The notes under the pieces are model-generated. The model was not told the DNA's origin. It made no database searches and saw only the letters and a list, made by a program, of their open reading frames with translations. From Halosolutus gelatinilyticus (GTDB lineage Archaea > Halobacteriota > Halobacteria > Halobacteriales > Natrialbaceae), in the NCBI RefSeq assembly GCF_023028105.1, contig NZ_CP095491.1:3286001-3350000 (forward strand): 64,000 nucleotides of DNA, read 5' to 3'. Every line of letters starts with the position of its first letter. Within the stretch, counting starts at the first letter, position 1. A program made the translations under genes and the position numbers. Below are positions 1 to 64,000 of this stretch, piece by piece.

Positions 1-258
1 CGGATCGCCCACGATGACCGCCTTCCCACCGCCCAGCGGGAGATCCGCCGCGGCCGCCTTGTAGGTCATCGCCCGCGAGAGCCGGAGCACGTCCTCCAGC
101 GCCTCGTCCTCCGAGCCATAGTCGAGAATCCGCGTCCCGCCCAGACTGGGGCCGAGCGTCGTGTCGTGGATCGCCATGATCGCTCGCAGTCCGGTCTCCG
201 AATCGGCGAAGTACGATACCTGTTCGTGGCCGCCGTCACTGATCGACGCGAATACCAT
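1..258 (-). CDS. Leucine/glutamate-type amino acid dehydrogenase, N-terminal part (cut by window edge)
   Basis: The 86 visible residues form the dimerisation/substrate domain of the Glu/Leu/Phe/Val dehydrogenase family, which oxidatively deaminates amino acids with NAD(P). Visible motifs are LGGTR near residues 39-43, TYKAAAA with Lys67 and [12 protein letters not shown] with Lys79; the two lysines match the substrate and catalytic lysines of the family. The wording HDTTLGP..GGTR is closer to leucine dehydrogenase than to GDH. The start is the ATG at 258, with an AT-rich TATA-like stretch around 281-290 giving a nearly leaderless transcript. The NAD domain lies outside the window. Confidence 0.85.
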
Positions 259-429
259 ACTAGATAATTCTTTTGTTTGACGTAAAAATTGTATCGACAC
301 GAGCCGCAGACGGCCGCCGACCCGATCGGCTCCCTTCGATCGTCGTCGAAGACGATGTCGGTTGGCAGCCGATCCGCCGGGGTCGCGGAAAACACGGCTG
401 TTAAGCCCGTCGCCGCGCAAGCCGCTGGC

Positions 430-801
430 ATGAGTCTCGAAACCATGCGGCCGACCCCGACGTGGGACGCCGCCTCGTACGAGGATACCGTCGACACGCT
501 CGCGGCCCACCGCGACGAACTGACCTACAAGGTCTGGGGTGGCGACTGGTGCAAGGACTGCCGCGCGCTCCTCCCGGACTTCGGCGCCGCCCTCGACGCG
601 GCCGACGTCCCCGACGATCGAATCGAAGAGATCCCCCTCGATCGGGACAAGCAGGGTCCGGGCGTCGACGAGTACGATATCGAGTACATCCCTACGATCG
701 TCGTCGAGGACGATGACGGGACGGAGATCGTTCGATTCGTCGAGTCGGAGGACCTGCCGCCGGCGATCTGGCTGGCCCAACAACTCGAGGAGGAACTGTA
801 A
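430..801 (+). CDS. Thioredoxin-fold protein with CKDC motif
   Basis: A 123-residue cytosolic thioredoxin-like protein. The redox motif GGDWCKDC puts its cysteines at residues 41 and 44, and IEYIPTIVV supplies the cis-proline strand of the fold. Length matches small thioredoxin-family proteins. The frame is open further upstream, but ATG 430 follows a plausible promoter region and removes an implausible basic extension. It is divergent from the dehydrogenase at the window edge. It probably acts in dithiol-disulfide exchange; the partner is unknown. Confidence 0.75.
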
Positions 802-978
802 TCGGATCGCACTCGGCACCGTTGCTGTTTTCTCGATCGACGACTCGAGCGTCCCGCTTTTCCGGTAGTTGGTAACCGCTCTCGTTATTCGGAATGATGT
901 CTGAAACTAAGCCGTTCGATTCGGCGAGTGCGTGCGCTCTCATAACATATTTATCAGGAGCTGCCGTCCCGTTAGAAC

Positions 979-1200
979 GTGCATACTGTGAAACGTCTCT
1001 ACAACCGCAGCGATGAGTGGGTTCGGGGACTCTCTCGCGGACCGTATGCGATCTTCTTAGGAGCGTCGGCAGGTGTCGGCGTTCTCGTAGTCGGACTACT
1101 GTTGAGTGAGGAACTCCTCCTCGTTCAGGCGCTCACGATGGCTCTCGTCATGTCCGGCCTGGAGTACACGTTCGGACTCTACCAGACGACCGAAGAGTGA
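979..1200 (+). CDS. Small two-helix membrane protein, unknown function
   Basis: A 73-residue protein starting at GTG 979. After a basic, Arg-rich N-terminus there are two hydrophobic segments (about residues 25-45 and 47-66), which predicts a hairpin membrane protein. A TATA-like box (CATATTTATC) lies at about 946-955, the right distance for a leaderless GTG start. I do not recognise a family. The next gene converges on it from the right. Confidence 0.6.
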   Translation: MHTVKRLYNRSDEWVRGLSRGPYAIFLGASAGVGVLVVGLLLSEELLLVQALTMALVMSGLEYTFGLYQTTEE

Positions 1201-1298
1201 CCGAGACGACTGCTTCTCGCGAGTTTCACGGGGTACTTCCGAACAAGGAACTCGTGCTCCTCTCCGCCGTTTCGAATCGGCGGTGCGATCGCCCGCGT

Positions 1299-3536
1299 TC
1301 AGAACGGGCTTCCGTCCGGTGACGTGTCGGTATCGCCGTCGAGACCGCCGTCGTCGATCGCCGCGTCGTCGCCCAGCCACTCGAGCGCGTCCTCGATATC
1401 GTGCGTCGGCGGCGAACACGTCCGGCCCCGGCAGACGTACAGCGTCGGCTCGCCGTCGCGGGCCTCGCGGCCGGCCCAGATCACCGGCGCGTCCTCGAGG
1501 GCGAGCTGGGCGAGCCACGCCTGGAGTCCGTCCTCGGTCGGCGGCCGGAGCGCGAACAGCCGGTCAGGGTGGTACGTCTCCGCGAAGCGGCCGCGCCACT
1601 CGTTAGGCAGCTCCTCGGCGGCGACGGTAATCTCGAGGGCGCCCGCCTCGAGTCGGTCCGCGGCGAGACAGAGCGTCGCGTGCTGGAGCGGATTCGCCTC
1701 GATCCGGTTCGCGTGGGTCTCGAGGACGGACGACGCGATATGTTCGAAGTCCTCCGCCGCGAAGCCGTCCAGCGCGAGCAGCGTCTCGACCGCGACCCCC
1801 GCGGCAGAGGGCGTCGACTGGTCATCGAGTTCCTGCGGCCGGGTGACCAGCGACTCGCCGCTCTCTGGGGTGAAGTACAGCGTGCGGCGATCGGCGTCCC
1901 AGAACTCGACTTCGATCGCGCGAGCGAGGTCGAGCGCGAACGCGAGGTGGTCGACATCGCCGGTCGCCTCGTAGCAGTGCAGGGCGCCGCGCGCGAGGAA
2001 CGCGTAGTCTTCGAGATACCCCTGGATTGCGACGTCGTCGTCCTTGAATCGGCGCGAGAGCCGCCCTTCGTCCTCGCTCCAGAGCCGATCGCGGACGAAT
2101 TCGAGGGCATCGACGGCCATCTCGGCGTCGTCGTCGTCGCCCAGCACGAGGGCGGCTTCGGCGCAAGTCGAGATCATCAACCCGTTCCAGCCCGCGAGCA
2201 CCTTCTCATCGCGGTTCGGTCGAGGACGCTCCTCGCGGGCCTCGAAGACCGCTTCTCGCGCGAGTTCGAGTCGCTCTTCCACCTCGTCTTCGTCGAGGTC
2301 GAACCGATCGGCCAGGTCCTCGATCGACGTCACGACGTTCGGCTGGTTCCGGCCCTCGAAGTTGCCCGATTCGGTGATATCGAACCGCGCGCAGAACAGC
2401 TCGGCGTCGCTCTCGTCGTCGACGATATCGCGAATCTCGTCGGGCGTCCAGACGTAGAAGGCGCCCTCCTCGCGCTCGCCATCTTCGTCCAGATCATCAG
2501 AACGCGACGCGTTCTGATTGCTCGTCGAGCTTTGCTCGACGGCGCTCTGCGCGTCGAGGGTGCTGAAGAAACCGCCCTCGTCGTGGGTCAGCTCCCGATC
2601 GACGAATTCGAGCGTCTCGCGGGTGACCTCAGCGTAGCGCTCCTCGCCGGTGAGCTGGTAGCCCGAAAGCATCGCTCGCGGAATCTCCGCGTTGTCGTAG
2701 AGCATCTTCTCGAAGTGGGGCACCGTCCAGTCCCGATCGACGCAGTAACGGTGGAAGCCGCCGCCGACGTGGTCGTAGAGGCCGCCGTCGGCCATCGCGT
2801 CGAGTGTCTCCTCGATCACCTCGAGATACTGCTCTCGTCCCGTTCGATCGTACGCCCGCGCGAGAGCGCGAAGGCGAGCGGGCTGGGGAAACTTCGGTCC
2901 GCCGGAGCCGAAGCCGCCGTGCTGCCGATCGGCGCTCCGGAGCGCGGCGTCGGCGGCCGACTCCAGCACCGCGTTCGACGGGGGTTCCGCGGCGCCCACG
3001 GATTCGGGGGTCTCTTCGAGTCGATCCTTCGCCGCGTCGGTCCACTGATTCGCCCGGTTCTCGATCTCCCCGCGATCGTCGCTCGTCCAGGAGTCGCTGA
3101 TCCGCTCGCAGAGGTCGAGAAAGCCCGGTCGCCCCTGCTGGCCCTCCTTCGGGAAGTACGTCCCGACGAAGAAGGGCTTTCCCTCGGGGGTGAGCCACGC
3201 CGAGAGCGGCCAGCCGCCGCCCCCGGTGACCAGCTGGCAGACGGTCATGTAGATCGAGTCGACGTCCGGGCGCTCCTCCCGATCGACCTTGATCGGGACG
3301 AAGTGTTCGTTCAGTACCTCGGCGACCGCCTCGTCGGCGAAGCTCTCCTCCTCCATGACGTGACACCAGTGACACGCCGAATAGCCGATCGAGAGGAAGA
3401 TCGGGACGTCGTGCTCGCGGGCAGCCTCCAGGGCCCGCTCGTCCCACGGCTGCCAGTTGACGGGGTTGTCCGCGTGCTGGCGCAGGTACGGGCTCTCCTC
3501 CTCGTCGAGCCGATTGCGCGCGGTGGGCGTGGTCAT
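1299..3536 (-). CDS. YyaL/SSP411 (DUF255) thioredoxin-domain protein
   Basis: 745 residues, typical for the DUF255/spermatogenesis-associated-20 family. The N-terminus is a thioredoxin-like domain with SACHWCHVMEEESF (Cys55, Cys58), followed by an (alpha/alpha)-barrel region like N-acylglucosamine epimerases. The signature ESPYLRQHADNPVNW opens the protein. The exact reaction of this family is not established. The start is ATG 3536, divergent from the sugar dehydrogenase gene. Around residues 333-347 the reading frame carries a polar insertion (AVEQSSTSNQNASRS) encoded by two perfect DNA hairpins at 2496-2541, which interrupts the family sequence just before FYVWTPDEI. Confidence 0.9.
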   Translation of the reverse strand: MTTPTARNRLDEEESPYLRQHADNPVNWQPWDERALEAAREHDVPIFLSIGYSACHWCHVMEEESFADEAVAEVLNEHFVPIKVDREERPDVDSIYMTVCQLVTGGGGWPLSAWLTPEGKPFFVGTYFPKEGQQGRPGFLDLCERISDSWTSDDRGEIENRANQWTDAAKDRLEETPESVGAAEPPSNAVLESAADAALRSADRQHGGFGSGGPKFPQPARLRALARAYDRTGREQYLEVIEETLDAMADGGLYDHVGGGFHRYCVDRDWTVPHFEKMLYDNAEIPRAMLSGYQLTGEERYAEVTRETLEFVDRELTHDEGGFFSTLDAQSAVEQSSTSNQNASRSDDLDEDGEREEGAFYVWTPDEIRDIVDDESDAELFCARFDITESGNFEGRNQPNVVTSIEDLADRFDLDEDEVEERLELAREAVFEAREERPRPNRDEKVLAGWNGLMISTCAEAALVLGDDDDAEMAVDALEFVRDRLWSEDEGRLSRRFKDDDVAIQGYLEDYAFLARGALHCYEATGDVDHLAFALDLARAIEVEFWDADRRTLYFTPESGESLVTRPQELDDQSTPSAAGVAVETLLALDGFAAEDFEHIASSVLETHANRIEANPLQHATLCLAADRLEAGALEITVAAEELPNEWRGRFAETYHPDRLFALRPPTEDGLQAWLAQLALEDAPVIWAGREARDGEPTLYVCRGRTCSPPTHDIEDALEWLGDDAAIDDGGLDGDTDTSPDGSPF
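2496..2541. repeat. Double-hairpin palindromic element inside the DUF255 gene
   Basis: Two perfect inverted repeats in tandem. Arms ATCAGAACGC (2496-2505) and GCGTTCTGAT (2509-2518) flank loop GAC. After spacer TGCT (2519-2522), arms CGTCGAGC (2523-2530) and GCTCGACG (2534-2541) flank loop TTT. Both loops are exactly three bases. The segment is translated in frame as a Ser/Asn-rich linker. The spacer TGCT recurs in the aminotransferase element at 62417-62456, and the second stem recurs exactly at 34916-34934. Confidence 0.8.
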
Positions 3537-3676
3537 ATCGTGGCGTACGGTTGTCAGTCGTAAAAGGCCGACGTACGGTGGCCGGATCCGTCCGTATCAC
3601 CCGATCGGCGTCAGATTGGGACGCTAGTATCCCCAACCATCAAGCCCGCGCCGCCCTAGCTATCGACTGTTCGACC

Positions 3677-4906
3677 GTGACTCCCTCCGATCGCGATCAG
3701 ACGACGACCCGCCGAGCCCTCCTTGCGAGCGGCGCGGCCGGCACCCTCGCGACGATCGCGGGCTGTCAGGACGCGCTCGCGGGGATCCAAGGGGAACAGG
3801 AGTGGGAGCGCCCGCCCGACGACGAGGACCAGTACGAGGTCGAGACCGTCGCCGAGGGGCTCACCCACCCCTGGGGGCTGGCGTTCGTCCCCGACGGCGA
3901 TCGCCTGCTGGTGACCGAACGCGAGGGACGCCTGCTCACCGTCGATCTCGAGACCGGCGATCGCCAGCCGGTCGACAAAGTCCCCGACGTGTACGCCCGT
4001 GGCCAGGGCGGCCTGCTCGACGTGGCGCTCCACCCCGACTACCCCGAGGAGGACTGGGTGTACCTGACCTACGCCGCGGAGACCGACGGCGGTGAGTCCA
4101 CGACCCACCTCGGCAGGGGCCGACTAGACCCCGACGGAGACGAACTCGAGGAGTTCGAAGAACTCCGGGCCGCCAGGCCGACCGCGGAGGGCGACGCTCA
4201 CTTCGGCTCGCGGATCGTCTTCGGTCCCGACGAGCTGCTGTATATGACCGTCGGGGATCGCCAGTTCAAGGACTTCGGCCCGGGACACACCGCACAGGAT
4301 ACGCGGACCGAACTCGGAGCGGTGCTCCGACTGGAACCGGACGGCTCGATTCCCGCCGACAACCCGTTCGTCGACGACTCCGACGCGATCGACTCGCTGT
4401 TCAGTTTCGGCCACCGCAACCCGCAGGGGCTCGCCGTCCGGCCCGAGACGGGCGACGTCTGGGAAAGCGAGCACGGGGAAGGAGACGGCGACGAGATCAA
4501 CGTCCTCGAAGCCGGGGAAAACTACGGCTGGCCCGTCGCAACCAGCGCCTGCGAGTACGGCACCGACGAGCCGGTGGGCGACGATCCGGACGATCGGGAC
4601 GACGTGATCGCGCCGGTCTACGACTGGCCCTGCTCGACCGGCGGCTTCCCGCCCGGCGGGATCGCGTTCTACGACGGCGACGCCTTCGCTGACTGGCAGG
4701 GGGACCTTCTCGTCTGTAACCTGGCCGCCGGCTACCTCTGCCGATTCGCCGTCGACGGCACCGATATCGAGGCAGTCGGAACGATGCTCACCGCGGAGGG
4801 ATGGCGACTTCGGGACGTCGCGATCGCTCCCGAGTCCGGGGCGATCTACGTCGCCGTCGACGAAGATGACGCGCCGCTGGTTAGGCTGGTTCCCGACGCG
4901 GCGTAG
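3677..4906 (+). CDS. PQQ-dependent sugar dehydrogenase-type beta-propeller, TAT lipoprotein
   Basis: 409 residues from GTG 3677. The N-terminus is a twin-arginine signal (TTTRRALLASGAAG, Arg12-Arg13) ending in the lipobox IAGC with Cys30, so the mature protein should be exported folded and lipid-anchored. The body matches soluble aldose/glucose dehydrogenases: LTHPWGLAFVPDG, DVALHPDY, FGHRNPQGLAV, EHGEGDGDEINV and GENYGWPV. The family oxidises sugars or related alcohols with PQQ; the substrate cannot be read from the sequence. The frame is open upstream to 3551, but starting there would bury the TAT signal. Confidence 0.85.
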   Translation: MTPSDRDQTTTRRALLASGAAGTLATIAGCQDALAGIQGEQEWERPPDDEDQYEVETVAEGLTHPWGLAFVPDGDRLLVTEREGRLLTVDLETGDRQPVDKVPDVYARGQGGLLDVALHPDYPEEDWVYLTYAAETDGGESTTHLGRGRLDPDGDELEEFEELRAARPTAEGDAHFGSRIVFGPDELLYMTVGDRQFKDFGPGHTAQDTRTELGAVLRLEPDGSIPADNPFVDDSDAIDSLFSFGHRNPQGLAVRPETGDVWESEHGEGDGDEINVLEAGENYGWPVATSACEYGTDEPVGDDPDDRDDVIAPVYDWPCSTGGFPPGGIAFYDGDAFADWQGDLLVCNLAAGYLCRFAVDGTDIEAVGTMLTAEGWRLRDVAIAPESGAIYVAVDEDDAPLVRLVPDAA

Positions 4907-5021
4907 CGTCCCTGACTTTGCTCGGTGTGGGCACCCGATATGACGCCGAACCCGGCGAGTCGTACGATAGTAGATATCGGATATACAGAATTTTTATATC
5001 CGATCCTGATGGATTTTGGTC

Positions 5022-5488
5022 GTGGAACGTACACGGACCGCGCCGCGACTACGGACGGCGATCGAGAGCTATCTCGTCGGAGCGATCGTTCCCGCGGGCC
5101 TCGCGTACGGGTTCTCGCGCCTGGTTTCGGTCGCGCCGGCGATCTTCGACGACTGGTTCATCGTCGCCTGGTGCGTGGCGATCGGCGTCACCTTCACCGC
5201 CGTCGGCGTCCGGCGACCGATTTCGACGGGGCGCTGCTGAGCGGCGGCTTGCTCGGCTGGGCGAGTGCGCTATTCGCCTACGGCTGGCGGATCGGGTTCG
5301 ATCGGACCTCGATCGCGGTCCTGTTTCTGGTCATGGGATCGGTGCCGATACTCGTCGGTTCGTGGTTGGCGTACGAGAGCCGCCGTCGCCGCGGAGCCGC
5401 CGCGGAACCGCCGATCGGAACCTGGCGGTACGCGTTCCCGCTCGTCCTTCTCGGATTGTTCGCGGGATCGTCGCCCTGGCTCTGGTGA
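5022..5488 (+). pseudogene. Membrane protein gene broken by a -1 frameshift
   Basis: Two overlapping frames make one plausible protein. From GTG 5022 one frame reads MERTRTAPRLRTAIESYLVG and two membrane segments, but soon ends at a TGA near 5240. Around 5205-5215 the frame shifts by one base and continues hydrophobic (LLSGGLLGWASALFAYGW, then AVLFLVMGSVPILVGSWLAY and FPLVLLGLFAG) to the stop at 5488. Joined, it would be about 155 residues with four or five membrane helices. TTTTTATAT at 4991-4999 is a good TATA box for GTG 5022. A sequencing error, real decay or programmed shift are all possible. The family is not recognised. Confidence 0.6.
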
Positions 5489-5590
5489 TCGCACGACCGG
5501 TCGCGATCGTCGAACAGAGAATCAGCTCACCGGTCGCCGCGTCCGAAAGAGAAGGTGAATCCGAAAGAGCCGTCGCGTCGATCGTCCCGA

Positions 5591-8431
<2,841 letters not shown>

Positions 8432-8555
8432 GGCATTTGAATCCCCCGAGAATCGTCTGTAGAATCCTTATATTCCCCGTATTTATCGGTATGGTCTTCG
8501 GTAGCACTGGACTTAGAAAGGCGGGACAAATACCAATGTACGAACGCTAACGCAG

Positions 8556-9107
8556 TTATTTGCGCCGATCGTACGTCACGAACGCGAACCCGTCGCGATT
8601 GTCCCGATCGACCTCGCGCCACGCGTCGCGATCCCGCTCCGGAAACCGCGTGTCGCCGTCGGGGTCGTCGTGGACCTCCGTCACGACCAGTCGGTCGATC
8701 GCGGGCAGGAACTGCTCGTACACCGTCGCGCCCCCGGCGACGAAGGCTCGATCGGTCCCGCCGTGGCGCTCCGCGGCCGCGGTTTTGGCCGCCTCTATCG
8801 CGGCGTCGAGGCCGTCCGCGACGATCACGTTTTCCGGCGTTTCGAGGTCCCGACTCGTCAAGACGATCGTCGTCCGGCCGGGAAGCGGTTCCCCGATCGC
8901 TTCCAGGATTCCGTCGTAGGTGACCCGGCCCATAACGACCGGGTGGTCCATCGTCGTCTCCTTGAAGTGCCGAAGGTCCTCGGGGATGTGCCACGGCATC
9001 TCGCCGTCCTTCCCGATGACGCCGTTTTCCGCGACGGCGACGATCGCGACGAGTTCGAGGTCGGTGTCGCGAACGGCGGCCGGGAGGTCGTCGCCGCCGC
9101 CGGTCAT
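8556..9107 (-). CDS. folA: Dihydrofolate reductase
   Basis: 183 residues from ATG 9107. The DHFR signature is clear: VAIVAVAENGVIGKDGEMPWHIPEDLRHFKETT (Trp of the Met20 loop, Asp/Glu region), VVMGRVTYDGI, and FVAGGATVYEQFL for NADPH binding. It reduces dihydrofolate produced by thymidylate synthase. The start overlaps the thymidylate synthase stop by four bases (ATGA), so the two are translated from one operon, as in other haloarchaea. Confidence 0.95.
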   Translation of the reverse strand: MTGGGDDLPAAVRDTDLELVAIVAVAENGVIGKDGEMPWHIPEDLRHFKETTMDHPVVMGRVTYDGILEAIGEPLPGRTTIVLTSRDLETPENVIVADGLDAAIEAAKTAAAERHGGTDRAFVAGGATVYEQFLPAIDRLVVTEVHDDPDGDTRFPERDRDAWREVDRDNRDGFAFVTYDRRK

Positions 9108-10120
9108 TCGGCCACCGAGAATTTGAGACCGGGGTGGGAGTCGTAGTCGCGCAACCGGACGTCCTCGTAGGTGAGATCGTCGATCGACGTCGCGTCGATC
9201 TCGAGGGTCGGTCGGTCGAGGGGCTCGCGGGACAGTTGTTCGAGCAGGCCGGGCACGTGATCGAGGCGTTCGCCGCCCGCGGTCTCGGCGGGCGCTTCGG
9301 ATTCGAGCCACGCCCTGACGTCGAGGTACTCTTCGCGATCGGCGACTGCGGCCAGCCGGGACTGCAACGCGTCGAGGTTCTCGCCGTACCACTCGCCGCG
9401 ATCGCCGCGGCCGCAGTAGACGTGCGCGTCGACGACGCTGTGGGCGAAGGTACCGGGTTCGAAGCCCGTCTGCTTCGCGATCACCTTGGTCAGGATCGCG
9501 TAGGCGGCGATGTTGAACGGGATGCCGAGCGCGACGTCGCCCGATCGCTGGGTGAGGTGGCAGTTGAGCCGATCGCCCTGGACGTTGAAGACGAACGAGT
9601 AGTGACACGGCGGCAGGGTCGAGACGGCCGCGTTCGCGGGGTGCCAGGCGTTGACGACGAGCCGTCGCGAGTTCGGCGACTCCAAGAGCGTGTCGATCAC
9701 GTACTGCAGTTGGTCGAACGTGCGCCGGCCGTCGGCCTCGACGGTGACCCACCGGTGGGCGTCGTCGGGCCAGGACTCGCCGTCGAGTTGCGCCTCGTCC
9801 TCAGGGATCGGATAGCGCCGCCAGAACCGTCCGTAGGCGGTGTCGAGCACCCCCTCGTCGTCGGCCCAGGCGTCCCAGATTCCCGTCTCCTTTCGGAGGG
9901 TGCGGATGTGCTCCTCGCCCGAGAGGTACCAGCAGAGCTCGTGAATCATCGAGTTCCACCGGAAGCCGTCCATCGACTTGGTCGTCAGCAGCGGATACCC
10001 CTCCCGGAGGTCGACCTCGTAGTGCTCGCTGAACGACGAAATCGTGTCGACGCCGGTGCGATTGGGCTTGTACGTCCCCTCCGAGAGCACCGCGTCGACG
10101 AGGTCGAGGTACTGTTGCAT
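9104..10120 (-). CDS. thyA: Thymidylate synthase
   Basis: 338 residues from ATG 10120; methylates dUMP to dTMP using methylene-tetrahydrofolate. The catalytic cysteine sits in STLPPCHYSFVF (Cys172); RSGDVALGIPFNIA and DAHVYCGRGD match the folate and nucleotide sites. It is somewhat longer than the bacterial enzyme through inserts such as EDEAQLDGESWPDD, common in halophiles. The gene lies upstream of folA with a 4-base overlap. Confidence 0.96.
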   Translation of the reverse strand: MQQYLDLVDAVLSEGTYKPNRTGVDTISSFSEHYEVDLREGYPLLTTKSMDGFRWNSMIHELCWYLSGEEHIRTLRKETGIWDAWADDEGVLDTAYGRFWRRYPIPEDEAQLDGESWPDDAHRWVTVEADGRRTFDQLQYVIDTLLESPNSRRLVVNAWHPANAAVSTLPPCHYSFVFNVQGDRLNCHLTQRSGDVALGIPFNIAAYAILTKVIAKQTGFEPGTFAHSVVDAHVYCGRGDRGEWYGENLDALQSRLAAVADREEYLDVRAWLESEAPAETAGGERLDHVPGLLEQLSREPLDRPTLEIDATSIDDLTYEDVRLRDYDSHPGLKFSVAE

Positions 10121-10211
10121 CAGTGGGTCATTTGGAGCGCCCCTACATATGCGTTTGAGTTCTCGACACCATCGATCGACCCACGATGGAAAGCCCCGAT
10201 GACGCCCGTCG

Positions 10212-10739
10212 TTAGCGTGCTCCGTCGTCCGACCCTTCGCCGTCGCAGACCGTCGCCGTTCGCCCTTCCAGTGCGGTCGGCTCTCCGTCGAGACGGTACG
10301 TGAAGTCGTACGCGGCGCTCCCGCTGGAGCCGTGCACGATCGCGACCTTCCCCCGGCGTTCGTCGCCGGCGCAATCGTCCGCGTCGGCACCGTCGGGGAA
10401 CGCGAACGGCGCGTAGGTCGTTTCGAACGACCGCGTCTTTTTCGGCGGGATGACGAGGTCTGTTCGCGACGGCGAGAGCGGCCGGTTCGCTCCGACGCCG
10501 ACGACGCCCGGATCGACACCGAGTGACGATCGATCGAACGACTCGCCCTGGGGGTCGATCGTCGGGTTCGGAACGTCGCCGTAGATCGCGACGAACCGGA
10601 CGAGCAGCGGCGCCTCGGCCTGATTCTCGATCTCGAGTCGAGCGCGCCCGTCCGGGAGGGGTTCGACGGTTTGTGCGTAGCCGTGAACGAGTCCCAGGAA
10701 CCAGTGACGCGCCCAGCCGTCCGGCGTCTCGGCTTTCAC
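10212..10739 (-). CDS. Conserved-type hypothetical protein
   Basis: About 175 residues, predicted soluble and beta-rich (LEIENQAEAPLLVRFVAIYGD, GKVAIVHGSSGSAAYDFTYRLDG). The start is uncertain: GTG 10739 follows the upstream MFS gene stop at 10789, while ATG 10820 would overlap that gene by 32 bases. No signal peptide or membrane helix is seen. I do not recognise the family. Codon and base use match the neighbours, so it is probably a real gene. Confidence 0.6.
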   Translation of the reverse strand: MKAETPDGWARHWFLGLVHGYAQTVEPLPDGRARLEIENQAEAPLLVRFVAIYGDVPNPTIDPQGESFDRSSLGVDPGVVGVGANRPLSPSRTDLVIPPKKTRSFETTYAPFAFPDGADADDCAGDERRGKVAIVHGSSGSAAYDFTYRLDGEPTALEGRTATVCDGEGSDDGAR

Positions 10740-10788
10740 GTGAAGCGACCGCGAGACGCGCGTCCCGAGGCGTTCCGGCGTCGGTCGG

Positions 10789-12003
10789 TTACGACGATCG
10801 GACGAAGACGACGAGTGCAACCGCGCCGACCGCGATCGCGAGCGCCGCGCCCACGAGGAACGTGGCGGACCAGCCGATTCGCAGGACGAGGAGGCTCGTC
10901 GCGGTGCCGCCGAACACGCCGCCCCAGAGCTTCGCCGTGAGCATCACGCCGTAGTTCTCTCCGGAGTAGGTCCGGCCGAAGCGCTCGCTGACGACCCCCG
11001 GAAGGATGCCGAATGCCGGGCTTCGGAAGAACATCGTGACCCCCGCGAGTGCGACGAACGCCCATTCGAACCCCATTCTGCCGGCCGCGACGACCCCGAC
11101 GATCGCGAACCCGGTGAGGAACAGGGAGGCCGCGACCGTCCGCTCGGCGCCCAGTTTGTCGGACGCGGCGCCCCCGGCCAGCACCCCGGAGCCCTGCCCC
11201 AGCGCGACGATCGACGCCGCGGCGGTCGCCTCCGCCGTCGAGAGCCCCAGCTCCCCGGCGTAGGTGACCACTTTCTCGATGACCATGAGTCCGACCCCGT
11301 TGACGACGACGAACACGGTGTACAGCAGCCAGAACCCCCGCGTCTCGATCATCGACCGCCAGGACATCGCCGTCGCCGCGTCCGCCGTGGCCTCCCCGCC
11401 GTCGCTCGCCGCCCCGCTCGACGGCGCCGCGCTCGCGGGCCGCGGATCCCTGATGACGAACGCGGCGACCAGCGAGGCGGCGCCCGCGGCCGCGGCGAGC
11501 GCGAGCATCGTCGTCGCGAACGCGGCGTCGACGGCGCGGTGGACGAACGGGATGAGCGCGAAACTCGTTAGGCTGAACGCCATGCTCACCGCGCCTGTCG
11601 CCAGCCCGCGCCTGGTTCGAAACCACCGTGACGGAGTGTTGATCGCGACGTCGTAGGCGATTCCGACGCCTGCGCCGCCGACCGCGAACCAGAGGTAGAG
11701 TTCGGGCGTAGTCGGCGCGATCGCGGTTCCCGCGTAGCCGATCACGACGAACAGCGTCGCGACGAGCATCGGGAGTCGCGGTCCGTACCGGTCGCGGATC
11801 CACCCCGCCGGAAACGCCGCGAGCGTCTGTGCGACGATCATCCCCGTGAACACCGTTCCCAGCGCGGGGCCCGATGCGCCTGACTGCGCGCCGATCGGAC
11901 CGCGGAGCACCGGCCAGGCGAACTGGTAGGTCCCCGCCAACCCGACGGCGAGCGCCGCAGAGGCGACAAATCGCCATCGGCGGTCGCGAAGACCGTCGAA
12001 CAT
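10789..12003 (-). CDS. MFS transporter, oxalate/formate-antiporter-like
   Basis: 404 residues from ATG 12003 (MFDGLRDRRWRFVASAAL) with about 12 hydrophobic segments and a loop between the halves (PRPASAAPSSGAASDGG). AGWIRDRYGPRLPM is the A-like motif after helix 2. Sequence style resembles the OFA (oxalate/formate, monocarboxylate) branch, but the substrate cannot be assigned. The frame is open further upstream to 12135, but that extension is polar and unlikely. Confidence 0.85.
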   Translation of the reverse strand: MFDGLRDRRWRFVASAALAVGLAGTYQFAWPVLRGPIGAQSGASGPALGTVFTGMIVAQTLAAFPAGWIRDRYGPRLPMLVATLFVVIGYAGTAIAPTTPELYLWFAVGGAGVGIAYDVAINTPSRWFRTRRGLATGAVSMAFSLTSFALIPFVHRAVDAAFATTMLALAAAAGAASLVAAFVIRDPRPASAAPSSGAASDGGEATADAATAMSWRSMIETRGFWLLYTVFVVVNGVGLMVIEKVVTYAGELGLSTAEATAAASIVALGQGSGVLAGGAASDKLGAERTVAASLFLTGFAIVGVVAAGRMGFEWAFVALAGVTMFFRSPAFGILPGVVSERFGRTYSGENYGVMLTAKLWGGVFGGTATSLLVLRIGWSATFLVGAALAIAVGAVALVVFVRSS

Positions 12004-12154
12004 GCCCCGACGTATACCGAGCAGCGTAATAGTCGCCGGGGGGTCGTATCGCCGGTTGAACCGGACGGGGGGTCGGCGTTGGCGTCCTGAGCAGCTAACG
12101 GCGTAGCAGCCGGACGGCAACGCGCGAGCCGTCATCCCCTAACTGCCCAAACTG

Positions 12155-12174
12155 ATATGCACGATTGCGCATAT
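12155..12174. promoter_or_regulatory. Inverted repeat upstream of purD
   Basis: Arms ATATGC and GCATAT are separated by eight bases (ACGATTGC). It lies about 55 bases before the purD ATG in the 224-base gap shared with the divergent MFS gene. It could be an operator or simply an AT-rich promoter element; no regulator is known from the window. Confidence 0.3.
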
Positions 12175-12227
12175 TTCCGCCGGTAGAAAGAGCAACGCTT
12201 ACAGGTTCGTGCGCTCCGCTAGCGACC

Positions 12228-13583
12228 ATGCGAGAACACGTCCTGCTGATCGGCGGTGGCGGCCGCGAGCACGCCATCGCTCGCGCGCTCGAGGACAGCG
12301 AGGCAACGCTTTACGCCTGCGCGGGGAACCGCAACCCCGGCATCGCCCGGATCGCGAACGAGTTCGAGACGCTCGAGACGACCGATCCCGAGGCGGTCGT
12401 CGAGTACGCGAAAGCAGTCGACGCGACGATCGCCGTCGTCGGCCCCGAGGCGCCGCTCGCGGCCGGCGTCGCGGACGCCCTCGAGGAGGCCGGCGTCTAC
12501 GCGTTCGGGCCGAAGGAGGCCGACGCCCGCATCGAGACGGACAAGGCGTTTCAGCGGCGGTTCATGGCGGAAAACGACATCCCCGGCTGCCCGGACTTCG
12601 AAACCTTCGACGACTCTGAGGCCGCTTGCGACTTCATCGACGAGTACGACGGCGACCTCGCGATCAAGCCCGCCGGCCTCACGGGCGGGAAGGGCGTGAA
12701 GGTCATCGGCGATCAGGTCACCGCCGAGGAGGGCAAGGCGTACATCCGGGAGTCGGATTACGATCGGATCGTCCTCGAAGAGCGGCTGGTCGGCGAGGAG
12801 GTCACGATCCAGGCGATCGTCGCGAACGGCGGATTCGAGACCGCGCCCGCGGTCCAGGACCACAAGCGCGCCTACGAGGGCGACGAGGGGCCGAACACCG
12901 GCGGGATGGGCAGCTACTCCGACGCGACGTTCGAACTGCCGTTCATGACTGAGGACGACTACGAGCGGGCAGTCGAGATCATCGAGGCGACCGTCGACGC
13001 CCTCGACGACTATCGCGGCATCCTCTACGGCCAGTTCATGCTCACGGCCGAGGGGCCGAAGGTCGTCGAGTTCAACGCCCGTTTCGGCGACCCCGAGGCG
13101 ATGAACACGCTGCCGGTCCTCGAGATCGACTTCCTCGACGTGCTCGTCGCCGCCCGCGACGGCGAGGCACCGCCGGAACTCGAATTTGCAGACCAGGCGA
13201 CGGTGTGCAAGTACGCCGTGCCGGAGGGGTACCCGACCGACCCGAAGGCCGGCGCGGAGGTTCAGGTGGACGAAGAGAGCGTGGCGCGGTCGGTCCGCGC
13301 CACGGAGAAATCGAGCGGGGAGCAAGACGACCCGCGAGAGAGCGCGGACGACGCCGTGCTCTTCTACGCCAGCGTGGACGAGCGCGACGACGGAATCTAC
13401 ACGACAACCTCCCGATCGTTCGCCGTCGTCGGGCTCGCGGATACGATCGACGAGGCCGAGGCGATCGCCGAGGACGCCCTCGAAGTGGCCGGCGAGGAGG
13501 GGCTACACATGCGCCACGACATCGGGAAAGCTGATCTCGTCCAGCGGCGGATCGATCACATGACCGAGCTCCGCGGCGAGTAG
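12228..13583 (+). CDS. purD: Phosphoribosylamine-glycine ligase (GAR synthetase)
   Basis: 451 residues from ATG 12228. It ligates glycine to phosphoribosylamine with ATP, the second step of purine synthesis. ATP-grasp features are plain: LLIGGGGREHAIARAL at the N-terminus, KPAGLTGGKGVKV, EERLVGEEVTIQAI, NTGGMGSYSD and VVEFNARFGDPEAMN. Near residues 352-371 a polar insertion (ARSVRATEKSSGEQDDPRES) is encoded by the palindromic element at 13280-13338, between VQVDEESV and the strand VLFYASVDERDDGIYTT. A related element overlaps the stop codon. purM lies 10 kb away. Confidence 0.95.
   Translation: MREHVLLIGGGGREHAIARALEDSEATLYACAGNRNPGIARIANEFETLETTDPEAVVEYAKAVDATIAVVGPEAPLAAGVADALEEAGVYAFGPKEADARIETDKAFQRRFMAENDIPGCPDFETFDDSEAACDFIDEYDGDLAIKPAGLTGGKGVKVIGDQVTAEEGKAYIRESDYDRIVLEERLVGEEVTIQAIVANGGFETAPAVQDHKRAYEGDEGPNTGGMGSYSDATFELPFMTEDDYERAVEIIEATVDALDDYRGILYGQFMLTAEGPKVVEFNARFGDPEAMNTLPVLEIDFLDVLVAARDGEAPPELEFADQATVCKYAVPEGYPTDPKAGAEVQVDEESVARSVRATEKSSGEQDDPRESADDAVLFYASVDERDDGIYTTTSRSFAVVGLADTIDEAEAIAEDALEVAGEEGLHMRHDIGKADLVQRRIDHMTELRGE
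13280..13338 (+). repeat. Hairpin-plus-tail palindromic element in purD
   Basis: Stem arms CGTGGCGCGG (13280-13289) and CCGCGCCACG (13295-13304) surround loop TCGGT. A six-base spacer GAGAAA follows, then a tail TCGAGCGGGG to CCCGCGAG (13311-13338). Order, spacing and tail match the acnA copy. It is in frame in purD. Confidence 0.8.
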
Positions 13584-13616
13584 CGCGGAAAATAGTGCGG
13601 CGAGTACCGCGAGACG
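13575..13616 (+). repeat. Related element copy overlapping the purD stop codon
   Basis: GGCGAGTAGCGCGGAA at 13575-13590 is identical over 16 bases to the methyltransferase copy read in its gene sense (34910-34895). It is followed by GCGGCGA and CCGCGAGAC as in that copy, but the central stem is missing. The TAG inside the shared 16-mer (13581-13583) is the purD stop codon. Confidence 0.55.
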
Positions 13617-13643
13617 GTCCGGACCTCCGATTCAGATCGTCGC

Positions 13644-14009
13644 CTATCCGTCCGCGCTCGATTCTTCGTCCGTCCCGTCCGTGATCTCGTCCGTCTCGTC
13701 CGACACCGTCGAGCTGAGATCCGCCGTATCGACGTCCGAGCCCAGTTCGTCCGGATCGATCGCCTCGTCGAGCGTCTGCGGATCCGTCACGGCCTCCAGC
13801 CCACGGGCTTCGACCGCGTTCTTGATCGTCGAGGCGTCGAGCGCGGCGTCGATCGAGTCGCCGTCGGACGCCGAGGCCGATCGCAGGGCGCGCCGGACCG
13901 CGACGTAGCCGACCAGCGCCAGGCCGCCGGAGGCGATCGCTCCCGGAATACCGTAGCGTTTGTAGCCGAACGTGACCGCTTTCTTGCCGAGCGTGAACGC
14001 GCCGATCAT
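13644..14009 (-). CDS. Small membrane-anchored acidic protein, unknown
   Basis: About 121 residues from ATG 14009 (a GTG at 14018 adds three). The N-terminal third carries one or two hydrophobic stretches (IGAFTLGKKAVTFGYKRY then GIPGAIASGGLALVGYVAV). The rest is very acidic and Ser/Thr-rich, ending in EITDGTDEESSADG. This suggests a membrane anchor with a disordered soluble tail. I do not recognise a family. Confidence 0.6.
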   Translation of the reverse strand: MIGAFTLGKKAVTFGYKRYGIPGAIASGGLALVGYVAVRRALRSASASDGDSIDAALDASTIKNAVEARGLEAVTDPQTLDEAIDPDELGSDVDTADLSSTVSDETDEITDGTDEESSADG

Positions 14010-14243
14010 GAACGTCACTTGGCTCGATAGTCGGAAGAGGGTAGGGCTTTCAGTGTGAGGCCCGTCCGCAGCGCAGTCCTCGCGGTGCTCACCCCCCGTC
14101 TCGGCGTGATCGGTCGTTCGGCGGCCGTCGACCTGATTGTCTCCGATCGACGACTGTGATCGAACCTACCAATCCCGTGGAACAAAGTGCTCGCGGGTCG
14201 CACACTACGACAGAGACCGATCTCGAGTTTTCAGGATCCAGAA

Positions 14244-16505
14244 ATGACGTCGATGCAGATTATCGAACCGCTCGGACACCACGAACTGTTCCTCGTCATC
14301 GCCCAGCTTACGGTGTTGCTGTTCGTCGCCCGGACGCTGGGCGAAGCCTTCCGGTCGATCGGCCAGCCGGCGGTCGTCGGCGAACTGCTCGCGGGCGTCC
14401 TCCTCGGCCCGTCGGTGCTCGGACTGATCGCGCCGGGGATCTACGAGGCGCTGTTCGTCGTGCCGGCGGATCAGTTCCACCTGCTCGAAGTGATCTCCTG
14501 GCTCGGGCTCATCATGCTGTTGATCGTCACCGGGCTCGAGACGGACATCGACCTCATCCTCAACAAGGGCCGAACGGCGATCGTCCTCTCGCTCGGGGGG
14601 ATCCTCGTTCCGTTCGCGACCGGGTTCGGCCTGGGATGGGTTATGCCAACGGAGTTCATCGCGGCGCCCGAGCAGCGGGTCGTCTTCAGCCTCTTTCTCG
14701 CGACCGCGATGAGCATCTCCGCGATCCCGGTCATCGCCAAGGTGCTCATCGAACTCGACGTGATCCGTCGCGACATCGGCCAGTTGATCCTCGCGGCGGG
14801 AATGGTCGACGACACGATCGGGTGGATCCTCCTGGCGACGGTCGCGGGGCTCGCTCGAACGGGCGTCTTCGACGTTAGATCCGCGCTCACGACGATCCTC
14901 TCGGTGATCGTCTTCCTCGGTCTCGCCTTCACGATCGGCCGACGGATCACGTTCGAACTCATCCGCTGGGTCGACAACGTCTTCGGCAGCGACGCCGCGA
15001 TGCTATCGACGCTCATGCTGCTCGCGCTCGCCGCGGGGGCGCTGACCCAGTACATGGGTCTCGAGGCGATTCTCGGCGCGTTCGTCGTCGGCGTCCTGGT
15101 CGGGCAGGTCAAGCGGTTCGACTACGACCTCCGGCACACGTTCGAGGTGATCACCCTCTCGATCTTCGCGCCTATCTTCTTCGCGATCGCCGGCCTCCGG
15201 ATGGACGTCGTCGCGCTGCTCGACCCGACGGTGTTCGGCGTCGGCCTCGTCGTCCTCGGGGTGGCCTGCGTCGGCAAGTTCGGCGGCATCATGGGCGTCT
15301 CCCCCTTCGCCGGCCTCTCGCGGTGGGAGGGGATCACGATCGGCGGCGGGATGAACGCCCGCGGGGCGATGGAGATCGTCGTTGCGACGATCGGCCTCGC
15401 CGCCGGCATCCTGACGACCGAGATGTACAGCATCATCGTCGCCGTCGCAATCGCGACGTCGCTGATGGCGCCCGCGATCATGCGGTGGTCGATTCCGAAG
15501 ATCGAGATGAGTCCCGACGAGCGCGAGCGCATCGATCGGGAGGCGTACCTCCAGGGGAGTTTCGTCGAGAACATTACCCGGGTCCTGCTCCCGACCCGCG
15601 GCGGCGTCGACACCCGGTACGCGGCACGCCTGCTGTCCCCGCTGCTCCGTGATCGAGAGATCGAACTCGACGTCCTCTGCGTGAGCGAGTCGCGCGACGC
15701 CGGCGGCGGACGAGCGGCGGAGATCGGAACCCGAATTCAACGCGGCCTCGTCGCGTGGCTGCGACCGACCGTCCGGGAGTCCAACACCGCCGTCGACTCC
15801 ACCGAGGCCGATCGGATCTTCGACTCCGTCGAGGCTCGCCTGGGCGACCAGACGCGACAGCCGAGACGGATCACGCGGGAACGGGACGACAGCGTCGCCG
15901 AGACGATCCTCGACGAGGCCTCGGTCGGCTACGATCTGGTCGTTCTCGGCGAGGCGGGTACCGGGCGAGATCCCGACGAGCCGCTGTTCAGCGAGACGGT
16001 CGATCGGGTCATCCAGGAGGCGCCGTGTCCCGCGATGATCGTCAGCGCGCAGGCCGCAACGGACGACGTCCCCGACGATCCGATCGATCGAATACTGCTG
16101 CCGACGATCGGGACGATGTCGAGTCGGTACGCCGCCGAACTCGCCTTCGCGATCGCCGCGAGGGAGGACGCGCTCGTCGAAATCGTCTACGTGGTCGACG
16201 AGCCCCGAGCCGACGAGCAGTTCGCCGGCGACCCCGACCTCGCCCAGCAGGTGGGGATCGGCGAGCAGATCGTCGAGCGCGAGGCGGCGTTCGGTAGACA
16301 GCTCGGCGCCTCGGTGCTGACGACGGTGACGACCGCGAAGACTCCCGAAGTCGAACTCGTCGAACACGCCGTCCGGACCGACGCCGACGCGATCGTCATG
16401 GGATCGGATCTGCGGTCGATCTCGCGACGGGCGTTCCTCGGGCAGCGGGTCGAGCACGTCGTCCGAAACGCGCCGTGTCCAGTCGCGGTGCTCAGTGCGG
16501 ACTGA
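14244..16505 (+). CDS. CPA2 cation:proton antiporter fused to two universal stress (Usp) domains
   Basis: 753 residues from ATG 14244. The first ~420 residues are a KefB/NapA-like monovalent cation/proton antiporter with many membrane helices: VVGELLAGVLLGPSVLGL, LIVTGLETDIDL, ATAMSISAIPVIAKVL and GGGMNARGAMEIVVATIGLA. The cytosolic C-terminus holds two Usp-like repeats, each ending in an APCPAMIV / APCPVAVL strand and containing nucleotide-loop sequences (VLGEAGTGRD, VMGSDLRS). The Usp part probably gates or tunes the antiporter. The ion cannot be assigned. Confidence 0.88.
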   Translation: MTSMQIIEPLGHHELFLVIAQLTVLLFVARTLGEAFRSIGQPAVVGELLAGVLLGPSVLGLIAPGIYEALFVVPADQFHLLEVISWLGLIMLLIVTGLETDIDLILNKGRTAIVLSLGGILVPFATGFGLGWVMPTEFIAAPEQRVVFSLFLATAMSISAIPVIAKVLIELDVIRRDIGQLILAAGMVDDTIGWILLATVAGLARTGVFDVRSALTTILSVIVFLGLAFTIGRRITFELIRWVDNVFGSDAAMLSTLMLLALAAGALTQYMGLEAILGAFVVGVLVGQVKRFDYDLRHTFEVITLSIFAPIFFAIAGLRMDVVALLDPTVFGVGLVVLGVACVGKFGGIMGVSPFAGLSRWEGITIGGGMNARGAMEIVVATIGLAAGILTTEMYSIIVAVAIATSLMAPAIMRWSIPKIEMSPDERERIDREAYLQGSFVENITRVLLPTRGGVDTRYAARLLSPLLRDREIELDVLCVSESRDAGGGRAAEIGTRIQRGLVAWLRPTVRESNTAVDSTEADRIFDSVEARLGDQTRQPRRITRERDDSVAETILDEASVGYDLVVLGEAGTGRDPDEPLFSETVDRVIQEAPCPAMIVSAQAATDDVPDDPIDRILLPTIGTMSSRYAAELAFAIAAREDALVEIVYVVDEPRADEQFAGDPDLAQQVGIGEQIVEREAAFGRQLGASVLTTVTTAKTPEVELVEHAVRTDADAIVMGSDLRSISRRAFLGQRVEHVVRNAPCPVAVLSAD

Positions 16506-16577
16506 GTCGAGGAGCCGGAGCCCGAGCGGGCGACGATCCGAGCGATCCGGGCGCTTGTTCCGGATCGGACGCGATCG

Positions 16578-17918
16578 TCACCTCGAATCGTCCGCGTCGT
16601 CGATCGCCTCGAAGAGGAGCCGGGCGCCGAGGTCGATCTCGCGTTCGGTCACGTCCAGCGGCGGCAGCAGTCGGAGCGTCTTGTAGCCGCAGCCGAGGGT
16701 GAGCAAGCCGCGCTCGAACGCCGCCTCGACGACGGCCTCGCGGCGCGCTTTGGTGTCGAACTCGACGGCGACCATCAGCCCGCGACCGCGGACGTCGACC
16801 ACCGCCTCGCGATCCCGTTCCTCGACGACGGCTCTGAGCTGCTCGCCGCGCTCGCGGACGTTCTCGAGGAGGTTCTCCTCGTGAATCGCGTCGATCGTCA
16901 GCACGCCCTGCATCGCGGCGATGAGGTCGCCGGCGCCCCAGGTGGAGGAGAGTCGCCCGGTCCGCTCGGGAAACACGTCCGATCGGGAGACGGTCGCGCC
17001 GACGCGCAGCCCCTTCGCGCTGGTGATGACGTCCGGCGTGAGGTCGAGGTGGTCGACGGCCCAGAGTTCGCCGGTGCGACCGAGCCCGGACTGGATCTCG
17101 TCCGCGATGATCTTGACGCTGTAGCGGTCCCGGATCGCTTCGAGGTCGCGGGCGAACTCGGGGTGGGCGGCCCGGTAGCCGCCCTCTCCCTGGATCGGTT
17201 CGAGGATCACGAACGCGAGTTCGTCGGGATCGATGATCCCTCGGTCGGGGTCGAGTTTGTCCGCGAGGACGTTGCCGCCGGGGCCGTCGGTTCGCCAGCG
17301 GGTTTCGTACGCTTCGTCCGACGCCGGGTAAGGGACGCTGACGACGCCGGGAACCTCGGGATAGCCGGTTCGGTGGACGGCTTTCGATCGGTTGAGCGAG
17401 AGCGCGCCGAGGGTGCGACCGTGGAACGCCCCGTCGAAGGTGACCGCGCGGTGACCGCCCGACGCGTAGCAGATCTTGATGGCGTTCTCGACCGCCTCGG
17501 CCCCCGAGTTCGAGAGGAAGACCCGATCCATATCGTAGTGGTCGGTCATCGCGATCAGTCGATCCATCAGCTGCGTCGGGCCGGGGAAGTCGGGATCCTC
17601 GGGCGGCCCGCCGCCGCTGACGTAGAAATCTTGGCCGGCGATCTTCAGCGGATCGACGAGGTCGAACGCGTCGAGTCGGTCCCGGACCGCGGGGTTGTTG
17701 TAGCCGAGCGGCGCGGCGGCGACGTGGCTCGTAAAGTCCATGAGAACGTTGCCGTCCACGTCGGTGCAGAAGGGGCCGATCGCGTCGGCCTGGGCGTCCC
17801 AGACGAATTCGTAGACGTAGGTGCTCGGGGCGGCGAACTCGTGGTGGTAGTCGACCCACCGCTTCGCTCGCTCGCCGGGTATCCGCTCGACCTGCGGCTC
17901 GACCGTGTCTCGGTCCAT
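16578..17918 (-). CDS. Class III (ornithine/GABA-type) PLP aminotransferase
   Basis: 446 residues from ATG 17918. Class III hallmarks are FLSNSGAEAVENAIK (phosphate binding), FHGRTLGALSLN, ILEPIQGEGGY, IIADEIQSGLGRTGELWAVDH (Asp-Glu of the PLP pyridine contact) and SAKGL with the Schiff-base lysine. It moves an amino group from an omega-amino compound to 2-oxoglutarate or pyruvate; GABA, ornithine and related substrates are all possible. A TATA-like AGTAAAAATAC (reverse strand) lies at 17941-17951, giving a short or absent leader. Confidence 0.88.
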   Translation of the reverse strand: MDRDTVEPQVERIPGERAKRWVDYHHEFAAPSTYVYEFVWDAQADAIGPFCTDVDGNVLMDFTSHVAAAPLGYNNPAVRDRLDAFDLVDPLKIAGQDFYVSGGGPPEDPDFPGPTQLMDRLIAMTDHYDMDRVFLSNSGAEAVENAIKICYASGGHRAVTFDGAFHGRTLGALSLNRSKAVHRTGYPEVPGVVSVPYPASDEAYETRWRTDGPGGNVLADKLDPDRGIIDPDELAFVILEPIQGEGGYRAAHPEFARDLEAIRDRYSVKIIADEIQSGLGRTGELWAVDHLDLTPDVITSAKGLRVGATVSRSDVFPERTGRLSSTWGAGDLIAAMQGVLTIDAIHEENLLENVRERGEQLRAVVEERDREAVVDVRGRGLMVAVEFDTKARREAVVEAAFERGLLTLGCGYKTLRLLPPLDVTEREIDLGARLLFEAIDDADDSR

Positions 17919-17952
17919 GGATCCATTTGGAGCGCCGGTGAGTAAAAATACC

Positions 17953-17967
17953 CGATGTTTTTCATCG
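17953..17967. promoter_or_regulatory. Inverted repeat upstream of the class III aminotransferase TATA box
   Basis: Arms CGATG and CATCG with spacer TTTTT. It abuts the presumed TATA/BRE of the aminotransferase on its upstream side, a position suited to an activator or repressor such as an Lrp-type protein. Short, so it could be chance. Confidence 0.3.
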
Positions 17968-18096
17968 AATACCGACGCTGGAACCAGATCTGTCCAGTTC
18001 CGTCGCAAATGATCGCACGATCGCTCTCGAACCGACACCGGTGATCGGATCTGCGTGACGAACGCCCCTCCCACGGTGAAGACGTGTCCGACGTCG

Positions 18097-19173
18097 TCAC
18101 GTCGGCGCGATGCCGCCGTCGTTTCTCGACACCAGGTACAACGCGAACGAGGACAGCCAGTGGGCCCCGGCGTAATCGTCGGTGAACGCCCGCGCCAGGC
18201 CGCGTTCGGCGTGTCGCTTCGCGCTGCGTTCGAGCGGGTCGGCGTACCGGTGCCCGTCGAGAACAGCCGCGACGTCGGCCAGACACCACGCCTTCGAGAG
18301 GTTCAACCCGACGAGGTGGAGTTCGATACCACCGTCGTCCTTCGACTCCACCGATACGGGTTCGAGAAGCGAATCGTACGGTGCGGTCGTCACGTCGGGG
18401 AGGAAGCCGTCGATCCAGGCCGAGAACTCGTCGCGATCGAGGACGCGCCGCATCAGATCCGCCTCGACCAGCGCCGGCGACAGGAAGTCCCAGCCGAGGG
18501 GCTCGTACTCGATCGGATAGTCCTTGTCGTCGAGGAACATCTCCCGCGACGCGTCGACGGTCTCGGCCGCGAGCGAGTCGGCGCCGATCACCCGCGCGTA
18601 ATCGAGGACGCACTGCAGCGCGAACGCGGTGTTCTGGTGGGTGCCAACCCTGAACGGTCTCAATTGCGCGAGCAACTCGGTTTCGACGAGCGTTACGATG
18701 CGATCTTCGAGGGGACGAAGGACGTCCCGCCACTCCATCGCGCGATTGGAGTTCCACTGGTGGAGTTCCGCCGCGAGGCGCAGCAACCACGCCCAGCCGT
18801 AGGGTTTCTCGAAGGACTCGTTCCGCTCGAAGTACGCGACTTCCCGGTCGACGTTCTCGGCCGTGAACCGCGCGTCCATCCCCGATCGGATCTCAGATTC
18901 GGCGGGGTGGTCGTCGAACAGCCGAAGCTGGCGGATCAGACACCAGTGGCTGTGCACCGCGGAGTGCCAGTCGAAACAGCCGTAAAACACCGGATGCTGC
19001 TCCGCCGGCCGCTCCCACTCGTCGGGGTCATCGATCGAACCGACCCAGTGTGGAAACTCCGTGTCGACGCTGTCCAGCGGATATCGCGAGAGGTCCGCCG
19101 CGAGGTCGGCGTCGATCAAATCGCTTCGTCCCGACAGGATTCGCTCCGGATCGACCGATTCAAAGGCTGTCAT
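18097..19173 (-). CDS. DUF2891 family protein
   Basis: 358 residues, full length for DUF2891. Typical sequences are HPVFYGCFDWHSAVHSHWCL near residues 60-80, FEKPYGWAWLLRLAAEL, GTHQNTAFALQCVLDYAR and the C-terminal GAHWLSSFALYLVS. It is a soluble, helix-rich protein that may have an (alpha/alpha) barrel fold; its reaction is unknown. A solitary gene between convergent and divergent neighbours. Confidence 0.8.
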   Translation of the reverse strand: MTAFESVDPERILSGRSDLIDADLAADLSRYPLDSVDTEFPHWVGSIDDPDEWERPAEQHPVFYGCFDWHSAVHSHWCLIRQLRLFDDHPAESEIRSGMDARFTAENVDREVAYFERNESFEKPYGWAWLLRLAAELHQWNSNRAMEWRDVLRPLEDRIVTLVETELLAQLRPFRVGTHQNTAFALQCVLDYARVIGADSLAAETVDASREMFLDDKDYPIEYEPLGWDFLSPALVEADLMRRVLDRDEFSAWIDGFLPDVTTAPYDSLLEPVSVESKDDGGIELHLVGLNLSKAWCLADVAAVLDGHRYADPLERSAKRHAERGLARAFTDDYAGAHWLSSFALYLVSRNDGGIAPT

Positions 19174-19340
19174 AGGTACAACAGGCCGGTAATTCCATTT
19201 CTATGTACTGGTCCTGTGCGACAGACTGGCACGATGGGCGTCAACGGGCGAACCGGGCGATGTGCACGCCGCTGACGAACGTGGCGCCGGCCGAAACCGA
19301 CCCGATCGGTTTCGAGGGAGGCGATCGGATCGATCAGCCC

Positions 19341-20642
19341 CTAGATGACGACGATGGCTGCCGCCGCGACGGCGCCGCCGATCAGGAGGAGCGCGCTGTA
19401 GGTCGCGACCTGATTGCGGAAGCCGTCGTTCGTCGAGGTCGCCGCGAGCATCGCCTTCACGAGAATGCTCGAAACCGTCGCGAGCAGGATCGCGATCGTC
19501 GCTTCGGCGGCACCGAGTTGCCCGCCGCGGTAGAGGACGACCGCCGACGTCGTCGCGCCGGCACTGGAGACGAAGCCGCTCGCGACCGCCGTCGCGTAGA
19601 AGCCGAGGGTGCCGAACCAGTTCTCGGCCAGCGATCCGAAGACGAGGACGACGAGGAAGACGGCGCCGAAACCGAGGGCGTTCTTCAGCGAGAACGGGCT
19701 CTCGAGTTCCATCGGGCCGGATTCTCCCCAGTCCGCCGTGACGGCGGCGACCGCGAACGCGATCAGGATGACCGCCCCCAGCGGGACGATCGCCTCGACG
19801 AGAACCGGGGTGCCGCTACCCACCGTGAAGCCGACGGCGATCGCGAGGTTCCGGGCGGCCATCGCGGCGTTCGCGAGCAGGATCGCGGCGACGGCGTACG
19901 AGGATGCCTCGGGTCGCTGGCGGACGTGATCGAGCATCGTCCCGACGACGGCCGTCGAGGAGGCCAGCCCGCCGAAGAAGCCGGTGATCGCGATGCCCCG
20001 GCCGCCGTAGGTCGAGACGATCGCGTAGTTGACGATGCCGATCCCCGCGACGGCGACGACCATCAGCCAGATCACCTGCGGTTCGAGCGGGATCGTGATC
20101 GGGCCGACGGTGAGGTCGTACCGGGCAGGCAACAGCGGATAGATGACGAACGCCAGGATCGCGAACTCGGTCGTCGATCGCATCTCCTCGCGCGAGAGTC
20201 CCCACGCGAACGCGTGGAGCTCGCGTTTGAGCACGAGCAGCAGCGACGAGAGGACGGCCACGGTGACGCCCTCGATGATGAAATTGGCGGCGACGAGCGC
20301 CCCGACGCCATAGGCGACCAGCATCGAAACCGACGTCGTCAGCGAGAGCCCGGCGTCCTCTTCCTCGTCGAGCAGCCCCTTGACCGCGAGCAGGACGCCC
20401 TGGACGATCACGAGCAGCCCGCCGAGGATCAGCAGCCCCTGTCCGACGGTGGACTCTTCGAGCGCGAGAATGGTGAACACGGCGGCGAGCAGACTGATCA
20501 GTGAGAACGTCCGGATGCCGGCCGACTTCTGCGACCACTCGCGCTCCAGGCCGAGGAACATCCCCAGCGCGCCGGCGAGCGCGATTCGGACGACCGCGTC
20601 GTCGAGCGGGGCGTCCGCGAGTTGCAACGTAACTCCGTTCAC
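19341..20642 (-). CDS. MgtC/SapB-DUF4010 membrane protein
   Basis: 433 residues from GTG 20642. The N-terminal ~140 residues look like MgtC/SapB (ALGMFLGLEREWSQKSAGIRTFSLISLLAAVFT), and the rest is the DUF4010 membrane domain (ITGFFGGLASSTAVVGTM, GFVSSAGATTSAVVLYRGG). About 12 hydrophobic segments in total. A TATA box (TTTATA on the reverse strand, 20667-20672) sits 24 bases upstream of GTG 20642, which decides this leaderless start over the upstream ATG at 20678. A role in ion homeostasis is likely but unproven. Confidence 0.85.
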   Translation of the reverse strand: MNGVTLQLADAPLDDAVVRIALAGALGMFLGLEREWSQKSAGIRTFSLISLLAAVFTILALEESTVGQGLLILGGLLVIVQGVLLAVKGLLDEEEDAGLSLTTSVSMLVAYGVGALVAANFIIEGVTVAVLSSLLLVLKRELHAFAWGLSREEMRSTTEFAILAFVIYPLLPARYDLTVGPITIPLEPQVIWLMVVAVAGIGIVNYAIVSTYGGRGIAITGFFGGLASSTAVVGTMLDHVRQRPEASSYAVAAILLANAAMAARNLAIAVGFTVGSGTPVLVEAIVPLGAVILIAFAVAAVTADWGESGPMELESPFSLKNALGFGAVFLVVLVFGSLAENWFGTLGFYATAVASGFVSSAGATTSAVVLYRGGQLGAAEATIAILLATVSSILVKAMLAATSTNDGFRNQVATYSALLLIGGAVAAAAIVVI

Positions 20643-20981
20643 CCCCGATAATTTTCGCCGACCACGTATAAACGGCATGCCGACCATCACTCTCCGGCCG
20701 CGCAGGGCGCCTCGATCGGCGCACGTGACGGAAGCGTCCGCCACTATCGCTCTTCCTTCGGATCTGTCGACGGATTCGCGGGGTCCGCCTCACGTCTCCA
20801 CGTTCGCAATTCTGCCGCGGCCTCCCGACGGATCGATCGGAGCCGACGATCGCCGAACCGCGCAGAAGTTCAGACTTCAAGAACGGATGGCAGCATATCG
20901 GAAAACGAATTTTTTAGGTTGACAAAAATTGTTTTCCCATGGGTAACGTTTAAGGTGGTTGCGCGTGTACTGCGACATACG
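20643..20981. other. Gene-free stretch holding divergent promoters of the MgtC-like gene and dpsA
   Basis: 339 bases without a supportable gene. It contains the reverse-strand TATA box of the MgtC-like gene (20667-20672), the long inverted repeat at 20900-20937 and a forward TATA-like AACGTTTAAGG (20945-20955) for dpsA. Base composition turns sharply AT-rich after 20890. Confidence 0.6.
20900..20937. promoter_or_regulatory. Long inverted repeat (candidate operator) in the dpsA promoter
   Basis: Left arm GGAAAAC then G then AATTTTT; right arm AAAAATT then GTTTTCC. The arms are complementary over 14 bases with one bulged G, around a centre containing AGGTTGAC. TTAGG at 20914-20918 resembles a half-site of DtxR/SirR-type metal regulators. 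It lies directly upstream of the dpsA TATA box, so binding could block or recruit transcription factors. Iron or oxidative control is an inference from the gene it serves. Confidence 0.55.
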
Positions 20982-21527
20982 ATGAGCACCCAGAAAACCG
21001 TCCGTCAGTCGGCGGACTCCGTCGAGGGGAACGAGCTCCGGCTCGACCAGGAGAAAGCCGAACAGATCGTCGACGCGTTGAACACGGAGCTGGCGAACTC
21101 GTACGTCCTGTACCACCAGCTCAAGAAGCACCACTGGGTCGTCGAGGGCGCCGAGTTCCTTCCGCTCCACGAGTTCTTCGAGGAGGCCTACGAGCACGTC
21201 GAGGAAGCGGCCGACGTGATCGCCGAGCGCGCGCAGGCGCTCGGCGGCGTCCCCGTCTCCGGCCCCGCGAACCTCGAAGCGCGCGCGACGGTCGAGTTCG
21301 AGGGCGAAGACGTCTACGACATCCGGACGATGATGCGCAACGACCTCGAGATGTACGGCGACATCATCGAGTCGCTGCGCGACAGCATCGAACTCGCGGA
21401 GAACCTCGGCGACTACGCGACGGCCGAGATCCTGCGCGAGATCCTGGTGACGACCGAGGAGGACGGCCACCACTTCGAGCACTACCTCGAGGACGACACG
21501 CTGGTGCTCGAAGAGGCGACGAAGTAA
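20982..21527 (+). CDS. dpsA: DNA-protecting ferritin-like protein Dps
   Basis: 181 residues from ATG 20982. The ferritin-like four-helix protein of the Dps family stores iron and shields DNA from oxidative damage. The ferroxidase signature is visible: YHQLKKHHWVVEGAEFLPLHEFFEEAYEHVEEAADVIAERAQALGG, with His and Asp/Glu ligands. It closely follows the haloarchaeal DpsA pattern, including the long N-terminal tail and EEDGHHFEHYLED near the end. Monocistronic behind a structured, AT-rich promoter. Confidence 0.92.
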   Translation: MSTQKTVRQSADSVEGNELRLDQEKAEQIVDALNTELANSYVLYHQLKKHHWVVEGAEFLPLHEFFEEAYEHVEEAADVIAERAQALGGVPVSGPANLEARATVEFEGEDVYDIRTMMRNDLEMYGDIIESLRDSIELAENLGDYATAEILREILVTTEEDGHHFEHYLEDDTLVLEEATK

Positions 21528-21747
21528 TCGACGTCGAACGAGGCCGAGACGAAACCGCGTCGACGCCCGTCGATCCCATCATTTTGTGACGCGATCGGTA
21601 CACGACGAGTGGTGACGCCAGCTAGCGGATCGCATCGGTTCGAAACGGCCGTCGATCGCGAGGACCGAGTCCCGCGATCGACGGGGCACCCAGAAACCGT
21701 TCGTTCATCGAGACGAAGGAGATGCCACGAGACGCGAAGCGGACGCG

Positions 21748-21909
21748 TCAGGGCTCGAGATCGACGATGAGATCGGTCGCGATCCAGCCGTCGGTGTTGT
21801 TTCGTTCGGTAAAGACGACCTTGCCGGGACGGGGTTCGTGGCTGGTCACGACTGCCGGCGGCTCCTCGGGTTCGGCCGCGAGGTCGGCCTCCTGCCTACG
21901 TACGTCCAT
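21748..21909 (-). CDS. 53-residue haloarchaeal small protein behind an iron-regulator-like box
   Basis: Starts at ATG 21909 (MDVRRQEADLAAEPEE) and ends at the TGA at 21748. The core HEPRPGKVVFTERNNTDGWIATDLIVDLEP looks like a small haloarchaeal family of unknown function (possibly DUF7331, from memory). No cysteines and no membrane segment. The palindrome TTAGGCGTGCCTAA begins 10 bases before the ATG. Its proximity to dpsA and the operator suggests an iron- or manganese-linked role. Confidence 0.7.
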   Translation of the reverse strand: MDVRRQEADLAAEPEEPPAVVTSHEPRPGKVVFTERNNTDGWIATDLIVDLEP

Positions 21910-21918
21910 TACGAGGAG

Positions 21919-21932
21919 TTAGGCGTGCCTAA
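21919..21932. promoter_or_regulatory. DtxR/SirR-type operator palindrome
   Basis: TTAGGCGTGCCTAA: arms TTAGGC and GCCTAA with a two-base centre. This matches the TTAGG...CCTAA form bound by DtxR/IdeR/SirR metal-dependent repressors. A second partial site, GGCCTAA at 21951-21957, lies 25 bases further upstream of the reverse-strand gene, separated by an AT-rich TATA-like segment (about 21931-21948). Confidence 0.65.
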
Positions 21933-22122
21933 AACTAAAAAGGTTTTGGTTGGCCTAAGACAGCGGGACCGCTGGTGCTGGAGCGCGAACCACAGCGTCC
22001 GACGGCCGCGTGATCCGGTGACGATCCCGTCCGGCACCGGTCGAACGGGCGCGGTGGCGCGAGAGTGGCGGTCCGGCGCTTCGTGGCCCACTTTCAAACC
22101 GGATGCGATCATAGTCGCGGGT

Positions 22123-22641
22123 ATGGAGTTCGACGTCGTGCAAGGCGACATCGCGGAACAGTCCGCCGACGCGCTGGTCAACGCCGCCGGAACGAGCCTC
22201 GAGATGGGTTCCGGCGTCGCCGGCGCGCTCCGACGGCGAGCGGGCGAAGGGCTCAACGAGGAGGCCACCGAGAAGGGGCCGGTTGATCTCGGCGAGGTCG
22301 CGGTCACCGACGCGTACGATCTCGACGCCGACTACGTCATCCACGCGGCGGCGATGCCTCACTACGGGGACGGCCGGGCGACCGAGGAGAGCATCCGCGA
22401 CGCGACGCGAAACGCGCTCGAGACGGCCGACGATCGCCGCTGTCGATCGATCGTTCTGCCGGCGCTCGGCTGCGGCGTCGCCGGCTTCGACCTCGAGGAC
22501 GGCGCGCGGATCATCTGCGAGACGATCCGGGAGTACGAGCCGACGTCGCTCGCGGACGTCCGGTTCATCGCGTACAGCGACGAGGAGTACGGGACGCTGC
22601 TCGAAATCGCGGACGAGGTCCGGGGTTCGACGGGCGAGTAG
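22123..22641 (+). CDS. Macro domain protein (ADP-ribose binding or hydrolysing)
   Basis: 172 residues from ATG 22123, a stand-alone macro domain. Hallmarks are VVQGDIAEQSADALVNAAGTSLEMGSGVAGAL (Asn and the glycine-rich loop), VIHAAAMPHYGDG and LPALGCGVAGFD. The family removes ADP-ribose from proteins or hydrolyses ADP-ribose derivatives; cytosolic. ATG 22123 is chosen because upstream sequence is unlike coding sequence and holds the promoter of the opposite small gene. Confidence 0.9.
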   Translation: MEFDVVQGDIAEQSADALVNAAGTSLEMGSGVAGALRRRAGEGLNEEATEKGPVDLGEVAVTDAYDLDADYVIHAAAMPHYGDGRATEESIRDATRNALETADDRRCRSIVLPALGCGVAGFDLEDGARIICETIREYEPTSLADVRFIAYSDEEYGTLLEIADEVRGSTGE

Positions 22642-22654
22642 CCGGCTACGACGG

Positions 22655-23104
22655 TCAGCGTTCGTCCCGATCGGCTCGTCGGTCGTCGTATGCCTCGAGG
22701 TACGTTTCTGAATCCACCATGAGCATCTCCTTCACCTCGAACTGCGCGTCCCCGTCCTCGTCGAGGTGCGTGATCTCGTACTCTTCCGGGAGCGGTCCGT
22801 CGAACGCGACGCGCAACCGGTAGTAGTAGACGGTCGGACCCGTCAGTATCAACTGATCTTCCGCTTCGTTCCTCGTGATCCGCATCGTCACGGAGAGCGT
22901 TTCCTGATCGCCGTCGGAACCGAGTCGAACCTCCTCGGGCGCGAAGTGATGCCTCGAGTCGCCGTTACGGGCGTGTCCGAGAACGACGATATCGTGCGGA
23001 CCGGCGTCGAAATCGACTATCGCGTCGTCCTCGTCCGGTTCCGGATACCGGTGTTTGGGAAGCCGCGTGAACGCCGCCTCGAGGATCCGGTCGTCGACCT
23101 TCAT
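22655..23104 (-). CDS. Hypothetical soluble protein
   Basis: 149 residues from ATG 23104 (MKVDDRILEAAFTRLPKHRYPEPDEDDAIV). Mixed alpha/beta composition with a beta-rich centre (TLSVTMRITRNEAEDQLILTGPTVYYYRLRV), no membrane segments and an acidic/Arg-rich C-terminus. Converges with the macro-domain gene (13-base gap) and lies just downstream of purM on the same strand, 83 bases away. I do not recognise a family. Confidence 0.65.
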   Translation of the reverse strand: MKVDDRILEAAFTRLPKHRYPEPDEDDAIVDFDAGPHDIVVLGHARNGDSRHHFAPEEVRLGSDGDQETLSVTMRITRNEAEDQLILTGPTVYYYRLRVAFDGPLPEEYEITHLDEDGDAQFEVKEMLMVDSETYLEAYDDRRADRDER

Positions 23105-23187
23105 GCCTGTGAGGATGGTGACATCTCGTAAGTATCTGTGGAGGTTCTGTCCGTGACGGTCAGGAGTCGACGGAAGCGACGGCGCGA

Positions 23188-24189
23188 TTACGACAGCGAG
23201 AGTCCGCGAATCTCGACCGACGCGCCCTCCTCGACGCGGCCGATGACCTGCCCGTCCGTCTCTGCGACGAGGTCGGTCGCGCGATCGTCGGGCAGCGCGA
23301 CGACGAACCCGGTGCCCATGTTGAACGTGCGGTGCATCTCCTCGTCCGTCACGTTGCCTTCCTCCTGGACGAATTCGAAGACCGGTTGGGCGAGCAGGGG
23401 ATCGTCGATCACGTACTTTCGATCGCCCATGCGCAGCAGGTTGGTCCAGCCGCCGCCGGTGACGTGGGCCGCCGCGCGGACGCCGTGTTCGCACATCGGC
23501 TCCAGGAGGTGGGTGTAGATCCGGGTCGGGCGCAGGAATTCCTCGCCGATCGTTCGCGCTTCGTCGCCCGGGAACGGGTCGGCGTAGTCGTGGTTTCGGG
23601 TTGCGGCCTCGCGGGCGAGCGTGAGCCCGTTCGAGTGGATGCCGTTCGAGGAGAAGCCGACGAGGGCGTCGCCGACTTCGGCGTCGCCGTCTATGATCTC
23701 GTCTTTGCCGGCGAGGCCGGCGCAGGTCCCCGCGAGGTCGAAGCCGTTTACGACCTCGGGCATGACGGCCGTCTCGCCGCCCAGCAGGGTCATCCCGGAC
23801 TCCTCTAAACCGACGGCCAGTCCCTCGCCGATCTCGTTCGCGAGGGCGTCGTCGGGTTCGTCGATCGCGAGGTAGTCGACGAACGCGACGGGTTCGACGC
23901 CCGCGGCGACGAGGTCGTTAACGTTCATCGCGATGCAGTCGATGCCGATCGTCGAGAAGTCCCCGACCGCCTCGGCGACGAGCAGTTTCGTGCCGACGCC
24001 GTCGGTCGCGAGTGCGAGGTAGCGATCGCCGATGTCGAGCAGGCCGGCGTACTCGGTGGTCAGCCCACTGCCGAACGCCTGCAACAGCGCCGCCGTCGCA
24101 TCGTCGCTGGCCTCGATGTCGACGCCGGTGTCGGCGTAGGTGAGGCGTTCCCCGTCGGTTCCGTTCCCATCGCCCGCTGAATCGGTCAT
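23188..24189 (-). CDS. purM: Phosphoribosylformylglycinamidine cyclo-ligase (AIR synthetase)
   Basis: 333 residues from ATG 24189; closes the imidazole ring to make AIR in purine synthesis with ATP. Family features: TYADTGVDIEASDDATAALL, LALATDGVGTKLLVAEAVGDFSTIGIDCIAMNVNDLV, LLGGETAVMPEVV, GFSSNGIHSNGLTLAR and HVTGGGWTNLLRM. Length is normal. It is separate from purD (10 kb away), as purine genes are often scattered in haloarchaea. Confidence 0.95.
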   Translation of the reverse strand: MTDSAGDGNGTDGERLTYADTGVDIEASDDATAALLQAFGSGLTTEYAGLLDIGDRYLALATDGVGTKLLVAEAVGDFSTIGIDCIAMNVNDLVAAGVEPVAFVDYLAIDEPDDALANEIGEGLAVGLEESGMTLLGGETAVMPEVVNGFDLAGTCAGLAGKDEIIDGDAEVGDALVGFSSNGIHSNGLTLAREAATRNHDYADPFPGDEARTIGEEFLRPTRIYTHLLEPMCEHGVRAAAHVTGGGWTNLLRMGDRKYVIDDPLLAQPVFEFVQEEGNVTDEEMHRTFNMGTGFVVALPDDRATDLVAETDGQVIGRVEEGASVEIRGLSLS

Positions 24190-24405
24190 GGGTGAACGAC
24201 CTCGTGGCGCGAGCAAAAGGCCACCGGTCCGACGGGCGCGGCCGCCGCGATCGCGGTCGAACGGCGACGGGTAGCGACGCCACCGGAGGGGTCGGTTCGA
24301 GTACGTATCCGCACCCGGCGCTCTCGAGGCGATCGGTTCGGTACGAACGGCTACGCATATGGTCGTCCGCGTCGTAGGACGGGGCGATCGCTGAAGGACT
24401 CCGTT

Positions 24406-24984
24406 ATGATGACGACGACGCACGCGTTGATGGGCGTCGCGGTCGCGGCGGTCGCACTTCCGGGAGTCGGCGAACCCGCTCCGGTTGCGGCGGTTCTTGC
24501 GGCGGCGTTCCTCGGCGGGGTCGCTCCCGACCTGGACCTCGTCGCGACTCACCGAAAGACGCTCCACTTCCCGGCGCTGCTCCCCGTCGCGACCGGCGTC
24601 GTCGGCCTCCGGCTACACGCCGACGGCACCGTCGCGGGCGTCGTACTGTTCGCGTTTCTCGGCTCCGCAGCCCTCCACTCCGTCGTGGACGTCCTCGGCG
24701 GCGGCGTCGAGCCGGAGCCGTGGCGACGAACCTCGCAGGAGGCGGTCTACAATCACCTCCTCGGACGATGGCACCGGCCGAAGCGGTGGGTTCGGTACGC
24801 CGGCGCGCCCGAGGACTTCCTGTTGACGGCCGTCTGCGGGATCGTCGTCGTCACTACCGCGACGCCGTCGGCGTTCGATCGGCTCGCGATCGGGCTCGTG
24901 CTGTTCTCCGGACTCTTCGCGCTCGTCCGCAAGCGAATCCCCGACCTGATCGACGCCGCGTCGCGATCGATACCGCTCCCCTGA
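24406..24984 (+). CDS. Membrane-bound metal-dependent hydrolase-like protein (YdjM/DUF457)
   Basis: 192 residues with four to five hydrophobic segments. The start MMTTTHALMGVAVAAVALP and the loop GGVAPDLDLVATHRKTLHFPA (paired Asp and His residues) are the YdjM family pattern of LexA-regulated membrane hydrolases; HSVVDVLGGGVEP follows. The substrate is unknown. 73 bases upstream of a GNAT gene on the same strand, so possibly cotranscribed. Confidence 0.8.
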   Translation: MMTTTHALMGVAVAAVALPGVGEPAPVAAVLAAAFLGGVAPDLDLVATHRKTLHFPALLPVATGVVGLRLHADGTVAGVVLFAFLGSAALHSVVDVLGGGVEPEPWRRTSQEAVYNHLLGRWHRPKRWVRYAGAPEDFLLTAVCGIVVVTTATPSAFDRLAIGLVLFSGLFALVRKRIPDLIDAASRSIPLP

Positions 24985-25057
24985 GCCGCAGCGAGCGCGC
25001 ATCTTCACAAGACTCGAGCGCGAAGCCCGCCGCATGGCCACGGACGGTGAGCGGTAG

Positions 25058-25660
25058 ATGGGCGGACTTCCGCTGTGGAAACTCACGCGAAACCGGTACG
25101 GTCGAGCGCTCTACGACCGCCTTCGCCGGCGCGGATTCGCGGCCGCCGCGCTGGATACGTTTCGCCGACCCGCTTCGGCGTACGATGGGACGCCGAACGG
25201 CGGCGGAGCGCCGACGATCGACCTCGCGGTTCGCGAGCCGTCCGACGAGGCGACGCGGGACGAGCTCGACGTGCCGTACAAGGCGGCCGACGCGAGCGCC
25301 GCGGATCTGGTGGTAGTGGCCCGGGACGGCGAGACGCCGATCGGCCAGGTATTCCTCAGTTTCGACGAGACGATCCACATCGCGGAACTCGATCGGGAGA
25401 TGGCGTTCGACGGTCCGTACGTCTGGCGGCTCTACGTCGCCCCGGGCCACCGAAACAGGGGTCTCGGTTCGCGGTTGCTCGCGGCGGCAATCGGAGAATC
25501 CCGGAGCCGGTGGGGAGTCCGCCCGTTGTACGCGCTGATCGCGGTCGACAACCGTCCGTCGCGGCGGCTGTTCGAGTCCCACGGCTTCGATCCCGGTACC
25601 CGGCGGCGGTACGTCCGCTGCGGCCCGTTCGAAAAACGCTGGCGCTCCGCCGACCCCTGA
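25058..25660 (+). CDS. GNAT-family N-acetyltransferase
   Basis: 200 residues. The acetyl-CoA binding motif A is clear: VWRLYVAPGHRNRGLGSRLLAAAIGESRSRWG, followed by LYALIAVDNRPSRRLFESHGFD (motif B). The N-terminal 80 residues are basic and variable. Substrate not predictable. Lies downstream of the YdjM-like gene with a short gap. Confidence 0.85.
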   Translation: MGGLPLWKLTRNRYGRALYDRLRRRGFAAAALDTFRRPASAYDGTPNGGGAPTIDLAVREPSDEATRDELDVPYKAADASAADLVVVARDGETPIGQVFLSFDETIHIAELDREMAFDGPYVWRLYVAPGHRNRGLGSRLLAAAIGESRSRWGVRPLYALIAVDNRPSRRLFESHGFDPGTRRRYVRCGPFEKRWRSADP

Positions 25661-25778
25661 CGGCTATTGAGAGCAATCGCCTAGTCGCTACCGAGAGCTT
25701 CGTGTACCTTGTTAGAGGTATTTTTCGATATATAGAGTATGTCGAATAAACTTATCTGCGTGGTCTCCGATGCTCCGG

Positions 25779-26483
25779 ATGCCAGCTATGAGTGACCGTG
25801 ACCCCCCGATCGGGCTGGGGAACCTTCGCGAGTGGCGAACCCGGGCAACGATCGACCGAACGCAACTCTCCGACGGCGACTTTCTCAGGGCGCTCTCGAT
25901 CGCCGATTACTGCAGTTTGACGTCGCTGCTGTTCGCCTGGACCGCCGCGTTGCTCATCGTCTCCGGCGAACTGAACTGGGGGATCGTCGCCATGTTCGCC
26001 GCGTTCGGGTTCGACAAGCTCGACGGCTACGTCGCGAGGCGCGGCTACGGGTCGGAGTACGGGCTCCAGATCGACTCCTTCATCGACGTCTTCGCGTATC
26101 TGGTCACCGCTGCGCTGATCTACCACGTCGCGCTCGCGCCGACGTTCGTGGCGAGCCTGGTCGTCGGTTTCGCGATCGCCGGCTTCGGCGGCCTGCGGCT
26201 CGTCCGTCACGCCCACGAGGGCTTTAGTTCGGACGATCAGGGGAGTTTCTACCGCGGCATCACGGTCGTTCACGTCAACGTCGTGGTCGTCGGCGCGTAC
26301 ATCCTCGCGCAGTTCGTCGACGCCTGGAACGGCTGGATCACGGCCGCCCTCGTCCTGGCCGTCGCGCCGCTCATGATCTCGAACTATCGCTGTTACAAGA
26401 CGAACGTGGGCCACGTTCTCGTGGCGGCCGGCGGCATCGCGGCGAGCGTCGTCGCCGTCGCGCTCGAACTCGGCTATCTATGA
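25779..26483 (+). CDS. CDP-alcohol phosphatidyltransferase family membrane enzyme
   Basis: 234 residues from ATG 25779. The diagnostic motif D-G-x2-A-R-x7-G-x3-D-x3-D is complete: Asp82-Gly83, Ala86-Arg87, Gly95, Asp99, Asp103. About six hydrophobic segments surround it. The family condenses CDP-diacylglycerol/CDP-archaeol-type donors with an alcohol; the acceptor cannot be read. AAACTTATC at 25748-25756 is a TATA box about 25 bases ahead, favouring leaderless ATG 25779 over ATG 25788. Its stop overlaps the next gene by four bases. Confidence 0.88.
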   Translation: MPAMSDRDPPIGLGNLREWRTRATIDRTQLSDGDFLRALSIADYCSLTSLLFAWTAALLIVSGELNWGIVAMFAAFGFDKLDGYVARRGYGSEYGLQIDSFIDVFAYLVTAALIYHVALAPTFVASLVVGFAIAGFGGLRLVRHAHEGFSSDDQGSFYRGITVVHVNVVVVGAYILAQFVDAWNGWITAALVLAVAPLMISNYRCYKTNVGHVLVAAGGIAASVVAVALELGYL

Positions 26484-27235
26484 CCTCGGGCCGAGCCTCC
26501 GACCGGGGACCGTCCGAACCCGTCGACGCGGCCTCTCGGTCCGTCTCGATCGACCTCCACGTCCACTCCGAGGGATCCTACGACTGTCGGACGCGGATCG
26601 TGGACGTCCTCGAACGCGCCGCCGAGATCGGCCTGGACGGCGTCTGTATCACCGACCACGATGCGATCGAGCAGTCGCTCGCGGCGGCCGAAATCGCTCC
26701 CGAGTACGGACTGGTCGGGATCCCGGGTGCCGAAGTGTCGAGTCGCGACGGCCACGTTCTCGCGATCGGCGTCGATCGCTGCCCCGAACCCGGTCGGCCG
26801 TTCGATCGAACGGTGGTCGAGATCCGCAATCGCGGCGGAATCGCCGTCGTTCCGCACCCCTTTCAGCGGAGTCGTCACGGGGTCGCTCGGTCGGTTATCG
26901 ACGACTGCGACGGAATCGAAGTCCACAACGCGATGGGACTCACCGGGATTCGAAACCGCCAGGCCTTCCGATTTGCAGCCGATCGCGGCGTGCCGACGAT
27001 CGCGGGCAGCGACGCCCACGCACCCTGCGTTCTCGGCAGGGCGTACACGAACGTCTTCCTCGAGTCCGACGAGGCCGATCCGGTCGAACAAGACGCCCTT
27101 CTCGCGGCGATCGCGGCGGGGCGAACCGCCCCGATCGGTTCGCTGGCCCCGACGACGCGGTGGGCGCGGAAGTACGCGACGAACGTCGGGTTCAAACTCC
27201 GATCCGGGCTAGGACGGCTCCGCCACTTCGGATGA
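26480..27235 (+). CDS. PHP-domain phosphoesterase
   Basis: 251 residues. PHP metal motifs in order: DLHVHSEGSYD, CITDHDAI, GAEVSS, VVPHPF and AGSDAHAP. These bind two or three metals and hydrolyse phosphoesters. It begins with ATGA overlapping the CDP-alcohol transferase stop, so the two are translationally coupled; a phosphatase step on the product of that lipid enzyme is a reasonable inference. The C-terminus is basic and could touch the membrane. Confidence 0.88.
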   Translation: MTSGRASDRGPSEPVDAASRSVSIDLHVHSEGSYDCRTRIVDVLERAAEIGLDGVCITDHDAIEQSLAAAEIAPEYGLVGIPGAEVSSRDGHVLAIGVDRCPEPGRPFDRTVVEIRNRGGIAVVPHPFQRSRHGVARSVIDDCDGIEVHNAMGLTGIRNRQAFRFAADRGVPTIAGSDAHAPCVLGRAYTNVFLESDEADPVEQDALLAAIAAGRTAPIGSLAPTTRWARKYATNVGFKLRSGLGRLRHFG

Positions 27236-27323
27236 GCGACGACCTGATACCTCGGAAACCGAACGCGATCCGACCGCCGTCGGATCGCGCCGACGGTTCC
27301 GGCCGTCGACGCGAGCGGTCGGC

Positions 27324-27956
27324 TTAGATGAATCCGAAGATCGAGTAAAAGCCGACGAGCAGGAGCCCGCTCGCGCCGAACGCCAGGGCGAAGACGGGTT
27401 TACTCCACCGGAGCACCGACTTCCCGTCGAGCGGGCCGAACGGGATCATGTTGAACGCGGCCAGAAAGAGGTTGATCAGGACCCCGAGGTGGCCGACGGT
27501 TCCCAGGATCCCCGGAAAGATCAGCAACGGGAAGAACAGGAGCGCGAGCAGGAGATTCGTTACCGGTCCGGCGAGCGCGATGTGACCGTTCTCCCGCACC
27601 GTGATCCGCCCGCGGTGATAGACCGCCCCCGGCGCGGCGAAGAGGAAGCCGATCAGAGCGCTCATGATCGCCAGGAAGAGCATCTGGTAGTCCGCGCGGA
27701 ACTCCGCGATCTGGCCGTACTCGATCGCGACGACCTTGTGGGCGAGTTCGTGCAACAGGAAGGCGACGCCCACGGTGACGAAGCTCAGTCCGATCATCAC
27801 CACGAACGAGCCGAGGGTCACGCCTCCCAGATGAATCGGCGCCAGCAGCAGCGCGAAGGCGACGCTCAGCGTGACCCAGGCGAGGCCGAGGTCGAACAGC
27901 TCCTTGTCGCTGAACGTGAGTTCAGGCTCCGGCTCCCCTCGCGTTCGATAGCTCAT
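27324..27956 (-). CDS. Site-2-protease-like zinc metalloprotease (M50)
   Basis: 210 residues with about five or six membrane helices. The zinc motif is VAFLLHELAHKVVAIEYG (HExxH) and the second motif NMIPFGPLDGKSVLRW supplies the third ligand Asp. It is a minimal M50B core without PDZ domains, so it would cut substrates inside the membrane. The start overlaps the upstream TraB gene stop by four bases, implying joint expression. Confidence 0.9.
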   Translation of the reverse strand: MSYRTRGEPEPELTFSDKELFDLGLAWVTLSVAFALLLAPIHLGGVTLGSFVVMIGLSFVTVGVAFLLHELAHKVVAIEYGQIAEFRADYQMLFLAIMSALIGFLFAAPGAVYHRGRITVRENGHIALAGPVTNLLLALLFFPLLIFPGILGTVGHLGVLINLFLAAFNMIPFGPLDGKSVLRWSKPVFALAFGASGLLLVGFYSIFGFI

Positions 27957-29725
27957 GAGAGGATCTCCCGAATCAGTTCGAGACTGTTCTCCGCGCCCTG
28001 AATGAGCTCGCCCATCAACGCCTCGACGCCGCCGACCTCGTGTCCCATCCAGGGGACGACGACGATAAAGAACAGGAACGTCGCGATCATGCTCCCGATG
28101 TTCGTCAGCGCGACGATCATGATCAGGCGGAACAGCGGGACGTCGAACATGTCCTCGAACGCCTCGAGAATCGGCCGATCCGTGTCGCCGATGATCTCGT
28201 TCAGCGTCTGGATGTCGCGAACGTTGACCGGACGGTGTCTGAGTTCGACGTAGCCGGCGAACCAGCCGGGAGCCAACAGCGGATTGATGCTCGTCAACCA
28301 GGCGACCGCGCCGCCGACGCCCGCGCTCGTCCAGCGAGCGCCGGCCAGGCGAGCCAGCGTGAACGCGAAGACGCCGTTGAACAGGAACCAGGCGAGAAAG
28401 AGCTGGAGCAGGAACCTGTTCTGGACGCCCGCCATGAGCAACAGGAAGAAGAAGCCGACGAACCCGACCATCACGAGATAGCCGACGATCTTGAGCGGCG
28501 AGAACCGGCGTCCCGAGGCGGTTCCGGTCAGCGACTCCATCGGCGGAAGGTCGCCGGGATTCGACAGGTAGCGTTCGATCCCCGCCTTGTGTCCCGCGCC
28601 GACGACGGCGACGACGTCGTACCCTTGCTCTCGAAGCTGGTGGAGGTTGTGCGCGATGTACGCGTCGCGTTCGTCGATCAGCGCGTTCGCGCCGCGCGGG
28701 CTGAACTGCCGGAACTCCTCCATCATGGCCGAGACGACGTCGCCGTCGGTCATCTCCTCGATGTCGATCTCGTCGATCTCCTCGGCGTCGCCGCCGATCG
28801 CCTCGAGGACGAATCCGAAGACGACCCCGGTCGCGACGCCGACGCCGAGTCCGGCCAGCGCGCCGGTGATCCCGCGGATCCCGTACCCTCCGGCACCTTC
28901 GAACGCCGCCGCGGAGAAGGGGCCGACGAAGGTCCCGGTCGCCACCAGCGCGAGACAGCCGGCGATCCCGAGGAAGACGCCGCCAACGAGTCGGATCGTG
29001 AAGCCGTTGACGAGCCCGCCGGTGTCCTGGCCTCCGGACTCGAGCGAGGGGAGAAAGAGTAATCCGATGAACAACCCGACGATGGCGCCGACGCCCGCGG
29101 CGCCCACGTAGCGGAGCGTCGCGGGATCGGTCACGCCGAGCGAGAGGAGGTCGCCGTACCCGAGCAACGGCGCCAGAAAGGCGCCGAAGACGACCCCGGC
29201 GAACACCCCGAACACCGCGCCGAAGGTCAGCCCGATCGTCCGGGGATCGGTGACGCCGAGGGCGAGTCCGCCGATCATCTTCAACTTCTCCGCGAACGAG
29301 AGTCGGCGCCAGAACCGCTGGATCGTCACCTGAATGTCCCGGTCGGCGAGCGCGACCCCGTGGCCGTTTCGCTCCGCGGATTCGATCGCGGCCCGCATGT
29401 CCGCGCCGGGTTCGATGTCGAACCGCTCCCCGAGTCGCGACTGGACGTACGAGAGCATCCAGTACGCCAGGAACTGAAAGACCGTGTTCCCCGAGAGGAG
29501 ATCTTTCGCTTCGATGTCGTCGGGCGCACCGCCCTGCATCTGTCGGTACCGCCCTTCGTCGAGTTCGACGGCGACGACGTCGGGATCTTCCCGATCGATC
29601 GTCTCGTGTACGTCGTCGACGCTCGCCTGCGAGACGTGTGCCGTCCCGAGGACGTGCACCGAGCCGCGCTCGCCCGACGGCGGGTCGGGAAGCTCGGGCA
29701 CGGTGGCGTCACCTGCATCGCTCAT
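27953..29725 (-). CDS. TraB/PrgY-family membrane protein
   Basis: 590 residues from ATG 29725. The TraB domain opens with GSVHVLGTAHVSQASVDDVHETI and VVAVELDEGRYRQM, and a second conserved segment AVVGAGHKAGIERYL follows (GxxH motifs). Two clusters of membrane helices lie between these and at the C-terminus. In Enterococcus the relative PrgY restricts a peptide pheromone; archaeal roles are unknown. Directly coupled to the M50 protease gene, suggesting peptide processing at the membrane. Confidence 0.85.
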   Translation of the reverse strand: MSDAGDATVPELPDPPSGERGSVHVLGTAHVSQASVDDVHETIDREDPDVVAVELDEGRYRQMQGGAPDDIEAKDLLSGNTVFQFLAYWMLSYVQSRLGERFDIEPGADMRAAIESAERNGHGVALADRDIQVTIQRFWRRLSFAEKLKMIGGLALGVTDPRTIGLTFGAVFGVFAGVVFGAFLAPLLGYGDLLSLGVTDPATLRYVGAAGVGAIVGLFIGLLFLPSLESGGQDTGGLVNGFTIRLVGGVFLGIAGCLALVATGTFVGPFSAAAFEGAGGYGIRGITGALAGLGVGVATGVVFGFVLEAIGGDAEEIDEIDIEEMTDGDVVSAMMEEFRQFSPRGANALIDERDAYIAHNLHQLREQGYDVVAVVGAGHKAGIERYLSNPGDLPPMESLTGTASGRRFSPLKIVGYLVMVGFVGFFFLLLMAGVQNRFLLQLFLAWFLFNGVFAFTLARLAGARWTSAGVGGAVAWLTSINPLLAPGWFAGYVELRHRPVNVRDIQTLNEIIGDTDRPILEAFEDMFDVPLFRLIMIVALTNIGSMIATFLFFIVVVPWMGHEVGGVEALMGELIQGAENSLELIREILS

Positions 29726-29817
29726 TGTCGGGAACACTCGGCGACGACTTTTACCAGTATCGGACGGGAGAGACCGAGACGGCAAGACTGATTGCCGTCG
29801 TTCGGCAACTGTCACCG

Positions 29818-30273
29818 ATGACGGACCTGATGGAAACGCTGATCGAGAACCGGGAGATGGTTCAGCCGAACCACGCGAACAATCTCGAAGTCGCCCACGG
29901 CGGAAACGTCATGAAGTGGATGGACGAGATCGGGGCGATGTCCGCGATGCGGTTTTCGGGGGAGACGTGCGTGACCGCCCGGGTCGATCAGATGAACTTC
30001 GAGCGTCCGATCCCGGTCGGCGATACGGCGTACATCACGGCCTACGTCTACGACGCCGGCAACTCGAGCATCAAGGTTCGGCTAATCACGGAACGCGAGG
30101 ATCTGCGGACGCGCGAACGCGAGCGGACGACCGAATCCTACTTCGTCTACGTCGCGATCGACGACCGGAACCGGCCGACCCCGGTTCCCGATCTGACCGT
30201 CAGCAGCGAAAAAGGGGAGCGGCTCCGCGAAGTGGCGCTGGAAGGCGAGAACGGGAACGGCGGCTCCCGATAG
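29818..30273 (+). CDS. Acyl-CoA thioesterase (hotdog fold)
   Basis: 151 residues from ATG 29818. The segment PNHANNLEVAHGGNVMKWMDEIGAMSAMRFSG is the hotdog helix of cytosolic acyl-CoA thioesterases (YciA/BACH type), with the Asn/Asp active-site region, followed by FERPIPVGDTAYITAYVYDAGNSS. It hydrolyses acyl-CoA; chain length unknown. Divergent from the TraB gene with a 92-base gap. Confidence 0.88.
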   Translation: MTDLMETLIENREMVQPNHANNLEVAHGGNVMKWMDEIGAMSAMRFSGETCVTARVDQMNFERPIPVGDTAYITAYVYDAGNSSIKVRLITEREDLRTRERERTTESYFVYVAIDDRNRPTPVPDLTVSSEKGERLREVALEGENGNGGSR

Positions 30274-30291
30274 GTCGCTCGAACCGACGAC

Positions 30292-31344
30292 TCACTCGAA
30301 GCGAATCGTTTTCGCGGCTGGATCGATCGCCACGCGAGCGCCGATCGGCACCGGCGTCGTCGGCCAGGTATGGCCGAAATCGAGGTTCGAGACGATCGGG
30401 GCGTCGGGATTGTACTCGGCGAAGACGCGCTCGATCGCCTCGCGCTGTTCCTGCCTGTACCGTTCTCGCCGCTCGGGCGGCCGCGACTCGAGGTAGGACT
30501 GGGCGGCCGGGCGACCGACCAAAACCCCGTGGAACCGTCGGAGGACCTCGCGCTCGCCGAGCGCCTGCAACACGCCCGTCACCCAGGCGGGGTCCGGCAG
30601 TTCCTCGGAGGTTTCGATCGCGAGAATCGCGCCGTCCAGGGCCTCGTCGTCGGGGGGGTAGCGATCGGCCAGGAACTGCTGGTCGAGGACTTCGAGACAA
30701 CCTCCCCAGAGCCGGCCCTCCACGGGGTCGTCCCCGCCGGCCCAGCGCCAGCCGGGATTGGGTTCGGTCTCTCGCGGTTCCGAGAGCGAGTCGGGATTCT
30801 CCCAGTCGCCGATTTCGTCGGTGAACTCGTCGGCGGGTCGAAGTTCGCCGAACGAATCCTCGAAGAACGCCCGCTCGGTGTATTCGACGGTGTGCTCGAA
30901 GAGGCCGCCCTCCATCGACAGTTCGGTCATGACGCACGGCCCGTAGTAGGAGACGATCCCCAGGTTCCACAGGTGCAACGCGAGGTTCGTGTTGTCGCTG
31001 TAGCCGTAGAAGCGAGTCGGGTTCTCCCGGAGGACGTCGGGGTCGAGGTGTTTCAGGATCCGAAGCTGATCGTTGCCGCCGATGACCGCGATCACCCCGC
31101 GAATGTCGGGATCCGCGAAGGCGTCCATCACGTCCCGTGCCCGCTTCTCGGGGTGCTCGTACAGGTAGTCGTCGGACTTTGACGTCGTCGGAAACTCTAC
31201 CGGTTCCAGGTCGAACCGATCGCGGAGCCGATCGAGCCCCTGCTCGTAGACGTGGGGAAACCGGTAACCCGCGTTCGACGCCGACGCGACGACCGCGATC
31301 CGATCGCCCCGTTCGAGCGGCGGCGGGGTGACGAACTCGTCCAT
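30292..31344 (-). CDS. LD-carboxypeptidase/MccF-like serine peptidase (S66)
   Basis: 350 residues from ATG 31344. The nucleophile serine sits in FYGYSDNTNLALHLW, after GVIAVIGGNDQLRILKHLD; GDRIAVVASAS opens the protein. S66 members remove amino acids from peptidoglycan peptides or inactivate microcin C. Archaea lack murein, so detoxification of an aminoacyl-nucleotide or peptide is more likely. The open frame extends to 31392 but that extension is not conserved-looking. Confidence 0.85.
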   Translation of the reverse strand: MDEFVTPPPLERGDRIAVVASASNAGYRFPHVYEQGLDRLRDRFDLEPVEFPTTSKSDDYLYEHPEKRARDVMDAFADPDIRGVIAVIGGNDQLRILKHLDPDVLRENPTRFYGYSDNTNLALHLWNLGIVSYYGPCVMTELSMEGGLFEHTVEYTERAFFEDSFGELRPADEFTDEIGDWENPDSLSEPRETEPNPGWRWAGGDDPVEGRLWGGCLEVLDQQFLADRYPPDDEALDGAILAIETSEELPDPAWVTGVLQALGEREVLRRFHGVLVGRPAAQSYLESRPPERRERYRQEQREAIERVFAEYNPDAPIVSNLDFGHTWPTTPVPIGARVAIDPAAKTIRFE

Positions 31345-31404
31345 GGTCGATCGTCGAACCCACGTTTCAAAAAGTTGACCGCGGTTTGGCATTCTTGCGC
31401 ACGG

Positions 31405-32319
31405 TCACGGCCGGCCGACGCTGGAGGCGATCCCCGTCACGTCCGCGATCGCGCGGCGCTTCAGCAGCGCAAAGCCCGTCGCGACCAGTCCGAACCCGAC
31501 GAACGTCAGGGCGGTGATCGACTCGCCGAGGACGAACACGCCGACGATCGTCGCGACGATCGGGACGAGGTACGCGACGAGCGCCGCCTCGAAGGCGCCG
31601 TGTTCTTCCAGGATGGTGAAGTAGATCAGAAAGGCGATCGCGGTCGAGAAGACCCCCAGGTAGAGGATCATGGCCACCGCCGTCGACGCGAGTGCGCCGA
31701 CGGCGGGCGCCTCCCCGAGACCGGCGCTGACGGCGTGGAGGACGAGCGCGCCGACGAGCATCGACCACCCCGTCAGCGGGATGCGGGGGAGCGTCGGCCC
31801 GGCGCGCTGGACGAGGACGGTGCCGAGCGCGACGCTGACCACCTGACAGACGATGAAGAGCCGGGCCACGGTGTCGCCGGCCAGCAGGTTGGTCGGATCG
31901 GGGCGAACGACGAAGCCGATCCCAACAAAGCCGATCGCGACGCCCGCCGCGCCGAGCGGCGACAGGCGCTCGCCGAGCAACAGGAGCGCCCACAGCGCCG
32001 TGAAGATGGGGACCAGCGCCTGGATGATCGCGGCCGCGCCGCTCGGGACGTTCTGCTGGCCGTAGAACAGCATCCCGTTGCCGGCGACGAGGAACACGCC
32101 GCCGCCGACGATCGCCAGAACGTCGTTTTTCTCCCGCGGTAGCCGCGTTCCGGCCCTGAACGCGGCGTACCCGAGCAACAGCACCGCCGCCACGTCGTAC
32201 CGGACGGCCGCGAACAGGATCGGCGGCAGGTACTCGAGTCCGACCGAGATCGCCGGAAACGAGAACCCCCACAGCACCGCCAGCAGCAGAAACAGCGCCA
32301 CGTCGAGCGCGCGGGCCAT
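31405..32319 (-). CDS. DMT-family (EamA) transporter
   Basis: 304 residues with ten hydrophobic segments arranged as two EamA repeats (LFLLLAVLWGFSFPAI near the start; LYLGVFSTAIAFLIYFTILEEHG in the second). These carriers export amino acids or other metabolites. Substrate not predictable. Tandem with the S66 peptidase on the same strand (60-base gap), perhaps one transcript. Confidence 0.87.
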   Translation of the reverse strand: MARALDVALFLLLAVLWGFSFPAISVGLEYLPPILFAAVRYDVAAVLLLGYAAFRAGTRLPREKNDVLAIVGGGVFLVAGNGMLFYGQQNVPSGAAAIIQALVPIFTALWALLLLGERLSPLGAAGVAIGFVGIGFVVRPDPTNLLAGDTVARLFIVCQVVSVALGTVLVQRAGPTLPRIPLTGWSMLVGALVLHAVSAGLGEAPAVGALASTAVAMILYLGVFSTAIAFLIYFTILEEHGAFEAALVAYLVPIVATIVGVFVLGESITALTFVGFGLVATGFALLKRRAIADVTGIASSVGRP

Positions 32320-32440
32320 GACAGCGGTACTCTCGTCGATCGGAAATCCCTAGCGGTACCGGCGATTCGAGCAGTTCGGCGCGCGGTGTTCGCGGCGGCG
32401 TCGGTCGGGGCGGGTCCGGGACGGCGTCGATCGCTGCGGG

Positions 32441-33220
32441 TTAGAGCAGCGTCCCCACGTCGGCAAGCGACTCGAGAACGTGGTCCGGGTCGACGTCCGC
32501 GGCCGCGATCGCGTCGCGGTCCGTAACGCCCGAGAGGACGACGGCGGTCTCCATTCCGGCCCGGGCGCCGAGCGCGATGTCCGTGTTGAGCCGATCGCCG
32601 ACGACTAGCGTCCGATCGGGGGCGACGTCGAGGCGGTTCGTCGCCGCTTCGGCGGCGATCGCGGACGGTTTGCCGAGGACGGCGTCGGGTTCGCGGCCGG
32701 CGACGGCCTCCATCGCGGCGAGGATCGCCCCCGAGCCCGGAATCGCGCCGTCCTCGATCGGAATCGTCACGTCCGGATCGGTGCCGTAGAACGGGACATC
32801 GCCGTCGAGCGCCCGGAGGGACTCCCAGAGGGTGCCGAAGGAAAAGTCCGCGTCGAACGAGCCGAGGACGACCTCGGCCTCGTCGGGATCGTCGGCGAGT
32901 TCCACCGTCGCGTCCTCGAGGATCGTCCGCAGGCGATCGCTCCCGACGAGGAACACCCGTTCGCCGGGGTGAGTGGCCGCGAGGTACTCCGCCGACACGG
33001 TCGCCGACGTGAGCACCGTCTCGGGATCGACCGCGATGCCGTGCGGTTCGAGTGTCTCGCCGTAGTGGTCGCTGCCGCGGGTTGGATTGTTCGAGAACAG
33101 CAGGCGGGAGACGCCGGCCTCGTCGAGCGCGTGCAATCCGTCCGTCACGCCGGGAATGAGTTCGTCGCCCCGGACGATCGTCCCATCGACGTCGAGAATC
33201 GCCGCCTCGTAGGCAGTCAT
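32441..33220 (-). CDS. HAD-superfamily IIA sugar/nucleotide phosphatase
   Basis: 259 residues from ATG 33220. HAD motif I is AAILDVDGTIVRGDELIPG; motif II LLFSNNPTRG; VLGKPSAIAAEAA gives the motif III lysine; motif IV is VVGDRLNTDIALGARAG. The C2a cap makes it a NagD/AraL/phosphoglycolate-type phosphatase. Substrate unknown. Confidence 0.9.
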   Translation of the reverse strand: MTAYEAAILDVDGTIVRGDELIPGVTDGLHALDEAGVSRLLFSNNPTRGSDHYGETLEPHGIAVDPETVLTSATVSAEYLAATHPGERVFLVGSDRLRTILEDATVELADDPDEAEVVLGSFDADFSFGTLWESLRALDGDVPFYGTDPDVTIPIEDGAIPGSGAILAAMEAVAGREPDAVLGKPSAIAAEAATNRLDVAPDRTLVVGDRLNTDIALGARAGMETAVVLSGVTDRDAIAAADVDPDHVLESLADVGTLL

Positions 33221-33281
33221 CGTCCGCCGGTACGGGCGATCGAGGATTGAGTGTTTGGATCCCAGCCCCGGTGGAAGTCGA

Positions 33282-33689
33282 TCACTCGGTTCGTTCGAGG
33301 GACAGCTGCTCCGTTTCGACCCCCGCCTCCGCGGCCCGCTCGTCGGCGGCGAGCAGCCGATCGAGTCTGGCTTCGAACTCCTCGTCGTCGAGTTCACCGT
33401 CGGCGTACCGCTCCTGCAGTCGCGTCACGGGGTCGCGGGCGGTTCGTTCGGCGTGGTCGGCGTCGGTCTCCGACTCCGTTCGAGTCGCGTCGCGCTCGTC
33501 GTCACGATCGCGCGTGCTGAGATACCAGACGAGCACGACGCTAACGACCATCAGTGCGGTGAACGCGAGGGCGTACATGGGACCGGCGAACAGCAACGCC
33601 GCGATGATCAGCACGTCCGCGAGGACGAACTTGATCGCGAAGATTTCCGTAAGGCTATAGTCCCGGCCCCCGGTTGACTCGCTGCCCAT
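33282..33689 (-). CDS. Membrane protein with C-terminal SHOCT domain
   Basis: 135 residues. Two hydrophobic segments (LADVLIIAALLFAGPMYAL and FTALMVVSVVLVWYL), then an acidic linker, then a short SHOCT motif DPVTRLQERYADGELDDEEFEARLDRLL. SHOCT segments mediate oligomer contacts in membrane proteins of unknown role. Lies 61 bases upstream of the HAD gene on the same strand. Confidence 0.78.
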   Translation of the reverse strand: MGSESTGGRDYSLTEIFAIKFVLADVLIIAALLFAGPMYALAFTALMVVSVVLVWYLSTRDRDDERDATRTESETDADHAERTARDPVTRLQERYADGELDDEEFEARLDRLLAADERAAEAGVETEQLSLERTE

Positions 33690-33802
33690 ACGCGTCGGTA
33701 CGGCGGCGATCGGGATAATTCTGCGGTATTGACAGTCGCGATCGACGGCCGCCGCAGCGCGAGGTGGGAATTCTTATCCGCCGACCCGTCCTACCCCGAA
33801 AC

Positions 33803-34273
33803 ATGACGCTCGAGGTCGAAGCCCCCGATCCGCCGGAACTGGAGTTCGTCGATCCGAACGAGTACGACGACGCGACGATCAGCGCCGACGACCCGACCGA
33901 GATCGACTACCGCCGGGAGGAACTCCAGGGCTTTCTCGAGGAGGGCGCGTGGGAGGAGGCCTTCGAAGAGTGGCGCCGGGACACCGACCTCGAATCCCGG
34001 GAGTACGAGATCGCCCGCGACCTCGATCTCTTCTCGCAGTTCGACTTCTTCTGGGACGACTTCGCCGATCGCGTCGGCTACCACGCTCCGGGGATCCCCG
34101 AGGACTGGCAGGAGCGGACGTACCACCCCGACCTCGACACCTGGGGGACCGTCTCGTCGATCAACGCCGAACTCACGGAGTTCGGCCAGATCGTCTCCGT
34201 GATCCTGAAAGAAGAGTACATCGACTGGGAGGCCGAGTACGAACCGCCGGAGGATTTGCCGGACTTCGATTAA
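33803..34273 (+). CDS. Acidic hypothetical protein
   Basis: 156 residues from ATG 33803, strongly acidic and rich in aromatic residues (DLFSQFDFFWDDFADRVGYHAPGIPEDW; DTWGTVSSINAELTEFGQIV). Soluble, probably helical. A TATA-like ATTCTTATCC lies about 25 bases upstream (33769-33778), supporting the start. I do not recognise a family, although the sequence looks like a conserved haloarchaeal hypothetical. Confidence 0.7.
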   Translation: MTLEVEAPDPPELEFVDPNEYDDATISADDPTEIDYRREELQGFLEEGAWEEAFEEWRRDTDLESREYEIARDLDLFSQFDFFWDDFADRVGYHAPGIPEDWQERTYHPDLDTWGTVSSINAELTEFGQIVSVILKEEYIDWEAEYEPPEDLPDFD

Positions 34274-34362
34274 TCCGGCGGACTACGCGATCGCGATGAT
34301 CGCCGGCGAACGATCGTCGCGATTCGATCGCGGGTGCCGACGGAGCGATCCCTCGAATCACG

Positions 34363-34503
34363 TCACTCGCGTGCGACGGCGATGTTTTGCAGTTGTTGCT
34401 TACAGCGTGGACAGATCCCCGGCGTGGCCGTCCTCGTTCGATAGCTACACGTCGGACACTCGAAAGACGGTCGGCCGGGCTTGTACGGATCGGTGTATCC
34501 CAT
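34363..34503 (-). CDS. 46-residue zinc-ribbon protein (rubrerythrin-like domain)
   Basis: Starts ATG 34503, ends TGA 34363. Two Cys pairs form a zinc knuckle: FECPTCSYRTRT and GICPRCKQQLQNIAV. This is the pattern of haloarchaeal small zinc-finger proteins annotated as rubrerythrin-like. TATA-like GTTTATG on the reverse strand (about 34530-34536) sits the correct distance upstream. Likely nucleic-acid or protein binding; not recognised further. Confidence 0.78.
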   Translation of the reverse strand: MGYTDPYKPGRPSFECPTCSYRTRTATPGICPRCKQQLQNIAVARE

Positions 34504-34612
34504 AGTCATATGTTACCATATATCGGGCATAAACGTTGCCCTAATACGCATAGTACGGATAGTATCTGACCAGGACTTGGCAGAATCCCCCTTATTTTGT
34601 TCGGATGTCCAA

Positions 34613-35278
34613 TTATTGTTCCCCGAGACGCGCGACGATCGCGAACGTCTCGGGTCGCGCGCTGGCCGTTTCGACGTCGAACCCGGCGACTTCGAAGTGG
34701 GCGACGGCGTCGTCGATCGAGAACCGCTCGGACACCGGCGGCCCCGCCGCTTCGTCGCCGTCGGCCGACCAGTCCACCGTCACGAGTCGCCCGCCCGGAC
34801 GGACGACGCGAGCGAATTCGGCCAACGCTTCGTCGGGGCTCGCGGTTTCACCGTTGTCTCGCGGCTTCGCCGCTCGACTGTTCGTGGAACTTCGTTCCGC
34901 GCTACTCGCCTCGTCCGTCGAGCCACGCTCGACGCTACCCGCGTACTCGTGGTGCGTCATCGTCGAGAACGCGGCGTCGAGGTGGTCGTCCGCGAACGGT
35001 AACGACGACACCTCGCTCGTGACGAACTCGACGTTCTCGGGCGCGCCCTTCTCGCGGTAGCGATCGTGCATCGCCGACTGGACGTCGACGGCGTAGATCG
35101 TCTCGACGAACGGCGCGACGTCGTCGGTGTAAAAGCCGGTTCCGGAGCCGAGGTCCGCGACGACGTCCGTCGGCGTCGGGTCGAGCGCGGCGAGCAGTTC
35201 CTCCCGCGAACAGTACCGGTACCGGGACGGGTCCTCGAGCGCGTCGGCCCGTTCGATCGGATAGGTGTGAAAGCCCAT
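34613..35278 (-). CDS. Class I SAM-dependent methyltransferase with an in-frame palindromic insertion
   Basis: 221 residues from ATG 35278. Motif I is VVADLGSGTGFYTDDVAP, post-I IYAVDVQSAM, motif II LPFADDHLDAAFSTMTHHEY, motif III RVVRPGGRLVTVDWS. It fits the Methyltransf_11 (UbiE-like) group; substrate unknown. Between HHEY and ALAEFARVV a 35-residue polar run (starting AGSVERGSTDEASSAERSS) replaces a normally short loop. It is encoded by the hairpin element at 34858-34934. Divergent from the MFS gene to the right. Confidence 0.88.
   Translation of the reverse strand: MGFHTYPIERADALEDPSRYRYCSREELLAALDPTPTDVVADLGSGTGFYTDDVAPFVETIYAVDVQSAMHDRYREKGAPENVEFVTSEVSSLPFADDHLDAAFSTMTHHEYAGSVERGSTDEASSAERSSTNSRAAKPRDNGETASPDEALAEFARVVRPGGRLVTVDWSADGDEAAGPPVSERFSIDDAVAHFEVAGFDVETASARPETFAIVARLGEQ
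34858..34934 (-). repeat. Composite palindromic element in the methyltransferase gene
   Basis: Gene sense, from 34934: hairpin CGTCGAGC, loop GTG, GCTCGACG; a 14-base spacer; hairpin CGCGGAAC, loop GAA, GTTCCACG (34901-34883, one mismatch); spacer AACAG; tail TCGAGCGGCGAAG then CCGCGAG ending at 34858. The tail is itself a hairpin (GCGGC, GAA, GCCGC). The last 44 bases align without gaps to the redoxin copy, and the first stem is identical to the second DUF255 stem. Confidence 0.82.
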
Positions 35279-35450
35279 TACCTCGATTTCGGTCCGATCG
35301 TACTTCCGCGTTGCCCGAGGCGAGTATCGATCGCGGGATCGCCGATCGCGAGCCGGCGAGTGCTCGCGAACCTGCGAGCGCGGACCGTGGCGGTCGAGCA
35401 CGATCGTTGCATTCTCGTCCGTGTACGCGCCACCATCGGGGCGAAGAGTG

Positions 35451-36698
35451 ATGGTTCCCGAGTCGATCCGTCGGTACGCACACCTCGACGTGCTCGTCGT
35501 GACCGCGGCGATCTGGTTTCTGGCGAAGTTCGTCCGGTACGTATTTCCGCCCCTGTTCGGCGCCTTCCAGGAGAGCTACGGCGTCTCGAACGCCGCCCTC
35601 GGGGCCGCGTTCACCGGTTTCATGCTCGTCTATGCCGCGATGCAGTTCCCGTCGGGCGTGCTCGCCGACCGCCTCGGCTCCGTCACGCTCATCACGGCCG
35701 GAGCGCTGGTGGCGGCAAGCGCGTCTCTCGCGATCGTCGTCGAGTCGCCGTTCGTCGTCCTCGTCGCGGCGATGCTCGTGGTGGGCGCCGGAACGGGAGC
35801 GCACAAGACCGTCGCCGTCCGTCTACTCTCGCGGGCCTACCCCGCGCGGACTGGCCGGGCGCTCGGGATCCTCGACACGTTCGGCGCCTTCGGCGGCGTG
35901 GCCGCGCCGGCGGCGGTCGTCGCCGCAGCGGCCCTGCCGTTCGCGTTCGGCGATCGCTGGCGCGCGATCTTCCTCGCGGCCGGGACCGTCGGGTTCGCGC
36001 TCGCGATCTCGTTTCGCCTCCGGGTTCCGCGGCGGGTGCCGTCGGAGGCCGACCGCGGCGAGGTGACCGATCTCTCGGCGGGCGAAGTGGGCAGGTACGT
36101 CACCCTCTTTCGGGACTGGCGGTTCGCCGTCTTCGCGCTGGTGACCGTTCTGTTCTCGTTCACCTACAACGGCCTGGTCGCGTTCGCGCCGCTCTACCTG
36201 ACCGACGCGGCCGGACTCACGTCGGCGACGGCGAACCTGCTATACAGCGGCCTCTTCCTCGCGAGCTTGATCCAACTCGCGACCGGCGAACTCAGCGACC
36301 GGATCGGCCCGCTGACGCTCATCCTCGGAACGCTCGCGCTCGCCACGACCGCGCTGGTGCTGTTCGTCGGTCTGACCGGAACCGGCGATCCGGTCCTGCT
36401 CGGGGGGTTGCTCGTCGCCGTGGGGATCGGCGCACACGGCTACCGACCAGTCCGGAGCGCGTACCTGATGGAAGCCATCCCCGACGACGTCGCCGGCGGC
36501 GGCCTCGGAATCGTCCGAACGTTCCTGATGGGCGCCGGCGCGATCGCACCGGCGATCGTCGGCGCGCTCTCGGAGACCGCCGGGTTCCGGACGGCGTTCC
36601 GGTTGCTCGCCGCGTCGATCGTCACGGCGACGCTCCTCGGACTGCTCCTGTGGATCATCGAGAGCGATCGGTACGGCGAGTGGCGCTCCCGCCTCTAG
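35451..36698 (+). CDS. MFS transporter
   Basis: 415 residues from ATG 35451 with twelve hydrophobic segments. Motif A is QFPSGVLADRLGSVTLI; a central hydrophilic loop (RVPSEADRGEVTDLSAGEVG) parts the halves; GELSDRIGPLTLIL is the repeat of motif A. Substrate not predictable. Followed closely by the cupin gene on the same strand (50-base gap). Confidence 0.88.
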   Translation: MVPESIRRYAHLDVLVVTAAIWFLAKFVRYVFPPLFGAFQESYGVSNAALGAAFTGFMLVYAAMQFPSGVLADRLGSVTLITAGALVAASASLAIVVESPFVVLVAAMLVVGAGTGAHKTVAVRLLSRAYPARTGRALGILDTFGAFGGVAAPAAVVAAAALPFAFGDRWRAIFLAAGTVGFALAISFRLRVPRRVPSEADRGEVTDLSAGEVGRYVTLFRDWRFAVFALVTVLFSFTYNGLVAFAPLYLTDAAGLTSATANLLYSGLFLASLIQLATGELSDRIGPLTLILGTLALATTALVLFVGLTGTGDPVLLGGLLVAVGIGAHGYRPVRSAYLMEAIPDDVAGGGLGIVRTFLMGAGAIAPAIVGALSETAGFRTAFRLLAASIVTATLLGLLLWIIESDRYGEWRSRL

Positions 36699-36748
36699 TC
36701 GCCGCGAGGCGCGCCGGGTTTTTCCGCCCCTCCGTGGAAGGCCGAGTC

Positions 36749-37111
36749 ATGTACGATCGAATCGCCATCGACGACGTCGAACCCCGCGACATCGAGGGCA
36801 TCGAACCCGCGTTGCTCCCGATCGGGCTGGAACTCAAACCCGAGCGAATGCGCCCGAGCGTCTGGCACTACGACGCGGGCGAGAAAAACGAGTACCACCG
36901 CCAGGGGGAGCAAGAGGAGTTATACGTCGTCCTCGACGGAGCGCTCGAGGCGACGATCGAGCGGGACGACCGCGAGGTCGTGGAGTTGACGACCGGCGAC
37001 GTACTCGTGGTACCCCCGGAGTCGTGGCGCCAACTCGAGGCGATCGAGGAGAGTCGCGTGCTCGTCGTCGGCGCGCCGAACGTCAAGGACGACGCGATCC
37101 ACGAAGAATAA
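36749..37111 (+). CDS. Single-domain cupin protein
   Basis: 120 residues from ATG 36749. The cupin core is WHYDAGEKNEYHRQGEQEELYVVLDGALEATI followed by LTTGDVLVVPPESWRQLEAIEE, with His/Glu positions suited to one metal. Such proteins can be isomerases, dioxygenases or ligand sensors. Downstream of the MFS gene, perhaps acting on its cargo; convergent with the next gene. Confidence 0.82.
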   Translation: MYDRIAIDDVEPRDIEGIEPALLPIGLELKPERMRPSVWHYDAGEKNEYHRQGEQEELYVVLDGALEATIERDDREVVELTTGDVLVVPPESWRQLEAIEESRVLVVGAPNVKDDAIHEE

Positions 37112-37130
37112 CGCGAGCAACCGGGTTCGA

Positions 37131-40100
37131 TCAGCGATCGAGCGCGACGGCAACGCCGAGCAGCGCGAGGCCGAGGACGACGGCCGCGCCGCCGATCGTC
37201 GCCTCGACTTCGGCGAGGGCGACGGTCCCACCGGCCACCACGCCGGCGCCGCCGGAACCGGCGAGCGCGGCCGTCGCGAGCCCGCCCGCGGCTCGGTCTT
37301 CCGCGCCGTCGGTCCGCGAATCGATCGTCTCGAGTCTGTCTCGCATCGACTCGAGTCGAGCGTCCAGCGAATCAACGTCGGCCGCGATCGAGTCGGCGGC
37401 CGATCCGCCCGCGGTCGCGTCGGTTCGCGTCTCGAGGGCGTCGAGGTCGTTCGCCACCCGATCGATCCGATCGGCGAGGTCCGCCAGTCGCGCCGTCGGA
37501 TCGGCGTCGACGACCGTCTCGAGTTCGTCGTCGAGCTCGGCGAGCGTTCGGGAGAGGGACTCGTAGTCCTCGCCGAGCGATTCGACGGCCGCGGCGAGAT
37601 CGGCGACGTCCGCCGCGACGGCGCTCACCGCCTCGTCGCCGTCGTCGTTTTCGAGGCGCGAAGCGAGGTCGTCGGTGCGCGACTCGATCGCCTCGACCCG
37701 TCCGGAGAGCGTTCCGACGTCGGTCTCGAGGGCCGCTCGCACGTCGGCGACGTGAGCTTCGGTTTCGGTTCTGACGTCGTCCTCGCGATCCTCGAGCTCC
37801 GATCGCACCTCGTCGAGTCGATCGTCGAGCTCCGACCGGACCGCTCCGAGCCGATCGTCCAGCTCGGACCGGACGTCGTCCGCGCCCGACCGGATCTCGT
37901 CCGTCCGGTCGTCCAATTCCGATCGAACGTCCGTCACGCGATCGTCGAGCGTCTCGAGGCGGGCCGCCAGACTCGTTTCGAACTCCGCGAGTCGATCCTC
38001 GACCGCCGCGACGTCGGTCGCAATCCCGTCGAGGTCCTCGACGATCGACTCGATCGTCTCGCCCTGGTCGGCTACCGATCGCTCGACCGCCGCGACGTCG
38101 GCTGCCGTCGCGGTCTCGGTTTCGACCGCTTCGACGGATTCTTCGACGGCGGCGAGATCCGCCGCCAGGGTCGACACGTCGTCGGCGACCGCCGCGAGTT
38201 CCGCGTCGACGTCGTCGACCCGGTCGGGATCGACCGTCTCCGCTTCGAGGTCGGCGATCGAGTCGCGAACCGCCGCGATGCGCCGATCGAGAGCAGCTTG
38301 GACGTCGGACAGCTCGTCTCGGACGCCGCCGAGATCGTCGTCGATCGCGTCGATACGGCCATCCGTCGCGGAGAGCCGATCGTCCACGCCGTCCACTCGA
38401 TCGACCGCCGAATCCAGCCGATCGCCGACGCCTGCGAAATCTCCCTCCACGGACTCCAGCCGAACGCGCGCGTCTTCGACGGCCGTCTCGAGTTCCGAGA
38501 TCCGCTCGTCGCCCCGGTCGAGTCGGGACGCGGCGTCGGCGAGTTCCTCGTCAACCGCGGCGAGCTCGTCGTCGATCGTCGCCTCGACGGCGGCGAATCG
38601 CTCGTCGGCGTCCGCCGACAGGTCGTCCGCACGCTCCGAGAGGGCGTCGAGTCGATCGTCGGTTCGCTCCGAGAGGTCGTCGAATCGCTCGTCGACCCCG
38701 TCAACCCGGGTCGACTCCTCCTCGAGTCGCCCGGCGAGCCCCTGGACGCGGGTGGCGATCCGATCGGTCTCCCCGTCGACCGCCGCGAGCTCTTCGTCGA
38801 GCCGAGAAACGACCTCGTCGAGCCCCGAGACGGTTTCGTCGACGGCGTCCAGGTCGGCCGTGGACGCCGTCTCGGATTCCAGGTCGGTCAGCTCGTCCCG
38901 GAGCGTCTCGATTCGGTTCCCGAGCGCCTCCGTTCGATCGTCGATCCCCGTCAACTCGTCGCCGAGGGCGTCGAGTCGATCGTCGAGGGCGCCGCGTTCG
39001 TTCGCCGCGTCGTCCGTCGCCGATTCGAGCGTCTCGAGGTCGTCGTCGATCGCGTCGAGGTTCCGTTCGAGGTCCGAGAGCGCGTCGTCGAGCGCGCCGA
39101 ATTCCGTTTCGAGAGACGCGACGTCCTCGTCGGTCGCGTGAGTGTCGCTCTCGGCTTCGAGGTCGGCCAGATCGGCCGCGAGGCCGTCGAGTTGCTCGTC
39201 GACGGCGTCGAGTTCTTCGGCGGGGGCCGCCCGCTCTCTCACGTACTCGAGGTCGGCAACCAGTTCGTCGACCGCCTCGCTGACCGACCGGATCTCCTCA
39301 TCGCGGTTCGCGAGCCGATCGAACAACTGGTCGATCGCGTCGTTCGCCCGCGCGTCGTCGCGATCGGCGTCGAACGGCTCGTCGAACGAGAGCGCCGTCC
39401 GGTTGGCGTCGGATCCGGAAGGGGCGCCGGCGTTCCCGCCCATCTCCGCGGCGTCTACGGCCCCGGCGCGATCGTCCGGATCCGCCGTCGACTCGGACCA
39501 CGTGACCTCTTCGAAGGCGTCGACGTCGTCGGCCGCGGCCGCCAGCGCGCCCCGCGCGGCGCTCGCCGCCGGGTCGTCGGCGAGTCGAACGCCGCGGATC
39601 GAAAACGGCAGGTCGGCCGCGTCGAATCGGCCGCCGATCAGGTACTCGACGCCCTCGACCGCGCCGTCGCCGGCGACCGCGATCGGGACCGCGAGTCCCT
39701 GCTGGACGTCGCCGGCGTCCGCCTCGGTTCCGATCGCGTCGATCAATTCGCCGATCAGGGCGTCGTACGCTTGTGCGAGCGCACTCTCGATGTCGCCCGT
39801 CGCCGCGTTCGGATCGAGGACGAACTCCTCGAGGACCGCCGCGACCCGCGCCGACGCCTCCCCCGTTTCCGCGGCCGCCTGCCGAACGATCCGCTCGCTG
39901 CCCGTCGCGATCGAGAACGCGAGCACCGGCACGCCGTAGTAGGAGAGGGCGACGCTGGTCGTTTGCTCCCCGAGACAGATGCCCAGCCCCGTGTAGTTGT
40001 CGCCCGCGAGTTGATCGTAGACGACGGCGAACCCGCGGCTGATCGGCGTCGCGTCGTCCGCCCGGTCCTCGAGCACCGATTCAACGGCCGTCCGGTGGGC

Positions 40101-40490
40101 CGCCGTCGGCGCTTCGGCGTCGAGCACCGTCCCGGGCGTCGTGTAACAGAGCCGGCCGTCGATCGAGCCGTCGAGAACGTCGTCGACGATCGCGGCGAGC
40201 GCCGGTTCGGCGTGCCCGTCGACGACGAGAACGCCGTCCGAGAACAGCGACGTGGGCTCGCCGCCGTCCGCGCCGTCCGCGACGGTTCGCGCGGCCGTTC
40301 CGACGGCGTACGTCGTACCGTCGTGGTCGACGGTACGGGCAGTCCCCTCCGCGTCCGAGACCCCTGCCTCGCCGAGCGTCCCCTCGTCGGCGGGGAGGAC
40401 GATCGCCGGCGCCGACTCGATCGACGGCTCGTCGCGCCCGCCGGTAGCCGACCGGATCGCCCCGGGTCCGATGTCGAGACCGTATCCCAT
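37131..40490 (-). CDS. Actin/Hsp70-like ATPase fused to a ~700-residue coiled coil and C-terminal membrane helix
   Basis: 1119 residues from ATG 40490. The first ~325 residues show actin-superfamily motifs: phosphate-1 YGLDIGPGAIRSA (3-15), phosphate-2 GLGICLGEQTTSVAL (168-182) after FAVVYDQLAG, and an adenosine-like VAVAGDGAVEG (about 270-280). From about 390 to 1060 is almost unbroken heptad-rich coiled coil (VDELVADLEYVRERA, DALSERADDLSADADERF and so on) with many Asp/Glu. The end GGAAVVLGLALLGVAVALDR is a single membrane helix. The domain order suggests a membrane-tethered cytoskeletal or scaffold protein. The function is not known to me. Confidence 0.8.
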   Translation of the reverse strand: MGYGLDIGPGAIRSATGGRDEPSIESAPAIVLPADEGTLGEAGVSDAEGTARTVDHDGTTYAVGTAARTVADGADGGEPTSLFSDGVLVVDGHAEPALAAIVDDVLDGSIDGRLCYTTPGTVLDAEAPTAAHRTAVESVLEDRADDATPISRGFAVVYDQLAGDNYTGLGICLGEQTTSVALSYYGVPVLAFSIATGSERIVRQAAAETGEASARVAAVLEEFVLDPNAATGDIESALAQAYDALIGELIDAIGTEADAGDVQQGLAVPIAVAGDGAVEGVEYLIGGRFDAADLPFSIRGVRLADDPAASAARGALAAAADDVDAFEEVTWSESTADPDDRAGAVDAAEMGGNAGAPSGSDANRTALSFDEPFDADRDDARANDAIDQLFDRLANRDEEIRSVSEAVDELVADLEYVRERAAPAEELDAVDEQLDGLAADLADLEAESDTHATDEDVASLETEFGALDDALSDLERNLDAIDDDLETLESATDDAANERGALDDRLDALGDELTGIDDRTEALGNRIETLRDELTDLESETASTADLDAVDETVSGLDEVVSRLDEELAAVDGETDRIATRVQGLAGRLEEESTRVDGVDERFDDLSERTDDRLDALSERADDLSADADERFAAVEATIDDELAAVDEELADAASRLDRGDERISELETAVEDARVRLESVEGDFAGVGDRLDSAVDRVDGVDDRLSATDGRIDAIDDDLGGVRDELSDVQAALDRRIAAVRDSIADLEAETVDPDRVDDVDAELAAVADDVSTLAADLAAVEESVEAVETETATAADVAAVERSVADQGETIESIVEDLDGIATDVAAVEDRLAEFETSLAARLETLDDRVTDVRSELDDRTDEIRSGADDVRSELDDRLGAVRSELDDRLDEVRSELEDREDDVRTETEAHVADVRAALETDVGTLSGRVEAIESRTDDLASRLENDDGDEAVSAVAADVADLAAAVESLGEDYESLSRTLAELDDELETVVDADPTARLADLADRIDRVANDLDALETRTDATAGGSAADSIAADVDSLDARLESMRDRLETIDSRTDGAEDRAAGGLATAALAGSGGAGVVAGGTVALAEVEATIGGAAVVLGLALLGVAVALDR

Positions 40491-40610
40491 GGCCACCGCA
40501 ACCGAGACGATCCTCTTGGACCTTTGGCTCTGAGTACCAGAACTGAAAACCAGCCCCGATCGCCTGCGCCGAATGCGGGCGATCCCTCCACTCGCATCGC
40601 CCCCAACGGA

Positions 40611-41453
40611 TCACGGCGCTCCGGCCGACGGTTCGGAAACCGGCTCGCCGATCGTCACCGCGTCGCCGACGGAGAGGGGCGTCCCCCACGACGAGTCGGG
40701 AGCGCGCGTGTTGACCATAAGTCGGAAGTAGTGGTCGAACCGGTCGTCGGTCGCCCACTCGGGAAGCGTCTCCTCCCGGCGAGAGACGAAGGTCTCCTGG
40801 AAGCCCTCGGTTTCCTCGCCCGTGTCGGGATCGCGGGTCGGGACGACGCAGCGTTGACACGGGTTCACGCCGTGGAGCCTCGCCGGCCCGATCTCGAACG
40901 GGACGACGCGACCCGGCTCGTCGTACAGCCGATCCTCCCAGAACGCCGGGACGTCGCCGACGACGAGGTTCGGACGCAATCGTCGACGCATCTCCGACGG
41001 ATCGATGCCGTCGTACCACGACGCGACCGCTTCGATCGTCCCGTCGCCGATGATCGTCGGCCCGGACGCGTCCGCGTCGTCGGGAAAGCCGCCCTCGTCG
41101 TTTCGGACGAGTTCGACGGGATAGCCGAAGAAGTCCGAGAGCCACGAGGAGAGACAGTCCCGATCGAGTTCGAGGTGGAACGCGTGCCCCTCGTCGACGC
41201 CGCGCTCGCTGACGGTGATCGTCTCTCGATCGAGGTCGTACACGGCGGCGAGGTCGTGGACGCGCTCCTCGCGCTTGCCGTTAACGTACGCGCCGTGCGG
41301 GGCCTCGCCGAGACGCGGGCGCTCCGTGCTCTCGACGATCGCGTACCGTCGATCCCACTCGAGAGCGCCGGTTTCGACGATCGTCGTCGACTCGACCGTC
41401 GTCGCGTCGAGCGCCTTGACGGGGTGGACGCGGATCCGATCGAGAGTAGCCAT
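40611..41453 (-). CDS. MOSC-domain protein (YcbX-like)
   Basis: 280 residues from ATG 41453. N-terminal MOSC beta-barrel (IRVHPVKALDATTV), then the MOSC core RLRPNLVVGDVPAFWED and the sulfur/molybdenum-handling motif HGVNPCQRCVVPTRDPDTGEE with its conserved cysteine. Members bind molybdenum cofactor or reduce N-hydroxylated compounds (YcbX, mARC). Lies upstream of the actin-like gene on the same strand with a 120-base gap. Confidence 0.87.
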   Translation of the reverse strand: MATLDRIRVHPVKALDATTVESTTIVETGALEWDRRYAIVESTERPRLGEAPHGAYVNGKREERVHDLAAVYDLDRETITVSERGVDEGHAFHLELDRDCLSSWLSDFFGYPVELVRNDEGGFPDDADASGPTIIGDGTIEAVASWYDGIDPSEMRRRLRPNLVVGDVPAFWEDRLYDEPGRVVPFEIGPARLHGVNPCQRCVVPTRDPDTGEETEGFQETFVSRREETLPEWATDDRFDHYFRLMVNTRAPDSSWGTPLSVGDAVTIGEPVSEPSAGAP

Positions 41454-41841
41454 GGAAACAGGTGTCCACAGCCCCCGGCTTAGGCCTGTCCATTCTGCGT
41501 CGCGGCGCGAGTCGACCGATTCGCCGCCCGCGAACCCTCGACGCTGCAGGCATTCGGACGCCTGCGGAATCCGGGCGCGTTCGATCGTCGGTCGATCGGC
41601 TCGCACCCGCCGGAGATCAGCCCCGATACAGCGCGTCTATCGGCGATCAGAATTTATTCTGATGTGAGTACTTTTCTATTCTTTTCTGAATACCGAGTGT
41701 TTTTCGGGAGATTATAGATCGGGTAGATAGGGCCTGAATTGCCCATAATATCCGTACAAAACGTCTGGCATGGGTAAGAAGTGACACACTCGGATCAAAA
41801 CACCTCATGTTTATACCTCAGAAGGGTGGCGTGTTACGTAT
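41454..41841. promoter_or_regulatory. Promoter region of pckA with an inverted repeat
   Basis: 388 bases without a supportable gene, AT-rich after 41640. It holds a perfect inverted repeat (ATCAGAAT, TT, ATTCTGAT) at 41646-41663, further AT-rich sequence, and a TATA-like ATGTTTATACC at 41807-41817 placed 25-30 bases before the pckA ATG. The first ~180 bases, next to the MOSC gene, show nothing specific. Confidence 0.5.
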
Positions 41842-43350
41842 ATGTCCGAAACCGGGGCGGAGCCCCGTCCGCTGGTCCGACAGCTTCCCGACCCAACCGA
41901 TGCCTCGAACGTCCGCTACAATCCGTCGCTCGCCGAACTCCGCGAGTTCGCCCGGCCGGACGAGACGACGACCGAGTTCGGATCGCCGTCGTACGTCAGC
42001 GAGTACCGATCCCGGAGCGCCGATCGGACGAAAAACGCCGTCGACCACGAGTTCGCCGACCGCGACCACGACCTCGTCGCGGACGCGATCGACGCCGCGT
42101 GCGACGCCGAACTGATCTGCGTCGATCGGCTGATGGGGCGTCACCCCGACGCCACGTTCTGTTGCCGGCTGTACGTTCCGGTTACGTACGCGCGCATCGC
42201 GCTCGCGTGGGCGAACCTCTTCGAGCCGGCGGACGGTCGCGATCCCGACCTGTACACGGTTCAACTGCCCGACTACGACGAGACGGCGATCCGCGTCTTT
42301 CCCGACGAGGGGATCACGGCGGTGTTAGGCAGCGACTACATCGGCGAAGCCAAGAAGTCGTTCCTCCGGCTGTTCATGTACCGGATCAAACAGCTCGGCG
42401 GGCTCGGGCTCCACGCCGGCAGCAAGCGCGTTCGCGTGCGCGACGGCGACGGAACCGTGCGAATCGTCGGGCAGGTGTTCATGGGCCTGTCCGCAACCGG
42501 CAAGTCCACGCTGACCTCGCACGGCTGCTGGCTCGATGATCCCGAAGACGCCGCGATGTTACAGGACGACGTCTGCGGCCTCCTTCCCGACGGATCGGTC
42601 GCCGGCAGCGAGGGCAAAGGGTTGTTCATCAAGACGATCGGCCTCGACGACGAACAACCGGAACTGTACGCGGCCGCGACGGACGAGTCCGCGATCCTCG
42701 ATAACGTCGCCGTCGACGACGACGGTACGGTCCGCTTCGACGAGGACCGCTACACGGCGAACTCCCGGGCGATCGTCCGGCGCGAGCACGTCGCGAGCGC
42801 CGACGACGAGATCGACCTCGATCGGATGGATCAGGTCTTCTTCATCACCCGGAACCCCCTGATGCCGCCGGTCGCCAAACTGACCGACGAGCAGGCCGCC
42901 GTCGCCTTCATGCTCGGCGAGTCGATCGAGACCAGCGCGGGCGATCCCTCTCGGGCCGGCGAATCGATCCGCGTCGTCGGAACGAACCCCTTCATCGTCG
43001 GTTCCGAAGGCGAGGAGGGGAACCGCTTCCATGACCTGATCCGCGAGCTCAACGTCGAGTGTTACGTCATCAACACGGGCTACGTGGGCGACGAGTCGAA
43101 CGACGTCGGCGTCACGGAGTCCGTCACGATCCTCACGGAAGTCGCCCGGGGAACGATCGAGTGGACCGCCGACGAGCGAACGGGGCTGACGATTCCCGAG
43201 TCGGTGCCGGGAGTCGACGTCGGAGCGTACTACGTCCCCGATCACGTCGAAAACTACGACGACGCCGCGGCGGAACTCCGGACCGAACGCCGCGAGTATC
43301 TCGACCGGTTCGACGAACTCCGCGAGGAGATCACAACCGCGGTCTACTGA
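41842..43350 (+). CDS. pckA: Phosphoenolpyruvate carboxykinase (ATP-type)
   Basis: 502 residues. It interconverts oxaloacetate and PEP with ATP, the gateway of gluconeogenesis. The kinase-1a P-loop is MGLSATGKSTLTSHG (residues 214-228), with QDDVCGLLPDGSVAGSEGKGLFIKTIGL for metal and nucleotide contacts. YVPVTYARIAL and AWANLFEP lie ahead of these. ATP-type is inferred from the overall layout. A TATA-like box precedes it; the long regulatory gap suggests carbon control. Confidence 0.92.
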   Translation: MSETGAEPRPLVRQLPDPTDASNVRYNPSLAELREFARPDETTTEFGSPSYVSEYRSRSADRTKNAVDHEFADRDHDLVADAIDAACDAELICVDRLMGRHPDATFCCRLYVPVTYARIALAWANLFEPADGRDPDLYTVQLPDYDETAIRVFPDEGITAVLGSDYIGEAKKSFLRLFMYRIKQLGGLGLHAGSKRVRVRDGDGTVRIVGQVFMGLSATGKSTLTSHGCWLDDPEDAAMLQDDVCGLLPDGSVAGSEGKGLFIKTIGLDDEQPELYAAATDESAILDNVAVDDDGTVRFDEDRYTANSRAIVRREHVASADDEIDLDRMDQVFFITRNPLMPPVAKLTDEQAAVAFMLGESIETSAGDPSRAGESIRVVGTNPFIVGSEGEEGNRFHDLIRELNVECYVINTGYVGDESNDVGVTESVTILTEVARGTIEWTADERTGLTIPESVPGVDVGAYYVPDHVENYDDAAAELRTERREYLDRFDELREEITTAVY

Positions 43351-43686
43351 GCCGCGAACGAACGCGAACCGAAACGAGTTCGAAAACGAAACGATCGCGT
43401 TCAGCCATTCTGGGGAGTGTAACGGGAACGGACGGCGCCCGAGTCATCATCGGCTGGCCGCACAGTCGCCCACGTGTCAAATTATCGTATCGATTGGTTT
43501 CTCCGACAACCGTACCGGTGGCTTTCGGTCCGTTCCCACCCCTTCTCCCGGGATCCGTTTCGTAACCTACAGTTTTCGATCGAGAGTGGTCGCCTGAACG
43601 ACGTATTTCCCGGCGGAACTGAATATTTATCACTGAAATGGTACTACCGGTTTACAAATCCGGACACTTCCCATCGGAGTGGAGGC
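43351..43686. other. Gene-free region ahead of the surface protein gene
   Basis: 336 bases without a supportable gene. A TATA-like GAATATTTATCAC lies near 43619-43631, about 57 bases before the ATG, so a leader of about 30 bases is likely. The remainder shows no clear hairpin or repeat to me. Confidence 0.5.
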
Positions 43687-45051
43687 ATGAACGCACGCAC
43701 AGTACGAAATGTACTCGTCGTAGCGGTTGCGCTGATGGTCTGCGCGAGTGTTGGCGTCTTCGCGATCGCCAACACGGGCGCGAGCATCAACCAACCCGAC
43801 GAGGACGACGATGAGAACGCTACAGAGGCAGACGAACAGGACGGCGGCGGAAACCTGCAGGTCACCGTCGAGAACGCGACGATCGTAGTCGTCGGCGCTG
43901 ATCACCAGCTGGCCGACGAAATGGAAGGAAATACCGGCGTCGTGGACGACGGCGCGCTCTCCGGCGACAACGAGACGGTCGGCGAAAACGACACTGCAGC
44001 CGGTACCGGCGACCAACACCGCGCTCTCGTCCACGAGACGTCCGTCGAGGTGACGGTCGAGCAGGCGTCGATGCTCCACCAAAACGGACAGAACGGAGTT
44101 GACGCTGAGGACGGTGCGGACGCCGAAGCGGAGAACGAAACCGACGGCGAGACCGAAGGTACGGCCATCGGTGGCGATACCGAAGGCGAAGCCGACGAGA
44201 ACGAAACGGAGGCCCCCGACGCCGGCAACCAAGAGCTCACGATCGAGGAAGCGACGATCGTCATCGTCCTCGACGACGAGATGAGTGACGACGGCGCGCT
44301 CGGCAACGAGACGGCCGACGGGGACCTGACCGAGAACGATACCGCGGTCGAAAACAACGAAACTGACGTCGGTGCGGAAGACAACGTGACTGGCGTCGGT
44401 GTCGAAGATAACGAGACCGGCGTCAGTGTCGGAGACAACGAGACCGGCGTCGGTATCAACGGAGCCACGGATAGCGAACTCTCGCTCGAATCCGCGTCGG
44501 TCTTCGTCGTCGTCGAGGAGATCGGCGACACGAGCGGCGCGGAATCCGGCGCTGCCGGCGGTATCGAAGACAACGAAACTGGCGTCGGGAGCGACGGCCT
44601 CGGAACCAACGAGTCCGACGACGCGGCTACCGGACTCGAAGACAACGAGTCCGGCGTCACGGACGACGGCCTCGAAGATACCGGCGCCCAGGGCGACGGA
44701 GACAGCTTGCAGGTGACGATCGAACGGGCGACGATCGTCATCCTAGTCAACGACGTCGGCGACGCGGCCGACGACCCGACCGCCGACGAGGGCGTCGAGG
44801 ATAACGGCAACGCGACGGTAGATGAGGAGGCCGAGGTCGGTAGTAATGACGAGACCGAAGTCGGAGATGACGACAACGTGACGGTCAACGAAAGCGTCGG
44901 GGCTACCGACAACGCGACGGTCGGCGAGGGCGTCGCAGCTACCGACAATGCGACGGTCAACGAAGGTGGCGGAGCTACCGACAACGCGACGGTGAACGGC
45001 AACGGGGCCGAATCCGCCCAGGAGGCGGCCGACACAACCAGCAACTGCTAA
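43687..45051 (+). CDS. Secreted acidic repeat protein, probable N-glycosylated surface protein
   Basis: 454 residues from ATG 43687. A Sec signal (RTVRNVLVVAVALMVCASVGVFA) leads. Five beta-strand units repeat the pattern VTVENATIVVV: residues 57-72, 119-132, 183-198, 265-280 and 341-356. Between them are acidic linkers with EDNETGV repeats, and near the end VGATDNATV, VAATDNATV and GGATDNATV. About twenty N-x-S/T sequons suit archaeal N-glycosylation. The last residue is Cys, which is unusual. No membrane anchor or S-layer domain is recognised. Confidence 0.78.
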   Translation: MNARTVRNVLVVAVALMVCASVGVFAIANTGASINQPDEDDDENATEADEQDGGGNLQVTVENATIVVVGADHQLADEMEGNTGVVDDGALSGDNETVGENDTAAGTGDQHRALVHETSVEVTVEQASMLHQNGQNGVDAEDGADAEAENETDGETEGTAIGGDTEGEADENETEAPDAGNQELTIEEATIVIVLDDEMSDDGALGNETADGDLTENDTAVENNETDVGAEDNVTGVGVEDNETGVSVGDNETGVGINGATDSELSLESASVFVVVEEIGDTSGAESGAAGGIEDNETGVGSDGLGTNESDDAATGLEDNESGVTDDGLEDTGAQGDGDSLQVTIERATIVILVNDVGDAADDPTADEGVEDNGNATVDEEAEVGSNDETEVGDDDNVTVNESVGATDNATVGEGVAATDNATVNEGGGATDNATVNGNGAESAQEAADTTSNC

Positions 45052-45198
45052 CGGCTGGACCTCCGTAGCCGTTTTTGCGCGACGGTCGACGGCACGCCTT
45101 CGGTTAGACGCACGTGCTGCCGTCAGGCGCCGATCGGACTCGCGCAGCAATTGCCGCACACTGATACCGTTATATGCGTCCAGTTCTCACACCCGATA

Positions 45199-45396
45199 AT
45201 GAGCGCACAGTTACGGAAGCCAACCGCACGCTCCTGTGAGCGGTGCAGTCGAGCGGAGAAATGGGACGAGGACGTAGAGGCCTGGCAGATCGCCCGCGAC
45301 GACGGTGAGAAGCAAGTCGGCAATCCCCACTGCATCCACGAGTGGGACATCAACGGCGCGTTCAATCCCGTCACCGGGGCCATCAACGGCAAGTGA
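45199..45396 (+). CDS. HEWD family small protein
   Basis: 65 residues from ATG 45199. It contains SCERCSRAEKWDEDVEAWQIA and the hallmark PHCIHEWDINGAFNPV, defining the haloarchaeal HEWD family; three cysteines could bind a metal. No function is assigned to the family. Lies between the surface protein and cutA, all on the same strand but with separate promoters likely. Confidence 0.88.
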   Translation: MSAQLRKPTARSCERCSRAEKWDEDVEAWQIARDDGEKQVGNPHCIHEWDINGAFNPVTGAINGK

Positions 45397-45476
45397 GGGA
45401 CTCCCGCAGGCGGAGACTGCGCCCGATTCCCGCCTCGTGGGCGGACTTTTTATCCGTTCGACCGTAGCCGTCTCAC

Positions 45477-45779
45477 ATGCCGACCGTATACATCACGGCG
45501 CCGCCGGACGAGGCTGACGCGATCGCCGAGCGACTGGTCGAAGAGCGGCTCGCGGCCTGCGTCAACCAGGTACCGACCACCTCGACCTACCGCTGGGAGG
45601 GCGAGATTCACCGCGACGAGGAGGCGGTGTTGCTCGCGAAGACGACCGACGACGCCTACGACGACTTGGTCGATCGACTCGCGGAGATCCACCCCTACGA
45701 CGTGCCGTGTATCGAGCGATTCGACGAGACGCACGTCCTCGACTCGTTCGCCACCTGGCGATCGGAAACCGTCGACTGA
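45477..45779 (+). CDS. cutA: CutA divalent-cation tolerance protein
   Basis: 100 residues, full length for CutA. Family sequence: VYITAPPDEADAIAERLVEERLAACVNQVPTTSTYRWEGEIHRDEEAVLLAKT and HPYDVPCIERFD. The trimeric ferredoxin-like protein binds copper and other divalent metals. A TATA-like CTTTTTATCC at 45448-45457 lies about 25 bases upstream, so it is probably leaderless. A GC-rich inverted repeat (CCGCC, loop TCGTG, GGCGG) just before it may end the HEWD transcript. Confidence 0.93.
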   Translation: MPTVYITAPPDEADAIAERLVEERLAACVNQVPTTSTYRWEGEIHRDEEAVLLAKTTDDAYDDLVDRLAEIHPYDVPCIERFDETHVLDSFATWRSETVD

Positions 45780-45891
45780 CGGGACGACGGCGGACTTGAT
45801 CGCCGGTTCGATCGATCGTGGGGACGGGGCGCACGGTCCGTGACTGCCCGAAAAAGCAACCCTTAAAACTCGCGCGCGGGTTCTGTCGGGT

Positions 45892-46380
45892 ATGGCTGGA
45901 ACCATCGAAGTGCTCGTTCCGGGTGGCCAGGCCAACCCAGGCCCGCCGCTCGGTCCCGAGCTCGGACCGACGCCCGTCGACGTACAGGCGGTCGTCCAGG
46001 ATATCAACGACCAGACGGCAGCGTTCGACGGCACCGAAGTCCCCGTCACCGTCGAGTACGAGGACGACGGCTCGTTCGAAATCGAAGTCGGCGTCCCCCC
46101 GACGGCCGCGCTGGTCAAGGACGAAGCCGGGTTCGACACCGGCAGCGGCGAACCCCAGGAGGACTTCGTCGCCGACCTCTCGATCGAACAGGTCAAGACG
46201 ATCGCCGAGCAGAAGTCGCCCGACCTGCTCGCCTACGACACGAAAAACGCCGCGAAGGAGGTCGTTGGAACCTGCGCCTCGATGGGCGTCACCATCGAAG
46301 GCGAGGACGCCCGCGAGTTCAAGGAGAAGGTCGACGCCGGCGAGTACGACGACGTTCTTGTGAGCGAAGCGGAAGCGTAG
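45892..46380 (+). CDS. rpl11: 50S ribosomal protein L11
   Basis: 162 residues. The N-terminal PGGQANPGPPLGPELGPTPVDVQAVVQDIN is the thiostrepton/EF-contact loop of L11, and KSPDLLAYDTKNAAKEVVGTCASMGVTIEG the 23S rRNA-binding domain. It forms the GTPase-associated base of the stalk. CCCTTAAAACTC at 45860-45871 is its TATA box. The L1 operon follows after a 1.5 kb interval carrying two unrelated genes. Confidence 0.97.
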   Translation: MAGTIEVLVPGGQANPGPPLGPELGPTPVDVQAVVQDINDQTAAFDGTEVPVTVEYEDDGSFEIEVGVPPTAALVKDEAGFDTGSGEPQEDFVADLSIEQVKTIAEQKSPDLLAYDTKNAAKEVVGTCASMGVTIEGEDAREFKEKVDAGEYDDVLVSEAEA

Positions 46381-46716
46381 TCCCGAGGGCTCGGGCCCTC
46401 ACGGAGAGTCGAACTACCGCCCGATCGATCGGGTGGCCGGCGGGCCGGTTTTCGTCGGTACGACGCCAGTAGCCGTGGGTATTCGGCGTATCCGTCCGCG
46501 GTTCGGAGTTTCGATCCGCCGGCGACGTACAGCGGTGCGCGGCGGACCTGGTGTCCACTGCGAAGTGCCCTGCGTCACGGTCGCCGGAGCGCGAAACCCG
46601 GAACGCGGTGCGTCTCCGCTGGGATCCGATCGCGGTTCTGATTCGGGATCGATGGACGGGTGACAGATCGGTGGACGGGGTGACGGGATTTTACGCATCG
46701 ACGACCGAGAATACAC
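46381..46716. other. Gene-free stretch with a hairpin after rpl11
   Basis: 336 bases without a supportable gene. A perfect hairpin (GAGGGC, loop TCGG, GCCCTC) at 46386-46401, immediately after the L11 stop, could stabilise or end the mRNA, though no T-run follows. A TATA-like GATTTTACGC near 46687-46696 serves the zinc-ribbon gene. Open frames here have Arg-rich composition unlike haloarchaeal proteins. Confidence 0.5.
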
Positions 46717-46914
46717 GTGGGACGCATCTACAGGTGTACCGACTGCGGAGCTCACTTCAGGGCGACGCACAGACCCTGTGGTCTGTGCGGGACGGAACGC
46801 GGAGCGTCGATCCGCGACGTCTGCAACAGCTGCGGCGGTCAGCTGAACGAGTCCCCGTCGCAGATCTGCTCCGTGTGCGGATCGGACGCCGTCGAACCGA
46901 CGTCGGCCGGCTGA
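46717..46914 (+). CDS. Double zinc-ribbon small protein
   Basis: 65 residues from GTG 46717. Eight cysteines in four CxxC pairs (YRCTDCGAHF, PCGLCGTER, VCNSCGGQL, ICSVCGSDA) form two zinc ribbons. A TATA-like GATTTTACGC lies about 25 bases upstream, favouring the leaderless GTG start. Such small zinc proteins in haloarchaea are often regulatory; its place beside ribosomal protein genes may be incidental. Confidence 0.75.
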   Translation: MGRIYRCTDCGAHFRATHRPCGLCGTERGASIRDVCNSCGGQLNESPSQICSVCGSDAVEPTSAG

Positions 46915-46962
46915 TCCGAATCGCTCGGGCGAAAACGTTCCGGCGGCCGCCGATCCGCCGCT

Positions 46963-47559
46963 CTATATCTGGTTCGCCGGCGGGATGGTTCGTTCGTCCG
47001 GATCGGCCGCGCCGCCCGCTCCGAGCAGAATGCGGACGCTCGCACCGGTTCCGAGCGCGGCACCGATACCGCCGATCACGATCGCCGTCGGAACCGAGAG
47101 CGCGGCGACTCCCCCCAGGAGACCGCCGACGAGGATACCGACCGGGAGTCGATCCTGGCCGGCTCGCGCCGCGATCGACTGACCGATCGCGGTGAGTCCG
47201 ATCGCCGTCACCGTCGGGAACACCGTTGCGCTGAGAACGACGAGCGGAACGCCGAAGAATACACCGACCTCCGTGCCGAGCATAAGTACCCCGGCGGCCG
47301 TGAGCAGTCCGAGGACGAGCGCGCTCGGCGCGCCGAAGCAGAACGAAATGACGGGGCTCCGGCGACACTTCCGCACCGTCCGATTGCCGTATCCGTGGAG
47401 GAGTCCGAGGACGACGACCGCGACGAGCACCACGGCGGCGACGCCGAGTCCGAACCGTCCGAGCGGACCGAGCGACCCGATCGTCTCGATCGGGTCGACC
47501 CCTCCGACGCGCGCGATCGACGAACCACCATCCGCCGTATATAATTCTGTCGGCCACAT
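46963..47559 (-). CDS. Multi-spanning membrane protein, unknown
   Basis: 198 residues with four or five hydrophobic segments (GLGVAAVVLVAVVVLGLLHGYG; LVLGLLTAAGVLMLG; FFGVPLVVLSATVFPTVTAIGL; GILVGGLLGGVAALSVPTAIVIGGIGAALGTG). Short cytosolic loop NRTVRKCRRSP. No family recognised. It is divergent from the L1 operon and lies in the unusual interval between rpl11 and rpl1. Confidence 0.7.
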   Translation of the reverse strand: MWPTELYTADGGSSIARVGGVDPIETIGSLGPLGRFGLGVAAVVLVAVVVLGLLHGYGNRTVRKCRRSPVISFCFGAPSALVLGLLTAAGVLMLGTEVGVFFGVPLVVLSATVFPTVTAIGLTAIGQSIAARAGQDRLPVGILVGGLLGGVAALSVPTAIVIGGIGAALGTGASVRILLGAGGAADPDERTIPPANQI

Positions 47560-47757
47560 ATGCGAATGTTATAGTTTCACGGCCGAAAGAGTTTTCGGTC
47601 AGTATCGTTCGTCCCGTCGGCGCGGTTCGTCCGACCGGTGCCAATCGCCTCGCATCGCCGTCGCCCTCGATCGAACCGCGATCGACACGCGACGAGTTTT
47701 TCCCCGTCCCGACGGGTCGTGGATCGCCTCCGCCTGCGTCGTGATTCCAGTTCGACG

Positions 47758-47852
47758 GGTTTAAGTCCGGCATGCCACTTCGTTCAACAGAGACAGGCGT
47801 AGCCTGTTTCACTGACCCGTAGGAGCAGTCCTGCGTACTACGGAGGTGAACG
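47758..47852 (+). promoter_or_regulatory. Promoter and structured mRNA leader of the L1-L10-L12 operon
   Basis: GTTTAAG (47758-47764) is the TATA box; transcription should begin near 47785. Two hairpins follow: arms ACAGGC and GCCTGT with loop GTA (47793-47807), and arms CCGTAG and CTACGG (47817-47822, 47838-47843). The second stem's 3' arm overlaps the Shine-Dalgarno GGAGGTGA (47842-47849). L1 autoregulation by binding such leaders is known for archaea; here it is inferred from position. Confidence 0.65.
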
Positions 47853-48485
47853 ATGGCAGATTCGGATATCGAAACCGCAGTAACTCGCGCACTCGAGGAT
47901 GCGCCCGATCGGAACTTCACCGAGACGGTAGACCTCGCGATCAATCTGCGCGACCTTGACCTGAACGAACCGTCGAACCGTGTTGACGAGTCCGTCGTCC
48001 TGCCGTCCGGAACCGGCCAGGAGACACAGATCGTCGTCATCGCCGAGGGAGAAACCGCCGTCCGCGCCGAAGAGGTTGCGGACCAGGTGCTCTCGGAGGA
48101 CGACGTGGCCGATCTGGACGACGACGAGGCCAAAGACCTCGCAGACGAGACGGACTTCTTCATCGCCGAAGAGGCGATAATGCAAGACATCGCCCGGCAC
48201 CTGGGTACCATCCTCGGTCCCCGGGGGAAGATGCCGGACCCGCTCTCGCCAGACGAGGACGTCATCGAGACCGTCAACCGGCTCAAGAACACCGTGCAGA
48301 TCCGCTCTCGCGACCGCCGCACGTTCCACACGCGCGTCGGCGCGGAGGACATGGGCGCCGAGGAGATCGCCGACAACATCGACGTCATCCTCCGGCGCCT
48401 GCACGCCGATCTCGAGAAGGGCCCCCAGAACATCGACTCCGTCTACGTGAAGACGACGATGGGCCCGTCCGTGGAGGTGGCCTAA
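47853..48485 (+). CDS. rpl1: 50S ribosomal protein L1
   Basis: 210 residues. Archaeal L1: [31 protein letters not shown] (rRNA-binding), [30 protein letters not shown], and the carboxyl [14 protein letters not shown]. It forms the L1 stalk at the ribosomal E site and probably represses its own mRNA through the leader. Preceded by a strong GGAGGTGA ribosome site. First gene of a three-gene operon. Confidence 0.97.
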
Positions 48486-48486
48486 C

Positions 48487-49524
48487 ATGAGCGCAGAGGC
48501 CGAACGCAAGACCGAGAACCTTCCTCAGTGGAAGAAAGAGGAGGTCGGTGAGCTCGCCGACCTGATCGACGACTACGAGAGCATCGGGGTCGTCGGGATC
48601 GCCGGAATTCCGTCGAAGCAGCTCCAGGACATGCGCCGCGGCCTCCACGGCACGGCCGAGTTGCGCGTCAGCCGTAACACGCTGCAGGTCCGCGCGCTGG
48701 AGGCGGCCGACCTCGGAGAGCTCGTCGACCACGTCGACGGGCAGGTCGGTCTGGTCGCGACGGACGATAACCCCTTCACGCTCTACAAGGAACTCGAGGC
48801 GTCGAAGACGCCCGCACCGATCAACGAGGGCGAGGTCGCCCCGAACGAGATCGTCATCCCCGAGGGTGACACCGGGGTCGATCCCGGCCCGTTCGTCGGC
48901 GAGCTCCAGCAGATCGGAGCGAACGCGCGCATCGAGGACGGTTCGATTCAGGTTATGGAGGACTCGACGGTGCTGGAAGCCGGCGAGGAAGTCTCTGCGG
49001 ACCTGGCGAACGTCCTCAACGAGCTCGGAATCGAGCCCAAGGAAGTCGGGCTCGACCTGCGCGCCGTCGTCGCCGACGGCGTGCTCTTCGACCCCGAGGA
49101 CCTCGACATCGACATCGAGGCCTACGAGAGCGACGTCGCGACGGCCGCCGCTCGCGCCCGGAACCTCTCCGTCAACGCGAGCTACCCGACCGAAGCGACC
49201 GCGCCCACGCTCATCGCGAAGGCCACGGGCGAGGCCAAGAGCCTCGGCCTGCACGCCGCGATCGAGGACGAAGACCTGATGCCGGACCTCGTCAGCAAGG
49301 CCGACGCGCAGCTGCGCGCGCTCGCGGCCCGGATCGACGACGAGGAGGCCCTGCCTGAGGAACTGCAGGACGTCGAGGCGCCCGCCGCCGAACCGGCGGC
49401 CGCCGAGGACGAAGACGAATCGGACGATGAACAGGACGACGCCGAGGCCGACGACGCCGACACCGACGATGACGACGAAGACGACGGTGACGGCGCCGAA
49501 GGGCTCGGCGCGATGTTCGGATAA
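48487..49524 (+). CDS. rpl10: 50S ribosomal protein L10 (P0)
   Basis: 345 residues. Begins one base after the L1 stop. N-terminal rRNA-binding domain ([44 protein letters not shown]), a central insertion domain typical of archaeal P0, helical L12-docking region, and an acidic tail ending GLGAMFG, the same motif as L12. It anchors several L12 dimers on the stalk. Confidence 0.97.
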
Positions 49525-49545
49525 CCACCACCGGAGGAGATTACA

Positions 49546-49884
49546 ATGGAATACGTTTACGCTGCACTCATCCTGAACGAAACGGGCGAAGAGATCAACG
49601 AAGACAACCTGACCGACGTGCTCGACGCTGCCGGCGTCGACGTCGAAGAGTCCCGCGTCAAGGCGCTCGTCGCCGCGCTCGAGGACGTCGACATCGACGA
49701 GGCCGTCTCCGAGGCCGCCGCCGTCCCCGCCGGCGGTGCCGCCGCAGGTGGTGCCGCGGCCGGCGGCGAAGACGAGGAAGAGGCCGAAGAGACCAGCGAC
49801 GTCCCGGACACGACGGACGAGGACGAAGACGACGACGAAGACGACGACGCCGGCGGCGAGGGCCTCGGCGAGCTCTTCGGCTAA
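49546..49884 (+). CDS. rpl12: 50S ribosomal protein L12 (P1)
   Basis: 112 residues. N-terminal dimerisation domain [45 protein letters not shown], an Ala/Gly hinge ([15 protein letters not shown]), and an acidic tail ending GLGELFG that contacts translation factors. A GGAGGA ribosome site precedes it at 49531-49536. Last gene of the L1-L10-L12 operon. Confidence 0.97.
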
Positions 49885-49978
49885 GTCGGTTCGCGACGAA
49901 CTGGACCGATTCGACACCGATTTCTTTCGACGGCAGTTCACCAGCAGTTACTTCTCTCCCCCGTTCGATCGCACGGTC

Positions 49979-50677
49979 ATGACGATCGCCGTCTACTTCG
50001 ATCTCGACGGGACGCTCTGTTCGTACACCCGGCCGTTCGACGAGCAGTTCGCGGCGACCGTCGAACCGTACGGGACGCCGACGGACGACGCCTACGAGGT
50101 GTACGTCGATCGGCTGTTCGAGGCGCTCGGTAACTGCGAGTCCGATCCGTACCGCCGGGCGTTCGAGGCCGTCGCGGAGACGATCGATCTGGATGCGACG
50201 CCGGCGACGCTCGCGCGCGATCACTGCGAGACGGAACTCGACGCGACGGCCGTGCCGGCGGACGCGAAACTCGTGTTCGAACGCGTGGCGGAGACGAACC
50301 CGACGGGGATCCTGACGAACGGCGACGGCGCCCAACAGCGGGCGAAAATCGATCGACACGGCCTCGACGACCTGGTGGACGAGGTGATCGTCTCGAACGA
50401 CGCCGGTGCGCGAAAGCCCGATCGGCGGATCTTCGACCTCGCGCGCGAGCGACTTCCGGCCGACGACCACGTCTACGTCGGCGACACGTACGAGGAGGAT
50501 ATCGTCGGCGCGCGATCGGCCGGCTTTCGGACGGTGTACGTGGCCGACGATCGGGGTGAAGACCCCGTCGAGACCGGCGCCGCTGACGCGGTCGCGTCGA
50601 GCGTCGACGACCTGCTCGATCCGAGCGCGCTCCCCGAGGCGATCCAGGAGCCGTTCGCGCCGTCGAACCCGAAGTAG
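49979..50677 (+). CDS. HAD-superfamily hydrolase
   Basis: 232 residues from ATG 49979. Motif I YFDLDGTLCSYTRPF (nucleophile Asp), a helical cap, ILTNGDGAQQRAKIDRHGLDD (motif II), ARKPDRRIFDLA (motif III Lys) and VYVGDTYEEDIVGARSAGFRTVYV (motif IV). Haloacid-dehalogenase/phosphoglycolate-type fold; substrate unknown. Follows the stalk operon on the same strand but with its own promoter likely. Confidence 0.88.
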   Translation: MTIAVYFDLDGTLCSYTRPFDEQFAATVEPYGTPTDDAYEVYVDRLFEALGNCESDPYRRAFEAVAETIDLDATPATLARDHCETELDATAVPADAKLVFERVAETNPTGILTNGDGAQQRAKIDRHGLDDLVDEVIVSNDAGARKPDRRIFDLARERLPADDHVYVGDTYEEDIVGARSAGFRTVYVADDRGEDPVETGAADAVASSVDDLLDPSALPEAIQEPFAPSNPK

Positions 50678-50746
50678 AGATCCGCCTCGCGACCCGCACG
50701 ACCTGCACCCTCGAGTTTAAACCACAGGCCGCGGCCAGAGGCAGCG

Positions 50747-51994
50747 ATGGCCGCCGCATCCGCGTCGATCGAGGTCGTTGCCGAGCCGCGGCTGGCGCTC
50801 CAACTCCTGGCGTGGATCCTCGCGGGAACGGTCCTGGGGGGTTGCAGCGGGCTCGTTCCCGGCCTGCACGCGAACAACTTCGCCCTCCTGCTCGCGGGCG
50901 CGGCGCCGTCGGTTCCCGGCCCGCCGCTGTTCGTCGGTTGCGCGATGCTCGCCGCTGGCGTCGTCCACACGTTCCTCAACGCCGTCCCCGCGATGGCGCT
51001 CGGCGTGCCCGACGCGGAGATGGCTGTCACCGCGCTCCCCGGCCACCGGCTGGTGATCGAGGGCCGCGGCTACGAAGCCGTTCGCCTGTCGGCGGTGGGG
51101 AGCCTGCTGGCCGTCCTCGCGGCGATACCGCTGGCGATCCCCGTAACGTGGGCCATGACCGCGGCGTATCCGACGATCCGATCGTCCTTACCGCTCCTGC
51201 TGACGATGGTCGTCGTCGCGCTCGTCGCCGCGGAGCGATCGTGGCGCGCCCGCGTGGGCGGACTGCTCTCCTTCGCCCTCGCCGCCGGACTCGGTGCGCT
51301 CACGCTCGATCTCTCGCCCGACGCGCCGCTCGACGCCGGCGGGATGCTCGCGCCGCTGTTCGCCGGATTGTTCGGCGCGCCCGTCTTGCTCGACGCGATC
51401 CGTGGCGGCGGCATCCCGGTCCAGGACGGAGCGGCGATCGCGCTTCCCCGCCGTGCGGTCGTCGTCACGGCCGTCGCCGGCGCGTTCGCGGGAGCGATCG
51501 TCGGCTACATCCCGGGAATTTCCGCCGCGATCGCCGCGGTCGCGGTCCTCGTCGTCGTCCCCGCGGACGCCGGCGATCGGGGATATATCGTCGCGACGAG
51601 CGGCGTCGATACGGCTAACACGATCTTCGCCCTGTTCGCGCTGGTCGCGATCGGCCAGCCCCGGACGGGCGTGATGGTCGCCTTCGAGAGCGTGAACGCG
51701 CCGCTTAAACTCCCCGTGTTGCTCGCGGCCGTCGCGCTCGCGGGGCTGATCGGGTTCGTGCTCGTGTGCACGCTCGGGGACGCGTATCTGGAACTCGTCG
51801 GGCGGCTGTCGTACCGGAAGATTTCGGGTACCGTGCTGGGGCTGCTCGTCGTGCTCTCGTACCTGTTCACTGGCCCGCTCGGCGTGCTCGTCTTCGGCGC
51901 GGCGGCGGCGATCGGGATGGTTCCGGTTCGATTGCGTGCTCGCCGCGTCCACCTGATGGGGGTGTTGATCGGGCCGCTGCTGTTCGGTCGCTAA
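50747..51994 (+). CDS. TctA-like (DUF112) integral membrane permease
   Basis: 415 residues, about eleven or twelve hydrophobic segments. Two glycine-rich hairpins of the tripartite tricarboxylate transporter large subunit are visible: GGCSGLVPGLHANNFALLL near the start and IVGYIPGISAAIAAVAVL in the second half. No TctB or TctC homologue is nearby, as is usual for archaeal members, which may work alone. Substrate unknown. Confidence 0.82.
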   Translation: MAAASASIEVVAEPRLALQLLAWILAGTVLGGCSGLVPGLHANNFALLLAGAAPSVPGPPLFVGCAMLAAGVVHTFLNAVPAMALGVPDAEMAVTALPGHRLVIEGRGYEAVRLSAVGSLLAVLAAIPLAIPVTWAMTAAYPTIRSSLPLLLTMVVVALVAAERSWRARVGGLLSFALAAGLGALTLDLSPDAPLDAGGMLAPLFAGLFGAPVLLDAIRGGGIPVQDGAAIALPRRAVVVTAVAGAFAGAIVGYIPGISAAIAAVAVLVVVPADAGDRGYIVATSGVDTANTIFALFALVAIGQPRTGVMVAFESVNAPLKLPVLLAAVALAGLIGFVLVCTLGDAYLELVGRLSYRKISGTVLGLLVVLSYLFTGPLGVLVFGAAAAIGMVPVRLRARRVHLMGVLIGPLLFGR

Positions 51995-52089
51995 CCCGAT
52001 ACAAAAGAGCGCTTCGCCCCGACTGCGCGTGCGAATATCACGCGAACTCTTTTGAGCGGATTCGGTGTAGAGGAAGGCGATCGTTTCAA

Positions 52090-52896
52090 ATGGTTAACGC
52101 GACTATCGACGTTATCGACCGCGGCGGACTGGAGTGCGATCAGAACTACATGGTGGAGGGTCAGACGCTCGGGACGAAAGCGGAGCCGAACCCCGATCTC
52201 GACTACGAGGAGATCCCGGTCTGGAACCTCGTCATCGATCATCCGGAGGGGACGATCCTCTGGGACACCGGCTCGCACCACGACGCCCTCGACGGCCACT
52301 GGCCGGAGGCGCTGGCGCAGGCGTTCTATCCGCACGACGCCCACGAGCACCGACTCGACGACGACTTAGAGCGGGCGGGCTACGACCTCGACGACATCGA
52401 CTACGTGTTCCAGACGCACTTGCACCTCGATCACGCCGGCGGCCTGGAGTTCTTCGACGGGACCGACGTCCCCGTCTTCGTCCACGAGAAGGAGATCAAG
52501 TACGCCTACTACAGCGCCAAGACGGAGAAGGGAAGCGGCGCGTACATCCTCGACGACTTCGATCACGGCCTGAACTGGCGAGTACTACACCGCGACTGCG
52601 AGCAGCACTTCGAGGATCTCGAGTTCGTCCGATTTCCCGGCCACACCCCGGGGCTGACGGGGACGGTGATCCACCTCGACGACGAGGGTACGATCGTCTT
52701 CACGGGCGATCAGGTGTACAAAGCCCCCAACTACGAGGACGAGGCGCCGCTCGGGGCGAACCTCCTCTGGGGTAAGACGGAGTGGCGCGAGAGCCTGCGC
52801 CGGATCAAGTCGATCGAACGCCGTCACGACGCGACGGTGGTGTACGGTCACGACGCGGGCCAGTTCGAGGAGATCCGGGACGGGTGGGGACGATGA
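52090..52896 (+). CDS. Metallo-beta-lactamase-fold lactonase (AHL lactonase family)
   Basis: 268 residues from ATG 52090. The di-zinc motif is TTHxHxDH-like: QTHLHLDHAGGLEFF (His110, His112, Asp114, His115), with LWDTGSHHDAL before it, RFPGHTPG, FTGDQVY and the C-terminal VYGHD. The family opens lactone rings including acyl-homoserine lactones. It is translationally coupled (ATGA overlap) to an iron alcohol dehydrogenase, suggesting a catabolic lactone pathway rather than signalling. Confidence 0.88.
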   Translation: MVNATIDVIDRGGLECDQNYMVEGQTLGTKAEPNPDLDYEEIPVWNLVIDHPEGTILWDTGSHHDALDGHWPEALAQAFYPHDAHEHRLDDDLERAGYDLDDIDYVFQTHLHLDHAGGLEFFDGTDVPVFVHEKEIKYAYYSAKTEKGSGAYILDDFDHGLNWRVLHRDCEQHFEDLEFVRFPGHTPGLTGTVIHLDDEGTIVFTGDQVYKAPNYEDEAPLGANLLWGKTEWRESLRRIKSIERRHDATVVYGHDAGQFEEIRDGWGR

Positions 52897-54206
52897 GCTA
52901 CGAGCGGTCGGTTTCCGCATCCGAACACGAACTCGAACCGGAGACCGTCTGGCACCTCCAGTTGCCCCAGCTCCGAGTGGGTCGCGACTCGGTCGAAGAG
53001 CTGGGATACCAGCTCGCGGATCTCGGGGTCGAAGACGGCGCCCGCGGCCTGCTCGTCACGGACGAGACGCTCGCCGACATCGGCCACGTCGATCGGGTGA
53101 CCGATAACCTGGAGGACGCCGGCTACGACGTGACCGTCTGGGACGACGCCGAACGCGAGCCGTCGATCGAGAACGTCGACTCCTGTATCGAGTTCGTCCG
53201 CGAAACCGGGGACGGGGAGGGGTACGACTTCTACGTCGGCTTCGGCGGCGGCAGCTGTATCGACGTGGCCAAGACGACGCGCGCGGTGATCGCGAACGGC
53301 GGCGAGGTGCTCGATTACGTCGCGGAGCCGACCGGCGGCGGGGAGCCGCTGACCGAGTCCGGCCCGCCGCTCGTCCTCATGCCGACCACGGCCGGCACGG
53401 GCGCCGAGATCTCGCCCGTCGCGATCCTCTCGGTGGAGGAGAAGGACATTAAGGAAGGGATCTCGAGCAACCACATTCGGGCCGACGCGGCGGTCCTCGA
53501 CCCGGCGTTCACCACGACGCTCCCGCCCGAGATGACGGCCAAGACGGCCATGGACGCCCTCGGACACGCCATCGAAGGCTACACGACCCACCGGTACGAT
53601 GACCTCCTCAGGCCGACCGACCCGAGCGAACGACCGGTCTACGCCGGCCGCACGGGGCTCACCGAGATGTTCTCCGAGAGGGCTATTCGCCTGCTCTCGA
53701 ACAACGTCCGGACGGCCACCCACAACGGTGACGATCTCGACGCTCGATCGGCGATGCTCAAGGGCGCGCTCTTCGGCGCGATCGCGGGTTTGACGGCCGG
53801 CGCAAGCCTCTGTCACGCGATGGCCTACCCGGTCGGGAACCGCTATCACACGTACCACGGGGAGACGATCGCGGTGCTGACGCCGGCGAGCACGCTCGGG
53901 TACAACGCCGCGAGCGATCCCGAACGATTCGTCGAGGTCGGCCGGATGCTCGGCGCGGACGTCGGCGGGAAGAGCTCCAGAGACGCCGCAGACGAAGTAA
54001 AGCGGGAGTACATCCGCCTCCAGCAGGACTTGAACGTGATCCCGAGCGGGCTGTACGACCTCGCCGGCATTACCGAGGAGGACGTCGACTGGCTCGCGAC
54101 CCAGACCGTCGAGACCCAGCAGCGACTGCTCCGCTGCAATCCGCGTCCGGTGACGAAAGAAGACGTCGTGGACATCTTCCGGGACGCCCTGTACAACTGG
54201 GAGTGA
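52893..54206 (+). CDS. Iron-containing alcohol dehydrogenase
   Basis: 437 residues from ATG 52893. NAD site YVGFGGGSCIDVAKT; LMPTTAGTGAEISP; metal ligands in AAVLDPAF (Asp), DALGHAIEGYTTH (His), LCHAMAYPVGNRYHTYHGE (His, His). The family reduces aldehydes or oxidises alcohols and hydroxy acids such as 4-hydroxybutyrate. It overlaps the lactonase stop by four bases, so the two probably act in sequence on a lactone and its hydroxy acid. Confidence 0.9.
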   Translation: MSYERSVSASEHELEPETVWHLQLPQLRVGRDSVEELGYQLADLGVEDGARGLLVTDETLADIGHVDRVTDNLEDAGYDVTVWDDAEREPSIENVDSCIEFVRETGDGEGYDFYVGFGGGSCIDVAKTTRAVIANGGEVLDYVAEPTGGGEPLTESGPPLVLMPTTAGTGAEISPVAILSVEEKDIKEGISSNHIRADAAVLDPAFTTTLPPEMTAKTAMDALGHAIEGYTTHRYDDLLRPTDPSERPVYAGRTGLTEMFSERAIRLLSNNVRTATHNGDDLDARSAMLKGALFGAIAGLTAGASLCHAMAYPVGNRYHTYHGETIAVLTPASTLGYNAASDPERFVEVGRMLGADVGGKSSRDAADEVKREYIRLQQDLNVIPSGLYDLAGITEEDVDWLATQTVETQQRLLRCNPRPVTKEDVVDIFRDALYNWE

Positions 54207-54229
54207 CCGTCGCGACGCGATCGATCGGT

Positions 54230-55057
54230 TCAGTCGCCGTTCCGGGAAGCGGCGACGACTCGGCGCACGCGGTCCTCCGAAACCGGATTCGTCGTCTCGC
54301 CGGCCGCTTTGAGCGCCGTGCCGACGATCGCGCCGTCCGCGCCGGCCGCGAAGCACTCGCCGATCGTTTCGGCGGTCACGCCGCTGCCGACGAACACGGG
54401 GGCCGATCGGTCGACGTTCGAGAGCGCGTCGGCGACCCGTTCGACGTCCTCGAGCACGGTTTCGTCGCCCGTGCCCGATCCGGAGACGATCACGCCGTCG
54501 GCCCGGCCGCGTTCGACGGTCTCGATCGCCGCCCGTTCGATATCGTCCGCGCCGATCGGGGCAGCGTGCTTGACGTGGACGTCGGCGAGGATCGCGACCG
54601 GCGCGTCGATCCGATCGCGGAGGCGAACGGTTTCGTGCGCTCGGCCCTCGATGAGGCCCTGGTCAGTCGCGGCCGCGCCGACGTGGACGTTCGCCCGCAC
54701 GAACTCGGCGTCGGCCGCGGCGGCGATCGAGAGCGCCGCCGCCGCGTCGTTTCTGAGGACGTTGACCCCGACGGGGACGTCGACAGCGTCGGTCAGGTCG
54801 GTCGCGAGCGCCGTCAGCTCCGTCACGACGTGCGTCGGAACGTTGTCGGGGTAGAACGGCGCGTCGCCGAAGTTCTCGACGATGAGGCCGTCGACACCGC
54901 CGTCCACCAGCCGGCGGGCGTCTTCGAGCATCCGGGTGCGGACGGCGTCTCGATCGCCGTCCCACGCCGGCGCGCCCGGCAACGGCGGCAGGTGTACCAT
55001 GCCGACGACCGGGCGATCGGCGTCGAACAGCGACTCGAGTCGAGGGATCGTGACCAT
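54230..55057 (-). CDS. BtpA/SgcQ family TIM-barrel protein
   Basis: 275 residues from ATG 55057. Opening VVGMVHLPPLPGAPAWDGD, then GVDGLIVENFGDAPFYPDNVP, VGVNVLRNDAAAALSIA, FVRANVHVGA and GVIVSGSGTGDETVLEDV, all typical of BtpA/SgcQ. BtpA affects photosystem I stability in cyanobacteria; SgcQ is a sugar-associated protein. The archaeal role is unknown; a TIM-barrel enzyme is likely. Convergent with the Fe-ADH gene and divergent from the OYE gene. Confidence 0.88.
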   Translation of the reverse strand: MVTIPRLESLFDADRPVVGMVHLPPLPGAPAWDGDRDAVRTRMLEDARRLVDGGVDGLIVENFGDAPFYPDNVPTHVVTELTALATDLTDAVDVPVGVNVLRNDAAAALSIAAAADAEFVRANVHVGAAATDQGLIEGRAHETVRLRDRIDAPVAILADVHVKHAAPIGADDIERAAIETVERGRADGVIVSGSGTGDETVLEDVERVADALSNVDRSAPVFVGSGVTAETIGECFAAGADGAIVGTALKAAGETTNPVSEDRVRRVVAASRNGD

Positions 55058-55216
55058 ACGCTCGCTGGGAACGCGATCGACATAGGCGTGTCCGGTTCCG
55101 ATCGCCGGGTTCGATCCGGCCGTCGGAACGTCGTATTCGACCCAGCCGAGGCGCCGAGCCGGCAATCCCCTCCTCGTTCACGAACGTTTACCCGTCGCCG
55201 TCACAACCCCAGAGCG

Positions 55217-56302
55217 ATGCCAGAGCTGCTCTCTCCGCTACCGCTTCGCGATCTCGAGGTGCCGAACCGCATCGCCGTCTCGCCGATGTGCCAGTACTCC
55301 TGCGATCGCGACGGCCTCGCGACGGAGTGGCACCGCGTCCACCTCGGCAGCCGCGCCGTCGGGGGCGCCGGAATCGTGATGACGGAGGCCACCGCGGTGA
55401 GCCCTCGCGGTCGGATCTCCGCTCACGACCTCGGTATCTGGAGCGACGAGCACGCGGCCGCGCTCGAACCGATCGCTGAGTTCGTTCGCGACCAGGGAGC
55501 GGTGCCGGCGATTCAACTCGCCCACGCAGGTCACAAGGCGAGCAAGACCCGGCCGTGGGAGGGGAACGTCCCCCTTCCTCCCGACGACGAGCGGGGCTGG
55601 GAAGTCCTCTCGCCGTCGCCCGACGCCTACCCGCCATTCGACGGCGATCGACCCGCGATGAAAAAAGCCGACGCGGACGATATCCAGGGCGTGATCGACC
55701 GCTACCGGGCGGCGGCCGAGCGATCACTCGACGCGGGCTTTCGGATCGCCGAGGTCCACGCGGCCCACGGTTACCTTCTCCACGAGTTCCTCTCGCCGGT
55801 GACGAACCGCCGCGAGGACGACCACGGCGGCAGCTTCGAGGACCGATCGCGGCTGGTCCGTGAGGTGACCGCGGCGGTTCGTGACGTCTGGCCCGACGAC
55901 TGGCCCGTCTTCGTCCGCATCTCCGGCACCGACTGGCTCGACGATCGGGAGTCGTGGGATATCGAGGATTCGGCCCGGCTCGCGGGCGATCTCGCGGCGC
56001 TGGGCGCGGACCTGATCGACGTCAGTTCGGGCGGCGTCCACCCCGACCAGGCGCCGCCCGTCGGCCCGAACTACCAGGTGCCGCTCGCCGAAGAGATCCG
56101 CGATCGGACGGATGTCGCGGTCGGCGCCGTCGGCGGGATCACCGAACCCGAGCAGGCCGACGCGTTGATTCGCAACGGCCGGGCGGACCTCGTTCTCGTC
56201 GGACGGGAGTTCCTCCGCGATCCATACTTCGGGTTGCGCGCGAACGACACCCTCGACGGCGACGGCGAGTGGCCGATCCAGTACCGCCGTGCCGTTCGCT
56301 GA
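55217..56302 (+). CDS. Old yellow enzyme-type NADH:flavin oxidoreductase (YqjM-like)
   Basis: 361 residues from ATG 55217. FMN-binding barrel of the YqjM class: NRIAVSPMCQYSCDRDGLATEWHRVHLGSRAVGGAGIVMTEA, IQLAHAGHKAS, FRIAEVHAAHGYLLHEFLSPVTNRREDDHGGSFEDR (His pair and Tyr), VGAVGGI and DLVLVGREFLRDP. Reduces alpha,beta-unsaturated carbonyl compounds with NAD(P)H. Substrate not assignable. Confidence 0.9.
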   Translation: MPELLSPLPLRDLEVPNRIAVSPMCQYSCDRDGLATEWHRVHLGSRAVGGAGIVMTEATAVSPRGRISAHDLGIWSDEHAAALEPIAEFVRDQGAVPAIQLAHAGHKASKTRPWEGNVPLPPDDERGWEVLSPSPDAYPPFDGDRPAMKKADADDIQGVIDRYRAAAERSLDAGFRIAEVHAAHGYLLHEFLSPVTNRREDDHGGSFEDRSRLVREVTAAVRDVWPDDWPVFVRISGTDWLDDRESWDIEDSARLAGDLAALGADLIDVSSGGVHPDQAPPVGPNYQVPLAEEIRDRTDVAVGAVGGITEPEQADALIRNGRADLVLVGREFLRDPYFGLRANDTLDGDGEWPIQYRRAVR

Positions 56303-56335
56303 TCGCGATCGATCGCCAGTAGTTTCGCTATGCGC

Positions 56336-56947
56336 CTACTCGTCGCGCCACTTGATCGAACAGCCCTGCGAGGGCTTCCACTCGAGATCGACTGACTCGC
56401 CGGCGAGCACGGACTCGATCGCCTCTCGGATATGGAACCGGGTCGGTTCGTCTTCGGGGTTCAGAGCGTCGTCGAGACGGCCCTGGTAGGCGAGCCGAAA
56501 CTCCCCGTCGTCGTCTCGCGGCTCCGCCGGTCGACTATCCGCGGCGCGTGGCGCCGCGCTGTTCTCGAACAGGAAGGGGTCGGGCGTGCACACCGCGCCG
56601 TATTCCCTGGCGACGTCCTGGCTCTCGTCGCGCAGGTATGCGTCGTACTGGATCGTGCCGTCCTCGACGTACTCCCGCATCTTCTCGAACGAGTCGTCGG
56701 GGTACTCCTCGGCGTCGTTGGCGTTGATCCCGACGACCGCCACGTCGTCGTACTCCGCCGCGAGGTCGTTTAGCAGGTCGAACTTCGCCTTCGCGTACGG
56801 GCAGTGGTTACAGGTGAAAACCAGCAACAGCGCCTCGTTGTCGGCGAAGTGCTCGAGCGCGTACGTCTCGCCGTCGGTGCCCTCGAGCTCGAACTCGGGC
56901 GCCGCGTCGCCGGCGTCGAGTTCGGTCTCGGATTCTTGCAGGACCAT
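56336..56947 (-). CDS. Thioredoxin-fold redoxin with an in-frame palindromic insertion
   Basis: 203 residues. AhpC/Redoxin-type domain: AAPEFELEGTDGETYALEHF, VFTCNHCPYAKAKFDLL (CxxC, Cys46 and Cys49), VVGINANDAEEYPDDSFEKM and GAVCTPDPFLF. Similar to the thioredoxin-family CNHCPY group often annotated as peroxiredoxin-like. Between DPFLFEN and FRLAYQGRLDD a polar stretch (SAAPRAADSRPAEPRDDDG) is encoded by the palindromic element at 56515-56558; homologues normally have a short loop here. Confidence 0.85.
   Translation of the reverse strand: MVLQESETELDAGDAAPEFELEGTDGETYALEHFADNEALLLVFTCNHCPYAKAKFDLLNDLAAEYDDVAVVGINANDAEEYPDDSFEKMREYVEDGTIQYDAYLRDESQDVAREYGAVCTPDPFLFENSAAPRAADSRPAEPRDDDGEFRLAYQGRLDDALNPEDEPTRFHIREAIESVLAGESVDLEWKPSQGCSIKWRDE
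56515..56558 (-). repeat. Hairpin-plus-tail palindromic element in the redoxin gene
   Basis: Gene sense: perfect stem CGCGGCGC, loop CAC, GCGCCGCG (56558-56540); spacer GATAG; tail TCGACCGGCGGAG then CCGCGAG ending at 56515. It aligns without gaps over 44 bases with the methyltransferase copy (33 identities), including compensatory base-pair changes in the stem. Confidence 0.82.
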
Positions 56948-57102
56948 ATCTGACGCGTTCCGCGTCCGTTCCCGTAAGGACTCCGTTCTGCGCCCGGGCT
57001 TGCCGGGTTCGATCTGCCTACCTTCCCCGATCGACCCGCACCCGATCGCGAACCCGGTACCGACGGCCCACCTATTTGTACTCCTAGTAATATCGGTGTG
57101 GT

Positions 57103-57720
57103 ATGAAGACGCTCGAGGTCACAGACGAACAGTACGCGTTCATCCAGCGCCTCCGCGAAGAGATCTCCGAGGAAGTGGTCGGCAAGTACGGCTTCGTCCG
57201 CGAACGGGACGCGGTCCAGTTCCTGATCGACAACCTCGCAGGGGACGTCGAGATCGACGGAGACGTCGACTCCTCGGCGACGGACGACGTCGCCGCATCC
57301 GTCGGGGCGGCGATCGACGGCGACGAGGCGACCGAACTCGAAGCGGTCTCGTACGTGGAATCGGACGAGGCGGACGACGATGATCCGGCCGACGAGATCG
57401 ACGAGTCCGTCGACCCGAGCGACGACGGCGGTTCGGACGGCGATGATCCGGCCGACAGCGACGAGAGCGAAGCCGACGCGGGTGCTGCGGGGGCGGACGA
57501 AGACGATGGGAGCGAAGACGACGCGGACGGCGACGACGGCGCGGCGGACGACGACGACATGCTGAACGAGATGATGAGCCTGCTCGACACCCACGACGAC
57601 AAGTGGGAGGAATCGTCCTCCGCCGACTATCGCTACAGCGTCACGCTGCCCGACGGATCGGTCGAGGAGGTCCAGACGAAAGACGACGTCCGGGCGCTGC
57701 TGTTCAAAAACTACCGGTGA
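57103..57720 (+). CDS. Protein with globular ends and a long acidic linker, unknown
   Basis: 205 residues. A conserved-looking N-terminus of about 50 residues (TDEQYAFIQRLREEISEEVVGKYGFVRERDAVQFLIDNLAG), a ~100-residue Asp/Glu/Ser/Gly linker, then a C-terminal domain (DMLNEMMSLLDTHDDKWEESSSADYRYSVTLPDGSVEEVQTKDDVRALLFKNYR). Linker composition suggests an unstructured tether. Not recognised. Confidence 0.7.
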   Translation: MKTLEVTDEQYAFIQRLREEISEEVVGKYGFVRERDAVQFLIDNLAGDVEIDGDVDSSATDDVAASVGAAIDGDEATELEAVSYVESDEADDDDPADEIDESVDPSDDGGSDGDDPADSDESEADAGAAGADEDDGSEDDADGDDGAADDDDMLNEMMSLLDTHDDKWEESSSADYRYSVTLPDGSVEEVQTKDDVRALLFKNYR

Positions 57721-57753
57721 TCGATCGGTGTGCGAGGCCCTCGGCCGGTATCC

Positions 57754-58851
57754 CTACTCGTTTCGGGACTGCGGCCACCGGCTTTCGATGGTCGTCGACG
57801 GCTCGCGATCCAAGAGCCACAGGTCGTAGTACAATCGCTCCAGGTACGCCAGGGTTCGATCGACCGAGTACCGTTCGACGGCCGCCCTGGTGTCCCGATC
57901 GACGTCGAGACACGCGTCGATCGCGGCGGCCATCGCGTCGACGTCGCCGTACGCGAACCGCTCGCCGTTTCCGGGACCGATCGTCCGATCGAACGGCGGG
58001 ACGTCCGCGGCGACGACGGGCGTCCCGCAGGCGTTCGCCTCGAGCGTCGACAGCCCAAGGGTATCCGCCGTCGACGCGGTGACGAAGACGTCGATCGAGG
58101 AGTAGAAGATCGGTAACTGCGATCGCGGACGGAAGTCCCGAAACCGAACGTTGTCGGGTGCGTTCCGTTCGAGGCGGTCGCGGCGCGGTCCCTCGCCGAC
58201 GACGACGAAGTCGTACTCCGGACGAACGGCCGCGACGCGCAGGATCTCGTCGACGTTTTTCTCCATGCTGATGCGGCCGCTGTACCCGATCACCGTCCGA
58301 TCGGGGTCGGGATACCAGTCCGCCTCGGTCGGCCGGAAGAACTCCATATCGATCCCGACCGGGAGCGGAACGTGGCGGACGTCGCGATCGATTCGGCTCG
58401 TCGAGGCGGTGACGACGTCGAAACTCCGCAGGAACGCGTTCTCCCACGGGAGGTACAGTCGTTCGAGAAGTGCCGCGATCGACTCGAGTTTGACGCTTTG
58501 TTGAACGTACTCCTCGAGGGGCGTGTGGTGGGTGTAGATCGCCGGAATATCGCGCTTGCGCGCGTAGTACCGGCCGAGGATGCCGACTGGCGCCGGACCG
58601 TGGCAGTGGACGACGTCGAGGTCGGGAAGTTTCGAGAGACGCGTCCCCAGCGGGATTCGGTAGCCGGGATAACACGGGTTCGGGAGCGACGGGACGGGGA
58701 TTTCGCGGTCTCCGGGCTCGTAGTCCCCGTCCGGGTACACGACGAACACCTCGTGGCCCGCCCGTTCCAGCTCCTCCCGCCAGAGGTCGATCGTGTACGT
58801 GACGCCGTCGATCTCGGGGAAGTAACTGTCCGTGAAGAATCCGATCCGCAT
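57754..58851 (-). CDS. Glycosyltransferase family 4 (GT-B)
   Basis: 365 residues. N-terminal GT-B domain FFTDSYFPEIDGVTYTIDLWREELERAGHEVFVVYP, DVVHCHGPAPVGILG, YTHHTPLEEYV; C-terminal nucleotide-sugar domain VIGYSGRISMEKNVDEIL, FVVVGEGPRRDRLE, FVTASTADTLGLSTLEANACGTPVVA. Transfers a sugar to a lipid or glycan. Sits downstream of the sulfatase-like gene on the same strand, and both may shape surface glycans. Confidence 0.9.
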   Translation of the reverse strand: MRIGFFTDSYFPEIDGVTYTIDLWREELERAGHEVFVVYPDGDYEPGDREIPVPSLPNPCYPGYRIPLGTRLSKLPDLDVVHCHGPAPVGILGRYYARKRDIPAIYTHHTPLEEYVQQSVKLESIAALLERLYLPWENAFLRSFDVVTASTSRIDRDVRHVPLPVGIDMEFFRPTEADWYPDPDRTVIGYSGRISMEKNVDEILRVAAVRPEYDFVVVGEGPRRDRLERNAPDNVRFRDFRPRSQLPIFYSSIDVFVTASTADTLGLSTLEANACGTPVVAADVPPFDRTIGPGNGERFAYGDVDAMAAAIDACLDVDRDTRAAVERYSVDRTLAYLERLYYDLWLLDREPSTTIESRWPQSRNE

Positions 58852-58981
58852 CAGGATCCCTCTTCGGTCGGCGCGTCATCGCGATCGGTCGGGTCCGAAG
58901 CGCACTCGACGGCTCGATCGCAATCTGTTCGCGCTCTCGGCGGGAACCCGGCGATCGGCCGCGTGGGCGTTCGGACGCGGA

Positions 58982-59830
58982 CTACTCGACTTCCAGCCAC
59001 GGAACTTCCATGAGCGGCGGAATAGGGGTCTCGACGTGGTGTTCCCAGACGCCGTTCTCCCCGAACGCTTCGCCGTGATCGGCGGTGACGACGATCGTGC
59101 CGTCGAGTTCCGGGAGCAAGTCGGCGACGGCGTCGAGGACGATGCGAAGGTTGTCCTCGTAGCGGTCCATGACGACCTCTCGGGTGCCGTTCTGGAGGAT
59201 GTCGAGGGGATCGAGTTCGAGCCAGAGCCCCATCTTCTGCGCGAGTTCGATCCCTTCGAGGGTGCTCTCGAGCGCCGGCCTGATCGTTTCGGCGAGCGAC
59301 GATATGGGGCCCCCGGCGGCGTCGGCTTCGCTCTGACTCAGAATTCCTTTCTGGATCTGCCTGAGTTTCCGGCCCGACCCGCGCGCGAGGTACGGCGCGT
59401 GCGGTTGCATGTAGTGAATGACCGTCCGATCGGTCCGGGCGACGAGGTCGCGGTGGACCCTGACGGACCGCGCGAGGCTGCCGGGCGGAACGGTACCGAG
59501 TTCGTCGCACCATCCACGATTCCATACGTCGATAACGTCTGTAAGGTGTTCGTTCGCAGTCCATTCGTAATCGCAACTGGCCCCCCACTTGAGTTCGTTC
59601 AGCGGAATACCGAGGTCGTTGATGAACGGATTCCCCGAGAAGTACGTAATGTCATGGGTCCCGGTAAATGTTCGTGACGCCCACTCGGGCGTCGACGACC
59701 CGGTGCTCCATCGCTTTTCTAACTTCCCGTCGAGGTAATCGTCGTATACGCCGTCGAACACGTCGTACCGGCACGCGTCCAGCACCACGCAATAGTCCCA
59801 GCTGGACTCGAGAAGGCGCTGGTTCTGCAT
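58982..59830 (-). CDS. Alkaline-phosphatase-fold (sulfatase-like) protein
   Basis: 282 residues. VVLDACRYDVFDGVYDD presents the metal Asp with a Cys-Arg pair in the nucleophile region; TVIHYMQPHAPYL and TIVVTADHGEAFGENGVWEH carry the His/Asp metal ligands. Short for a sulfatase, lacking a C-terminal domain. It may transfer or remove phosphate or sulfate groups on surface glycans. An AT-rich promoter (ATAAAAATAC, reverse) lies upstream. Confidence 0.82.
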   Translation of the reverse strand: MQNQRLLESSWDYCVVLDACRYDVFDGVYDDYLDGKLEKRWSTGSSTPEWASRTFTGTHDITYFSGNPFINDLGIPLNELKWGASCDYEWTANEHLTDVIDVWNRGWCDELGTVPPGSLARSVRVHRDLVARTDRTVIHYMQPHAPYLARGSGRKLRQIQKGILSQSEADAAGGPISSLAETIRPALESTLEGIELAQKMGLWLELDPLDILQNGTREVVMDRYEDNLRIVLDAVADLLPELDGTIVVTADHGEAFGENGVWEHHVETPIPPLMEVPWLEVE

Positions 59831-60161
59831 CGGTCTCCTAACTATCGGGGCGATGCGCGTATTTTTATTGCCTCCTTACAGGGGTTCCAATCAGTGGGAA
59901 CGACCCTGCCGATCGGCCGAGAGGGTCGTCACGGGAGCCCGATCGATGCGCACGGCGTTTCGGAACGGGGGTAAACCCGTCATTTCAACGTCGACCGCCG
60001 ACGAGGCGGTTCGATAGCGAGCCGGCGTCGAGATACGGGCGCTCCTGACGGGTTGCGGATCGGTTCACAACGGTCGATAAACAGCGAGTTGTAACCCAAA
60101 ACCGTCTCCGTGACCGACGACAACCAGACGGTTCAAGTCCAGGGACGGACTTACCTCGGGC
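59831..60161. other. Gene-free intergenic region with two divergent promoters
   Basis: 331 bases with no supportable gene. Near 59860-59875 is the reverse TATA-like element of the sulfatase gene. The rest (59880-60150) is GC-rich and shows no repeat; GGTTCAAGTCC near 60130 is T-arm-like but nothing else fits a tRNA. Confidence 0.5.
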
Positions 60162-61181
60162 ATGAACGGTCGCCGCCGACGTGCGTTTCTCGTCGGCACC
60201 CTGGGAACGATCGTCGTCTTCGCGGTGCTGTTCACCCTCGTCGGAGCGCGCCGCGTCGTCCGCTCATTGCTGACGGCGGAGCCCTCGCTCGTGGCCGCAA
60301 CGTTCGGTCTCGCGCTCTGTTGGCTAATCGCCTGGAGTCTCATGCTCCGTACCGTGATGCGGTCGCTGGAGATCGGCCTCTCCGTCCAAACGTCGTTTCT
60401 CGTCTACGCGGGCGCCGTCTTCGCGAACAACGTCACGCCGTTCGGGCAGGCCGGCGGCGAACCCATCGCGGCGGCGCTCATCTCGAAGGCGTCCGACGCC
60501 GAGTACGAAACCAGCCTCGTCGGAATCGCGAGCGTCGATATCTGTAACGTCGTCCCCTCAGTCTCGCTGGTCCTGGTCGGCGTCGGCGCCTACGCGGCGA
60601 CCGCGACCGTCGGCGAGCGCATTCAGGATGCCGTTGGCCTTGCGATCGTCCTGGTCGGCGGGACCGGACTCGTCATCGGGTTCGCGTGGCGATACCGGGC
60701 GACGATCGTCGAGCGGGCACCGGCGATCGTCGCCTCGGTCGGCGGGTTTCTCGGCGGCGGCCGCCTCGATGGCGAGTCCCTCGAGGCGGAACTCGAGAAG
60801 CGACTGCACCGGATGTTCGAGGACGTCGACCGAGTCCGAACGGACAGGCGACGGCTCGCCGTCGTGATCGGCCTCTCGCTCGTCGGGTGGCTCTTTCAGG
60901 CGATCGCGCTGCTCGCGGCGTTCGCCGCGCTCGGCCACGGCGTTTCGATCGCCGTCGCCCTGTTCGTGGTTCCGCTCGGGTACGTCGCGGGATCCACCCC
61001 GTTACCCGGCGGACTCGGCGGGATCGAGGCCGCGCTCGTCGCGATGCTCGTGCCGGCGACCGGGATCGCCGCGCCCGCCGTCACCGCCGCCGTGCTCATT
61101 TTCAGGGGCGCGGTGTTCTGGATGCCGATCCTCGTCGGCGGCGGATCGATCGCGGCGCTCGGCGCCCGCGCCGTCACGTGA
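60162..61181 (+). CDS. Flippase-like membrane protein (UPF0104/AglD C-terminal type)
   Basis: 339 residues, about eight hydrophobic segments: FLVGTLGTIVVFAVLFTLVGARRV, AGAVFANNVTPFGQAGGEPIAAAL, PLGYVAGSTPLPGGLGGIEAALVAMLVP. This is the lysylphosphatidylglycerol synthase TM/UPF0104 family (TIGR00374), which resembles the C-terminal half of AglD and GtrA-like flippases. Neighbouring glycosyltransferase and sulfatase genes fit a glycan-lipid role, though it is on the opposite strand. Confidence 0.87.
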   Translation: MNGRRRRAFLVGTLGTIVVFAVLFTLVGARRVVRSLLTAEPSLVAATFGLALCWLIAWSLMLRTVMRSLEIGLSVQTSFLVYAGAVFANNVTPFGQAGGEPIAAALISKASDAEYETSLVGIASVDICNVVPSVSLVLVGVGAYAATATVGERIQDAVGLAIVLVGGTGLVIGFAWRYRATIVERAPAIVASVGGFLGGGRLDGESLEAELEKRLHRMFEDVDRVRTDRRRLAVVIGLSLVGWLFQAIALLAAFAALGHGVSIAVALFVVPLGYVAGSTPLPGGLGGIEAALVAMLVPATGIAAPAVTAAVLIFRGAVFWMPILVGGGSIAALGARAVT

Positions 61182-61301
61182 GCGGCGGCCCGTCCGTCGG
61201 AACCCGCGACGCTCGTCGCGACGTCGGGGTGGATCGCAAGAATTGTCACTCTGCGCGGCACAAAGACAACGTTTTTACTCGCGCTCGCGTTTCGCGTTGG
61301 T

Positions 61302-61787
61302 ATGAGCGAACGCGAGGTGCTCGAGTTGCTTCGTGAGAACGCGCGCTACTCTACGGCGGATATCGCGCGAATGACCGATCTCGACGGGACCGAGGTCGAG
61401 GCAGTCATCGAGGAACTCGAAGCAGCAGGCGTGGTTCGCGGCTACCAGGCGGTCGTCGACTGGGACAAACTGGAAGACGAACGCGTCCGCGCCGAGGTGG
61501 AGCTCAACGTTCGTCTCGATCGCGAGACGGGCTACGGCGACATCGCGGAGCGCCTCGCACGGTTTCCGCAGGTCAAAGCCCTGCGCCTGGTCAGCGGCGA
61601 CTACGACTTCGACATGGAAGTCGAGGGCGACTCCATTCGCGAGGTCTCCCAGTTCATCAGCGAGAAGGTCGCGCCCGTCCCCGAGATCACCCAGACGGTC
61701 ACTCACTACGTGATGACCTCCTACAAGGAAAACGGGATCGAACTCGGCGACGGGGAGGACGACGATCGCCTCTCGGTCTCGCCATGA
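61302..61787 (+). CDS. Lrp/AsnC-family transcriptional regulator
   Basis: 161 residues. N-terminal winged helix-turn-helix (LELLRENARYSTADIARMTDLDGTEVEAVIEELEAAGVVRGYQAVVD) and C-terminal RAM ligand domain (FPQVKALRLVSGDYDFDMEVEGDSI). A TATA-like ACGTTTTTACTC (61269-61280) precedes it. Overlaps the aminotransferase by four bases, so it probably controls this operon in response to an amino acid. Confidence 0.92.
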   Translation: MSEREVLELLRENARYSTADIARMTDLDGTEVEAVIEELEAAGVVRGYQAVVDWDKLEDERVRAEVELNVRLDRETGYGDIAERLARFPQVKALRLVSGDYDFDMEVEGDSIREVSQFISEKVAPVPEITQTVTHYVMTSYKENGIELGDGEDDDRLSVSP

Positions 61788-62986
61788 CGATCGAGCTGTC
61801 AGACCGCGTCAAGACGGTTCCGCCGTCGGGCATCCGGCGGTTCTTCGAAATCGCCGAGGAGCGCGACGAGGTCATCTCGCTCGGCGTCGGCGAACCCGAC
61901 TTCTCGACGCCGTGGGCCGCCCGCGACGCCGCGATCGCGTCCCTGGAGCAGGGCAAGACCTCCTACACCGCAAACCGCGGCACACGCGAACTCCGCGAGT
62001 CGATCGCCGACTACGTCGCCGACCGGTTCAACCTCGGCTACGACCCCGACGAGGAGATCATCGTCACCGCCGGCGCGAGCGAGGCGGTCGACCTCGCCTT
62101 TCGCGCGTTCGTCGATCCGGGCGACACGGTGGCGATCGCCCAGCCGTCGTACATCTCCTACGAACCCGGCGTGATCTTCGCCGGCGGCGAGGTCCTGCCC
62201 GTTCCGACCCGGAAGGAGGACGACTTCCGGCTCACCGCCGAGGCGCTCGACGCGGCCGGCGCCGCGGACGCCGACGCACTCGTCTGTTGTTACCCGAACA
62301 ATCCGACGGGCGCGATCATGCGCAAGGAAGATCTCAAACCGATCGCCGACTTCGTCCGCGAGCACGACCTCACGGTGCTGTCGGACGAGATCTACGCCGA
62401 GTTGACCTACGACGTCGACGAGTCACACTCGTCTGCTCGGAAGACGAAGTCTTCCGTTGGCGACCACGCGTCGATCGCGACGTTCGACGGGATGCGCGAG
62501 CGGACGATCGTGTTCAACGGCTTCTCGAAGGCCCACGCGATGACCGGCCTCCGACTCGGCTACGCGCTCGGGCCCGCCGGCGCGATCGGGGCGATGAACA
62601 AGATCCACCAGTACACGATGCTGTCGGCGCCGACGACCGCCCAGCACGCCGCCCTGGAGGCGCTCGACTCCTGCGACGACGACGTCCGGGAGATGGTCGA
62701 CCAGTACGATCGTCGCCGCCGGTTCGTCCTCTCGCGGTTCCGCGAGATCGGCATGGACGTGTTCGAGGCCCGGGGTGCGTTCTACTGCTTCCCCGAGGTG
62801 CCCGGGAACTTCACCGCGGAGGAGTTCGCCGAGGAGGTCCTCCGCGAACAGGGCGTCGCGGTCGTCCCGGGCGACGTCTTCGGCGCGGGCGGCGAGGGAC
62901 ACCTTCGGATCTCCTACGCGACGGGGCTCGACGACCTCCGCGAGGCGCTGAACCGAATCGAGGCGTTCGTCGACGAACACGTCTGA
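61784..62986 (+). CDS. Class I (aspartate-type) aminotransferase with palindromic insertion
   Basis: 400 residues. PLP features: ISLGVGEPDFSTPWAARDAAI, YTANRGTRELRESIADY, VTAGASEAVDLAFRAFVDPGD, CYPNNPTGA, VLSDEIYAELTYD, and FNGFSKAHAMTGLRLGYALG with the Schiff-base Lys. Aspartate or aromatic/methionine substrates are typical. Between ELTYD and HASIATFDGM, an insertion DESHSSARKTKSSVG is encoded by the double-hairpin element at 62417-62456; homologues have only two or three residues there. Confidence 0.92.
   Translation: MTIELSDRVKTVPPSGIRRFFEIAEERDEVISLGVGEPDFSTPWAARDAAIASLEQGKTSYTANRGTRELRESIADYVADRFNLGYDPDEEIIVTAGASEAVDLAFRAFVDPGDTVAIAQPSYISYEPGVIFAGGEVLPVPTRKEDDFRLTAEALDAAGAADADALVCCYPNNPTGAIMRKEDLKPIADFVREHDLTVLSDEIYAELTYDVDESHSSARKTKSSVGDHASIATFDGMRERTIVFNGFSKAHAMTGLRLGYALGPAGAIGAMNKIHQYTMLSAPTTAQHAALEALDSCDDDVREMVDQYDRRRRFVLSRFREIGMDVFEARGAFYCFPEVPGNFTAEEFAEEVLREQGVAVVPGDVFGAGGEGHLRISYATGLDDLREALNRIEAFVDEHV
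62417..62456. repeat. Double-hairpin palindromic element inside the aminotransferase gene
   Basis: Arms GACGAGT (62417-62423) and ACTCGTC (62427-62433) with loop CAC; spacer TGCT (62434-62437); arms CGGAAGAC (62438-62445) and GTCTTCCG (62449-62456) with loop GAA. Both stems are perfect with three-base loops. The architecture and the spacer TGCT equal those in the DUF255 gene. In frame, coding for a Ser/Lys-rich linker. Confidence 0.82.
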
Positions 62987-63089
62987 GACGGGACCTGCGT
63001 CGCGGCGGCCCGGACGGCGACGGACGGAGTCGTGACACGAGGTATCAGACCCCCGCAACGTACTTTTCGCTCCCGTTCCCCTCCACCGT

Positions 63090-64000
63090 ATGGTCGAGTA
63101 CCGTCCTGTTCCCGACGCAACGCAAGCGATCTTCCACGAGTACGTGGGCTACGCATTCAACCCGGAGGACGGTCCGCCAGAGTACGACCCGGACGACGTG
63201 CCGGACGTGATGAAACTCGGCGGCGCGCGGGGGCTGTACGGCGACGATGCGCCGCCTGACGCCGATCCGTTGTGCGTCTGCCGACACTACTGGTTCGACA
63301 CCCAGGTCCGAGGGGCCGTCCACCCGACACCCGGGCTCTCGATGGTCGCGTCGCCGCCGGAGCACCGCCGCGACGGACACGTTCGGCGCATGCTCGCCGC
63401 TTCCCTGGAGGAGTACCGGGAGCGCGGCGCCCGGTTCTCGGTCCTGTGGCCGTTCCGATACCGATTCTACCGCCGGTACGGCTGGGACACCTGCAACCAG
63501 CGTGCGACCTACGAGTGCGACCCGGAGGCGTTGTCCTTCGCCGCGAACGCCATCGGCGACGCCGGCGCGTACCGGAAGATCGAAACGGACGACTACGAAC
63601 GGCTCGTTCCGGTGTACGAGTCCCACGCCGCCGACTACGCGCTCTCGATCGATCGCGACGCGGACTGGTGGCGACACCGCATCTTCTTCGGCTGGGAGAA
63701 GGACCCGTTCGGTTACGCCTGGGAGCGCGACGACGAGGTGCGCGGCTACCTGCTCTACGACATCGACGGCGACTGGAGCGATCGAACGATGCGGGTCCGC
63801 GAACTGGCCTTCGTCGACCGGGAGGCGTACCTGGCGCTGCTGGCGTTTTGCTACAACCACGACTCGCAGGTCTCGACGGTGAAACTCGGCGCGCCGGCCG
63901 ACTCGTCCCTGCTCGATCTCGCTCCCGATCCGGACGAGATCGATCGCGAGGTCGAAACCGGCCCGATGGTTCGGATCGTCGACGTCGCCGACGCCCTGGC
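63090..64000 (+). CDS. GNAT-family N-acetyltransferase, Eis-like, 5' part (cut by window edge)
   Basis: The frame runs from ATG 63090 to the window end, about 303 residues. The acetyl-CoA loop is VASPPEHRRDGHVRRMLAASLEEYRERG, followed by LWPFRYRFYRRYGWD, the pattern of Eis-like enhanced-intracellular-survival acetyltransferases, whose C-terminal sterol-carrier-like domain would lie beyond. A TATA-like GTACTTTTCGC (63059-63069) is placed for a short leader. Confidence 0.82.
   Translation, partial: MVEYRPVPDATQAIFHEYVGYAFNPEDGPPEYDPDDVPDVMKLGGARGLYGDDAPPDADPLCVCRHYWFDTQVRGAVHPTPGLSMVASPPEHRRDGHVRRMLAASLEEYRERGARFSVLWPFRYRFYRRYGWDTCNQRATYECDPEALSFAANAIGDAGAYRKIETDDYERLVPVYESHAADYALSIDRDADWWRHRIFFGWEKDPFGYAWERDDEVRGYLLYDIDGDWSDRTMRVRELAFVDREAYLALLAFCYNHDSQVSTVKLGAPADSSLLDLAPDPDEIDREVETGPMVRIVDVADAL

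Follow-up and report, generated by a model that had tools for sequence, protein, structure and literature searches.

Locus and gene architecture

The stretch of DNA analyzed here, a window of 64,000 nucleotides from Halosolutus gelatinilyticus, carries on its minus strand an open reading frame (ATG at 40490, stop at 37131) whose product of 1119 residues combines a volactin-family head with a coiled coil of some 680 residues and a membrane tail. We refer to this gene and its orthologues as fusions. The features of the locus, all on the minus strand, are as follows.

40510..40549, minus strand: non-coding element TTTTCAGTTCTGGTACTCAGAGCCAAAGGTCCAAGAGG, putative promoter or operator, conserved at fixed spacing across Natrialbaceae fusions
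37131..40490, minus strand: whole fusion gene, putative volactin-like pseudo-actin head, coiled coil and membrane tail, 1119 residues
39528..40490, minus strand: residues 1-321, volactin-family actin-fold domain (PF25216, E=1.6e-115; AlphaFold2 pLDDT 88; Foldseek matches to MamK and MreB)
40464..40481, minus strand: phosphate-1 loop, residues 4-9, GLDIGP, with Asp and Gly kept (Asp in 46 of 48 fusions)
40035..40037, minus strand: Arg152, replacing the catalytic Glu (volactin E152, aligned to MamK E143)
39954..39977, minus strand: degenerate phosphate-2 loop by alignment, residues 172-179, CLGEQTTS
39651..39683, minus strand: adenosine loop, residues 270-280, one residue shorter than that of volactin (deletion in 48 of 48 fusions)
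39360..39527, minus strand: acidic disordered linker, residues 322-377 (low pLDDT; dN/dS about 1 for 326-377)
37320..39359, minus strand: coiled-coil region with a few breaks, residues 378-1057 (heptad z about 20, period 3.5; modeled helices)
37212..37268, minus strand: first putative membrane helix, residues 1075-1093, a conserved Gly-rich apolar segment by hydropathy, non-helical in the AlphaFold2 model
37137..37193, minus strand: C-terminal membrane helix, residues 1100-1118 (hydropathy 2.5; helix in the AlphaFold2 model)

The gene lies in a housekeeping region of the 3.9 Mb main chromosome contig, near the genes for PEPCK and ribosomal proteins L11-L1-L10. It faces, in convergent orientation, a small cupin-like gene (an assignment by eye, with no Pfam match) and an MFS transporter gene, while a MOSC-domain gene lies upstream on the same strand across a gap of 120 bp. 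Because the neighbors are either convergent or 120 bp away, and the context is a housekeeping one, the fusion gene is probably transcribed alone. A search for a conserved operon partner among these neighbors (MFS, cupin-like, MOSC, PEPCK and L11/L1/L10) gave no functional hint, and they are kept as chromosomal context in the Natrialbaceae only. The upstream element, with a consensus of about TTTTCANNTCTGGTAYTCNGNNCCAAA, precedes the start codon of Natrialbaceae fusions by some 30-60 bp. The whole genome contains a single perfect match to it, and it is a probable promoter or operator. The possibility that it encodes an N-terminal protein extension was rejected, as different species have it in different frames with respect to the ATG. 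The upstream region of ordinary volactins differs and is TATA-like.

The head belongs to the volactin family

Residues 1-319 of the fusion match the Pfam family Volactin (PF25216) over the entire profile (1-321 of 321), with a score of 386.5 bits against a cut-off of 35 and an E-value of 1.6e-115. An AlphaFold2 model of residues 1-335 is of high confidence (mean pLDDT 88.4, pTM 0.89), and its best solved matches in Foldseek are MamK, MreB and BeeR, at E about 1e-11 (for MamK, E 6.7e-12 and TM 0.67). FtsA, PilM and EutJ are also found among the structural matches. A phmmer search of solved structures with the single head sequence gave no match; a profile built from fusions and volactins succeeded, retrieving MamK and MreB by sequence alone, with FtsA also among its matches. 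The earlier note on this sequence had proposed an actin-like N-terminal fold, which the Pfam match, the model and Foldseek all bear out. Its view that the protein resembled no known archaeal cytoskeletal protein, volactin included, does not survive the PF25216 match.

The same family, fold and length are seen in volactin itself (VolA, HVO_2015), a protein of about 340 residues that forms dynamic filaments, with catalytic Glu and adenosine loop intact and with neither coil nor membrane tail. The fusion, in contrast, has lost the Glu and the intact loop and has acquired a linker, a coil and a tail; its head is 34% identical to the ordinary volactin of its own genome. MamK and MreB, the closest solved folds, differ from the fusion in being short, active ATPases with no coiled-coil arm. 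Salactin of Halobacterium salinarum is likewise a haloarchaeal actin homologue, far more distant than volactin and also lacking coil and tail, which forms polar, dynamically unstable filaments with a role in DNA partition (PMC10746226). Weak PF25216 matches of 350-400 residues below the cut-off are probably salactin-like proteins.

Orthologues in 48 distinct genomes or records, together with the pattern of substitution, show that the frame is a real coding sequence. Comparison with two orthologues from the same genus gives dN/dS values of 0.31-0.34 for the head, 0.91-1.17 for the linker, 0.47-0.52 for the coil and 0.33-0.39 for the tail, and identity is 73-74% in the head and 49-50% in the coil. 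The head and the tail are thus the most constrained parts, and the linker is relaxed. We give almost no credence to a spurious ORF or to a degenerate Hsp70-type chaperone regulator, the latter an idea raised in the earlier note. Long spurious frames do occur at such G+C, as a 1243-aa frame opposite the gene illustrates, and actin and Hsp70 share a common fold. However, the strong family match, the orthologues and purifying selection argue against the former, and Hsp70 is absent from the best 50 Foldseek matches of the head, led by MamK and MreB, which argues against the latter.

The same figures bear on the suggestion that the fusion is simply a structural coiled-coil membrane protein, one resembling an intermediate filament or an SMC-like shape protein, with the head as a relic. 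The coil dominates the protein and has Pfam and NCBIfam matches to SMC and other coils, and the SMC-like protein Sph3 affects cell shape in Haloferax (PMC10869688). A relic would hardly be the best conserved part of the protein, whereas the head exceeds the coil in both identity and constraint, and we consider this explanation highly unlikely.

The active site is degraded

Mutation of either of the residues E143 and D161 of MamK is reported to abolish both ATPase activity and filament dynamics in actins (PMC5059902). In our profile alignment volactin E152 and S172 pair with MamK E143 and D161, respectively; the equivalent positions in the H. gelatinilyticus fusion are R152 and C172, so that neither residue expected of an active ATPase is present. 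Since Ser occupies the D161 position even in ordinary volactin, only the Glu cleanly separates volactins from fusions. It is found in 29/29 sampled haloarchaeal volactins and in 0/48 fusions, and is visible by motif in nearly all of the methanogen volactins inspected. Its place in the fusions is taken by Lys (19), Arg (13; together 32/48) or other residues.

The nucleotide-binding loops have fared unequally. In the fusions the position of Gly176 in the phosphate-2 loop is mostly Gln, and the H. gelatinilyticus protein carries neither of the marks of volactin proper, E152 and the adenosine loop TGGTSS. The Asp of the phosphate-1 loop is gone in two of the 48 fusions. The phosphate and adenosine motifs claimed for this protein in the earlier note are consequently a mixed case, with phosphate-1 mostly intact and with phosphate-2, the adenosine loop and the catalytic Glu all altered. 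Its description of an ATPase seems unlikely to hold, since the Glu is missing from every fusion. The homologues therefore lack nucleotide-contact residues in part, having lost the Glu and largely retained phosphate-1, and the domain does appear degenerate, as a pseudo-actin rather than a chaperone.

Taken as a whole, the alignment points to a non-hydrolysing pseudo-actin head. Because the phosphate-1 Asp is kept in 46/48 fusions, nucleotide binding without turnover is possible. At least two fusions have a more drastic change: L043 and L045 have lost much of the N-terminal half of the head (about residues 30-110) and have kept coil and tail. These truncations would be additional evidence that the fusion needs no nucleotide turnover.

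The main idea of the earlier note, here read as an active, self-polymerising, membrane-bound actin filament that works independently of volactin in cell shape or partitioning, has to be weighed against this background. The intact actin fold and the widespread phosphate-1 Asp are in its favor, and a long coil could space filaments. Against it stand the universal loss of the catalytic Glu, with a basic residue in two thirds of cases, the altered phosphate-2 and adenosine loops, the members without a phosphate-1 Asp and at least two members without part of the N-terminal half of the head. We regard such a filament as unlikely.

Linker, coiled coil and membrane tail

Heptad contrast over residues 390-1060 is 3.93, compared with 1.88 +/- 0.10 in shuffled sequences (z about 20), and periodicity peaks at 3.5, in line with the giant coiled coil first suggested for this region. 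The full-length AlphaFold2 model is poor overall (pLDDT 60, pTM 0.28) and was used for secondary structure only; it presents a near-continuous helix over residues 378-1057 and, at low confidence, a last helix at 1100-1118. With a helix rise of 0.1485 nm per residue, the coil of some 680 residues, which may be dimeric, would span about 100 nm if extended. Its Pfam and NCBIfam matches (SMC, Rad50, spectrin, apolipoprotein and others) were taken as generic coiled-coil cross-matches. Complete fusions range from 505 to 1313 residues, with the coil varying in length and the head and tail constant, as expected for a spacer.

By hydropathy the fusion is a predicted C-terminally anchored membrane protein, with C-terminal apolar segments and no other strong membrane helix. 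Every fusion whose C-terminus is intact shows two apolar stretches by hydropathy, the first of them Gly-rich (GGGGAGVVAGG type), and in conservation segment 1075-1093 equals segment 1100-1118. The simplest reading is that the tail forms a membrane hairpin, probably with both ends cytoplasmic, a reading that rests on hydropathy and conservation and sits beside a full-length model in which segment 1075-1093 is non-helical. The membrane tail foreseen in the earlier note is retained, then, although probably with two membrane segments instead of one, and its proposal of a membrane-anchored scaffold is a reasonable description of an actin-like head on a very long coil with a membrane tail. A search of the rest of the H. 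gelatinilyticus genome for this tail in other proteins found none.

Distribution and origin of the fusions

Volactin matches above the cut-off occur in 70/146 genomes of the order. A long-frame paralogue (767-1258 codons) is also carried by 18 of those 70, spread over four families, and all 18 of these fusion-bearing genomes possess an ordinary volactin as well. Within the Natrialbaceae, 89/125 genomes have at least two Volactin matches, or about 88 once genome G222, with one split volactin, is removed; this fusion count rests on the number of matches per genome, with frames inspected among the matches listed. Among the named matches are Natrinema, Natronorubrum, Haloterrigena, Natrialba, Halovivax and other Natrialbaceae, together with a single match from beyond the family, Halorubellus salinus, and the architecture (505-1313 residues) extends to a few other haloarchaeal families. 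Volactin is near-universal in the Natrialbaceae (124/125), so its co-occurrence with the fusion there carries little information. The Natrialbaceae fusion genomes that seemed to lack volactin hold one frameshifted copy and one copy cut by a contig end. The Volactin family also occurs in methanogens of the same phylum, and the long frame was seen only in haloarchaea.

In a maximum-likelihood tree of 90 sequences, including 48 fusions and with methanogen volactins as outgroup, the fusions are monophyletic (48/48 in one clade, UFBoot 100). Their clade is sister to the ordinary haloarchaeal volactins (95) and lies outside the volactin clade. The tree thus places the fusion as a paralogue of volactin and not an orthologue of HVO_2015, derived by duplication and with a single origin. 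Mean root-to-tip distance is 2.33 for fusions and 0.66 for volactin; long-branch effects could shift the exact position of the fusion clade, its monophyly less so.

This accelerated evolution suggests a changed function, and it is here that our main rival explanation gains ground. The fusion could be a membrane adaptor of the FtsA, PilM or EutJ type whose head binds some other partner, in division, the envelope, DNA or signaling, and is positioned by coil and tail, independently of volactin filaments. Membrane adaptors with an actin fold are already known, and proteins of this kind appear among both the structural and the sequence-profile matches of the head. FtsA and PilM themselves belong to other subfamilies, with no long coil or membrane hairpin. 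Volactin is by far the closest family and always accompanies the fusion in the genomes checked, and on this evidence we judge an adaptor of another partner to be somewhat unlikely.

Two genomes stand apart in these comparisons. In G206 (L088, L091, L097, L100; a genome with a listed completeness of 99%) frame changes appear to break the ordinary volactin as well as the fusion gene, through either sequencing errors or real decay. L051 (G014:C1:1837300-1837539) is a C-terminal volactin fragment only, matching profile positions 238-321 within a frame of 153 codons; its genome is 98% complete, and its relatives have full volactin genes.

A possible role at volactin filaments

The ordinary volactin of H. 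gelatinilyticus is a separate 340-aa gene (462 bits), about 67 kb from the fusion gene. Volactin is reportedly probably essential in Haloferax. It is the Haloferax actin HVO_2015, which forms dynamic filaments that bind to the membrane at their tips (PMC10869688), and in Haloferax volcanii it is the only identified actin homologue (PMC7617734).

We tentatively propose, at slightly less than an even chance, that the fusion is a membrane-anchored pseudo-actin with a reach of roughly 100 nm that tethers, caps or nucleates volactin filaments. Binding of volactin by the head is suggested because the head keeps its fold, is the best conserved part of the protein and is accompanied by volactin in every genome checked. 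In this model, haloarchaeal volactin would have duplicated, and one copy would have lost the residues for ATP hydrolysis and been extended by a linker, a long coil and a membrane hairpin. The C-terminus of the resulting protein would sit in the membrane, leaving coil and head in the cytoplasm, and the head would keep a probable actin-like shape, perhaps binding ATP without hydrolyzing it. Plausibly, such a head would bind ordinary volactin, with a filament end as the likeliest site, and filaments lying within about 100 nm of the membrane could in this way be tethered, capped or nucleated.

The PF25216 head with its MamK/MreB fold, the presence of volactin in the same genome, the single origin of the fusions, their loss of the catalytic Glu, the constraint on both head and tail beside a relaxed linker, the spacer-like variation of the coil and the tip contact of volactin filaments with the membrane favor this tether. 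Conversely, the fusion and volactin genes are not neighbors, and a residue aligned near the MamK polymerisation site (A278) differs between fusions and volactin. Moreover, tip contact is seen in H. volcanii, where volactin is the sole identified actin, and the fusion is therefore not needed for anchoring there. A narrower version is possible, and we hold it more loosely: a catalytically dead actin subunit on a membrane arm that docks on the volactin filament end and anchors or nucleates it, one paralogue regulating another in the manner of eukaryotic actin-related proteins.

RodZ, the partner of MreB, and the eukaryotic nesprins are membrane proteins in which an elongated rod joins an actin filament to the membrane. 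They offer a comparison of working principle and imply no homology, as their heads bind actin without having an actin fold. A search confined to an open-access literature library found no earlier description of a volactin-coil-membrane fusion. Volactin filaments control the shape of the cell, and their tips touch the membrane. As a widespread paralogue that has lost hydrolysis residues and sits on a membrane arm, the fusion is a definite and testable candidate for their regulator; if the proposal is correct, it would show that in archaea, too, one actin paralogue can control another. Its presence in the cultured genera Natrinema, Haloterrigena, Natrialba and Natronorubrum makes deletion or tagging conceivable.

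The surroundings of the ordinary volactin provide two further observations. A DUF7139 membrane protein (PF23600; L002:2705-3616, minus strand) directly adjoins the volactin gene of H. gelatinilyticus, and the same family lies beside volactin in 34/35 haloarchaeal loci; two methanogen loci also show weak matches. DUF7139 is a candidate general partner or anchor of volactin, and a stronger general anchor candidate than the fusion. Finally, in the Natrialbaceae genome G222 (L116:1006-9879) the ordinary volactin gene is interrupted by an insert of about 8.9 kb with 13-bp direct repeats at its borders (GATGAAACTCATC, in itself an inverted repeat). A 324-aa ORF within the insert looks integrase-like by eye, and the insert appears to be an integrative element that has entered this actin gene.
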